Part shown: positions 1 through 40,336 of the stretch, piece by piece
Layout: each line of letters starts with the position of its first letter
Numbering within the stretch: position 1 is the stretch's first letter
NCBI GenBank assembly: GCA_027028245.1
Contig: JALVJO010000078.1
Coordinates: forward strand, 59,454-99,789
Length of the DNA stretch: 40,336 bases
Direction: 5' to 3'
Source: Deltaproteobacteria bacterium
GTDB taxonomy: Bacteria > Desulfobacterota > Dissulfuribacteria > Dissulfuribacterales > QOAL01
Program-made: the position numbers and the translations under genes
Notes under the pieces: model-generated
The model's database searches: none
The model's input: only the letters and a program-made list of their open reading frames with translations
What the model was told of the DNA's origin: nothing

Positions 1-329
1 AGGGCCACCCTTTGTTTGCTCAATTTTTTAATAAGCTTGTTGAACCGTTCCACCGCCTTTCCAGAGGGGTAAGCTTCTGTTTCAATCCCTAATGTCAAGA
101 GGTGTTCCGGCAGGCCTTCTGAAAGGCGCATAAGCCCTGAATAACCGGTTCCTATCACAATAACAGTAGGTTTTGCATCAATTATATCCCTTATGTCATC
201 AATTTCTAATCTGTGCCCGTTTTTTCGCCACCAGTTTGGCCTTACTTGCCCATTTATTATCTTTAAATCACTGGTATAGCTCTTGTTGTCTATTTCTATT
301 CTGCCAAATCCATAGGAAGTTATTTTCAT
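1..329 (-). CDS. Mth938-like domain protein (partial, 3' end off the window)
   Basis: Reading leftward from an ATG at 329 gives 109 residues that run off the window edge without a stop. The start reads MKITSYGFGRIEI, the middle has a WWRKNGH segment followed by VIVIGTGYSGLM, and the visible end is KQRVA. This pattern fits the small Mth938/AAMDC (DUF498) family of about 115-125 residues, whose members usually end a few residues after a K/Q-R-V-A segment. Only a handful of residues should therefore be missing. Family members bind no known substrate with certainty, and the cellular role is unknown. There are 117 nt between this start and the end of the upstream small HTH gene, and a terminator-like hairpin lies in that gap, so it is probably transcribed on its own. 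Confidence 0.7.
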   Translation of the reverse strand, partial: MKITSYGFGRIEIDNKSYTSDLKIINGQVRPNWWRKNGHRLEIDDIRDIIDAKPTVIVIGTGYSGLMRLSEGLPEHLLTLGIETEAYPSGKAVERFNKLIKKLSKQRVA

Positions 330-377
330 GATAAACCCCTGGACAAGTTAATTTAAGCAAGAATGGTGCAAAAATAA

Positions 378-422
378 AAAGACAAACAATCCGCAAACAA
401 CTAAGCAGGACCGTTTGTCTTT
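378..422 (-). terminator. Putative Rho-independent terminator of the small HTH gene
   Basis: A 10-bp perfect inverted repeat (AAAGACAAAC at 378-387 and GTTTGTCTTT at 413-422) encloses a 25-nt loop. On the minus strand the stem is followed by a T-rich run (TTTTTATTTTT). It lies 25 nt beyond the stop of the 447-728 gene. The long loop makes this moderate rather than strong. Confidence 0.45.
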
Positions 423-446
423 GTCGTAAAGCCGCTTTGAGAAAAA

Positions 447-728
447 TCAGGTCTTTTTCTTTCTGCCCCTTCCACCTTTAGCCTTGGTGGCTTTTTCTTC
501 CTTAATTGGGAGACCAGCTTTTTTAAGATATTCCAGGATTGGATTCGGTCTCTTGGCTGTTTTTTTGGGAAGGTCTATGTGTTTTCTTAGTTCGCTAACA
601 ATCTTTGAGACTTGAAATTTGCTGATACCTAGTTTTTCTGCTATCTCAGCAGCAGTCATTGCTGCGTAATTCTTGTGTATAAATTCTACATCGTCACTTG
701 TGTAGGGCCTGCTTCTTTTTCTTGCCAT
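447..728 (-). CDS. Small helix-turn-helix DNA-binding protein with basic tail
   Basis: This 93-residue protein begins MARKRSRPYTSDD. The central part (about residues 15-50) contains AAEIAEKLGISKFQVSKIV, a clear helix-turn-helix. The C-terminal 20 residues are almost all Lys, Gly and Arg, ending in a GRGRKKK patch that resembles an AT-hook or histone-like tail. A strong ribosome binding site (AAAGGAGG) sits 7 nt before the ATG. No effector or oligomerisation domain is visible, so it may be a nucleoid-associated or local regulator. I do not recognise a named family. It is flanked by a terminator-like hairpin and a ~95-nt gap after surE, suggesting a single-gene unit. Confidence 0.75.
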   Translation of the reverse strand: MARKRSRPYTSDDVEFIHKNYAAMTAAEIAEKLGISKFQVSKIVSELRKHIDLPKKTAKRPNPILEYLKKAGLPIKEEKATKAKGGRGRKKKT

Positions 729-823
729 TATTTATCCTCCTTTTAGTATTTAAAAAAGGGCTATAAAATATATGGATGGTCTTGTCAAGCAGATATAGAA
801 TAAAATTTGAATGAGATTGACTG

Positions 824-1579
824 TTAGTAGAACATGGGAGGCCGAATTTTATTTAGGCATCTCTTATGTGTTAGATCGAATTTCAGTGGAGTAATCGTGA
901 TATATCCCTTTTGCAACCATGCAAGATCGCTATCTTCTTCTTCAATTTGATGAATGGCAGAAGTACATTGCCAGAAATATATATTGCCCCTGGGGTCCTT
1001 TCTTTTTTCAAATCTTTCCATAAAGCATTGGGTGTTTTGAACAGTAACCTTGATGCCGGCTATTTTATTTGCAGGCAGAGATGGAACATTCACATTTATA
1101 GCAAGACAGTCAGAGTTTTCTGTAAGGAACCAGGTTGCTAAATCTTTAACGTAGAAGGCAGCAGTACAAAATTGAGGGTCGGTAAACGTGTCGATTGAAA
1201 CAGCAATGGCCTTTATGCCCATTATGGCAGCCTCAGTGGCGGCAGATACAGTTCCGGAATAGAGAATATTTATGCCTGCATTTGCTCCCAGATTTATGCC
1301 TGATATTATCATGTCTGGTTTTTCTTTCAGGAGGGCATTGATTCCCAGCTTTACGCAGTCTGCGGGCGTTCCATTTATGGCCCATCCAAATGTCTCTCCA
1401 GCCCGGGTAATCCTCTTCACCCTTATGGGATCAGCAAGGGTTATGGCATGGCCTACTGCGCTTTTTTCACTTTCCGGGGCCACCACTGCAACTTCATGCC
1501 CGTCCTGTGTGAATGCTTCGTAAAGGGCGCAAAGCCCCAGCGAGTAGATGCCGTCATCATTGGTAAGGAGGATCTTCAT
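824..1579 (-). CDS. surE: 5'/3'-nucleotidase SurE
   Basis: SurE is a metal-dependent phosphatase that removes phosphate from nucleoside 5'- and 3'-monophosphates and is linked to stationary-phase survival. The 251-residue product starts MKILLTNDDG, giving the metal-binding pair D8-D9. Ser40 sits in the SAVGH segment, and N96 lies in SGINLGANAG, followed by the YSGTVSAATEA motif. All are hallmark SurE elements and the length is normal. The start ATG overlaps the aroD stop codon (ATGA), so the two are probably translationally coupled; no separate ribosome binding site is seen. The C-terminus (LTHKRCLNKIR) is typical of the family. Confidence 0.95.
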   Translation of the reverse strand: MKILLTNDDGIYSLGLCALYEAFTQDGHEVAVVAPESEKSAVGHAITLADPIRVKRITRAGETFGWAINGTPADCVKLGINALLKEKPDMIISGINLGANAGINILYSGTVSAATEAAIMGIKAIAVSIDTFTDPQFCTAAFYVKDLATWFLTENSDCLAINVNVPSLPANKIAGIKVTVQNTQCFMERFEKRKDPRGNIYFWQCTSAIHQIEEEDSDLAWLQKGYITITPLKFDLTHKRCLNKIRPPMFY

Positions 1580-2313
1580 GAGGAGCTGAGGGGTTCAATA
1601 AGTTCTAGGATCTTTTTCATGCCCTCAATTGGAATCTGCCCCGGTGCAGTGTTGGACGAGGAGTGTGGTGAGGCAAAGGTGAGAAAACTTCCCAGAAAAA
1701 GGGAAAAGATGCGGCTGAATTTGCCCTTTTCTCCCATGCAGAAGGCAATAACCGGCATGGACCTCCTCCTTGATTCAATGAAAACCGGCTTGAAATTCAG
1801 AAAATCAAGGGGGCTTTGGGCCATTGTTACTATTTTGGCAATATCCGCACCTGTATCTGACATGTCCTTAAAGAGTTCCAGCAGAAACATCTCTTCAGGT
1901 GTCTTTTCAAAATCATGATAGGATATTATTACCTTGGTGTTGGTCTCCTTGGCCCTTTCCAAAAGATCAGTCCTGAGGTCCTGCCTGGTTGAATATTCAA
2001 TATCTACAAAATCTGCACCTGATGCCGCTGCCTGCTTCAGGAGGTCGATTCTAAGTCTTTCTTCTCCCCTGTAACCTCCTCCCTCTGATGCCTTTCTGTT
2101 GGTAAAGATCAACGGTGGGTGGTTTAGGGCAGAGACAGTCTGAAAATCAAATTCCGAAGGATTTGGAAGAAGATCCAGTCTGAGTTCCAGGATGTCTGCC
2201 CTGGCAGAATAGAGTTCCACAAGTTCCGCCAGCCCACTGGCTGAATTATGGGAAAGTGACAGGCATATCATGGACAAAGTCTTGGCAAAAGATTTCCTGA
2301 CTGCTTTTTGCAC
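1576..2313 (-). CDS. aroD: Type I 3-dehydroquinate dehydratase
   Basis: This enzyme converts 3-dehydroquinate to 3-dehydroshikimate in the shikimate pathway through a Schiff base. The 245-residue sequence shows ELRLD (residues 43-47), SYHDF with catalytic His133, the Schiff-base lysine K160 in DIAKIV, the MGEKGKFSRI segment with R201, and TFAS...TAPGQI near the C-terminus. The longest reading starts at a GTG at 2313. An internal ATG at 2271 (MICLSLSH) matches the usual family N-terminus and may be the true start, although neither has a good ribosome binding site. It precedes surE with a 4-nt overlap. A GC-rich hairpin (2316-2339) abuts the GTG. Confidence 0.93.
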   Translation of the reverse strand: MQKAVRKSFAKTLSMICLSLSHNSASGLAELVELYSARADILELRLDLLPNPSEFDFQTVSALNHPPLIFTNRKASEGGGYRGEERLRIDLLKQAAASGADFVDIEYSTRQDLRTDLLERAKETNTKVIISYHDFEKTPEEMFLLELFKDMSDTGADIAKIVTMAQSPLDFLNFKPVFIESRRRSMPVIAFCMGEKGKFSRIFSLFLGSFLTFASPHSSSNTAPGQIPIEGMKKILELIEPLSSS

Positions 2314-2315
2314 TG

Positions 2316-2339
2316 CAGGGGCACGGGGACATGCCCCTG
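2316..2339. other. GC-rich hairpin between purH-type gene and aroD
   Basis: CAGGGGCA (2316-2323) and TGCCCCTG (2332-2339) form a perfect 8-bp stem with an 8-nt loop, directly before the possible GTG start of aroD and 57 nt after the cyclohydrolase stop. No T-run follows in the direction of transcription, so it is not a standard terminator. It may protect the upstream message or hide the GTG start. Confidence 0.4.
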
Positions 2340-2396
2340 GTTCGAAAGCAAGGACTCAAGAGCCGCATCTGCCCGCTTACAGGAAAGATGCAGTTA

Positions 2397-3014
2397 TTAT
2401 TTGAAATAAGGATCGGTGTCAGGGTCTATGGTCTCCAGGTATTTCGTAATGGCAGTGTCATAGCTGCTCGTTGTGGCAAATACCTTTCTTGCAAGTTGGA
2501 ATCGGGTTTTAAGGGTAGTGGCACCTTGGTTCGCCTTCATTTCATCAAGCACTTTTTCATAATCTGACGGGTCTACTATTACTGTAACATATCGAAAATT
2601 CTTGGCTGAGGACCTGAGCATGGTGGGCCCGCCGATATCGATGTTTTCAATGGCCTCGGCAAGTGTGACCCCTTCCTTTGCAACAGTTTTTTCAAAGGCA
2701 TAAAGGTTCACAACCACCATGTCTATGGAAGGGATGCCGTGTTCCTCCATCTGCGATACGTGTTCCTGGTTGTCCCTTATGGCGAGTATGCCGCCGTGCA
2801 CCTTTGGATGAAGGGTCTTTACTCGTCCATTCATCATTTCCGGAAAATCCGTGATCTCCGAGACATCTTTGACCTCCACGCCGGCATCTCTTATTACCCT
2901 GGCTGTCCCTCCCGTGGAGATAATTTCTACCCCCATTTCTGTCAGGGCCTTGGCAAATTCGCTGATACCACTCTTGTCTGTAACACTGAGAATGGCTCTT
3001 TCTATTTTTTTCAT
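2397..3014 (-). CDS. Stand-alone IMP cyclohydrolase (PurH N-terminal domain only)
   Basis: The 205-residue product is the MGS-like cyclohydrolase half of PurH, which closes FAICAR to IMP, the last purine step. Visible motifs are [10 protein letters not shown] near the start, [29 protein letters not shown] and [16 protein letters not shown]. The protein ends at TDPYFK, where full PurH would continue into the AICAR formyltransferase domain. The stop is natural and no formyltransferase sequence follows, so the missing step must be encoded elsewhere (a separate PurH C-terminal domain protein or PurP). I chose the ATG at 3014 because AGGAGGTT lies just upstream; the longer reading from 3062 adds 16 non-conserved residues. 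Separate half-PurH genes are known in some deltaproteobacteria. Confidence 0.92.
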
Positions 3015-3074
3015 GATAACCTCCTGGGTGCTGGTCTGTTTTGAAAAAGATAGTTGTAACATCTAGATCCTGCA

Positions 3075-3168
3075 ATTGACAAGTTTGTCCAAGATGCGAG
3101 GCGCAAGCCTACTTGTGTTGCGTACTTCAAGCCATGAGCAACAAAGCAGATTTGGCAAACTTGTCAAT
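3075..3168. repeat. REP-like palindromic element, copy 1
   Basis: ATTGACAAGTTTGTCCAA at the left end and the complementary TTGGCAAACTTGTCAAT at the right end form an imperfect terminal stem around an interior of about 60 bp that contains GCGTACTTCAAG. A second element of the same size and plan is at 4674-4767, with GGTACTTCAA at the matching place. The elements differ in detail but share size, the AAGTTTG core of the stem and the central TACTTCAA. Such dispersed palindromes usually mark extragenic spaces. Confidence 0.55.
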
Positions 3169-3181
3169 CCCGAAGGGCGGC

Positions 3182-3293
3182 AAAAGGGGACAAAAAAACA
3201 AAGGAGAACATTCACGTAAGACATAAATGGTATTGATGTGCTTTTTAAAAGCTAAGTGTTTATAAAAATACAAAAAACATTTTGTCCCCTTTT
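3182..3293. repeat. 14-bp inverted repeat pair spaced by 84 bp
   Basis: AAAAGGGGACAAAA at 3182-3195 is exactly complementary to TTTTGTCCCCTTTT at 3280-3293. The 84-bp interior is AT-rich and has no conserved coding frame. Sequences with an AAAAGGGGACA core are often found as REP-type arms around REP-associated tyrosine transposase genes in related bacteria (from memory), but no transposase is present here. It may be a solo non-autonomous element. Confidence 0.5.
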
Positions 3294-3398
3294 CTCGTGC
3301 AGGATTTAGATAACAGATTACACTGCGTGTCAAAAAGGTTTCCAGGAAGGTTTTATCCTGTATTCATGTTTTTGCTCTTAGGCCCATGGTGAAAAGGG

Positions 3399-3512
3399 TT
3401 GGATACTGGTGCGCGAGCTGTTCAACAGCAGCTCCAGGCGCTACATATTGAAGACGATATTTTGCATACACCAGGAATGGGGGTCTGGATGAAAAAACAG
3501 ACAAATGGTTGA
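3399..3512 (+). pseudogene. Possible gene remnant, 37 codons
   Basis: An open frame from a TTG at 3399 to a TGA at 3510-3512 encodes a short protein-like stretch with QQQLQALHIEDDILH followed by TPGMGVWMKKQ. It has the residue mix of a real protein tail but no ribosome binding site, and the upstream part of the frame is closed by a stop at 3390. It may be the 3' end of a degraded gene, perhaps of mobile-element origin. I do not recognise the family. Confidence 0.2.
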
Positions 3513-3571
3513 ACTGCAACCATTATTTGCAAAAAAATTCGGAACAGATTAATTGTAAACTTTCTTGATTT

Positions 3572-4573
3572 TCAGGAACCTGCGGCAGCCTTTTTCAGAT
3601 CCACTATTCCCGACGTGCCAGGATATTTTTTCTTGGCATATTTTGTAATATCGGACAATTTGTGAACAAGGTCTCCAAGGGCCTCCACCTGGTTTTCAAG
3701 TCTGCCCAGGACCCTCTTTACGCTGTCCGGATCGTGTCCAAGGGTTTTAATAAGTTCGCTGCTCAAAAGTATAGCCTGCATTGGCTGGCTGAATTCATGG
3801 GCAACTGCGCCTGCCATCTCCAAAACACCAGCAAGGCGCTCCCTTTCTATAATGGCCTTTTGTGCCTCCTTGAGCCTGCTGATTTCAAGGAGAATGATAG
3901 CTATCTGATGCTCCGGATTGGATTTGTCTATCCTTTTTGCAGCCGAAACCAGAAACCAGCGCTTGGATTTTGGTTCATAGTATTCAAAGGTATGGCTGGC
4001 CCCATTAACAGCCACCTTTTCAAGGATAATTCTCTCAAAGGGCAGCCTGGACTTGAGGATGTCAGAATCCAGGCCTAACAGGCTGGCAGCAGACTTGTTG
4101 GCCCATACTATGTTGCCTTCGGTATCCAGGATCAGAAGGCCTGCGCCAATCTGGGCTATAACCTTGCCCCAAAGTTCTCTTTCAAGGCTTATTCTTTCTT
4201 CTAGTTCCCTGATTTCTACGGCCTTGCATATTATGTCTTCAAGCTCCTCTGGATTGACAGGCTTTTCCAGATATGAAAATGCCCCTCGTTTCATGGAGAT
4301 TACGGCATCATCCACCTTTCCGAAGGCAGTCATAATTATCACGGGAAGAAAGGGATCAATCTGTTTCAATCGTGACAGAAGTTCAATACCCTCCAGGCCC
4401 TCCATTCTTTGGTCTGTCAGAACCAGGCTGAATTTTTCCCTCTGGAAGAGCTCCAGCGCCTTTAAGGGATTGTTGCAGGCTGTGACCTCGAATCCCATGA
4501 TTTCCAGGCGGATCTTGAGCACTGTCAGTATATTTTCATCATCATCTACCAAGAGGATCTTTTTTGCGGACAT
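3572..4573 (-). CDS. Response regulator with PAS and HisKA domains but no ATPase domain
   Basis: This 333-residue cytoplasmic signalling protein starts with a receiver domain (about 1-120): acidic pair D10-D11, phospho-acceptor D54 (VLTDQR), T82 and K104 (EKP). A PAS domain follows (about 135-240), then a HisKA dimerisation helix with H-box AVAHEFSQPM and His259. The protein ends about 75 residues after the histidine, so the HATPase_c domain that would phosphorylate that histidine is absent. The stop looks natural because no ATPase sequence lies downstream. It could act as a phospho-relay or dimerisation partner for a kinase elsewhere. It is divergently oriented to the M28 gene, with repeats between. 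Confidence in the architecture is high; the role is unknown. Confidence 0.88.
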   Translation of the reverse strand: MSAKKILLVDDDENILTVLKIRLEIMGFEVTACNNPLKALELFQREKFSLVLTDQRMEGLEGIELLSRLKQIDPFLPVIIMTAFGKVDDAVISMKRGAFSYLEKPVNPEELEDIICKAVEIRELEERISLERELWGKVIAQIGAGLLILDTEGNIVWANKSAASLLGLDSDILKSRLPFERIILEKVAVNGASHTFEYYEPKSKRWFLVSAAKRIDKSNPEHQIAIILLEISRLKEAQKAIIERERLAGVLEMAGAVAHEFSQPMQAILLSSELIKTLGHDPDSVKRVLGRLENQVEALGDLVHKLSDITKYAKKKYPGTSGIVDLKKAAAGS

Positions 4574-4673
4574 ATTTGACCATCCTGTTATTCGTCTTTA
4601 ATTTCTAATGCAAGAAAAACACCAAATTTTCACAAGCATTAGCAGGTCCAGATTATTATCCTGGATTATGCAG

Positions 4674-4767
4674 CTCGCAAGTTTGGCGAAGGGGCAAGGA
4701 GACGTACTATGGTACTTCAACTGCCCGATCCTGCGGCATTACGGGACAAATTCGGTGAAATTGCGAG
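4674..4767. repeat. REP-like palindromic element, copy 2
   Basis: CTCGCAAGTTTGGCGAA at the left pairs imperfectly with the complement of TTCGGTGAAATTGCGAG at the right, enclosing an interior with GGTACTTCAACTGCC. Length (94 bp), terminal stem and central TACTTCAA match the element at 3075-3168. Its right end runs into the decayed left end of the MITE copy at 4762-4919, forming a compound repeat upstream of the M28 peptidase gene. Confidence 0.5.
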
Positions 4768-4919
4768 CCCCCTGCGACTTCACATGCCGAAGGTTTTTGC
4801 TGTTGGAACCTGTCACCATTCAGGTGAATATTTTTTTGCATTATATTGATTAATGATAATCTACTGAAACCAGGAAAGAAATCATTTTGTTCTGCATTTG
4901 AAGTGCGTGATATGGGTTT
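4762..4919 (+). mobile_element. MITE-like element, decayed copy
   Basis: The interior 4792-4889 is closely related to the interior of the intact element at 37547-37640 (shared blocks include GTTGGAACCTGTCACCATT and GATAATCTACTGAAA). The right terminal repeat (4890-4919) matches the intact copy with a few changes and ends TATGGGTTT. Of the left terminal repeat only the inner half (CTTCACATGCCGAA, to 4791) is recognisable; the outer ~15 bp are replaced by the end of the neighbouring palindrome. There is no coding capacity. The copy sits between a divergent gene pair, 22 bp before the likely ATG of the M28 peptidase gene. Confidence 0.75.
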
Positions 4920-4941
4920 ATATTTCCGGGAGAATATTGCC

Positions 4942-5835
4942 ATGAAATCTTGTAATCCAGATAGTCTTAAGAAATGGGTGAAACTTCTTGCTGGGAAAAT
5001 AGGTCCCAGGCCGTACTCTGATCCTAAAAAATTGGAAGAGGTTGCCGGGATGCTGCGGGAGTACCTTTTGTCCTTGGGTTACCGCGTTGAACTGCAGGAA
5101 ATTTTTTATAGCGGCAACAAATATTTTAACGTGATAGCCTCTGGTCCCGGCCAGGGGCCAATGGATAAGAGCCTGAATCCGCTGCTTGTAGTGGGAGCAC
5201 ACTATGATACGGTCTACTGCACCCCGGGAGCCGACGACAACGCCAGTGCAGTGGCTGGACTTCTCGAGCTGGCACGAATATTGTCGCATGATCCGCCTTC
5301 ACAGCTCAGGATGGCATTTTTCTGCCTGGAAGAACCCCCTGCCTACAGGACCAGGAAAATGGGCAGTTACCAGTATGCCAGGGCTTTGAGGAATATGACG
5401 CAGCCTCTGACAGGCATGATCTGCCTGGAGATGATCGGTTATTTCTCGGAAAGGCCTGGAAGCCAGAGATTTCCTCTTCCTTTCATGGACAGGCTGTATC
5501 CTTCCACTGGAAATTTCATCGCCCTGGTGGGAAACACCAAATCCAGATCCTTTACTGAAAGGTTTAAAAGGGCTTTTTCTTCCGGCACCGACCTTCCTGC
5601 AGAGACTCTGAATGCCCCCTGCGTGGTAATAGGTATAGATTTTTCAGACCATTGGTCATTTTACAAGATGGGCTATCAGGCATTGATGGTTACTGATACG
5701 GCCTTTTACAGGAATCCCAATTATCACCGTCCAACCGACATTCCCTCCACTTTGAATTATGATAAGGCCGCCAAGGTGGTAGACGGCCTTGTTAGTGCGG
5801 TTTCAATCCTGGCAAGTGAGGCCCTGAACCTTTAA
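4942..5835 (+). CDS. M28 family metallopeptidase
   Basis: The product is a predicted zinc-dependent aminopeptidase-type hydrolase of 297 residues. Zinc-site motifs are in order: VVGAHYDTV, GADDNASAVAGLLE, CLEEPP, EMIGYF, SDHWSFY, and NYHRPTD with the last His ligand. No signal peptide is seen, so it is probably cytoplasmic. I prefer the ATG at 4942, with GGGAG 9 nt upstream. The frame is open back to a TTG at 4846, but those extra 32 codons lie in the MITE (to 4919) and just after it, so translation from there is unlikely. The promoter may lie in or across the MITE. Substrate cannot be told from sequence. Confidence 0.88.
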   Translation: MKSCNPDSLKKWVKLLAGKIGPRPYSDPKKLEEVAGMLREYLLSLGYRVELQEIFYSGNKYFNVIASGPGQGPMDKSLNPLLVVGAHYDTVYCTPGADDNASAVAGLLELARILSHDPPSQLRMAFFCLEEPPAYRTRKMGSYQYARALRNMTQPLTGMICLEMIGYFSERPGSQRFPLPFMDRLYPSTGNFIALVGNTKSRSFTERFKRAFSSGTDLPAETLNAPCVVIGIDFSDHWSFYKMGYQALMVTDTAFYRNPNYHRPTDIPSTLNYDKAAKVVDGLVSAVSILASEALNL

Positions 5836-5919
5836 GGACGCTGGCTGAAAAACGGCCGGGTGCCGGATGTATCAGGTATATTCGTTGGTAGGCCGGCATT
5901 TTGTTTGTTCCAGGCAGGT

Positions 5920-6408
5920 CTAGTCGCGGTGCCATGATATCGAAACGGTCTTTTCTCCATCGCCGTACTGCAGTTCATAGTCCCCATGATATGAATGATG
6001 AATCGCTTCTCCAATGCGTCTTGCCACATGGATGCCCGTGGTCGTTATGGAAATTTTTCCTGGTTCTTCCTTTATTTCCATTATCCTTTCCATGGGATGT
6101 GCACCATTTTCAGCCCGTTCTTCGTTTTTTACAAGGTTCATTATTTCGCTGCCGTGGGTTTCCAGGAACTTGCCGGTAAGCACTATGGTACCTGCCGGGA
6201 GGTGGTCCCTAATCCTCCTGCATGCCGGGCAGAGGGCCTCATTGGCCTTTTCTGGAGGTTTGTCCATCCATTTCCATCGTCCGTCAATGAATACAGCTCC
6301 ACATTTCCTGCAAACGGTTGGTTCGGGAAATTTTTCCCTGGGCGCGTAGGGATCATGCCGTTTTTCCTGCACCAGCCTGTCCAGACGTCCGTATTTGCCT
6401 TTATCCAT
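5920..6408 (-). CDS. BCAM0308-type zinc-ribbon protein
   Basis: A 162-residue protein starting MDKGKYGRLDRLVQEKRHDPY. The middle holds CRKCGAVFIDGRWKW and then CPACRRIRDHLPAGT, a four-cysteine zinc ribbon. The second half has an EIMNLVKNEE segment and a TTTGIHVARRIGEAIHHSYHG segment. This matches the family that NCBI labels BCAM0308 (recalled, not searched), which has an NMD3-like zinc ribbon; function is unknown. The ATG at 6408 was chosen because TAGGAGG lies 7 nt upstream, and the reading can be extended by 20 residues that lack support. It is a single gene convergent with the M28 gene. Confidence 0.8.
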   Translation of the reverse strand: MDKGKYGRLDRLVQEKRHDPYAPREKFPEPTVCRKCGAVFIDGRWKWMDKPPEKANEALCPACRRIRDHLPAGTIVLTGKFLETHGSEIMNLVKNEERAENGAHPMERIMEIKEEPGKISITTTGIHVARRIGEAIHHSYHGDYELQYGDGEKTVSISWHRD

Positions 6409-6563
6409 CCTGTTCCCTCCTACCTCTGGTCTGTTTCGACGTTCATACTTAGACATCAAAAACCACAATCGTACGATTTCTGTAGGAAATCAGCCAGATG
6501 CCCGCTTTTTATTTAATCTAGGCATGCTGCAGGCCGTGGACAAGCCCCGAAATCTTGATCAGG

Positions 6564-7133
6564 TTATCTGGTTTTTTGATAGGTGCCCATGAGTACTGCC
6601 TCAGCCAGTACATGTCCGGCCATTTTATTTTCCACATCTTTTTTTCCAGGACTGCCAAGGTCTCCCAGAATCGTGTCAAGGGCATAAAGCTTAAAGAAAT
6701 ATCTATGACGGCCGATGGGAGGACACGGACCGCCATATCCAGGCCTATGCCAGTCATTAAGGCCCATCCTTGTACCCGCAGGCAGTTCGGAAGGCTTTAT
6801 GCCTTCTTTCAGCCCCTGGGTGTCGGCAGGAAGATCGTAGATGACCCAGTGAACCCAGGTCATCCTGGGATGCCTGGGATCAGGTGCATCCGGGTCGTCT
6901 ACAATGAGCACAAGACTCTTGGTTCCCAGGGGGACATGTGACCATTCCAAAGGAGGAGAAATATCTTCACCCTCGCAGGTATACCTGGATGGAATTTGTC
7001 CCCCGTTTTTAAAAGCAGGAGAAATCAATTCAAAAGACATTGCCGCCTCCGTCAGTGAAAAGGAAAAAAGGATAATAAGAATCAGGCATGACAAATGATA
7101 AGATATGCTGGTTGGGGTATAATAATCATTCAT
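6564..7133 (-). CDS. YbhB/YbcL-type PEBP family protein, exported
   Basis: This 189-residue member of the phosphatidylethanolamine-binding protein (Raf kinase inhibitor-like) family shows the DPDAPDP motif (ligand-pocket loop), TWVHWVIYDLP, the GPCPPIGRHRYFF motif and KLYALD. An N-terminal hydrophobic stretch (LSCLILIILFSFSLTEAA, about residues 14-31) reads as a signal peptide ending in an AXA-like site, so the protein is likely periplasmic. Bacterial members have no firmly assigned ligand. It stands alone, divergent from the downstream DksA-type gene. Confidence 0.92.
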   Translation of the reverse strand: MNDYYTPTSISYHLSCLILIILFSFSLTEAAMSFELISPAFKNGGQIPSRYTCEGEDISPPLEWSHVPLGTKSLVLIVDDPDAPDPRHPRMTWVHWVIYDLPADTQGLKEGIKPSELPAGTRMGLNDWHRPGYGGPCPPIGRHRYFFKLYALDTILGDLGSPGKKDVENKMAGHVLAEAVLMGTYQKTR

Positions 7134-7307
7134 ACCTACATTTTATCAAAAAATTTAATAAATCATAGCATGAAGTCTAAAAAGTTCAGAACATTAGGCC
7201 TTTGAAGTGGTTTATGTGCGGCATATCCTTGACTGGTATCCTGAAGGTCTTAGCTTCTATAAAAACAGCGGGGCTTTGGTAATAGCAGCAGGATTGAGGA
7301 GAAGAAC

Positions 7308-7697
7308 ATGGCAAAAACAAGAAGACCCCTTAAACCAGAAGAAATCCAAGCATTCAAAGAGGAGATCCTCAAAAAAAAGGAAGAGTTTTGGAACCAGATA
7401 AAGCAGGACCTGATGGAGCGGGTAGGTAAGGAATATCAGGATCTTATCAATACCGTTAAGGACGAAGAGGAGCTCGCCCAGATAGATCTCAATGAAGAAA
7501 CAGTGCTGGGTGTTTTAGAAACAAGGAAAAAGGAACTCGAGGCCATGAGTCAGGCACTATGGAGAATAGACCATGGTGAATTCGGCAAATGTCTCCAGTG
7601 CGGACAGTGGATCTGTCTGGAGCGCTTACAGGTTCGTCCCTGGGCCGTGTTCTGTCTGGAGTGCAAGGAGGAAATGGAAAGGCTGGAAAAGGTATAA
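7308..7697 (+). CDS. TraR/DksA-type C4 zinc-finger protein
   Basis: This 129-residue protein has a long N-terminal helical part (about residues 8-80, rich in Lys and Glu, suited to a coiled coil) and a C-terminal four-cysteine finger, CLQCGQW...FCLECKEE. This is the DksA/TraR layout, in which the coiled coil enters the RNA polymerase secondary channel. The DksA tip signature (DxxDxA) is not seen; the likely tip region reads AQIDLNEET. It is therefore a DksA-like paralog rather than certain DksA. The ATG follows GAGGAGAAGAAC. It is transcribed alone, divergently from the PEBP gene. Confidence 0.88.
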   Translation: MAKTRRPLKPEEIQAFKEEILKKKEEFWNQIKQDLMERVGKEYQDLINTVKDEEELAQIDLNEETVLGVLETRKKELEAMSQALWRIDHGEFGKCLQCGQWICLERLQVRPWAVFCLECKEEMERLEKV

Positions 7698-7863
7698 AGG
7701 AGGGCAGGCAGGCTTGATTTGTCCATGGATGCCCCGTCTTTTTGCCTCATGGCGGCATTGCATGTTTACGGAACATGGAGATGTTCAGCCTGAAAATTTT
7801 TTTTAGGGGATTAACGGCTTACACCTTACAATAATGATTTAACCTGTGAATAGTGGTCTGAAA

Positions 7864-8826
7864 TTATTGGCCGCTGTCTTTCATGAAGCTTAAAAGGCTG
7901 GAAAGCACTTGGCCAGTTGAGATATCCTTCATGCAGTGCACGTCTTTACAGTGTCTATATGCGTCCCCGCACGGGCTGCAGACCGCGGGGCTTTTCAATG
8001 TGCGGACATTTGGGACAGCTGGTTTCCACAGTTTCGTCTGGGTCGGTCCGAAAAGAAGCAGGGAACTGGCACCGCACCAGGCTGCAAGGTGGGAAATGCC
8101 GGAATCATTTCCCAGAAAGAACTTGGTGTTGCCCAGGGTATCAGCAACCATGGGCAGCTCCTGGCCTTGCATATAGAGAATGCGGCCGCCGTAACCCTTG
8201 ACAAACTCCTGGATCCTGTCGCAGAGATGTTCTTCCGCAGGTCCGAGGATAAACAGGATCCTGTCAAGACCTCGCTTCTCTGTCAGTTTCTTGACGATTT
8301 CCAGGAAATTTTCCAAGGGCCATGTCTTTTTGGGAGAACCGCTTCCGGGATGAACTGCCAGGTCAAAAAGATTTCTGGCTTCCAGGCCGCGGCTGTATGA
8401 CATGGGATAAAGATAATCTTCTATCTTTTCTTCCTCCATTTCCAGTTGTTTTTTCACCTGATTGAATTGAAAATGGGAACAGTCGGTCCCTTGGGGGCCT
8501 TCATCCACTGTGAAAACTACATTGGATGTCAGCTTATTGTTCGGACGAAGATAGATGTCAGGCACAAGGCCGCGTCTTCTTGTAAACCACCATATGTCAT
8601 CGAAATATTTAAGGAGAGGTGGAATGGAGCCTGTGTAAAGTTCGCTGAACGCGCTGGCATTGGACGGGATTACCGAAGAGACTTCACCTGCCTGCCTGAG
8701 AAATAGACCTTGGACCGGGCTGGCCGCAAGGGTGAATTCACCCCTGGCCTTTCTAAGAAGCCTCAGTGCCGGAAGTGACATCAAGACATCCCCCAGTGCT
8801 CCCTGGTTTACCACAAGAGTCGGCAT
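7864..8826 (-). CDS. Glycosyltransferase family 9 (heptosyltransferase-like)
   Basis: The 320-residue protein starts with VNQGALGDVLMSLPALRLLRK, the N-terminal loop of GT9 ADP-heptose:LPS heptosyltransferases. The C-terminal half has FDLAVHPGSGSPKKTWPLENF, which fits the nucleotide-sugar site, and NDSGISHLAAWCGASSLLLFGPT, the family hallmark. Length is normal. It probably acts at the cytoplasmic face of the inner membrane in LPS core or related glycan assembly. No other LPS genes are next to it, so the exact acceptor is unknown. A cysteine-rich C-terminal segment (CSPCGDAYRHCKDVHC) is common in this subgroup. It is divergent to icd. Confidence 0.92.
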   Translation of the reverse strand: MPTLVVNQGALGDVLMSLPALRLLRKARGEFTLAASPVQGLFLRQAGEVSSVIPSNASAFSELYTGSIPPLLKYFDDIWWFTRRRGLVPDIYLRPNNKLTSNVVFTVDEGPQGTDCSHFQFNQVKKQLEMEEEKIEDYLYPMSYSRGLEARNLFDLAVHPGSGSPKKTWPLENFLEIVKKLTEKRGLDRILFILGPAEEHLCDRIQEFVKGYGGRILYMQGQELPMVADTLGNTKFFLGNDSGISHLAAWCGASSLLLFGPTQTKLWKPAVPNVRTLKSPAVCSPCGDAYRHCKDVHCMKDISTGQVLSSLLSFMKDSGQ

Positions 8827-8964
8827 GATTTTCCTTTCAAGATTTACCTACAAAACCTAAATAAAATGGAATAAGTTAACATAATGCACCACAAGAGCAG
8901 GTGCAGCCCCGAACCTTTTCAGGGCAGACACGGAATCTTAAATCTCAGGAGGAGAGAAGACAAT

Positions 8965-10185
8965 ATGTCAGGTCAAAAGATTACCATAAACCAGGACGGC
9001 ACCATCAATGTACCAGATAATCCTATTATACCGTTTATAGAGGGAGACGGAATAGGTCCGGATATATGGAAGGCAACAAAAAAGGTACTTGATGCTGCGG
9101 TAAACAAGGCCTATGCAGGGCAGAAGTCCATTGACTGGATGGAGGTGTACGCAGGTGAAAAGGCAAAGGAAAAAACCGGCCAGTGGCTACCGCAGGAGAC
9201 ACTGGATGCCATTTCTGAATACGTGGTCGCCATTAAGGGGCCTTTGACCACGCCGGTAGGGGAGGGCATGAGGAGCCTTAATGTCACCTTGAGGCAGGTC
9301 CTTGACCTCTATGCCTGTGTTCGGCCCGTGAAATATTTCAAGGGTGTTCCCAGCCCGGTCAAGCGCCCGGAGCTGGTGGACATGGTGATTTTCAGGGAAA
9401 ATACCGAGGATGTCTATGCTGGGATCGAGTGGCCTGAGGGCAGTGAAGAGGCCCGAAAGGTAATAGATTTTCTCAAGACTGAGATGGGGGTAGAAATACG
9501 GGATGATTCAGGCATAGGCATTAAGCCCATAAGTCGTACCGGGACCCACAGGCTGGTCAGAAAGGCCATACGTCATGCCATTGATACAGGCAGGGATTCG
9601 GTCACCCTGGTTCACAAGGGCAATATCATGAAATATACCGAGGGTGCCTTCAGGAACTGGGGCTACGAACTTGCCCAATTGGAGTTTTCAGAAGAAACCA
9701 TCTCTGAAAAGGAACTTTGGGACAAGTTTGACGGGAAAATGCCCGACGGAAAGATCCTCATAAAAGACAGGATTGCCGATGCCATGTTTCAGCAGATTCT
9801 TCTTCGTCCGGCTGAATACAGTGTTCTTGCCCTTCCCAACCTGAATGGTGACTACATGTCGGATGCCTTGGCAGCCCAGGTAGGAGGCCTTGGCATGGCC
9901 CCTGGGGCCAACATAGGAGACGGCGTGGCGGTTTTCGAGGCCACACATGGGACAGCACCGAAATATACAGGACTCGACAAGGTAAACCCGGGCTCACTTA
10001 TTCTTTCAGGCGCAATGATGCTGGAATATCTCGGCTGGAGCCATGCTACCAGAATGATCCACAATGCACTGGAAGCGGCAATAGCCAGGAAAAGGGTCAC
10101 TTATGATCTTGCCCGGCAGATACCCGATGCAGAAAAGATTAAATGTTCTGAATTTGCAAAGAGTATCGTTGAGTGCATGGGATAA
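8965..10185 (+). CDS. icd: NADP-dependent isocitrate dehydrogenase
   Basis: Icd oxidises isocitrate to 2-oxoglutarate in the TCA cycle. The 406-residue product is close to the E. coli-type dimeric enzyme: [13 protein letters not shown] near the start, [13 protein letters not shown] with the serine that is phosphorylated in E. coli, the [14 protein letters not shown] segment, and [14 protein letters not shown]. The cofactor region [17 protein letters not shown] and the later TYDLAR keep the Lys-Tyr, Val and Tyr-Arg residues that recognise the 2'-phosphate, supporting NADP. The ATG at 8965 has AGGAGGAG upstream; a longer in-frame reading from 8884 is not supported. comF follows with a short overlap. 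Confidence 0.96.
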
Positions 10186-10951
10186 AAAGGGCAGGGCAGG
10201 CAGACATCTGACCGCACTGAAGCGAATCTTTACTGGTCTTTCTGCCCTGATATTTCCTCCGCGATGTGCTTCCTGCAAGAGCTTTTTGGAGCTTCCTGCT
10301 TCTCATCTTATGTGCAGGAAGTGCCGGTCGGAAATTACACCCCTTTCCGGTCCTAGGTGCAAGTGTTGCGGAATGCCCTTTGACAGCACCAAGGGCGTGG
10401 ATCATGTTTGCGCTGCCTGCATAAGAAAACGGCCTCCCTTCAAAAGGGCGGATTCACTTTTCGTCTTTGAAGAAAGCGTACGAAATCTGATACACAGGTT
10501 CAAGTACCACTCAGACATGCCGGCCCTGAGGGCCCTGGTTTCCATTTCTGAAAAGACCCTACAGGATCTGCTGCCAGAAAAGGAAGCAGGAGATGCCGGT
10601 TCATGGGTGGTATTGCCTGTTCCCTTGCACAAAAGCAGGCTCAGGAAAAGGGGATTTAACCATGCAGCGGTTCTTGCAACCAGGCTTTTCAGGGATGCCC
10701 GTATCGATTACAGCCTGCTTCGAAAAACAAGGAAGACTCCCAGCCAGACCGGGTTGTCGTTGAAAGACAGGGAACAAAATATCCGCGGTTCATTTTCATG
10801 CCGCACCCTGCGCCGCGGCTGCAGGCAGGTGCTGATCTTCGATGACGTATTTACAACAGGGGCCACTGCAAGTGCCGCAGCTCTGGCTGTAAAAAAGGCA
10901 GGTGCCGAGGATATCAGGGTCATTACCATTGCAAGGACACCACTTCCCTGA
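10169..10951 (+). CDS. comF: ComF family phosphoribosyltransferase-like protein
   Basis: ComF/GntX-type proteins pair an N-terminal zinc ribbon with a phosphoribosyltransferase fold and are linked to DNA uptake or to phosphate-limited or catabolic settings. Here the ribbon is CASC...CRKC...CKCC...CAAC, followed by [25 protein letters not shown] and the PRPP-binding motif [12 protein letters not shown] near the end. The start is unclear because the gene overlaps icd. In-frame candidates are ATG at 10103 and 10127 and TTG at 10169; I give the shortest overlap, since family proteins start only about 20 residues before the first Cys pair. The overlap suggests transcription with icd. Confidence 0.88.
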
Positions 10952-11015
10952 TTTACGTCAAGCATAATCCGGGATAATACTTCAAAATACCTAAAGTTTA
11001 TTGTCCCTGGTTTTT

Positions 11016-12221
11016 TCATTTCACCACGGACCAGCGTGATCCCATACAGCGAAGGAGCAGAAGGGACTTTGGTGAGAGGCGGGAGTGGTCCCTCTTGTCA
11101 GGGGAAAAGAGCCCTGTAACACCAGGAAAGGGCGCAACCTTTTCCTCAAGGCTCTCTCTTAAGGCTGCACGACCAATATTGTAGGAAGCAGACATGGCCC
11201 TGCACGCCAGGCGGAGACCATCCCATGCCTGCCCTGCGGCCAGCTTCTGTTCCGGAGCCATATTCTGGAAATCGGCTCCCCAGGATTCAACAAATCTCCT
11301 GGTTATAAAATAGGATGGTGATGTCCGGGGAACGGCTTCCCAGTAAAGGACTGGAGGGACAGCCATGTAAATTAGACTGCCCACCGGAAGGGTGACGGCA
11401 GAAGGAGAATTGAAAAAGAGCTGATGGCTCAGGGCCAGGGGGACCTCATTTCGCTGAATAGTGGAATGGACCAGAGGAGCAGCGGACCAGCCGGCCCACA
11501 ATATTGCAATATCCGGCTCGCATCTTGCCAGGTAGCCCAGTTTAAGCAGCAAGTCCTCCCTGTTTGAATTGAACCTGCCGAGGCAGGAGATTTTCAAGCC
11601 GTATTCAGGAGCGTATCCCCTGATCCACAGGGCAGTCTTTCTGGAGGACGGTGTATTGTCCAGCAGACCGCCAAGGTCTTCATATTGTTTCCTTCTGAAA
11701 TAGGAAAAAAGCCTTTTGAGTTCGGCATCGAAATTTAGAGTTGTGGAAAAGGTCCATTTAGTCTTGAGACCTCTGGATTTGAGCAGGGGTTCTATCCCCT
11801 GGATGAGGATCAAGGGGATCTTGCTTGATTCTGCATATCTTCTGAGGGGCAGGACATTTTCCTTTGCGGTAGGCCCAAGAATAATCAGGGCACCCTGGTC
11901 ATGCTGCAGTTTTCTGGCACCTGAAAGAAGGAGGTCGGCCTGCCCCTTGGTGTCAAATACTACTATCTGGACCTGTCTTCCCCTTATGCCCCCCTGGATG
12001 TTTACTTCTTCTGCTGCAAGGCGCACGGCCTTGAATGCTGCTGCTCCATTCATACTCCCCGGTCCGCTTAGATCCAGCAAAACCCCTATGGGCCATGTCT
12101 GTCCTGCAGCAACAGGCATTGTAGCTGCTGAATAAACAAACAGAAAGCTCACCATCAGGGCCAAGAACCGGCGAAAAGAACGCAGGAGGACTGACAATAA
12201 TGTCTGGTTATCGCGGGACAT
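11016..12221 (-). CDS. Type 1 periplasmic binding protein (LivJ/LppC-like)
   Basis: This 401-residue protein has an N-terminal hydrophobic stretch (FLALMVSFLFVYSAATMPVAAG), probably a signal peptide. The mature part begins WPIGVLLDLSGPGSMNGAAAFKAVRLAAEEVN, the start of a type 1 periplasmic binding fold (Peripla_BP_6), with ILGPTAKENVLPL typical of the ligand cleft. No ABC permease or ATPase is adjacent. It starts 8 nt after cpoB and so appears to belong to the tolB-cpoB operon. That context, and the LppC (penicillin-binding protein activator) branch of this fold, suggests an envelope-maintenance or sensing role rather than amino-acid import. This is inference; the ligand is unknown. Confidence 0.8.
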   Translation of the reverse strand: MSRDNQTLLSVLLRSFRRFLALMVSFLFVYSAATMPVAAGQTWPIGVLLDLSGPGSMNGAAAFKAVRLAAEEVNIQGGIRGRQVQIVVFDTKGQADLLLSGARKLQHDQGALIILGPTAKENVLPLRRYAESSKIPLILIQGIEPLLKSRGLKTKWTFSTTLNFDAELKRLFSYFRRKQYEDLGGLLDNTPSSRKTALWIRGYAPEYGLKISCLGRFNSNREDLLLKLGYLARCEPDIAILWAGWSAAPLVHSTIQRNEVPLALSHQLFFNSPSAVTLPVGSLIYMAVPPVLYWEAVPRTSPSYFITRRFVESWGADFQNMAPEQKLAAGQAWDGLRLACRAMSASYNIGRAALRESLEEKVAPFPGVTGLFSPDKRDHSRLSPKSLLLLRCMGSRWSVVK

Positions 12222-12229
12222 TCCGGGGA

Positions 12230-13096
12230 TCAGCCCAGCCGTTTAAGCTGTTTTTTTGCAGCCTTTGCCTGGGGAGTCCCGGGATATTTCTTTACGAGTT
12301 TCTTCAGTACAATCCTTGCACTTTCCTTGTCTCCCAGCCTGGCAAAGGCAAAACCCTGTTTCAAGAGGGCATCGGGCACCTTGTTGCTTTTTGGGAACCT
12401 GCTGATGACCTTCTGGTATTCAAGGATGGCCTCTTCGAATCTGGACAATTTGTACTCGCAGTCCCCAATCCAGAAATGTGCATTGGCAGCCATGGCCGAG
12501 CCGGGGTTTTTCTTGATGAAGGACCTGAATAGCCTCTTTGCATCCTGGTATTTGCCCTGCCTGTAAAGTTCAAGACCCTCTTGGTAAAGGTCCTTTTTTT
12601 CTTCCTGTTTTGGGGGCGGCAGCTCTGTCTGGGAACCGGCAGGGGGCTGTTGAACAGTTGTAACGGGCGGCGTAACAGGAGGAGGGGCAGTGGTATTAAT
12701 GCTCGTTCCCTTGGCCAAAAGCGCCTCCTTAAGCCTTGCCAATTCCTGCTCCTGCTGTTCCTGTTTGTAGTTGGCCTGCTCCAGCAGCCCGTTTATCCTC
12801 ATGAGTTCGCTTTCAAGGGTATCAAGGCGGGAATTGAGCCGCGCATAGGACTTGCGCAGGGATCCGGCCCCCTGTCCCTGGGTATCACCCAGAACCTGGC
12901 CCATCTGTTTCTTGACGGCGGCAAGCTCCCGGTTAATCCTCTGGTTTTCGACCTGAAGGCCGGAAACATTTCTTTCAAGCATGTTGATCTGGGCCTGGGG
13001 CGCACAGCCTGCAAGGATGACGGCAGACAGTACTGCCGACGGTAAGGCACCATGCCGGTTCAGCAGGGTCAGGATCTTTTGTTTGTATCTGGGCAT
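12230..13096 (-). CDS. cpoB: CpoB/YbgF-like Tol-Pal accessory protein
   Basis: The 288-residue protein carries an N-terminal signal ending in VILAGC, a lipobox, so it may be lipid-anchored, unlike E. coli CpoB which is soluble. A coiled coil follows (about residues 35-120, with repeated Gln/Glu/Leu), a Pro-rich linker, and a C-terminal set of TPR repeats (LYQEGLELYRQGKYQDAKRL, then NAHFWIGDCEYKL, then ALLKQGFAFARLG). CpoB coordinates peptidoglycan synthesis with outer-membrane constriction. The ATG at 13096 was chosen for its AGGAGA 4 nt upstream. It follows tolB by 19 nt and, notably, pal is not between them. Confidence 0.9.
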   Translation of the reverse strand: MPRYKQKILTLLNRHGALPSAVLSAVILAGCAPQAQINMLERNVSGLQVENQRINRELAAVKKQMGQVLGDTQGQGAGSLRKSYARLNSRLDTLESELMRINGLLEQANYKQEQQEQELARLKEALLAKGTSINTTAPPPVTPPVTTVQQPPAGSQTELPPPKQEEKKDLYQEGLELYRQGKYQDAKRLFRSFIKKNPGSAMAANAHFWIGDCEYKLSRFEEAILEYQKVISRFPKSNKVPDALLKQGFAFARLGDKESARIVLKKLVKKYPGTPQAKAAKKQLKRLG

Positions 13097-13115
13097 GTCA
13101 TCTCCTGAAAACACG

Positions 13116-14378
13116 TTACTTGAACACATTTGGTCCCCAAAATGGGAAATAGTCACTTTGTCCATAACTTATCAGAAGTCTTTGATTCTGTCCGTTGGCA
13201 TACATGACATAAAGGCTCTTTTTACCATTAGTGCGTGTAGAGCTAAAGAGCAACTGCCTGCCGTCGGGAGACCAGGAGGGATTCTCATTATTGGCTTCAT
13301 AGGTGAGCTGTATTGGCTCTCCGCCGTCGGGTGAAATAGTAAATATCTGGAACCTTCCTCCCTGTCTGCTGACATAGGCAATGCGGTCGCCAGCCGGAGA
13401 CCACTGCGGATCGGTATTATAACTTCCGGAAAAAGTGAGCCGTCTGGTCTTTCCCGAGGAAAGATCCATTATGAAGAGCTGGGGGCTGCCGTTTCTGTCT
13501 GAAACGAATACCAGCCGTCTGCCGTCAGGTGAAAAGGATGGTGAACAGTTAATCCCCGGGCCCCTGGTAAGCCTTTTGATAATCCTGCCGTCAAGGCCTA
13601 TGAGGTAGATGTCAGGGGAGCCTGCCTTGCTGAGTGTTACTGCCAATCTATCACCGGCAGGTGCCCAGGCCGGCGACATATTGAGGCCCCTGTAGCTGGT
13701 AAGCCTGGTGATTTTTCCAGTCTTGAGATTTTTGAGGTATAAACAGGGGCGCCCTGATCTGAAGGAAGTAAAGGAGATAAAATGCCCGTCCGGCGAGTAC
13801 CTCGGGGACATGACAATGGTTTTCTGATTTGTTTCCTGGCGGATATTCATCCCGTCAAAGTCTGCAGAATAGACTTCGCTTTTCTTTCCGTTCCTGGATA
13901 TGAAGAGTATTCTGGAAAGGCTGACTCCAGGCTTTCCAGTAATGGCCTTGACCACTTCGTTGCTGAACATGTGCGCCATTTTTCTGAGGTCATTTACCGT
14001 TCCTATGTATTTTCTGCCCGCCAGCATGGAATCCGTGGAAAGGTCCATGAGTTTCATTACAGCGGTCAGGGACTTACCATGTCTCTCCATGGTGGTGTCT
14101 ATGCGGTAATCCAGCTTTTCATCGCCCGTCAGATAGGAAGAGTCGAAAACTGAGAAAAAACCATGAAAGATCAGGTCTGATTTAAGGGTGGATGTGAGTT
14201 TTTTGGCTGCCTGCTGGTTTTCGAAGTTCTGTGGCAAAAGGTTCGGGGTGGAAAGTGATATGGGAATCTTTTCCATGAAAGGAGAAGATATGTCTATGTA
14301 AATCTTTGACTGTACTGGAATTGCCAGAATTGAGGCAATTAACAGGGTTATGATTGACGGCAAGATTTTTCTTTTCAT
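13116..14378 (-). CDS. tolB: Tol-Pal system protein TolB
   Basis: TolB is the periplasmic component of the Tol-Pal envelope system and binds Pal and TolA. The 420-residue protein starts with a signal peptide (MKRKILPSIITLLIASILAIPVQS), an N-terminal domain with KLTSTLKSDLIFHGFFSV, and then repeated PD40 beta-propeller blades: SPRYSPDGHFISFTS, SPAWAPAGDRLAVT, SPSFSPDGRRLVFVS, DPQWSPAGDRIAYVS and NPSWSPDGRQLLFSS. Length and architecture are normal. It heads a tolB-cpoB-binding protein operon and is separated from the upstream sulfur cluster by a strong hairpin at 14393-14427. tolQ, tolR and tolA are not in this window. Confidence 0.96.
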   Translation of the reverse strand: MKRKILPSIITLLIASILAIPVQSKIYIDISSPFMEKIPISLSTPNLLPQNFENQQAAKKLTSTLKSDLIFHGFFSVFDSSYLTGDEKLDYRIDTTMERHGKSLTAVMKLMDLSTDSMLAGRKYIGTVNDLRKMAHMFSNEVVKAITGKPGVSLSRILFISRNGKKSEVYSADFDGMNIRQETNQKTIVMSPRYSPDGHFISFTSFRSGRPCLYLKNLKTGKITRLTSYRGLNMSPAWAPAGDRLAVTLSKAGSPDIYLIGLDGRIIKRLTRGPGINCSPSFSPDGRRLVFVSDRNGSPQLFIMDLSSGKTRRLTFSGSYNTDPQWSPAGDRIAYVSRQGGRFQIFTISPDGGEPIQLTYEANNENPSWSPDGRQLLFSSTRTNGKKSLYVMYANGQNQRLLISYGQSDYFPFWGPNVFK

Positions 14379-14392
14379 AGGCCTAAATATAA

Positions 14393-14427
14393 AAGGCCTC
14401 AGCCAATATGCAATTGGCTGAGGCCTT
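14393..14427 (-). terminator. Strong Rho-independent terminator after the yedE-tusA-dsrE operon
   Basis: A 15-bp perfect stem AAGGCCTCAGCCAAT / ATTGGCTGAGGCCTT encloses a 5-nt loop. It lies 33 nt past the last gene of the sulfur operon and 14 nt before the tolB start. T-rich sequence flanks it on both strands. It should isolate tolB transcription from the sulfur genes. Confidence 0.85.
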
Positions 14428-14460
14428 AATTTTGTTATTTTATTTAATCAGCCGGTCTGA

Positions 14461-14652
14461 TTACCACCAGCTGACAGTCTGATCCGCGTCAAAGATCTGC
14501 TGTACAAGGATGTCATAGTTGGGATCACCCTTATACAGGTTGAATTCCTCTGCATCCCTGTCGCGGTTCAGTATCTCAACGAGTTTTTTTACCTCATCGT
14601 TTGGTTCTGACCTGTAAACGTGCAATATTTTCATCTTTTTTTCGTCGCTCAT
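14461..14652 (-). CDS. Small protein of the YTD sulfur cluster (DsrH/TusB-like?)
   Basis: This 63-residue protein is the last gene of the sulfur operon, starting MSDEKKMKILHVYRSEP and ending FDADQTVSWW. It has an alternating strand-helix pattern and no cysteine. Its size and the ILHVYRS opening loosely recall DsrH/TusB-type sulfur-relay proteins, but without the sulfur-carrying cysteine it could not act as a carrier by itself. By position it corresponds to one of the two unnamed proteins of the YTD cluster. It starts 14 nt after the preceding gene and GGGGAGGATGG supplies its ribosome binding site. Confidence 0.75.
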   Translation of the reverse strand: MSDEKKMKILHVYRSEPNDEVKKLVEILNRDRDAEEFNLYKGDPNYDILVQQIFDADQTVSWW

Positions 14653-14666
14653 ACCATCCTCCCCTA

Positions 14667-15008
14667 TTAGTCTTCAGAACAAGCTGGTGGTGGAGCCTTG
14701 GTCTGTTTGGGCAGGCCATAGGGAATTATGAGGTCTGCTTCCCTGAGTTTTTCACCAAGCTCTTCCAGTGTGATGTTGGTAATTTCTACGCCTTCTACCG
14801 CTTCCCCGTCTACAGTGAATACATCGCCTTCCATATCCCTGATCCAGTCTATGTTCTCTTTAACATATTCAGAGAAGCGGGGATATTCATTATAGAAAAA
14901 GACCGGATAGGAATAATGATTTTCTACCGCAAGCCCCAGGGCCGAACGCACTGCATCCCCGGAATACATCCGGTTGGGCAACAGGAAATAACACTTTTTG
15001 GATTCCAT
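14667..15008 (-). CDS. DsrE/DsrF-like small protein of the YTD sulfur cluster
   Basis: The 113-residue protein starts MESKKCYFLLPNRMYSGDAVRSALGLAVEN, similar to the first strand and helix of DsrE/TusD-type folds. Cysteines are at residue 6 and at 110, in the C-terminal PPPACSED tail, which could be a mobile sulfur-accepting cysteine. By gene order it is the other unnamed YTD member. It lies 18 nt after the DsrE-like gene and has GGAGGC before the ATG. The fold assignment is tentative. Confidence 0.75.
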   Translation of the reverse strand: MESKKCYFLLPNRMYSGDAVRSALGLAVENHYSYPVFFYNEYPRFSEYVKENIDWIRDMEGDVFTVDGEAVEGVEITNITLEELGEKLREADLIIPYGLPKQTKAPPPACSED

Positions 15009-15026
15009 AGTTTAAAGCCTCCTTGA

Positions 15027-15359
15027 TTACATCACCAGATATTTGCCGCATTCATCGATAATGGCACCGTGAAAGGCCTGAGTCCTCATCTGGCGGCCAG
15101 TAAGCCCCTTCGGAATATCGGCTTCAACATCATATCCTTCGCAGGTGTAGCTGTCTGCACAGATCGCCACATCTTCTATATCGCAAAGGTTGGCCAGTTT
15201 TACGAAATCTGGATGTTTTGTAAGATGGATCGATTTGAAGGTGAAAAAGACCATTACTTTCTTCCCGGCTCTGACAGCGGCAGTAGCAATACCTACCACG
15301 TGTCTCATATGCTGGGGAGATGTAACAAAGATTCCCAGTTTGTTTGGATCAGCAGCCAT
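15027..15359 (-). CDS. DsrE family sulfur-relay protein
   Basis: The 110-residue protein is a DsrE/DsrEFH-like member: KLGIFVTSPQHMRHVVGIATAAVRAGKKVMVFFTFKS at the start is the Rossmann-like strand-helix-strand, and cysteines at 59, 67, 73 and 104 are candidates for persulfide transfer. DsrE-like proteins accept sulfane sulfur from TusA and pass it on. In sulfur disproportionators the yedE-tusA-dsrE trio is the core of the YTD cluster. The gene is 44 nt after tusA, with AGGGAGG before the ATG. Which cysteine carries sulfur cannot be told by sequence alone; C104, near the C-terminus, resembles the position in known DsrE proteins. Confidence 0.88.
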   Translation of the reverse strand: MAADPNKLGIFVTSPQHMRHVVGIATAAVRAGKKVMVFFTFKSIHLTKHPDFVKLANLCDIEDVAICADSYTCEGYDVEADIPKGLTGRQMRTQAFHGAIIDECGKYLVM

Positions 15360-15403
15360 TGAAATAAATCCTCCCTTTCTTCAGATTGTGAAGAATTATG
15401 AAA

Positions 15404-15661
15404 CTATTTTTTCTTTATGAAAAAGCGGATGAAACCCTCTTCTTCACGCTCGCCAAGGTATTCATGGCCGGCCCGGGCGCACCAGCCTGGAATGTCGTTT
15501 CTTGAACCAGGATCTGTTCCAAGAACTTCAAGGATTTCGCCGGAATTGATCTTGCCGATTTCCTTTTTGGTCCTCAGAAGAGGCATGGGGCAGCTGAGTC
15601 CTTTTGCGTCCAAAGTACGTGCTACCTCTAAACCTTCAGGGGCAATTTTTGCGTCGCTCAT
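15404..15661 (-). CDS. tusA: TusA-type sulfur carrier protein
   Basis: The 85-residue TusA-like protein has the signature LDAKGLSCPMPLLRTKKEIGKI with catalytic Cys24 in the CPxP motif. It carries sulfane sulfur as a persulfide between donors and acceptors in the cytoplasm. The C-terminal half (EILEVLGTDPGSRNDIPGWCARAGHE) has a further Cys in the WC position typical of this family. Directly downstream of yedE and upstream of the dsrE-like gene, it is placed to receive sulfur imported by the permease. A GGAGG ribosome binding site precedes its ATG. Confidence 0.95.
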   Translation of the reverse strand: MSDAKIAPEGLEVARTLDAKGLSCPMPLLRTKKEIGKINSGEILEVLGTDPGSRNDIPGWCARAGHEYLGEREEEGFIRFFIKKK

Positions 15662-15719
15662 GTTTCCTCCTTTTTTGTTGTTATATTTCTGTATTTTTGT
15701 TCAGTTTGTAAACTGAATA

Positions 15720-17066
15720 TTACATTTCAACAATGAGTTTGTTTGAATCCTCGTTCCAGTCAACAATGATGTACCAGGCCGTCATGGCAAGCACTATAAG
15801 AAGGAGGGTACCACCATATCCCAGGGCATCAGGAAGATAAAGATGCATTCCAAGCTTGCTTCCCTCGTGGGTTGCTCCTGTGCCTTCCATGTGAACAGCC
15901 TTGAACAATTTGACCATGAGGGCATTTGATATTCCAAAGAAGGGTACGACCAGCCAGAGTTTGATCTGACCTTCGCCAACCCTCCAGAGGGTTCCAGAGC
16001 CGCAGCCGCCTGCGAACATGGCCCCGAGACCGAACAGGAAGCCGCCCAATACTCCTCCCCATCCAAAGGTGCCGCGCACGTAATTGACTGGGTCCAGCAC
16101 CCTTCTGGCAGCTATCACTGCCTGCTCTGATGCATCAACCACGTCTTCTACGGCATCTGCCAGGTCTTCATCCTGGATTTCATCGGGCTCCAGTTCATCA
16201 ACTGCATCCATGAGGACTGATTGTACGGCAACGGCTGAACCCCTCTGGGGAACAGCATATTTCAATACTGCACATCCTACTGCCAGCACCAGTATGCTGA
16301 GAATAACTGACTTGGCAAGGGTGCAGTCTCCTGTCATATGGGGTTCCCTGAATGCCTGGACCATACACCAGCGGCCTCTCTGCATGGTGTAGCCCAGACC
16401 GGCAGAAATCAGCAGTATGCCGCTAAGGGATGCTGCATAATTATCGCTCATGTCTGAATACTGGTATGCTCCCCAGATGACCAGAACTATGCCAATTATT
16501 CCTATTACGATTTTGAGCCCGTATGGAAAATCAATGTTCTTGCCTCCGCTGGTACCCCAGGTGATGTGTTCCATTTCCCAGTAAATATACTTGAGACCCA
16601 GTATGACTCCTATTATGAGCCCGAGCCACATGGTGAATCCATTGGCAGCCAGGTTTCCAATGGCGTTGTACATGCCTCCAACATTACAGCCGCCGGCAAA
16701 GGCAGAGCCGATGCCCATGAGAATACCGGCTATTATGGCCTTGATGAATTCCCATGGAGGCGGGAATTTGAAGGAGAAATCATTTCCGAGGCATGCGGAA
16801 ATGAAGGCACCTGCCAGAAAGCCCACGCCTATGACCGAACCAGAATTGATCAATACATCACCGGGCTTATCAAAAAGGCCAACCCCGTACAGGATCCATT
16901 CGCCCCAGTTCCTGATGGCGCCTACTGCTCCCCACGGCCGCCACCATGCCATGATGAGAATACTTAGCAGTGCAACTATCACTCCTGCAACGGTTGCATT
17001 CCATTCGGTCTGACACAAAATCTTGAAGAAATTTTTGACCTTATCCTTCATAATGCTTTCACTCAT
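15720..17066 (-). CDS. YeeE/YedE-type sulfur compound permease
   Basis: The 448-residue membrane protein has about 10 predicted hydrophobic segments in two related halves, each with a conserved GGC motif: AFAGGCNVGG (C127) and FAGGCGSGTLWR (C355). A GRWC motif (C234) and C248 lie between them. These cysteines resemble those lining the path in the YeeE/TsuA thiosulfate transporter. A ~45-residue, very acidic, non-membrane loop (about 283-325) separates the halves. Head of the yedE-tusA-dsrE operon, it probably moves a reduced sulfur species, such as thiosulfate or sulfane sulfur, across the inner membrane to TusA. A GGAGGAA ribosome binding site precedes the ATG. The exact substrate is unproven. 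Confidence 0.92.
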   Translation of the reverse strand: MSESIMKDKVKNFFKILCQTEWNATVAGVIVALLSILIMAWWRPWGAVGAIRNWGEWILYGVGLFDKPGDVLINSGSVIGVGFLAGAFISACLGNDFSFKFPPPWEFIKAIIAGILMGIGSAFAGGCNVGGMYNAIGNLAANGFTMWLGLIIGVILGLKYIYWEMEHITWGTSGGKNIDFPYGLKIVIGIIGIVLVIWGAYQYSDMSDNYAASLSGILLISAGLGYTMQRGRWCMVQAFREPHMTGDCTLAKSVILSILVLAVGCAVLKYAVPQRGSAVAVQSVLMDAVDELEPDEIQDEDLADAVEDVVDASEQAVIAARRVLDPVNYVRGTFGWGGVLGGFLFGLGAMFAGGCGSGTLWRVGEGQIKLWLVVPFFGISNALMVKLFKAVHMEGTGATHEGSKLGMHLYLPDALGYGGTLLLIVLAMTAWYIIVDWNEDSNKLIVEM

Positions 17067-17186
17067 AAGGCTATTCCTCCCCTCCTGTCCGGTTTCGGCT
17101 TACTGAATGAATTACCCATAACCAAAGGATTATCCGTTGCATGAACCGGGTAATAAAGTTATTAATATTTTTTACAAATTGATTCG

Positions 17187-17215
17187 TGTGTACCAAAATT
17201 CACGCACTGTGTCAA
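17187..17215 (-). promoter_or_regulatory. Predicted sigma-70 promoter of the YTD sulfur operon
   Basis: On the minus strand TTGACA (17215-17210) is followed after exactly 17 nt by TACACA (17192-17187). The -35 box is perfect and the -10 box is weak (four of six). The site is 121 nt upstream of the yedE start. A weak -10 is compatible with regulation by an activator, but no regulator site was identified. Confidence 0.45.
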
Positions 17216-17304
17216 GGTTTTGTTGAATGACTATTCATCGAAAAAATGGTGCTTGCCTCTAATCCTATATGATAATCATAATATATTAAGGAATATTTTT
17301 AAAG

Positions 17305-19947
17305 ATGATAATGAAATATCTCACCATTCTTGCTGTTGTTTTTGTCTTTTCCATGGTAACCCGGTCTGGATACGCCCATTCTTCCCGGTCGGGGATAGTC
17401 ACCAAAACCCTTGAAAACGGCCTTACTGCCGTAATCAAGGAAAGCCGCAGGGCCCCGGTTGCCGCAGTACAAGTCTGGGTAAAGGCAGGAAGCGCCTATG
17501 AAAAGGACTCCCAGGCAGGCCTCACTCATCTCATAGAACATATGATATTCAAGGGAACCAAAAAGAGGGGTCCCGGGGAGCTTGCCAAGACCATCGAGTC
17601 CCTGGGAGGCACCATCAATGCCTATACTTCCTATGATTACACTGTCTATCACTGCGTGGTCCCAAGCAACCACCTGGATACGGCATTGGATATCCTCGAC
17701 GACGCCGTCTTCCATTCCCAGTTTGATCCGGCAGAGCTTGACAGGGAAAAGCAGGTGGTCCTCGAAGAGATGCGCATGAGGGAGGACAGGCCCAGGGTTC
17801 TGCTCATTGAAGACTTGATGAAGACCTCCTATGTGCGACATCCCTATAGACGTCCAATAATAGGTTATGAACACACTGTAACATCATTTACAAGGGAAGA
17901 TATCCTGGCCTACATGAAGGAGCGCTACAGGCCTTGCAATATTTCAGTCGTTGTGGCAGGCGATGTGGACCCGGAGGAGGCGGCTTCAAAGATACAGGAG
18001 TATTTTGGAAGGGAGAAAAAGGAGGCCTGTCAGCCGGCAGAGCTTCCCGGTGAACCTCCTCAGACAGCCCCAAGGTTCCACTCGCGGACCATGGAGTGTC
18101 AGGAAGGTTATTTGGCCGTTTCTTTTTCCGGAATTCCAGGCTTTAACAGCAGCGATGTGCCTGCCCTGGATCTTCTTGCTGCCTGGTTATCAGACGGTGA
18201 GAGTTCTCTTTTGGTTTCCACCTTGAAGAACAAGCTGGAGCTGGTTCACAGTATTCATGCCTCGGCTTTTACCCCCAAGGGCCCCGGGCTTTTTGAGATA
18301 ACCGCCAATATAGACCCTGCCAAGACCAGGAAGGTCCTTTTAAAGGTCCTTTCAGAACTTTTCAGTCTGAAAGACAGGGAAATAACATCCAAGGAACTGA
18401 AAAAGGCCAAGACCCAGGTCCTCACAGACTTCATCTTCAGCCAGGAGACCATGGAAGGGGAGGCCAGAAAACTCGGGGTATTTCAGACCCTTTCAGGAAG
18501 TGCCGCAAAGGAACAGGAATATCTGGACAGGATTCGACAGGTAACTGCCTCTGATATAAGGGAGGTGTGCAGGAAATATCTAAAGCCCGATGCTGTAAAT
18601 GTTGCATTGGTGTTGCCTGAAAATTCACCTGCTGTCATGAATGAGCCGGCCCTTTCAGACATAATCCAGGAGGCACTTGGAACGTCCCTGGCAGCTGCAG
18701 GGGAACAGGGCCGGAAAGGCAGCGTTAAACGCTATACCCTGGCCAATGGAGTTACCATCCTTGCAATGGAGGCACACGATCTTCCAACCGTGGCTGTCAG
18801 GGTGGTATTCCCGGGCGGACTCAGGTGTGAGACCCCTGAAAACAATGGCATCTTCAACCTGCTTGCAAAGGCCTGGAACAAGGGCACCAGTCTCCACAGT
18901 GGTGAGGCAATTTCGGAGATTACCGACAGCATGGGTGCAACCATCTCCGGTTTTTCCGGTCAGAATTCTTTCGGACTACAAGGAAGGTTCACCAGCGAGA
19001 CCTTTAGAAAGGGACTGGGACTGCTGGTTGAAATACTCCTTTCACCTTCGTTTCCGCAAAGGGAAGTGGACAAATTGAAACCCCTGATACTTGCCCAGAT
19101 AAGGCAGCAGGATGACTACCTGCCTGGAGTGGCTGTCAGGGAATTCAGAAAAGTCCTGTTCTCCCCCCATCCATACGGCATGAATGTCCTGGGCCGGGCG
19201 GAAACCGTATTGAAACTGGATGCAGATGACATAAAATCTGTCTATGGGGCCTTTGTTGTCCCTGACAGGGCAATAATATCGGTGGTAGGCGATATTGATT
19301 CAGAAAATTTGAGGCAGGAGCTGGATATGCTCCTGAAACCATGGCAGAATGATTCGAGCCTTTTTCTGCCTACGCCTCCGGCCCCTGAACCTCTCTCAGC
19401 ACCAAAGATTGTAAACATCCACCGGGACAAGCAGCAGGAACACATTGTGCTGGGGTTTATGGCACCTGGTCTGGCCAGCCAGGACAGGTTTCCCCTGGAG
19501 GTCCTTAATGCAATCCTCTCCGGACAGGGCGGAAGGCTTTTTACTGATCTTCGCGACAAAAAAAGCCTGGCCTATTCCGTAACTTCCTTTGCAGGTTTTG
19601 GAATTGATTACGGTTCCGTGGCCTGCTACATAGCATGTGCTCCGGAGAAAAAGAACGAGGCTCAAAAGGGCCTTTGGAGCGAGATATATCGGGCCCAGAA
19701 GGAGCTGCCCGGCCCAGGGGAGGTGGAAAGGGCCAAAAACTGGCTGGTGGGCAGGTATCAGATATCCCTCCAGACCCCTGGAGCCAAGGCCATGGATATG
19801 GCCATGAACGAGCTCTATGGACTGGGATATGATTTTTCCACCAGGTATCCTGAAAAGATAAGAAAAGTCACCCCGGAGCAGGTCCAGGAGATGGCAAGAA
19901 AATATTTCAGTTCCCAGGGCTACGTGCTGGTGATAGTAGGGCCGTAG
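17305..19947 (+). CDS. Double M16 family metallopeptidase (exported)
   Basis: The 880-residue protein has a signal-like N-terminus (KYLTILAVVFVFSMVTRSGYA) and two tandem M16 (pitrilysin-like) units. The first has the inverted zinc motif HLIEH (residues about 75-79) in the segment ending MIFKGTKKRG, with the third ligand in LEEMRMRED. The second unit (from about residue 475) keeps the fold (NNGIFNLLAKAWNKGT, VRVVFPGGLRC) but lacks HxxEH, as in many two-domain or paired M16 proteases whose second half only shapes the cavity. It probably degrades peptides in the periplasm. nadK follows after a one-base gap, so the two are co-transcribed. Confidence 0.93.
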   Translation: MIMKYLTILAVVFVFSMVTRSGYAHSSRSGIVTKTLENGLTAVIKESRRAPVAAVQVWVKAGSAYEKDSQAGLTHLIEHMIFKGTKKRGPGELAKTIESLGGTINAYTSYDYTVYHCVVPSNHLDTALDILDDAVFHSQFDPAELDREKQVVLEEMRMREDRPRVLLIEDLMKTSYVRHPYRRPIIGYEHTVTSFTREDILAYMKERYRPCNISVVVAGDVDPEEAASKIQEYFGREKKEACQPAELPGEPPQTAPRFHSRTMECQEGYLAVSFSGIPGFNSSDVPALDLLAAWLSDGESSLLVSTLKNKLELVHSIHASAFTPKGPGLFEITANIDPAKTRKVLLKVLSELFSLKDREITSKELKKAKTQVLTDFIFSQETMEGEARKLGVFQTLSGSAAKEQEYLDRIRQVTASDIREVCRKYLKPDAVNVALVLPENSPAVMNEPALSDIIQEALGTSLAAAGEQGRKGSVKRYTLANGVTILAMEAHDLPTVAVRVVFPGGLRCETPENNGIFNLLAKAWNKGTSLHSGEAISEITDSMGATISGFSGQNSFGLQGRFTSETFRKGLGLLVEILLSPSFPQREVDKLKPLILAQIRQQDDYLPGVAVREFRKVLFSPHPYGMNVLGRAETVLKLDADDIKSVYGAFVVPDRAIISVVGDIDSENLRQELDMLLKPWQNDSSLFLPTPPAPEPLSAPKIVNIHRDKQQEHIVLGFMAPGLASQDRFPLEVLNAILSGQGGRLFTDLRDKKSLAYSVTSFAGFGIDYGSVACYIACAPEKKNEAQKGLWSEIYRAQKELPGPGEVERAKNWLVGRYQISLQTPGAKAMDMAMNELYGLGYDFSTRYPEKIRKVTPEQVQEMARKYFSSQGYVLVIVGP

Positions 19948-19948
19948 C

Positions 19949-20788
19949 ATGATCAGCAGGGTTTGTCTCATCGTCAAGCACAGGGACCCTAAAGCAGAAG
20001 AGATTGCCCTGAAGATAGAAAAGCACCTCGTCAGCAGCGGTGTGCACGTAAACAGGGACGAGGTGGCTCGTGATGACCAGGCCATAGTTGTGCTGGGAGG
20101 AGACGGTACACTTCTTCACGTTGCCGGCAAGGCCTTTAAGGCCGATCTTCCCATATTGGGCATTAATGCCGGGGGTCTCGGCTTCCTGACAGAGGTACAC
20201 ATTGACGAGATGACAGAGGCCCTGGATTCCCTCATTGAAGGTACCTTTAATCTCGACAGGAGGATGGTCTTGGGAGTCAGGGTATGGGACGAATCAGGCA
20301 GGCTGAAACGCGAATATACCGCACTTAACGAGGCAGTCATTACAAAGGGTGCACTGTCTCGGATTATTCAGATAAATTCCTGGGTGAACGGTACGTTTCT
20401 CACTGCTTACAGGGGAGACGGCCTGATAATATCCACTGCCACCGGTTCCACAGGCTACAATCTTTCAGCAGGCGGCCCCATCATGTATCCGAGTCTCGAG
20501 GCCATGGTGCTTACTCCCATTTGCCCCTTTGCCCTGAGTTCCCGTCCGCTCATTCTTCAAGGGGATTCCCTGGTAAGGATCAAGGTGGAGGAAACTGCCG
20601 AGGAGGTTTGCCTGGATGTGGACGGCCAGGCAGGGCTGCACCTGGAAAAGGCAGACGAAATCGAGATCAAAAGGATGCCCGGTTATCTTAAGCTGATTAA
20701 ATCCCCCCACAGGGATTATTTTACGATTCTCAGGGAAAAGCTTGGATGGACCAGGGGCGTGAGTTACCCGGAAGCCGATATTAAATGA
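19949..20788 (+). CDS. nadK: NAD kinase
   Basis: This enzyme phosphorylates NAD to NADP using ATP or polyphosphate. The 279-residue protein shows the GGDGT motif (residues 50-54, catalytic D52), INAGGLGFLTE, the LNEAVI region and GDGLIISTATGSTGYNLSAGGPIMYP, all diagnostic. The length is normal. Its ATG lies one base after the M16 peptidase stop (overlapping signals, no strong ribosome binding site), so translation is likely coupled. It provides NADP for biosynthesis, including the NADP-type isocitrate dehydrogenase encoded at 8965-10185. Confidence 0.96.
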   Translation: MISRVCLIVKHRDPKAEEIALKIEKHLVSSGVHVNRDEVARDDQAIVVLGGDGTLLHVAGKAFKADLPILGINAGGLGFLTEVHIDEMTEALDSLIEGTFNLDRRMVLGVRVWDESGRLKREYTALNEAVITKGALSRIIQINSWVNGTFLTAYRGDGLIISTATGSTGYNLSAGGPIMYPSLEAMVLTPICPFALSSRPLILQGDSLVRIKVEETAEEVCLDVDGQAGLHLEKADEIEIKRMPGYLKLIKSPHRDYFTILREKLGWTRGVSYPEADIK

Positions 20789-20792
20789 AAAT

Positions 20793-20818
20793 CCCCCTGA
20801 TCTTCGATGATCAAGGGG
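20793..20818 (-). terminator. Convergent terminator between nadK and the ytxH-like gene
   Basis: CCCCCTGATC (20793-20802) and GATCAAGGGG (20809-20818) pair with one G-T-type mismatch around a 6-nt loop. On the minus strand the stem is followed by ATTTTCATTT, fitting the end of the ytxG/ytxH-like operon; on the plus strand it can also stop the nadK message. Confidence 0.55.
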
Positions 20819-20861
20819 AGGGACTTAACGTCTGAAATAGGGAAGGGTACGCCTCCGGGTA

Positions 20862-21203
20862 TCAGGCCCTTTCGGCTTCTTCCTTCTTTATCTTGGTCAT
20901 GAGACGTTCCTTTTCTCGTTCCATGGCCTCTTTACCTGCTTCCAGTGCGGTCTCAAGAACCGCCTTTTTGGTTTCAACCACCTCCCTGCTTTTTTCAAGC
21001 AGTTCGGCAGCCTTATCCCTGACATCATCTGCCACCTTCAGTGCTTCTTCCCTGGCAGCAGTTGCCTGGCCCTTAATGAGCTGTCTTGCCTCCGGTCCTG
21101 ATTTTGGGGTCACCAGCAGGGCAAGGCCGGCTCCTACGGCACCACCCAGCAAGAATGCCAGTGCGACGCTGCCTGCAGAATAACGGCCATCATTCATATT
21201 CAA
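20862..21203 (-). CDS. YtxH domain membrane protein
   Basis: This 113-residue protein has one N-terminal membrane segment (VALAFLLGGAVGAGLALLVTP, about residues 13-33) followed by the small KSG turn and a long charged helix rich in Ala, Glu and Lys. This is the YtxH pattern. The gene overlaps the preceding DUF948-like gene by 4 nt. In Bacillus, ytxG and ytxH sit in one stress operon; their biochemical role is not settled. The protein probably sits in the inner membrane with its helix in the cytoplasm. Confidence 0.85.
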   Translation of the reverse strand: MNMNDGRYSAGSVALAFLLGGAVGAGLALLVTPKSGPEARQLIKGQATAAREEALKVADDVRDKAAELLEKSREVVETKKAVLETALEAGKEAMEREKERLMTKIKKEEAERA

Positions 21204-21835
21204 TCACCTCCTTTTGAATTCTTTTCCTTTTTGTTCGAAATGTTCTGAGATATATATTCCAATGACGTACGGGCGCCCACGGCCATGCTGGCCAGCTGAA
21301 CAGCAAGCCCTGTGATGCCGCCCCGGACAATTCCCGTAGCCATCTTCACTGTCTGCCCAGCCTCATTTACTGCCTCGAAAAGATTATCCGTTGCCTTGAT
21401 CTTTTCCTGAATGTCTTCGGTGATTTCCTTGGCCCCTGTCACCAGGTCTTTTGTTTCCACAAGAATGGGAGGGACTTCGTTCTTGATTCTCTCTTCCAGG
21501 GTCTCTTCAAGTCTTTTGTAGGCAAGGGCGGTTTCTCCAAGGACCTCCATGAGTCTGGATGCATCGGACTGCAGCTGTTTCACCTGGCCGCTGGTATCAT
21601 CAAGGACGGTCTTCAGGGTCTTTTCAAGTTCTGTCACACCTTCCACTGCGGGTCTTATCTCTTCTATAGTATTATTAACCAGGTCTGCAGTGGAATTAAC
21701 CCTGGACAAAGTCTCCAGAACGCCCTTTACCAGCCTTACGAAAAAAAATGCAAGGATCAGCAGTACAAGGGCAACAACTGCAAAAAAAATTTGTTCCGCC
21801 GTTATCTGATGTGTCAGATTGTATAATGGCACCAT
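21200..21835 (-). CDS. YtxG/DUF948-like membrane protein
   Basis: A single N-terminal membrane segment (IFFAVVALVLLILAFFFVRLVKG) precedes a long helical region with repeated LVNNTIEEIRPAVEGV and LEETLEERIKNEV, typical of DUF948/YtxG-like proteins. A second weak hydrophobic stretch (GGITGLAVQLASMAVG) lies near the C-terminus. I start it at the ATG at 21835 (MVPLYN, 211 residues), preceded by GGCGGAGGAA; a TTG at 21883 would add 16 residues. It is the first gene of a two-gene unit with the YtxH-domain gene (4-nt overlap). The pair seems to be a membrane-associated helical complex; function is unknown. Confidence 0.75.
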   Translation of the reverse strand: MVPLYNLTHQITAEQIFFAVVALVLLILAFFFVRLVKGVLETLSRVNSTADLVNNTIEEIRPAVEGVTELEKTLKTVLDDTSGQVKQLQSDASRLMEVLGETALAYKRLEETLEERIKNEVPPILVETKDLVTGAKEITEDIQEKIKATDNLFEAVNEAGQTVKMATGIVRGGITGLAVQLASMAVGARTSLEYISQNISNKKEKNSKGGD

Positions 21836-22120
21836 TTCCTCCGCCGCCTCATATTTTTCAGGGCCCCTGTTTATAACAGACAATAAGTAGAGGGGCTTTG
21901 GTTTTCAACTTAGAGAAAAATTTCTCTATGGCTTTTATGCATAACTGGGTATATACCTATTATAAATAGTTGGAGGCCGGCAACGGCCATTTCAAGTCCA
22001 AAGGGATTTCTAACACAAAAAATTATAAGCTGCTCCTTTAATTGTTCTGCAATCATGTTTATCTATTTGATTGAAACTGAAAATTTTTGGATTAAATGGG
22101 AATAGAAAAGGAGGTAGAAC

Positions 22121-22609
22121 ATGAAAAATTTAGTTGTTTACTCGTCCAAGACAGGTAATACCAAGAAATTGGCAGAAGCGCTTTACGAGCATATTCCTGA
22201 AGAAAAGGAAATTAGTCCTGTTTCCCAGGCTCCCGGTCCTGAAGGGTATACCTTTATCGCTGCTGGCTTCAGGATCGAAAACGGGGAACCGGATCCGGAG
22301 ATCCAGGATTATCTGAAAAGGATAATTGATGACTGCCAGGTCTTCCTGTTTGCTACACATGCTTCTGAAAGGGGTTCCGAGATTGTCAAAAACGCCATGA
22401 AAAAGGCCAGGGACCTGGCAAAAAGAGGCAGAATAGTGGGTGAATTCGACTGTCTTGGAGAGGTGCCGGAAGAAAAACTGAACGAAGCCAGACAGCAGTC
22501 GCCGCAGCCTGCATGGGTGAAAGATGCCGAAAAGGCCAAGGGTCATCCTAACGAGGAAGACATCAGGGAAATGCTTAAACTTATCGACAGCCTGGATCTG
22601 CCCTGGTAG
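22121..22609 (+). CDS. Flavodoxin family protein
   Basis: The 162-residue protein starts MKNLVVYSSKTGNTKKLAEALYEHIP. The SSKTGNTKK loop is the FMN phosphate-binding motif, and FLFATHASERGSE is the second flavin-contact loop region. It is therefore an FMN-binding electron-transfer protein. The length exceeds that of short-chain flavodoxins because of a C-terminal PHP-rich part (QQSPQPAWVKDAEKAKGHPNEED). It could belong to the flavodoxin group NCBI names BilS, but that is a recalled label and no partner reductase is adjacent. A strong ribosome binding site (AAAGGAGGT) precedes the ATG. Single-gene unit, closed by a strong terminator. Confidence 0.88.
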   Translation: MKNLVVYSSKTGNTKKLAEALYEHIPEEKEISPVSQAPGPEGYTFIAAGFRIENGEPDPEIQDYLKRIIDDCQVFLFATHASERGSEIVKNAMKKARDLAKRGRIVGEFDCLGEVPEEKLNEARQQSPQPAWVKDAEKAKGHPNEEDIREMLKLIDSLDLPW

Positions 22610-22641
22610 CAGATTTTATTGATTTTAATGGCGGAAAAGTC

Positions 22642-22671
22642 AGGAGCTGCATTACTCGTAATGCAGCTCCT
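22642..22671. terminator. Bidirectional Rho-independent terminator
   Basis: AGGAGCTGCATTA (22642-22654) and its exact complement TAATGCAGCTCCT (22659-22671) form a 13-bp stem with a CTCG tetraloop, followed by TTT on the plus strand. It is 32 nt past the flavodoxin stop and lies between convergent genes, so it can serve both the flavodoxin gene and the asparagine synthetase gene. Confidence 0.8.
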
Positions 22672-22723
22672 TTGAATCTTTCAGACAGAACCAGTTTCCC
22701 GGTCATGATTTTTCCAGTCAGGA

Positions 22724-24700
22724 TCACACAAGATCAACCAGCTTGACCTTGGCCGGCAGATGGAATTCATGGGCATCGAACTCCTCTAAAAAATGATAAT
22801 GCAGCAACTGGGTGGACCCTGCAGCCACCAGGGCCATTTCGTCCCTGGCAGTTGTGTTTTCTCCTGTCCTGCTGATTTTTTTCTTAAGCCGCTCCACGGC
22901 CTTGGGATTTAGATAGCAGTATTTTTCTACATATTCCGGAGAGAGCATTTTCTTCAGAAGACGGCTTGTCTGTCTGCCTGCAAGTACATCGGTGATGGGT
23001 GCCCTGTAGGGCTGCTTGGGCCTTGTCACAATGGCCTCGGGGATGAGAGATGAAAATGCCTTTTTCAGTATGTATTTTTCGTTCAATGCCCTTATCTTGA
23101 GTTCTGGTCTCAGACGGGCAGTAAATTCCACAAGCCTGTGATCCAGGAAGGGGAAGCGTCCCTCAACAGAGTTTCCCATCATCATCCTGTCTCCCTGGGA
23201 CGATAGCAGATAGCCGTTTAAGAAAAGCGATGCCTCTAAGTATTGGGCCCTGTTTAGAGGATGCCATTTCATGATTTCCGGAGGGCAGAAACGATCAAGT
23301 TTCGCAACCTGCTTATCCAGCTTAAAGTGTTGCTTTACATGGGGTCGAAAGATATTTTTGATGTGGCTTGTGTTTTCCCATCTCAGCAGATGTGAATAAT
23401 AGGGATTTTCAGTGTCCTCCAGGTGTTTAGTGAAAAAGGCCTGCCAGAACGGGTTTATTGCACCTTCGGATTTAACTATATAGGGATAAAGCCTTGAAAA
23501 CAGCAGGGGCCTGCACTTGGACTCAGGTCTTCTGGCACAGAAACGCCTTATCTTATCTTCCTTGAATATGTTGTAGCCTCCAAGGAATTCATCTGCCCCT
23601 TCCCCGGTAAGCACAACCTTTATGCCGTTTTCTCTTACGCACCTTGAAAGGGCAAAAAGCGGTGCCGGCGCTGTTCTCATCAGGGGTTTTTCAGCGAACC
23701 AGACAACGTTGCTGAAATCATCAGCTATTTCCCTGGTGCCCACCTCTACCGTGTGATGCCGGGTGCCTATCTGACTGACCATCTTTTCCTGGAAGGCCCG
23801 CTCGTCAAATCCCCTGTCCTTGAAGGCCACGGAAAATGTGATGAGGTCGTTATTGTGGCGGTGTTTCACCATTGCCGATATCACGGATGAATCGATACCG
23901 CCGCTGAGATATGCTGCAACAGGGACATCGGCCCGGAGCCTTATGGTTACAGCATCCATGAGTAATTCCCTGAAGGCTTCAAGAGTCTGTTCTTCCGGCT
24001 GCTTCAGGAAATCCTGCTCTTCCGGAAATGTATAATCCCAGTATCTTTGTATACGGATTCCTGAATGGTCAAAACAAAGCGTATGTCCAGGGGGAAGTTC
24101 ATTTATACCCTTGAATATCGTGCCTGGAGGGACATTGACCCAGAAGGTGAAAATATCTGCCAGCCCTTCCGGAACGATCTCGGGCTTGATGCTCCCCTGG
24201 GCAAAAATGGCCTTCATTTCAGAACCGAAAATCAGCCGGTCACCAGCCACTGCATAGAAAAGAGGCCTTATTCCTATCCGGTCCCTGGCAAGGATGAGAC
24301 GCCTGTCCGCCCTGTCCCAGATGGCAATGGCGAATTGACCGTTCAGATGTCCTACGAAATCCAGGCCGTACTGTTCAAAACAATGGATAATGACCTCTGT
24401 ATCTGACCTGGTTCTGAACTCATGGCCCTTGCTTTTCAGATCAGTGCGCAATTCCGGGTAATTGAAAATTTCACCATTGAAGACTATCCACAGGCTTTTG
24501 TCCTCGTTGCAAATAGGCTGACTGCCTCCTGAAAGGTCTATGATGCTCAAGCGCGACATGCCCATTGCACATTGACTGTCAAAAAGGAGTCCGCATTCAT
24601 CCGGTCCCCTGTGATGCAGGGCGCCTATCATCCTCTCCAGGTTGGATTCCTCTTTGGGTATCCTCTGTGTCCCTGAAACTATTCCTGCTATTCCGCACAT
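22724..24700 (-). CDS. asnB: Glutamine-hydrolysing asparagine synthetase (AsnB-type)
   Basis: This enzyme makes asparagine, or an amidated product, from aspartate, ATP and glutamine. The 658-residue protein starts MCGIAGIVSG, giving nucleophile Cys2 of the class II glutaminase domain (1 to about 210), with GALHHRGPDECG and LSIIDLSGG. The synthetase domain has the PP-loop SGGIDSS, LTGEGADEFLGGY, and the C-terminal GRFPFLDHRLVEF. The length fits the bacterial large AsnB group. Members of this family also act in exopolysaccharide loci, but no such genes surround it, so ordinary asparagine synthesis is the simpler reading. It is a single gene divergent from cmk. Confidence 0.93.
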   Translation of the reverse strand: MCGIAGIVSGTQRIPKEESNLERMIGALHHRGPDECGLLFDSQCAMGMSRLSIIDLSGGSQPICNEDKSLWIVFNGEIFNYPELRTDLKSKGHEFRTRSDTEVIIHCFEQYGLDFVGHLNGQFAIAIWDRADRRLILARDRIGIRPLFYAVAGDRLIFGSEMKAIFAQGSIKPEIVPEGLADIFTFWVNVPPGTIFKGINELPPGHTLCFDHSGIRIQRYWDYTFPEEQDFLKQPEEQTLEAFRELLMDAVTIRLRADVPVAAYLSGGIDSSVISAMVKHRHNNDLITFSVAFKDRGFDERAFQEKMVSQIGTRHHTVEVGTREIADDFSNVVWFAEKPLMRTAPAPLFALSRCVRENGIKVVLTGEGADEFLGGYNIFKEDKIRRFCARRPESKCRPLLFSRLYPYIVKSEGAINPFWQAFFTKHLEDTENPYYSHLLRWENTSHIKNIFRPHVKQHFKLDKQVAKLDRFCPPEIMKWHPLNRAQYLEASLFLNGYLLSSQGDRMMMGNSVEGRFPFLDHRLVEFTARLRPELKIRALNEKYILKKAFSSLIPEAIVTRPKQPYRAPITDVLAGRQTSRLLKKMLSPEYVEKYCYLNPKAVERLKKKISRTGENTTARDEMALVAAGSTQLLHYHFLEEFDAHEFHLPAKVKLVDLV

Positions 24701-25113
24701 CTTTTGCGTATTCTCTTTTCTGACAGCGGGTCATGGCCTTGTAGCATATATCGGTCTTTGCCCCGGGCTGGCCGGCTGTCATTGAAACTTTTTGAAGAAC
24801 AAGCCTGAAAGGTCCGCATTTATCTTATCGAACATAATGGAAAAGTTCATTCAAGAAAATTATCAGCTCCATGTCCGGATCAGGTGTCTCTTGGATGTTT
24901 ACTATACAATGCCAATTTTGTGAAAATGATATCAAAAAAAATTAAAAATATCATGCAGAAGTATTCTTGAGCTAATTGGGAAAAAGTGTATAGTTGGTGC
25001 CGTTGTTTTCCTGGTTCTGAAAAGTGACATTGTTATGATGCCTGCGTGGGTACTGACGAAACTTGGCAGGCAGCGTCGTATCAGGAATCTTGAAAAAGGA
25101 AACAGGGCTTAAA
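24701..25113. other. Intergenic region between asnB and cmk (~410 bp)
   Basis: This stretch separates divergent transcription units and is AT-rich around 24900-24960. It contains the promoter candidate at 24967-24994 and probably the asnB promoter near 24780-24900. No RNA gene, hairpin with T-run or open frame of interest was identified. The first in-frame candidate starts of cmk (TTG at 25063 and 25090) lie in its last 50 bases. Confidence 0.5.
24967..24994 (+). promoter_or_regulatory. Predicted sigma-70 promoter of cmk-marR
   Basis: TTGAGC (24967-24972), a 16-nt spacer and TATAGT (24989-24994) match four and five of six consensus bases respectively. AT-rich sequence (AAAAAAAATTAAAAATA) lies upstream and could act as an UP element. 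It is 119 nt before the likely cmk start at 25114. Confidence 0.45.
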
Positions 25114-25791
25114 GTGATTATCACTATTGACGGACCTGCAGGGGCAGGCAAGAGCTCAGTGAGCCGGGCCCTGGCAGAAAAGCTTGGCTTTACCTATCTG
25201 GACAGCGGGGCCATGTACAGGGCCCTGGCCCTTTATCTATTGGAAAAAGGTGTCGATATAAAGGATGAGAAGCAGGTGGAAAAATACCTGGAAGACGTGC
25301 AGATAGATCTTGACAATGACTCTGTGTTTCTTAACTCAAGAAATGTCTCGCACCTCATAAGGACTCCAGAGATCGACCAGGCGTCTTCTGCTGTATCCAG
25401 AATTTCTGCAGTAAGAAACAGGCTCACAGAGCTCCAGCGGGAGATGGAGCAGAGAGGAGACATGGTTGCCGAGGGAAGGGATATGGGTACAGTGGTCTTT
25501 CCAGAGGCAGATTTTAAGTTTTTTCTTACTGCATCTCCTGAGGAAAGGGCTCGAAGACGTGAGGCTCAGTTGGCTGGGCAGAAAAAAAATATAATAAACC
25601 ATGAAATTATATTGCAACAAATTAAAAATCGTGATAAAGCTGACAGCAGCAGGGCTGTTTCTCCCTTAAAGGCAGCAAGTGATGCCTTCATCATAGATTC
25701 TACAAATCTGACATTTGAAGAAGTGATAGAAAAAATTTTGAATATCATAAAGGAAAAGAGGAAAAAAAGTGGCAAAGATCAAACAGAGTAA
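25114..25791 (+). CDS. cmk: Cytidylate kinase
   Basis: Cmk phosphorylates CMP and dCMP for nucleotide recycling and lipid precursor synthesis. From the GTG at 25114 the product is 225 residues and starts with IITIDGPAGAGKSSVSRALAE, whose GPAGAGKS is the P-loop. DSGAMYRALAL, the AEGRDMGTVVFPEA segment and the LTASPEERARRR lid follow. Normal family proteins start right at this strand, so I prefer GTG 25114 (AGGG 6 nt upstream); TTG codons at 25063 and 25090 (AGGA upstream of the latter) are alternatives. The 3' end overlaps the marR-type gene by 23 nt. Confidence 0.93.
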   Translation: MIITIDGPAGAGKSSVSRALAEKLGFTYLDSGAMYRALALYLLEKGVDIKDEKQVEKYLEDVQIDLDNDSVFLNSRNVSHLIRTPEIDQASSAVSRISAVRNRLTELQREMEQRGDMVAEGRDMGTVVFPEADFKFFLTASPEERARRREAQLAGQKKNIINHEIILQQIKNRDKADSSRAVSPLKAASDAFIIDSTNLTFEEVIEKILNIIKEKRKKSGKDQTE

Positions 25792-26248
25792 GGACGAATT
25801 TACATTCAGTGTGGACAATTGTCTCGGGTTTATAGCCAACCGGCTTGTAAAATCCTTTTTGAAGGTCCTTGATCACAAGTTGTCAGAGTTCAACCTTACA
25901 GGTGCACAGTTTTGTGTCCTGACCAAGCTTTTCGAGGAGCAGGGGCTGACCCAGACACAGCTGGCTCACAGGCTGTATATCGAAAGTCCCACCCTGGTCA
26001 GGACCCTGGACAGGCTGGAGGAGGCAGGCCTCATAGAAAGACGCCGAGTACCGGAAGACAGGAGGGCATTTCACATTTTTCTCACTGAAAAGGGCGAGGA
26101 AATGAGGTCTCTCCTCATGCAGAAGGGACACGAAGTACATGAAATAGCCATTAAGGGTATGACGCCGGAAGACGTCATGATAATGAAAGACCTGCTGTTT
26201 ACCTTATGGCATAACCTCGAACAGGGTGCAGAAGAACTCAGCAAGTAA
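25769..26248 (+). CDS. MarR/SlyA family transcriptional regulator
   Basis: The 159-residue protein has the MarR winged helix: LTGAQFCVLTKLFEEQGLTQTQLAHRLYIESPTLVRTLDRLEEAGLIERRRVPEDRRAFHIFLTEKG, where the DRR wing is characteristic. It starts at a GTG (25769) inside the end of cmk, preceded by a purine-rich AGGAAAAGAGG stretch, so it is translated with cmk. MarR proteins commonly repress efflux or stress genes in response to small aromatic molecules. No target is evident, although an efflux operon lies about 5 kb downstream. That link is speculative. Confidence 0.9.
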   Translation: MAKIKQSKDEFTFSVDNCLGFIANRLVKSFLKVLDHKLSEFNLTGAQFCVLTKLFEEQGLTQTQLAHRLYIESPTLVRTLDRLEEAGLIERRRVPEDRRAFHIFLTEKGEEMRSLLMQKGHEVHEIAIKGMTPEDVMIMKDLLFTLWHNLEQGAEELSK

Positions 26249-26284
26249 AAAGGACCTCTTCTATGCGGGGATTTTCCTCCGTTT

Positions 26285-26319
26285 AAACCCTGACACACCA
26301 ATACTGCCCGGGTTTTTTT
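26285..26319 (+). terminator. Weak terminator after the marR-type gene
   Basis: AAACCC (26285-26290) pairs with GGGTTT (26310-26315), followed by a run of T to 26319. The 6-bp stem and 19-nt loop make it weak. It lies 37 nt past the stop of the MarR gene, upstream of the convergent kinase gene. Confidence 0.35.
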
Positions 26320-26465
26320 AACCAGTAATTCAACAGGACGATTTGGTCAGCTGTCTGCTCCAAAATACCTTTCCAATTATTTGGCTGAAACTGTAGTTTT
26401 CAGCTCGGCTGTCAATTGGCAGTCAATGGGGGAATCTGGACGGAAAGCCTTTTCTTTCTGGTGAT

Positions 26466-28610
26466 TCAGGTTTTGGGAAAGAGTCTTGTGAGGACATCCA
26501 GGATATTTTGAAGGCGGAAGGGCTTTGAGATCACTTCATCCACGCATTTGTCAGAAAGGTCTTTGCCTTCATAGCCTGCTCCCCAGCCTGTCATTAGCAC
26601 CACGGGTATCGATGCGTTTTTTTCCTTTACAGCCCTTGCTATCTCCCAGCCGCTTATGCCCGGCATGCCGAGATCTGTCAGAACAAGGTCAAAGTCCTGG
26701 TTTTTTATCATCTCCAATGCCTTTTCTGAATCACTGCAGGAAATAACCTCGTGGCCCGCTTCTTTCAACATGAGCTGAATGAGTTCCACTATCTGGATTT
26801 CGTCGTCAATGGCTAGGATTTTCAGGCCCTCTTTCCTGGAATCCTGTATCTTGTTCCTGGTAACGGCTTGGTTTTCTTTTTGTGATGACGGGCTTGGAAG
26901 AGTTATTACAAAGGTGGTCCCATAACCCGGATCTGATTCAACCTCTATTCCGCCTCCGGCATTGGTTATAAGGCCGTAGACAATGCTGAGGCCCAGGCCG
27001 GAGCTGCCCACATCCTTGGTGGTAAAGTAGGGGTCGAAAATATGTTTCTGGGTATCCTTGTCCATGCCTGCCCCGTTGTCGCTGATCTCGATAACCGCCA
27101 TGGAATCCCTGAGATATGTGCTCAAGCGGATCGTCCCGCCTTTTTGCATGGCGTCTACTGCATTCAGGATCAGGTTTGTAAGGATTTCTCTTAATTCATA
27201 GCCGGGGATTTGAGCATGTACTGATTCATCCAGATCGGTTTCTATTTGAATAAGGCAGCCCTTTTTCTGACAACTGTCTTTCCACATGGGCTTGGTCAGC
27301 TCGATGGCCTCGGAAATAATCTGGGCCACCCTGGTAGTCTGGACGCCTTCTGTCTTGGGCGGGCTGGTATGCCCCACAAAACTTTGAAGCCTCTTAATGG
27401 TCTTTGCACCGTCTTGTACGCAAAGCTCTATATTGTTCAGTCTTTTTGCATGGGAAGTGTCCGCAAGGTCCAGCTGCAGCAGCTCGACGTTGCCTAGAAT
27501 TGCCATGAGCAGATTGTTGAAATCATGGGCAATACCTGCGGCCATGGAACCCAGCGCCCGAAGCTTTTCTTCCCTGATCTTCCTTTCAGAATCCCTGTGC
27601 TGGTCGGAAATATCATGAATTACAATAATGCCGCCCTGCTTGGTGCCGTTTTTATCTATTATGGGATGAAAGAAGATGTCAGCCAGGAATGTCGACCCAT
27701 CCGGCCTGAGGAGCCTTACCCCTGAAAATTTCGCCAGGTGTTCCGCTTTTATTGCCTTTGACAGAGAGAGGAATGCAGTGGCATCGAAAAAAAATCTGCC
27801 AAGTCCCTCCTTTTCAATTATATCTTCCCCGCATTCCAGGAGCTTTTTCAGGCTCCTGTTGATTTTAGTTATTTCACCAGCCGCATTTGTGAGGCAAATG
27901 CCCTGGGGGGCGCTGTCTATGGCCGCTTCCAGGTATTCTATACTTTGCCTGCTGTCATCTCCCCTCTGGGCAATGGCCCTGGTGTTGGCATCGACAATGT
28001 TTTGTATGTGGTAATGGCTGTTATTCAAAAGCTCGTGGAACTGTTTCTCCTGGAGAATATGTCCCATGACCTGGGTAATAATTATAAGGTTGCGTCTTAG
28101 ATGGTTGGGGAACTCCCGTTTTCTAGAGGAGCTGAGGTTCAGAACACCCTTGGATGAGATGGGCAGACAGGCAAGGGAAGCAGGGACAAATTTGGCATTT
28201 TCAACCTGGGGAATCCTGTCGGCCGAGCTGTCTTCAATAAAAAGCGGCTGCTGGGAGTCAAAGACGCTCCACGCAATGCTCTTGCCCCGGCGGAAATAGA
28301 GATCCTTGTTATATTTGCTGTCATCGCGGGTTTCACTGAATACCTGATGAAGCCCCTTTGCTGCTGCAAGTTTCAGGACCTCCCGCCTGGGATCATACAG
28401 AAGGAGAGATATGTTTTCAAAAGATGTCTCTTCAGCCAGGATGTCAATGAGAATGGAGCAGAGTTCCTTGATGGAATAGTCTCCGGGATTAAGTTCAATA
28501 AGGCGCAGCACAATTCCCAGGGCCTCCATGTGGCCCATGCGGTCCTGTTCCATTTCGAGAATGGTTTTTTGAACATCTGCCAGATCTATATGTCCCGAAT
28601 CGATTTCCAT
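26466..28610 (-). CDS. Hybrid sensor histidine kinase (GAF-PAS-HisKA-HATPase-REC)
   Basis: This 714-residue soluble kinase has no membrane segment. In order it has a GAF-like sensor (about 45-185), a linker, a PAS domain (about 225-338), HisKA with MAAGIAHDFNNLL (His362), HATPase with NLILNAVDAM (N box), DNGAGMD (G1) and TTKDVGSSGLGLSI (F/G2), and a C-terminal receiver (about 590-705) with DDE near its start and LVLTDLGMPG carrying the phospho-Asp. It can pass phosphate from His362 to its own receiver and perhaps onward through an Hpt protein elsewhere. It lies 32 nt after the HDOD gene, in the same operon. Cytoplasmic ligand is unknown. Confidence 0.92.
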   Translation of the reverse strand: MEIDSGHIDLADVQKTILEMEQDRMGHMEALGIVLRLIELNPGDYSIKELCSILIDILAEETSFENISLLLYDPRREVLKLAAAKGLHQVFSETRDDSKYNKDLYFRRGKSIAWSVFDSQQPLFIEDSSADRIPQVENAKFVPASLACLPISSKGVLNLSSSRKREFPNHLRRNLIIITQVMGHILQEKQFHELLNNSHYHIQNIVDANTRAIAQRGDDSRQSIEYLEAAIDSAPQGICLTNAAGEITKINRSLKKLLECGEDIIEKEGLGRFFFDATAFLSLSKAIKAEHLAKFSGVRLLRPDGSTFLADIFFHPIIDKNGTKQGGIIVIHDISDQHRDSERKIREEKLRALGSMAAGIAHDFNNLLMAILGNVELLQLDLADTSHAKRLNNIELCVQDGAKTIKRLQSFVGHTSPPKTEGVQTTRVAQIISEAIELTKPMWKDSCQKKGCLIQIETDLDESVHAQIPGYELREILTNLILNAVDAMQKGGTIRLSTYLRDSMAVIEISDNGAGMDKDTQKHIFDPYFTTKDVGSSGLGLSIVYGLITNAGGGIEVESDPGYGTTFVITLPSPSSQKENQAVTRNKIQDSRKEGLKILAIDDEIQIVELIQLMLKEAGHEVISCSDSEKALEMIKNQDFDLVLTDLGMPGISGWEIARAVKEKNASIPVVLMTGWGAGYEGKDLSDKCVDEVISKPFRLQNILDVLTRLFPKT

Positions 28611-28642
28611 GGTTGATGTTTTTCTGTGTTCACCCGAAATTT

Positions 28643-29533
28643 TTATAGTCCGCCTGTCAGGACCGAAGCGAGCTGACTGACTTCCTGCTGTATCTTTTCA
28701 GCCGATCCTAAAAGGGAATCAATATCTTCGGTATCAATACCTGCCAGGGCTGCAATCTTCGGACTGGGCAGCTGCAGGTCATCCGTTTTTTGCCCAGACT
28801 CAAGAACCCTTGCAATATATGCCGCTATCAGAACCACAGCGCATTCCCGTGAATATCTGACCGAGGAAAGGGGATCATGATGATATCTCATCACTGCCTT
28901 CAATTTTCCAGGGAATCCCCATTTGATGGCCAGCCATTTGCCGAGTTCAGTATGCGCCATTCCCGAGGCCTCTTCTGCTGCACTGATTGGAATATTCTTT
29001 TTTCTGCTTATCAATACGGCGCTATTGAATCTGTCCGGCATGGCTGCAGCACCGGCAAGGCGTCCCAGGTCGTGGAGAAGACCCATCAGGTAGCTTTCAT
29101 CCTGCTGCAGCCATTGGTTTTTCCTGGCAATCTCCCTGCAGCAGAAGGAGGTCATGAGATTGTGGGTCCAAAAGGTGTAAAGCTCAAAACCCTTGGGCAT
29201 GAGCTGAGGATTGAACTGGCTCACGAGACATATTGCCAGGCACAGGTTCCTGACTTCTCTTATGCCTATGAGCATCACGGCCTTATCCAAGTTGTTGACT
29301 TCGTTTCTGAAGCCGTAATAGGCACTGTTGGCGATCCTTAGAAGCTGGGAGGTAACTGCGGCATCTGATTCTATTATGGAGGCTATATCTTCAAAAGTGG
29401 TATGCCTTTCTGTTATGGAGGCCAAAAGACGTGCCACAATGGGGCTGGGCGCAGGAAGGTATTCAAGTTCTGCAATCCTGTATTCTGCCTCATGGTCGGC
29501 TTGGATATTTGCTTGCGTATTTGTCATATGCAT
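28643..29533 (-). CDS. HDOD domain signalling protein
   Basis: The 296-residue protein is an HDOD protein, a relative of HD phosphohydrolases that usually lacks catalytic residues. Motifs are LPAPSPIVARLLA near residue 27, the IIESDAAVTSQLLRIANSAYYG helix pair, KAVMLIGIREVRNLCLAI, and SYLMGLLHDLGRLAG, which keeps the HD pair of the parent family. A short C-terminal helical tail follows. HDOD proteins act as scaffolds in two-component and cyclic-di-GMP networks. It is the first gene of a two-gene unit with the hybrid kinase and has AGGG before its ATG. Confidence 0.9.
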   Translation of the reverse strand: MHMTNTQANIQADHEAEYRIAELEYLPAPSPIVARLLASITERHTTFEDIASIIESDAAVTSQLLRIANSAYYGFRNEVNNLDKAVMLIGIREVRNLCLAICLVSQFNPQLMPKGFELYTFWTHNLMTSFCCREIARKNQWLQQDESYLMGLLHDLGRLAGAAAMPDRFNSAVLISRKKNIPISAAEEASGMAHTELGKWLAIKWGFPGKLKAVMRYHHDPLSSVRYSRECAVVLIAAYIARVLESGQKTDDLQLPSPKIAALAGIDTEDIDSLLGSAEKIQQEVSQLASVLTGGL

Positions 29534-29664
29534 TTTATCCCTTGTTTCTTTATCGGCGAATAAAAGACCAAGTCTTTAATCCGCAATATTTTGCACCAAA
29601 ACCGAAAAAACAGTTTTTTTGATGTTATTTCAGTTTACTGTGCAGGCTTAAGTAAGTTGTGATG

Positions 29665-29689
29665 TTAAAAGATAAAATATATCTTTTAA
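29665..29689. other. Perfect AT-rich hairpin upstream of the HDOD gene
   Basis: TTAAAAGATA (29665-29674) and TATCTTTTAA (29680-29689) form a 10-bp stem with a 5-nt loop, 132 nt before the HDOD start and 53 nt after the GT39 stop. No T-run follows on the minus strand. It may be an operator or a weak intergenic structure. Confidence 0.3.
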
Positions 29690-29741
29690 AAATAAATAGA
29701 AAATCAGGAAAAATTTTTTGTGAAATGCCCTTGCCTTTAAA

Positions 29742-31454
29742 TCATGTCTTGTTGGAAAGCAGTATCAGGGGCCTTAAAAGGGGTGCATCCTTTTTGTAGG
29801 CAAATGGCAGGTGGAGATGGATTTTATCCAGTTTTTTGAGGTCCTTTTCCCTGACTATTATAAAGATCCTTTTTCCGCTTTCAGAAGCCTTTTTCAGGTC
29901 GCTTGGAAAGATCCTGTTTATTCTTCTTCCAAGATAAAAGGTGCATTCTTCATCCCAGAAACCGAAATAGAATAAGGGGCTGTCTGCAACTATCTCTCGG
30001 ATGTTTTTACAGAATTTTCTGGCATCTTTCTGCTTGTAGATTTCCGGTATGATGAAAAGTCCAGCTGTCAGAAATAAAATGGAGAGGTGAAGGGCAAAAA
30101 AGGCCAGGTTTCTCTGCCTGTCCTGTTCCCTACGGTTTTTAAGACTGAAATACAGACCTGAAAGACCAATGAAAAAAAGGCCCACAAATACCGGCATGAG
30201 CCTGGGCATCTTCTCCAGGAAGAAGAGCAGCACCTCCGGCTTTCGGACCTGCCTGACAACTGACATCAGCACGTTGCCATTTCCGAATTCAACGAAAAGG
30301 CCGGTAAGGGAAAGGAAGCAACCGGTGGCTACGGCAATGGTCATTGTAATCAGGGCGGGAAATTGAAGGACCCAGTTATTTTTGGTCTCAAGAATATATC
30401 TTGCCGTCAGGAAGGCAGCTGCAGGATATAGAGGCAGTATGTAGTCGCTTCTCTTGGACATGGCCGCTGAAAAGAAGACTAGAACGAACACGATATAAAC
30501 CAGGAAAAGCCGGGAGCTGTCGTCCCTGGAATGCCATTTCCTGACAATATCAAAAAACCACAGGGGCATGAGAAGACTCCACGGGAAAAAACCTGAAAGA
30601 AGATATACCGGATAGGTATAAAGGGGAGAATGGTTGAATTCCTTGAATGTACCCCCTGGGATAAGGCTGGTAAAGCGGGAAAGGTTTTCTTCCAGTATGA
30701 ACCTGTGAAAGAAGCGTAGGTTTGTTTCGATGCTTGCGGCCGCAAACCATGGGACTGAAAGAAGGAGAAAAAGGATCATGCCCCTGCCGGCAAAAACATA
30801 TCGCAGGAGCGCCCATCTTTTTTCTATCACGAGGAATATCATCACAGGCGTAAATATGAGTATGGCCCCCACAGGCCCTTTAAGCATCACGGCTGCTGCA
30901 GCAGATATGAAAAAGGTCCAAGGCGTTCCTGCACTCGTTTCCCCTTCATGTTTTTCAAGAAAGCGTTGGAAGGCCCACATGGCAAGAAAGCAGGCTGCCG
31001 TAAAGCTCATGTCAATTCTTGCTATCTGGGACATCCAGAAGACTTTGGGGCTTGTCAGGAACACAAGGCTGGATATTGCAAAGAGCATCCTTGAATGCAT
31101 GGACAGAGACATGCGGTGAAATAGAAACAGGATGAGACAGACGGACAGGATGGAGGGAATCCTGGCAGCCAGTTCCCAGTCAGGGGCTGCCTGTGAAAAA
31201 AGGGCAATTGCCCAGTAAAAAAGCGGCGGCTTGTCAAGGTCCTCCTGGCCGTTTAAATGGTTGATAAGAAGTGAGCCGCCTTGTAGAAACTCTCTTGCGA
31301 TTTGGGCAGATTCAGCTTCAAGGGTTTCAGTCAGCCCCCTGGTGCATGCAAGGTAAAGGCTGCTGCACAGTATGAGTAAAAGTGCCGAGAGAATAAGAAA
31401 GTAATATTTTCTAGAGGTTCCCGGCATGTAGTTAAGAAATGACCCCTGAGACAA
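29742..31454 (-). CDS. GT39 family glycosyltransferase (ArnT/PMT-like)
   Basis: The 570-residue membrane enzyme has about 11-13 hydrophobic segments and the diagnostic LDKPPLFYWAIALFSQ motif (about residue 68-83), with DMSFTAACFLAMW after it. Family members move a sugar from a polyprenyl-phosphate donor to lipid A or protein in the periplasm. ArnT itself adds aminoarabinose to lipid A, but arn synthesis genes are absent here, so the donor is open. The start is a TTG at 31454 (GAGAGGG 4 nt upstream); an ATG at 31427 is possible. It is 36 nt after the second ABC permease, hence the last gene of the efflux operon. Confidence 0.88.
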   Translation of the reverse strand: MSQGSFLNYMPGTSRKYYFLILSALLLILCSSLYLACTRGLTETLEAESAQIAREFLQGGSLLINHLNGQEDLDKPPLFYWAIALFSQAAPDWELAARIPSILSVCLILFLFHRMSLSMHSRMLFAISSLVFLTSPKVFWMSQIARIDMSFTAACFLAMWAFQRFLEKHEGETSAGTPWTFFISAAAAVMLKGPVGAILIFTPVMIFLVIEKRWALLRYVFAGRGMILFLLLSVPWFAAASIETNLRFFHRFILEENLSRFTSLIPGGTFKEFNHSPLYTYPVYLLSGFFPWSLLMPLWFFDIVRKWHSRDDSSRLFLVYIVFVLVFFSAAMSKRSDYILPLYPAAAFLTARYILETKNNWVLQFPALITMTIAVATGCFLSLTGLFVEFGNGNVLMSVVRQVRKPEVLLFFLEKMPRLMPVFVGLFFIGLSGLYFSLKNRREQDRQRNLAFFALHLSILFLTAGLFIIPEIYKQKDARKFCKNIREIVADSPLFYFGFWDEECTFYLGRRINRIFPSDLKKASESGKRIFIIVREKDLKKLDKIHLHLPFAYKKDAPLLRPLILLSNKT

Positions 31455-31490
31455 GAAACCCTCTCATGTATTTTATGCCAGATTCCATCT

Positions 31491-32693
31491 TCAGCCCTCC
31501 TCAAACAAGCGGAGTATTGCCTTGGGCTCAAAATCCAGGGCCTTCATGGCAGGATAGAGGCCCGAAACGATTCCTATGCACATTGAAAGCACTATGGACA
31601 CCACAGCTGTCTTCCAAGGGACAAAAAGGGGCCAGCCGGCAAGAAGCTCTATTATAACTGCAAGCAGCAATGAAATGACAATACCTGCTGTTGATCCTGC
31701 AATGCTCAAGACCATGGATTCTGTGAGAAACTGGAGAAATATGTCCCTTTTCCTTGCTCCTGCCACCCTTTTTATGGCAATTTCAAGAATCCTTTCATAA
31801 ATGGAAAGGGCCATAATGGCCAGGATTCCCAGGGTGCCGACGCTGAAGGCAATTGATGCCACCACTCGGCTGAGCACGGAAAACAGATGGAGCGTCTTTG
31901 ATGTTGTGCTCTGGAGTTCCTGGTAGGTGCTGACTGTGAAATCCTTTTTACCGTGCCGTTTAAGGAGGATCAAGGCTATCTGCCTTATGGCATCTTTTAT
32001 GGAACCCCTGTCTCTGGCCAGGATTATGGCGCCGTCCAGATAATCCACGTTTTCAAGCACCCTCATGTGGGTCGCAAGGGGAACGAGTATGGCTTCGTCA
32101 AAGTCTTCATTGCTGAAGCTTCCCCTTTCTGCCAGGACGCCTACCACCCTGAAGGGCATGCCCTTGAGATATATGGTCTTGCCTATGGGGTTTGTCCTGA
32201 AGAATTCATCTGCGATCTTTGATCCTATTACAGCTACCTTGGCAAAGGTCTCAAGATCGGTTTCAAGCAGGGGGCGCCCGTATTGAAAATGGTAGTCCAG
32301 AAGCCTGGTGTAGCAGGGCTCTACACCTTTTACTGAAAGACTTGAAGAATTAACCACTGTATGGACCGGAACGCCTTTCTGCTTGATGGAGCTTGCCGCT
32401 TGAACCAGTGTTATCCTTCTTACTGCATCTATATCCGAAGGCTTGAGGGTGGTGTACTTGGAAAGGCGAATTCTGCGGTGCCCCACCGCGCGTATTTCTC
32501 CAGGCAGAAGCATTATGAGACTTCCTCCCATTTTTCCCAGTTCTGCCTCTATCCTTGCAGACATTGCCCCGCTTATGCTGTCCATGAGCACCAGGGACAG
32601 TACACCTATGGCAATGCCCAGCATGGCTATGATTATGCGTTTTTTTTCGTGCCTGAAATAGGCAACGAGCTCCTGAAGTACCAGAAGTTTCAT
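31491..32693 (-). CDS. MacB/FtsX-type ABC transporter permease (second)
   Basis: The 400-residue protein has an N-terminal membrane segment (IIIAMLGIAIGVLSLVLMDSI), a large periplasmic MacB_PCD-like domain with VAVIGSKIADEFF and FRVVGVLAERGSF, and three C-terminal membrane segments (IAFSVGTLGILAIMALSIYERI, the TESMVLSIAGSTAG region, and VSIVLSMCIGIVSGLYPA). This is the FtsX/MacB permease plan without a fused ATPase. It follows the first permease by 76 nt. Two different permeases with one ATPase suggest a heterodimeric inner-membrane pump, in the style of LolCDE, joined to the adaptor and outer-membrane channel upstream. Confidence 0.92.
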   Translation of the reverse strand: MKLLVLQELVAYFRHEKKRIIIAMLGIAIGVLSLVLMDSISGAMSARIEAELGKMGGSLIMLLPGEIRAVGHRRIRLSKYTTLKPSDIDAVRRITLVQAASSIKQKGVPVHTVVNSSSLSVKGVEPCYTRLLDYHFQYGRPLLETDLETFAKVAVIGSKIADEFFRTNPIGKTIYLKGMPFRVVGVLAERGSFSNEDFDEAILVPLATHMRVLENVDYLDGAIILARDRGSIKDAIRQIALILLKRHGKKDFTVSTYQELQSTTSKTLHLFSVLSRVVASIAFSVGTLGILAIMALSIYERILEIAIKRVAGARKRDIFLQFLTESMVLSIAGSTAGIVISLLLAVIIELLAGWPLFVPWKTAVVSIVLSMCIGIVSGLYPAMKALDFEPKAILRLFEEG

Positions 32694-32769
32694 CCAGGTT
32701 CCCCTGAAACGCGGGTCTTGAGCGGGCCTGGTCCATACTTGGCTGGCATGTTCACATCCATGTAAGATC

Positions 32770-33981
32770 TCAAAGCCTCGATTTCAGTGCATGCACTGTG
32801 TTCAAATGCGCTGCTGCCCTGGAGGGCATGAGTACGGATATCAGACCCGTTGCAGCAGAAAAACATACTGCAAGGACGAGGGATTTTACGGGATAAACAG
32901 TGGGAATCTTCAAGAGAGGAGTGACCCAGCGGACAGCAAAAAAACCTGCCAGGCTCCCGATGACTGCACCTGCCACAGAAATCGCCAGTGCCTCTGCCAT
33001 GAACTGGTAGATAATGGCCTGCCTGGTAGCACCAAGGGCGCGCCTTATGCCGATTTCCCACGCCCTGACCTTCACGTTTATATAAAAGATGTTCGACATG
33101 ACAAAGCCGCTGATAAAAAGTGCAATCAGGCTTGCAAGCCCCAGGTAAAGGGAAAGGGTCCAGTTGAAGATATTCAGGAATTTTCGTACTGTCTCCGGTG
33201 TTACCACCACGAAATCATCTTTTTTGTGTCTTTTAAGCATCACCTTTCTTACCATGGACACCACATGGTCGTAGTCTGCATCGGGTTCCAGCTTGAGCTT
33301 TACGGCAAAAAGTCTCTTGTATTCCGGTTCAATGAATTTCCTGTAGGTCTTTATGGGGATGATCACCCTGTCATCCAGGCTCTTGCCGCTGGGCAGCTTT
33401 CCCTTGGGGGCAAAAACACCCACAATGGTCATGGTGGTACGTGCTATCTGCACCCTTTGTCCAACAGGATTTCTTTTCCCGAAAAGGAACCGGGAAAGCT
33501 CTGTCCCCATGATGCATATCTTGGGAAAGGATGAATATTCCGCTGATCTGAAGAAACGTCCCTCTTTCAGTTCGTAGTCAAAAACTTCCAGGAAATCCCT
33601 TGTGGCCGACACTGCATATGCATTTCTGGCCTGTCCTCCTGCTGAAATACGCCTCTGCTTCAGGAGAAGAAATGCCGCGGATTTGACACCGTAAACCCTC
33701 TTCAGGTTGTAGAAATCCCGTATGTCAATTCGGTAAGTCAGCCTCCTGACCCTGGTTTTGTCTCCGAACCCGGAGCGGACAAATATGCTGTTGGGGCCGA
33801 GAAGCTTTATGATGTTGTGGGCATTCTGATTGCTTCCTTCTATTGCAGCCACTATAAAGACCAGGGAAGCAATGCCGAGGCTTATGCCGCAGAGGGCAAA
33901 CAGGCTCCTGGCAGGGTTTTGTCTCAGGGCCTTGATGACAGAGGTGAGGAACAGGTTTTTACCCAGGAGTGATGCAGCCAT
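32770..33981 (-). CDS. MacB/FtsX-type ABC transporter permease (first)
   Basis: The 403-residue permease has the same layout as the next gene: N-terminal segment SLFALCGISLGIASLVFIVAAIEGS, a periplasmic domain with AVSATRDFLEVFDYEL and CIMGTELSRFLFGKRNPVGQRV, then three C-terminal segments starting near LYLGLASLIALFISGFVMSN, with the conserved WEIGIRRALGATRQAI coupling region that contacts the ATPase. It overlaps the ATPase gene by 23 nt, so the two are translationally linked. Substrate is not evident; MacB-like pumps move antibiotics, toxins or lipid-linked compounds. Confidence 0.92.
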   Translation of the reverse strand: MAASLLGKNLFLTSVIKALRQNPARSLFALCGISLGIASLVFIVAAIEGSNQNAHNIIKLLGPNSIFVRSGFGDKTRVRRLTYRIDIRDFYNLKRVYGVKSAAFLLLKQRRISAGGQARNAYAVSATRDFLEVFDYELKEGRFFRSAEYSSFPKICIMGTELSRFLFGKRNPVGQRVQIARTTMTIVGVFAPKGKLPSGKSLDDRVIIPIKTYRKFIEPEYKRLFAVKLKLEPDADYDHVVSMVRKVMLKRHKKDDFVVVTPETVRKFLNIFNWTLSLYLGLASLIALFISGFVMSNIFYINVKVRAWEIGIRRALGATRQAIIYQFMAEALAISVAGAVIGSLAGFFAVRWVTPLLKIPTVYPVKSLVLAVCFSAATGLISVLMPSRAAAHLNTVHALKSRL

Positions 33982-34627
33982 CTTTTATAAATATCGTCCT
34001 CTCGGCATAACGGGCCGTTTCCGGATCATGTGTGACAAGGATGATGGTCTTGCCGCGGCTGTTGAGCCGCGACAGTATTTCCATCACCTGCCTGGAGCTT
34101 TTGGAATCGAGCTGCCCGGTGGGTTCGTCCGCAAGAACTATCTCCGGATCATTAATCAGGCTTCTTACAATGGCGACCCGCTGCTTCTGGCCGCCTGAAA
34201 GCTCCGAGGGCAGGAATTTCATCCTCTCTGACATGTCCACTTCTTCCAGGAGCTCTCTCGCCCTTTTTTTAAATTCGATGTTCTTTGAGCTGTAAAGGGA
34301 GGGGATCAGTACATTTTCCATGACATTGAGATAGGGGATGAGGTAAAAGGACTGAAAGATGAACCCCAGGCTTTCGTTTCTTATCAAGGAAAGACGGTCG
34401 TCATCCATTTCCGACACGTTCATCCCCTTCAAGAGATAGGTCCCGGAAGACGGGCTGTCCAGGCAGCCTATGATGTACATCAGGGTTGATTTGCCGCTGC
34501 CGCTTGCCCCCATGATTGCCACAAAGTCACCTTCCTGGATTTCGAGGCTGATGTCCCTTAAGACCTGGATTTCCAGGTCCCCCTGGTGGAATATCCTGTT
34601 TATATTCCTTAACTGGATGAGAGCCAA
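33959..34627 (-). CDS. ABC transporter ATP-binding protein (MacB/LolD-type)
   Basis: The 222-residue ATPase has the complete set: Walker [11 protein letters not shown]-loop [16 protein letters not shown], signature LSGGQKQRV, Walker [10 protein letters not shown] and switch His in LVTHD. The NVMENVLIP stretch and overall length are typical of the MacB/LolD family of short exporter ATPases. It starts 2 nt after the adaptor stop and overlaps the first permease by 23 nt, so adaptor, ATPase and permease are tightly coupled. It powers the two-permease pump. Confidence 0.95.
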
Positions 34628-34629
34628 AA

Positions 34630-35880
34630 CTACTGCCTGAAAAGGACTTGGCGGCCTTCCTGAATGCCGCTCTTTATCTCGGTGAACCTGCTGTCGCTGG
34701 CGCCAACCTCCACGGGTATGGTCTTTCTTCTGGCACCATCTTTTACGGTTACCACGTAACGGCCGTCCAGGAATTTTACCGCACTGTTGGGCACCACTAA
34801 TACGTCTTTCCTGATGCCGGTAAGGATCTGGTTATGGGTGGTCATCCGCACCCTGAGGGCAGGCCGGTTGTCAAACCCGGTTACTACTGCAATGTAATAG
34901 ACTACGTTGTTCTGGATAACCGGGGCAGGATATATCTGGGTTACAACTCCCCGGTAGGTTTCATTGACAAAGGCGTCCACGGTGAATTCCACCTTCATTC
35001 CCTCTTTTATCTTGCCGATTTCAGTTTCATCCACGTAGACCCTGTTTTCTATCTTGGTGTCATCAAGGATTTTAACAAACTGCGGGGCATTCAGCCCTGC
35101 CACAACAGTTTCGCCTTCCTGGGTGGAAACATAGGAAATAACCCCTGAGAAGGGGGCAGTAAGGGTGGAATACGAAAATCTTATCTCGGCCTTGTTGAGC
35201 TCTGCCTGGGCCACCTTCAGGGCCTGGGTGTATTCTTCCTGGAGTTTTTTCAGCTCTGCCTGGGCCTTTTCTACTGACAGGCCAGCTGCCTTGAGGCTGT
35301 TTTTTGCCTGGCTGAATGCTGCAAGGCTCCTTGCAAGTACTGCACGTGATTTTCGATAGGCCTTTTCAGAGGTGGAATGAGTGGATCTGGAAAAGAGTGC
35401 CTCCTGGCTCTTGAAATCCCATCTTGCAAAGGAAAGTTCCTGCCTTGCTGCTTCCAGCTCCCGTTCTGCGTTCAGCCTGAGGAGTTTCTGCCTTGCCACC
35501 TCCTTCTGCTGCTCTGTAATGGCGTTTTCATAGGTGGCCCGCACCTTTTCAAGGGATGCCCGTGCCTTTGCCACATCTTCCCTGAGCGCCCTGTTATCGA
35601 TGATTGCGATCAGATCACCTTTTTTTACGCGGTCTCCTATCTCGATGGGCTCCTTGACCACCATGCCTGTAACCCTGGCTCCAAGGCTGATTTCAGCACC
35701 GGTACAGGGTTTTATCTCTCCAGTGGCTTCAATGGCCTGGTGAATGGTGCCCCTTTTAACCGTAAATGTCTTCAGGTTTCCTTCTCTGGGCTTGTGTTCC
35801 CCTTTTGAAGCAAGAAAAAAGATAATGACGGCTGCAGTGAGGATTGCCGCAAGTGCTATAATGTATCTCTTTTTTTTCAT
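34630..35880 (-). CDS. Periplasmic efflux adaptor (MacA/HlyD-type)
   Basis: The 416-residue protein has one N-terminal membrane anchor (YIIALAAILTAAVIIFFLAS), a split lipoyl domain (GTIHQAIEATGEIKPCTGAEIS ... GDRVKKGDLIAIIDNRAL; second half SYSTLTAPFSGVISYVSTQEGETV), a long coiled-coil hairpin (about 100-245, rich in Ala, Glu, Lys) and a beta-barrel region with VYVDETEIGKIKEGMKVEF. It bridges the inner-membrane pump and the outer-membrane channel. Its ATG overlaps the stop of the TolC-like gene (ATGA). The coiled coil is long, in the range of MacA. Confidence 0.93.
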   Translation of the reverse strand: MKKKRYIIALAAILTAAVIIFFLASKGEHKPREGNLKTFTVKRGTIHQAIEATGEIKPCTGAEISLGARVTGMVVKEPIEIGDRVKKGDLIAIIDNRALREDVAKARASLEKVRATYENAITEQQKEVARQKLLRLNAERELEAARQELSFARWDFKSQEALFSRSTHSTSEKAYRKSRAVLARSLAAFSQAKNSLKAAGLSVEKAQAELKKLQEEYTQALKVAQAELNKAEIRFSYSTLTAPFSGVISYVSTQEGETVVAGLNAPQFVKILDDTKIENRVYVDETEIGKIKEGMKVEFTVDAFVNETYRGVVTQIYPAPVIQNNVVYYIAVVTGFDNRPALRVRMTTHNQILTGIRKDVLVVPNSAVKFLDGRYVVTVKDGARRKTIPVEVGASDSRFTEIKSGIQEGRQVLFRQ

Positions 35881-37463
35881 GTTCCCGTGTTCCTGCTGGA
35901 TCCCGGGGCTGCCTGGCTTTCTTCCCCAAGGGGAATAGGGCCTGCAAGTGCCCTGTAGAGTGCTATCCGGTATTTTATCAGGTTGAGGCGTTCTGTTATC
36001 ACCCTGGTCTCAAGGGCGTCCGTATTAAGTTCAGTGGCAAGAAAGCGCAGAAATTCAACTGTCCCGGCCTCATACTGTTCCTTTACCTGTTTCAGGGAGT
36101 TTCTGGAAAGTTCGAGCCTGTACTCCATGTTTTTCAGAATCCTTCTCTGGTGGCTTTCCTGTACCATGGCGTCTTCCACTTCCTTCAAGGCTGCAAGCAC
36201 TGTGCTTCCGTAATCGAAGAGTGCCTGCCTGGACTGCGCCTGTCTCTTTTCCACCTCTGCTTCCAGGCTTCTTCCTTCGAAGACAGGTGTCAGCATGTTG
36301 GCAGCCAGGGTTGCAATCCAGTTTTCAAAAAGGTCGTTCACCCTGGAGGCATCTGTTTCAATGGAAGCAGAAAGCGAAAACCTGGGGTACTGCTGGGCAA
36401 CCGCCTGGGCAAGTCTTGCATTGGCAGCCTTGAGCTTGAAGAATGCGCTTCTGCAGTCGGGCCTTCTGTTGATCAGTTCCAGGGGAAGACCGGAATCAGG
36501 AAGGGGAGGGATCTCGGGAAGCCCCTTGTCTGCCTTGATATCCAAGTCTTCAGGGGCCTTTCCAAGAAGTACTGCAAGGCGGTTTTTGAGCGTGCCGAGA
36601 GTCATCTTTTTTTCTATCTTCTGGGCGATTGCGCCCTCGACAGCCTGCTTCTGCTGAAGTGTATCCAGTATGTCAGTCTGGCCGTATTCGTACATGGAAG
36701 ATATAATATCAAGGGATGCCCTGTTGTCCCGTATCTGCCTGGAGATGATATCAATCTGCATCTTCACCGCCTGCATTTCAAAATAGGTCAGGGCAATTTC
36801 CGAAGATACGGTGATTCGTGCAGTATCAAGGTCAGCCTCTGCGGCCATGACGTCCATGACGGCCGCCTCTCTGCCCTTTCGTATCCGCCCCCAGAGGTCG
36901 AGCTCGTAGCTTGCCATGGCCCCCAGGGAGAGGATATCCTGATTGAAATAACTGCCCTCATCCCGCGTGGTCTTGTGGGCCGCTTCGGCAGTTATATCAA
37001 GCCAGGGATAGAGTTCAGCACCTGCCTGCTTGGCTTCGGCGCGGGCCTGCATTATCCTTGCCCATGCGGATTTAAGATCCATGTTGTCAGTGAGTGCCTG
37101 TTTTTCAATGCGGTTCAGGAGCTTGTCCCCGAAGGCTTCCCACCACGTTGCCGGCGAAGTAAGGTTGCCGTCCAGGGAAAATCTTTCGGGTATCTTCACA
37201 GGCGGGGTTTCCGGGGAAGGATGATAGCCTGAACATCCTGCAAGTATCCCCATGGTGACAAGGATTGAAATACAAATCAGGCAGTACGAAGCTCCACGCA
37301 AGATGCGGGAGAGAAGGTGTAAAGACAGACCTCTTCGGTTTCTTGACTGCCTGAAAGTGCAGAAGCTTCGGCACAAGAGCAATCTCCGTGCGGTTTCAAG
37401 TTTGTGGGATAAAATGCGGTTAAAAAGCAATTTTAATTTTCTTTTCAGGTTCTTGGGGCGCAT
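35877..37463 (-). CDS. NodT/TolC-type outer-membrane efflux channel
   Basis: This outer-membrane factor carries the typical NodT-type lipoprotein signal ILVTMGILAGC and the PSPETPPVKIPERF linker, then two TolC repeats: DLKSAWARIMQARAEAKQAGAEL...YELDLWGRIRKGREA, and RPDCRSAFFKLKAANARLAQAVAQQYPRFSLSASI with later ALFDYGSTVLAALKEVEDAM. I start it at ATG 37463 (528 residues). The frame stays open to 37574, but those codons run into the MITE (37517-37670) and look non-native. The residues before the lipobox are long (about 80 from this ATG), so the true start may be further in. Stop overlaps the adaptor start. It is the first gene of a six-gene operon. Confidence 0.9.
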   Translation of the reverse strand: MRPKNLKRKLKLLFNRILSHKLETARRLLLCRSFCTFRQSRNRRGLSLHLLSRILRGASYCLICISILVTMGILAGCSGYHPSPETPPVKIPERFSLDGNLTSPATWWEAFGDKLLNRIEKQALTDNMDLKSAWARIMQARAEAKQAGAELYPWLDITAEAAHKTTRDEGSYFNQDILSLGAMASYELDLWGRIRKGREAAVMDVMAAEADLDTARITVSSEIALTYFEMQAVKMQIDIISRQIRDNRASLDIISSMYEYGQTDILDTLQQKQAVEGAIAQKIEKKMTLGTLKNRLAVLLGKAPEDLDIKADKGLPEIPPLPDSGLPLELINRRPDCRSAFFKLKAANARLAQAVAQQYPRFSLSASIETDASRVNDLFENWIATLAANMLTPVFEGRSLEAEVEKRQAQSRQALFDYGSTVLAALKEVEDAMVQESHQRRILKNMEYRLELSRNSLKQVKEQYEAGTVEFLRFLATELNTDALETRVITERLNLIKYRIALYRALAGPIPLGEESQAAPGSSRNTGT

Positions 37464-37828
37464 GATCCAGCTTGAAGGCACCGGCTGAAGGGCTGCAGGC
37501 GTCTCCATCAGCAGACAAACCCATATTTTGCACTTCAAATGCCGAACGTTTTTTCTGTTGGAACCTGTCACCATTTAGCTGAATATTTTCTGGCATTATG
37601 TTAACGATAATCTACTGAAATTATAAAAGAGATCATTTTATTCGGCATTTGAAGTGCAAAATATGGGTTTAAAGCTCATTTTTTTATCACAGCTAAAGTG
37701 CAGGTTCCAGGCGCAGCAGCCCCCGGGCTTCAGGCATATACAGCATACCTTTTTATCTGACAGCAGGAAACCATCAACTGCCGGTACGGGTAGTTTCATA
37801 GTGGAGCCTGAAGGGAGATTTTAGAAGA
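37464..37828. other. Intergenic region between the efflux operon and the PTP gene
   Basis: This 365-bp stretch holds the intact MITE (37517-37670). The rest (37671-37828) has no open frame of interest. The divergent promoters of the nodT-type operon and of the PTP gene must both lie here, in or beside the MITE. Confidence 0.6.
37517..37670. mobile_element. MITE-like element, intact copy with perfect 30-bp inverted ends
   Basis: The first 30 bp (37517-37546, beginning AAACCCATATTTTGCACTTC) are exactly the reverse complement of the last 30 bp (37641-37670, ending TGCAAAATATGGGTTT). The AT-rich 94-bp interior has no coding capacity. No direct target duplication is evident at the flanks (GCAGAC on the left, AAAGCT on the right). 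A decayed relative lies at 4762-4919 in the same orientation. The element therefore depends on a transposase encoded elsewhere. Confidence 0.85.
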
Positions 37829-38290
37829 TTGGATCTGGAAAATTTATTGAACTTCTCCTTTGTCATAGAAAACAGGCTTGCAGGACTGGCCTTTCCCCGC
37901 CTGGTACGGCCGGATTCCCTGTGGATAGAGTTCCTTGAAAAAAGGGGCATATCACTCCTTGTCAATCTGACTGAACAGGAGTACGAAGCAGGGAAAGGGC
38001 GGCTGGATATCCTCCATTTCCCCGTGCCGGATTTCGATGCCATCTCCCTGGATTACATGGATCAGATCTGGGACCGGTACGTCTGCCTCCCGCCCGGTGA
38101 GGCAATGGGCGTTCACTGCCTTGCCGGCAGGGGCAGGACAGGCATGGTCCTGGCATGCATTGCTGCCAGGGAACTTGACATGAGGCCCCTTGATGCTGTT
38201 TTCTACATCAGAGGTCTCAGGCCGGGAAGTATCGAGACGGGGGTGCAGGAGGAGCTTGTGGAGGAATGGATTTATTCCCGCTGTTCCTGA
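37829..38290 (+). CDS. Dual-specificity/PTP-like phosphatase
   Basis: The 153-residue protein contains the cysteine phosphatase motif HCLAGRGRTG (C97, R103: CX5R) with candidate general acid Asp68 or Asp70 in FPVPDFDAI. The rest is a compact PTP fold (DSLWIEFLEKRGISLLVNLTEQEYEAG near the start). Such enzymes remove phosphate from tyrosine, serine or threonine, or from phosphoinositide or nucleotide substrates; no kinase is adjacent. The start is a TTG at 37829; the family ends at about 150 residues. It is 159 nt beyond the MITE and has its own terminator. Confidence 0.88.
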   Translation: MDLENLLNFSFVIENRLAGLAFPRLVRPDSLWIEFLEKRGISLLVNLTEQEYEAGKGRLDILHFPVPDFDAISLDYMDQIWDRYVCLPPGEAMGVHCLAGRGRTGMVLACIAARELDMRPLDAVFYIRGLRPGSIETGVQEELVEEWIYSRCS

Positions 38291-38295
38291 TTAAA

Positions 38296-38328
38296 TCCCC
38301 TTGAATTACACTAAGGGGAAATTTTTTC
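38296..38328 (+). terminator. Rho-independent terminator after the PTP gene
   Basis: TCCCCTT (38296-38302) pairs with AAGGGGA (38313-38319) around a 10-nt loop and is followed by a six-T run. It lies 6 nt past the PTP stop and separates that gene from the nickel transport operon. Confidence 0.7.
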
Positions 38329-38347
38329 TTGCTCGGTCGGGTATTTT

Positions 38348-38374
38348 GTGTTACTTTTTTCGAAAAAGTAACAA
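38348..38374 (+). promoter_or_regulatory. Predicted NikR operator (GTGTTAC-N13-GTAACAA)
   Basis: The half-site GTGTTAC (38348-38354) is followed after exactly 13 nt by GTAACAA (38368-38374). From memory, NikR sites of deltaproteobacteria follow GTGTTAC-N13/14-GTAACAC, so this differs by one base. The inner 25 bp also form a perfect 11-bp hairpin stem (TGTTACTTTTT/AAAAAGTAACA). It lies 14 nt before the nikM start, where a repressor would block transcription or translation. Confidence 0.6.
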
Positions 38375-38387
38375 GAAAGGATTCCCC

Positions 38388-39080
38388 ATGCATATCCCAG
38401 ACGGCTATTTTAGTCCCCAGACCTGTGCGGTACTTTACGCGGCTTGCATTCCGTTTTGGATTACTGCCGCCCAGAAACTTAAAAAGAAGCTAAACACAAA
38501 AATGGTTCCTCTGTTGAGTCTTTTTTCTGCCTTTTCCTTTGTTGTGATGATGTTCAATATTCCTGTGCCAGGCGGTACTACTGCCCATGCCATAGGGTCC
38601 GTCCTCATGGCCGTCCTTCTTGGGCCCTGGGCGGCGGTTATGGGTGTATCTGCTGCCCTGTTGATACAGGCCCTTTTCTTTGGTGACGGCGGAATACTGA
38701 GTTTCGGTGCCAATGCCTTCAATATGGCAGTGGTTATGCCTTTCACTGGCTATTATGTCTGGCGCATGCTGAACAAAGCAGGTAACCCCAGCCCGGTCCG
38801 TCAGGCCCTTTATGCGGCAATAGCCGGGTATGTGGGTATTAATGCGGCGGCGCTTCTTGCCGGAATAGAGTTGGGCATTCAGCCCCTGCTTTTTCATTCC
38901 CCGGACGGCACGCCGCTGTATTGTCCCTACGGCCTGTCACATGCGATACCGGCCATGATGTTTGCCCATCTTACCGTCGGGGGTTTGGCTGAAGGGTTTG
39001 TTACAGGTGGTGTGCTTCTCTTTCTGAAAAGATTAATGCCGGAAATCATGGTGGATCTCAAGGCGGAGGCTGCAGCATGA
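38388..39080 (+). CDS. nikM: Nickel/cobalt ECF transporter S-component (CbiM/NikM)
   Basis: The 230-residue membrane protein begins MHIPDGY; His2 is part of the metal site that depends on the exposed N-terminus, so the ATG at 38388 is firm (a longer reading from 38301 would bury it). About six membrane segments follow, with GGTTAHAIGSVLMAVLLGPWAAV as the conserved core and AMMFAHLTVGGLAEG near the end. Cobalt (CbiM) and nickel (NikM) versions are not separable by these motifs alone; the NikR-like operator upstream argues for nickel. It is the first gene of nikM-nikN-nikQ; an ATPase should follow beyond the window. Confidence 0.93.
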   Translation: MHIPDGYFSPQTCAVLYAACIPFWITAAQKLKKKLNTKMVPLLSLFSAFSFVVMMFNIPVPGGTTAHAIGSVLMAVLLGPWAAVMGVSAALLIQALFFGDGGILSFGANAFNMAVVMPFTGYYVWRMLNKAGNPSPVRQALYAAIAGYVGINAAALLAGIELGIQPLLFHSPDGTPLYCPYGLSHAIPAMMFAHLTVGGLAEGFVTGGVLLFLKRLMPEIMVDLKAEAAA

Positions 39081-39391
39081 AGGCAGTGAGCAGAATCTGG
39101 ACCGGTTTAATCGGCTTGGCCCTGGTTTCTCCCCTTGGACTTTTGGCATCAGGAGATGCCTGGGGTGAATGGGGAAGGGAATTCTTTCAAAAGGCCCTCG
39201 GGTTTATACCAGAGGGCCTTGGCAGGTTGTCTGATGTCTGGAATGCTCCACTTCCAGACTACACCCTTCCCGGGATCGGAGAAGTTCCAGGATATATCAT
39301 ATCTGCAATTGTCGGCATTGGTCTTGTGGCAGCGTTTACGTGGCTCATGGGAAAGGCCCTTTCAGGCAACAGCACGTCTTCCAAGAATTGA
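39077..39391 (+). CDS. PDGLE-domain protein (NikN-like subunit)
   Basis: The 104-residue protein has an N-terminal membrane segment (TGLIGLALVSPLGLLAS) and a C-terminal one (YIISAIVGIGLVAAFTWLMG). The middle reads GFIPEGLGRLSDVWNAPLPDYTLPG, matching the PDGLE-type CbiN/NikN-like accessory proteins of ECF metal transporters. It overlaps nikM by 4 nt (ATGA). These small subunits stabilise or activate the S-component. I leave the gene symbol blank because N and L variants are hard to separate. Confidence 0.85.
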   Translation: MKAVSRIWTGLIGLALVSPLGLLASGDAWGEWGREFFQKALGFIPEGLGRLSDVWNAPLPDYTLPGIGEVPGYIISAIVGIGLVAAFTWLMGKALSGNSTSSKN

Positions 39392-39467
39392 TGGAAACAT
39401 CCTGCGGAATTTTTTGAAAGGACTTCTCCCAAGCCTTCCTCGTCCTCACACCCCCTGGTTTAAATAA

Positions 39468-40328
39468 ATGGCAAGAGATTTTGCAGCAAAGACCCTGCTT
39501 GAAACCACAAGGGCCATTGAACAGTCTGTTTTTCAGATGGACCTGGCCTCGAAAAGGGGGCTTCTGCAGGCCCTTGACCCCAGGACAAAACTCATCAGTT
39601 TTCTGCTTCTTCTCCTTTCTGCGGCCTTTTCCAGGAATTTTTCCATCCTTGTCTTCTTCTACTTATTCAGCCTGCTCCTTGCCCTCTTGTCCCGCCTGCC
39701 CCTTGGGCCCTTCATAAAAAGGGTATGGATATTTGTCCCGCTTTTCACTGGTCTGGTAGCCTTTCCTGCCGTCTTCAACCTGGTAACTCCCGGGGAAAGC
39801 ATCCTTACCCTCATTACCTTTGACACGCCTGTTCATCTGGGCCCTTATGCCCTTCCGGAGACCATTGCAGTTACCCGACAGGGCCTCCAGGGCGCAGGTC
39901 TCCTGGTGCTGCGTGTGGCTGTCTCGGTTTCCCTGGCCGTACTCCTGGTGCTCACCACCAGGTGGATGGATCTCCTGCAGGGTCTTTCCGTTCTCAAAGT
40001 GCCGAGGATAGTGATCCTTGTGCTTGCCATGACTTACAGATATATTCATCTGTTTCTAAGGAGTCTTGAAAACATGCTCCTTGCCAGGAAGAGCCGCCGT
40101 TTGATTCCTGCTGGAACAAGAGATGAACAGGGCTGGATTTCCTCACGTCTGGGTGTGCTTGTGGGAAAGTCCTATCACCTCAGCACGGAAGTCCATATGG
40201 CCATGATGTCAAGGGGCTGGTCCGGGGTGCCGAGGAGCCTCCAGGACCTGAGCTTTGCGCCAAAGGATATCCTGGCCATGGCCGCAGCCCTGTTGGTTTC
40301 TGTTTCCGGCATTTTGCTGGAAACCTAA
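39468..40328 (+). CDS. nikQ: ECF transporter T-component (CbiQ/NikQ)
   Basis: The 286-residue T-component has about six membrane segments. ALDPRTKLISFLLLLLSAAF near residues 34-53 is the common CbiQ start, and the coupling helices that bind the ATPases carry LLARKSRRLIPAG and MAMMSRGWSG. It connects the S-component to the ATPase pair, so the operon should continue with an nikO/cbiO gene just past the window. The ATG at 39468 follows nikN-like by 76 nt. The symbol nikQ rests on the NikR-type site upstream; cbiQ is possible. Confidence 0.9.
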   Translation: MARDFAAKTLLETTRAIEQSVFQMDLASKRGLLQALDPRTKLISFLLLLLSAAFSRNFSILVFFYLFSLLLALLSRLPLGPFIKRVWIFVPLFTGLVAFPAVFNLVTPGESILTLITFDTPVHLGPYALPETIAVTRQGLQGAGLLVLRVAVSVSLAVLLVLTTRWMDLLQGLSVLKVPRIVILVLAMTYRYIHLFLRSLENMLLARKSRRLIPAGTRDEQGWISSRLGVLVGKSYHLSTEVHMAMMSRGWSGVPRSLQDLSFAPKDILAMAAALLVSVSGILLET

Positions 40329-40336
40329 ATCCTGCA

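Follow-up and report, generated by a model that had tools for sequence, protein, structure and literature searches.

A complete YTD gene cluster in the Dissulfuribacterales encodes a predicted DsrEFH type II complex with a conserved cysteine in the DsrF tail

The YTD cluster, in which yedE-related, tusA and dsrE-related genes stand together with two conserved hypothetical genes, has been defined in earlier work (PMC12998232, PMC8780430). Its DsrE-like protein and the two hypothetical proteins were modelled as a DsrEFH-like double trimer (PMC13047784, BMC Genomics, March 2026), and the three subunits were co-purified as a complex named DsrEFH type II (PMC13293266, ISME J, May 2026). In vitro, the Candidatus Electronema aureum proteins transfer sulfur from TusA to DsrE-Cys67 and on to DsrC (PMC13293266). 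A further YTD cluster is known from the obligate disproportionator Dissulfurimicrobium hydrothermale Sh68T (PMC8780430). More distant are the DsrEFH type I of Allochromatium vinosum (2HY5, PMC3397948), in which neither DsrF nor DsrH binds sulfur and DsrH-Cys20, missing from type II, is essential in vivo (PMC3397948, PMC13047784), and the YeeE-YeeD (TsuA-TsuB) thiosulfate system, likewise composed of a permease with three cysteines and a TusA-like partner. Here we compare with these systems a locus in a 40,336-nt stretch of a Dissulfuribacterales genome, hereafter the window.

Layout of the operon and identity of its products

The ORF listing gives five genes on the minus strand at 14461-17066, exactly where a reading of the sequence alone had placed five closely spaced genes. 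In transcription order these are yedE (15720..17066; 448 aa, YeeE/YedE-family sulfur permease, Sulf_transp PF04143), tusA (15404..15661; sulfur carrier of 85 aa), a dsrE-like gene (15027..15359; 110 aa) and the two conserved hypothetical genes for proteins of 113 (14667..15008) and 63 residues (14461..14652), separated by 58, 44, 18 and 14 nt and each preceded by a GGAGG-type ribosome site. With all five gene types together, as that sequence-only reading had claimed, the locus is a complete YTD cluster, a member of an already known type of sulfur-import and sulfur-handover operon. The strong terminator expected downstream is borne out by an intrinsic terminator pattern at 14393..14427 (15-bp stem with 8 G-C pairs and T-rich flanks). 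Of the promoter proposed at 17187-17215 (minus strand; TTGACA-17-TACACA, read from the letters), the perfect -35 box at 17-nt spacing stands, but the -10 box is poor. A consensus scan is silent at this site because TACACA lacks the final T, and promoter-like matches in the region (8, versus 5.1 ± 2.3 in shuffled sequence) are near expectation, leaving a weak sigma-70-like candidate.

YedE matches Pfam Sulf_transp (E 8e-41) and TusA matches Pfam TusA (E 9e-26), the CPxP site of the latter being a CPMP motif with Cys24. The cysteines of AGGCN, QRGRWC and AGGCG in YedE align with C293, C22 and C91 of Spirochaeta thermophila TsuA (6leo), so that all three GGC/GRWC sites recognized from the sequence have counterparts. 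However, the two halves of the permease occur in the opposite order to those of TsuA, and YedE is collinear with the YedE/FdhT model across the matched part. YedE scores 80 bits with the TsuA model (cut-off 400) and TusA scores 18 bits with the TsuB model (cut-off 147.5). Between the halves of YedE lies an acidic stretch (16092-16244, about residues 275-325, DAVDELEPDEIQDEDLADAVEDV).

The DsrE-like, 113-residue and 63-residue proteins score below cut-off with every family of Pfam, NCBIfam and PHROGs, and searches of the DsrE-like protein against solved structures, by sequence alone and as a profile, return no reliable match. It neither matches sulf_tusD_dsrE (TIGR03012) nor resembles DsrE type I, and relative to the A. 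vinosum type I complex there is no sequence similarity above noise. The three genes are instead syntenic orthologs of dsrE, dsrF and dsrH of E. aureum GS (locus L077; identities of 74% for TusA, 76% for DsrE, 60% for DsrF and 67% for DsrH). The fetched E. aureum proteins hold four cysteines in DsrE, two in DsrF and one in DsrH, and this total of seven agrees exactly with the published work, which counts six cysteines besides Cys67 and places two of those in DsrF (PMC13293266). Cys67 (codon 15161-15159, minus strand) has the same number in both organisms and is, among the four cysteines confirmed in the window's DsrE, the only one shared by every one of the 137 loci compared, a set to which some genomes contribute more than one locus. 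The two small proteins, treated as unknowns by the sequence-only reading, are DsrF (113 residues) and DsrH (63 residues, with a conserved WW end) of DsrEFH type II, in agreement with PMC13293266 and, independently, PMC13047784; for DsrH the assignment is a prediction from orthology and gene order.

AlphaFold2, supplied with alignments of related loci, modelled DsrF at a mean pLDDT of 80 in the best of five models (the other four, 49-68) and DsrH as a small alpha/beta protein at pLDDT 91. Foldseek alone gave weak matches for both, and only a second alignment of DsrF, with VIA-align, yielded a clear superfamily match. Its seven best rows are all DsrE/F-superfamily structures, namely 3mc3 (Z 8.9), YchN 1jx7 (8.5), 2qs7 (8.5), A. 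vinosum DsrEFH 2hy5_C (8.3; rmsd 3.0 over 91 residues), 3pnx (7.8), 2fb6 (7.7) and TusBCD 2d1p_A (7.2), followed by the first unrelated row at 6.1; we take 2fb6 and YchN to be members of this superfamily. The DsrE/F-like character ascribed to the 113-residue protein from its sequence is thereby supported at the level of the predicted fold. When the DsrH model was aligned with solved structures, no DsrH row appeared among the matches, which were unrelated alpha/beta proteins up to Z 5.3 (63 residues).

Across 30 loci from the phylum and 80 named genome records, every contig of sufficient length preserves the order dsrE-dsrF-dsrH, which is therefore not due to chance; tusA adjoins dsrEFH in all of the 80 records. 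Within the window's order, 39 of 41 genomes have dsrE. About 20 related loci have a divergent M16 peptidase gene beside the cluster, and within the family tolB/cpoB come after it. On plasmids, the sole match was weak and partial, to a single tusA-like gene. Recent transfer is ruled out by the kept M16 peptidase/tolB flanks and the near-universal presence in the order; the cluster is a vertically kept trait. The loose part is yedE, on the same strand as the other genes in the window's order and in Thermodesulfatator relatives but divergent in E. aureum, most Desulfobulbales and cable bacteria. In several genomes YedE is only 40-46% identical although the relay proteins reach 75-85%. The D. hydrothermale cluster (G101), from the same order of bacteria and with five genes on one strand, is 82% identical in TusA, 78% in DsrE, 82% in DsrF and 79% in DsrH but only 46% in YedE, and the permease is therefore more variable than the relay proteins.

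Downstream partners and the proposed sulfur route

The genome (2.86 Mb in 205 contigs, 96% complete) was checked for the enzymes that the sequence-only reading had asked about, and sat, aprB, an aprA split over the ends of contigs 66 and 25, dsrA (571 bits) and dsrB (504 bits) were all found, the last two over cut-off. An 86-aa DsrD-like ORF, called by sequence resemblance and position, directly follows dsrB; dsrM, dsrK, dsrJ and dsrP are present, as is qmoC with two HdrA-like neighbours. DsrC has both C-terminal cysteines, its arm ending in ...GACKMAGLPKPTGCV. Contig 189 carries molyC-A-B, a group of genes for a TorD-type chaperone, a molybdopterin subunit related to PhsA and an Fe-S subunit, with no membrane anchor; this layout is named MOLY in PMC12998232. 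MolyA orthologs at 63-87% identity occur in most genomes of the order and close ones are absent from several of its DsrE carriers. At positions 16040-16642 of locus L113 the dsrJ ORF runs into the C-terminus of DsrO and matches both models, so that this junction is fused, shortened or misassembled. Contigs 94 and 185 hold further weak dsrA-like matches of the sulfite/nitrite reductase type, two with an in-frame stop. Contigs 49 (L145, about 9070-11856) and 50 (L143, about 9611-13723) each encode a molybdopterin oxidoreductase with one in-frame TGA, the former adjoining an FDH3-type beta subunit and a TorD-like gene; both are probably selenocysteine formate dehydrogenases.

We propose that YedE would bring sulfane sulfur (polysulfide, S0-derived sulfur or possibly thiosulfate) across the membrane, that Cys24 of TusA would accept it as a persulfide and pass it to Cys67 of DsrE within a DsrE-DsrF-DsrH trimer, and that DsrEFH would hand it to the C-terminal cysteine of DsrC for presentation to DsrAB. 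Reductive-type DsrAB run oxidatively, followed by AprBA/Qmo and Sat, could then convert the sulfur to sulfate, and in a disproportionator the way from YedE to Sat would constitute the oxidative branch. We regard the route YedE → TusA → DsrEFH type II → DsrC → DsrAB as likely overall, and its first part, which the sequence-only reading had outlined as far as the DsrE-like protein, coincides with the published one. Complex formation and the transfer from TusA through DsrE-Cys67 to DsrC were demonstrated on the E. aureum orthologs (PMC13293266), which share with the window the genes, the dsrE-F-H order beside tusA and yedE, and a background of reductive dsrAB. The substrate of YedE, the direction of flow in vivo and the use in disproportionation are those we infer. 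Enzyme-level proof for an oxidative action of reductive DsrAB is lacking (PMC13293266).

The likeness of YedE to TsuA, with three cysteines in common, would also suit a scheme proposed for cable bacteria (PMC13047784), in which the permease imports thiosulfate, TusA cleaves it as YeeD/TsuB does, and DsrEFH receives sulfide or sulfite equivalents. This appears quite improbable, as both proteins score far under the cut-offs for TsuA and TsuB, YedE has its halves the other way round, and no persulfide formed on the E. aureum proteins with thiosulfate (PMC13293266). Delivery of sulfur for housekeeping, that is, for tRNA thiolation or cofactor assembly as by TusABCDE, would be in line with the TusA-TusBCD architecture of TusA plus a DsrEFH-like trimer and with a genome in which a model search, with Escherichia coli as positive control, found no type I DsrE/TusD; the tight link to dsrA and the position of yedE inside the operon make it highly improbable.

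More weight attaches to the question of whether the operon is dedicated to disproportionation, feeding the oxidative branch solely during disproportionation of S0 or thiosulfate. A complete cluster was found in all S0 disproportionators of the Desulfobacterota studied (PMC12998232), and YTD proteins were more abundant during thiosulfate disproportionation in Desulfolithobacter (PMC9751629). The MOLY-like genes of this genome, the wide presence of MolyA in the order, and D. hydrothermale as a member of that order carrying both clusters point the same way. However, among 297 genomes of the phylum, dsrA over cut-off was found in 52 of the 53 with a DsrE relative versus 91 of the 244 others (p 3e-18, a value that overstates independence as the genomes are related). 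Named YTD carriers include Electronema, Electrothrix, Desulfobulbus rhabdoformis, D. alkaliphilus, Desulfogranum japonicum and D. mediterraneum. Strains for which the evidence speaks against any form of disproportionation have the cluster (PMC12998232), only 25 of the 63 cultured disproportionators, or 40% of those known, carry it (PMC13293266), and dsrE is nearly universal in the window's order even where close MolyA orthologs are absent. A dedicated operon is thus unlikely. The sequence-only reading had matched the set to sulfur disproportionators and had named an equally common occurrence in organisms incapable of disproportionation as grounds for refutation; cable bacteria and Desulfobulbus and Desulfogranum sulfate reducers do carry it, which largely removes that part of the claim. 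YTD is no marker of disproportionation and is better described as sulfur transfer to reductive DsrAB. The source organism itself plausibly disproportionates sulfur, because it combines sulfate-reduction genes with a MOLY-like cluster and has Dissulfurimicrobium in its order. In this lineage of likely sulfur disproportionators, two formerly 'unknown' genes can now be tied to DsrF and DsrH.

A conserved cysteine in the C-terminal tail of DsrF

Comparison of loci across the phylum revealed two kinds of type II complex, with and without a DsrF tail. The tail clade (89 non-redundant rows, SH-aLRT 99) spans the window's order, Thermodesulfatator-like genomes, Desulfobulbaceae, Desulfocapsaceae and cable bacteria and includes the E. 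aureum complex tested in vitro, whose tail reads PPPACAE. Here DsrF extends past the last strand by GLPKQxxxPPPAC(S/A)(E/D), and in DsrE Cys73 (codon 15143-15141, minus strand, in the window) is invariant alongside Cys67. In the 29 rows outside the clade, DsrF ends at about ...IPF/IPYG and DsrE lacks Cys73, so that tail and Cys73 pair with zero exceptions in either direction. In the window, the tail comprises residues 98-113 of DsrF (14670..14717, minus strand; GLPKQTKAPPPACSED), and its Cys110 (codon 14681-14679, minus strand) is invariant in 89 of 89 tail-clade rows. This cysteine has undergone 0 amino-acid changes in the clade versus a mean of 7.3 at the other tail columns, with at least 23 switches of its codon between TGT and TGC. 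The low confidence of the modelled tail (pLDDT blocks of 61 and 47) is what a mobile arm would give.

Because it is strictly held on what would be a mobile arm, the tail cysteine is unlikely to be incidental. Repeated joint origin of tail and Cys73 was considered and rejected; both map to one branch with one change each, and their pairing is therefore a single event, neither correlated evolution nor proof of interaction. The evidence lies in the later strict conservation only, not in the co-occurrence. In the in vitro work on E. aureum, polysulfide loaded DsrF with one sulfur, and DsrC still received sulfur from the complex with DsrE-Cys67Ser, both of which the authors ascribe to nonspecific reaction of exposed cysteines (PMC13293266); the main text of that paper does not mention the tail. 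It is possible, if somewhat doubtful, that Cys110 on the tail-clade arm acts together with DsrE-Cys73 as a second, genuine site of sulfur handling, perhaps as a donor to DsrC and a stand-in for the DsrH-Cys20 of A. vinosum, the arm resembling those that bear cysteines in DsrC/TusE. In E. aureum, the 'nonspecific' persulfide on DsrF may sit at this cysteine, and in that case the persulfide and the residual Cys67Ser transfer would be on-pathway. The main alternative is a disulfide or redox switch between the tail cysteine and DsrE-Cys73. Further genomes with dsrA, such as G195 (L026), which may be Desulfurivibrio alkaliphilus, have tail-less complexes, and this counts against a universal need for the tail. 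The same holds for the in vitro finding that TusA persulfidated only DsrE (PMC13293266). If functional, the tail cysteine would call for a revision of the relay TusA → DsrE-Cys67 → DsrC as published. It is a modest lead and the only new point; the rest of the locus is an orthologous member of a system worked out in 2026.

Tail-less dsrEFH type II genes with neither tusA nor yedE within about 2.5 kb were seen in L122, L123, L125, L140, L148 and similar loci (families f22, f12 and f54), those of L140 and L148 lying near ORFs that resemble Ppx/GppA and IMP dehydrogenase. Three genomes of the window's order (G297, G306 and G312) have two DsrE type II genes, one 59-76% and the other 36-40% identical to that of the window.
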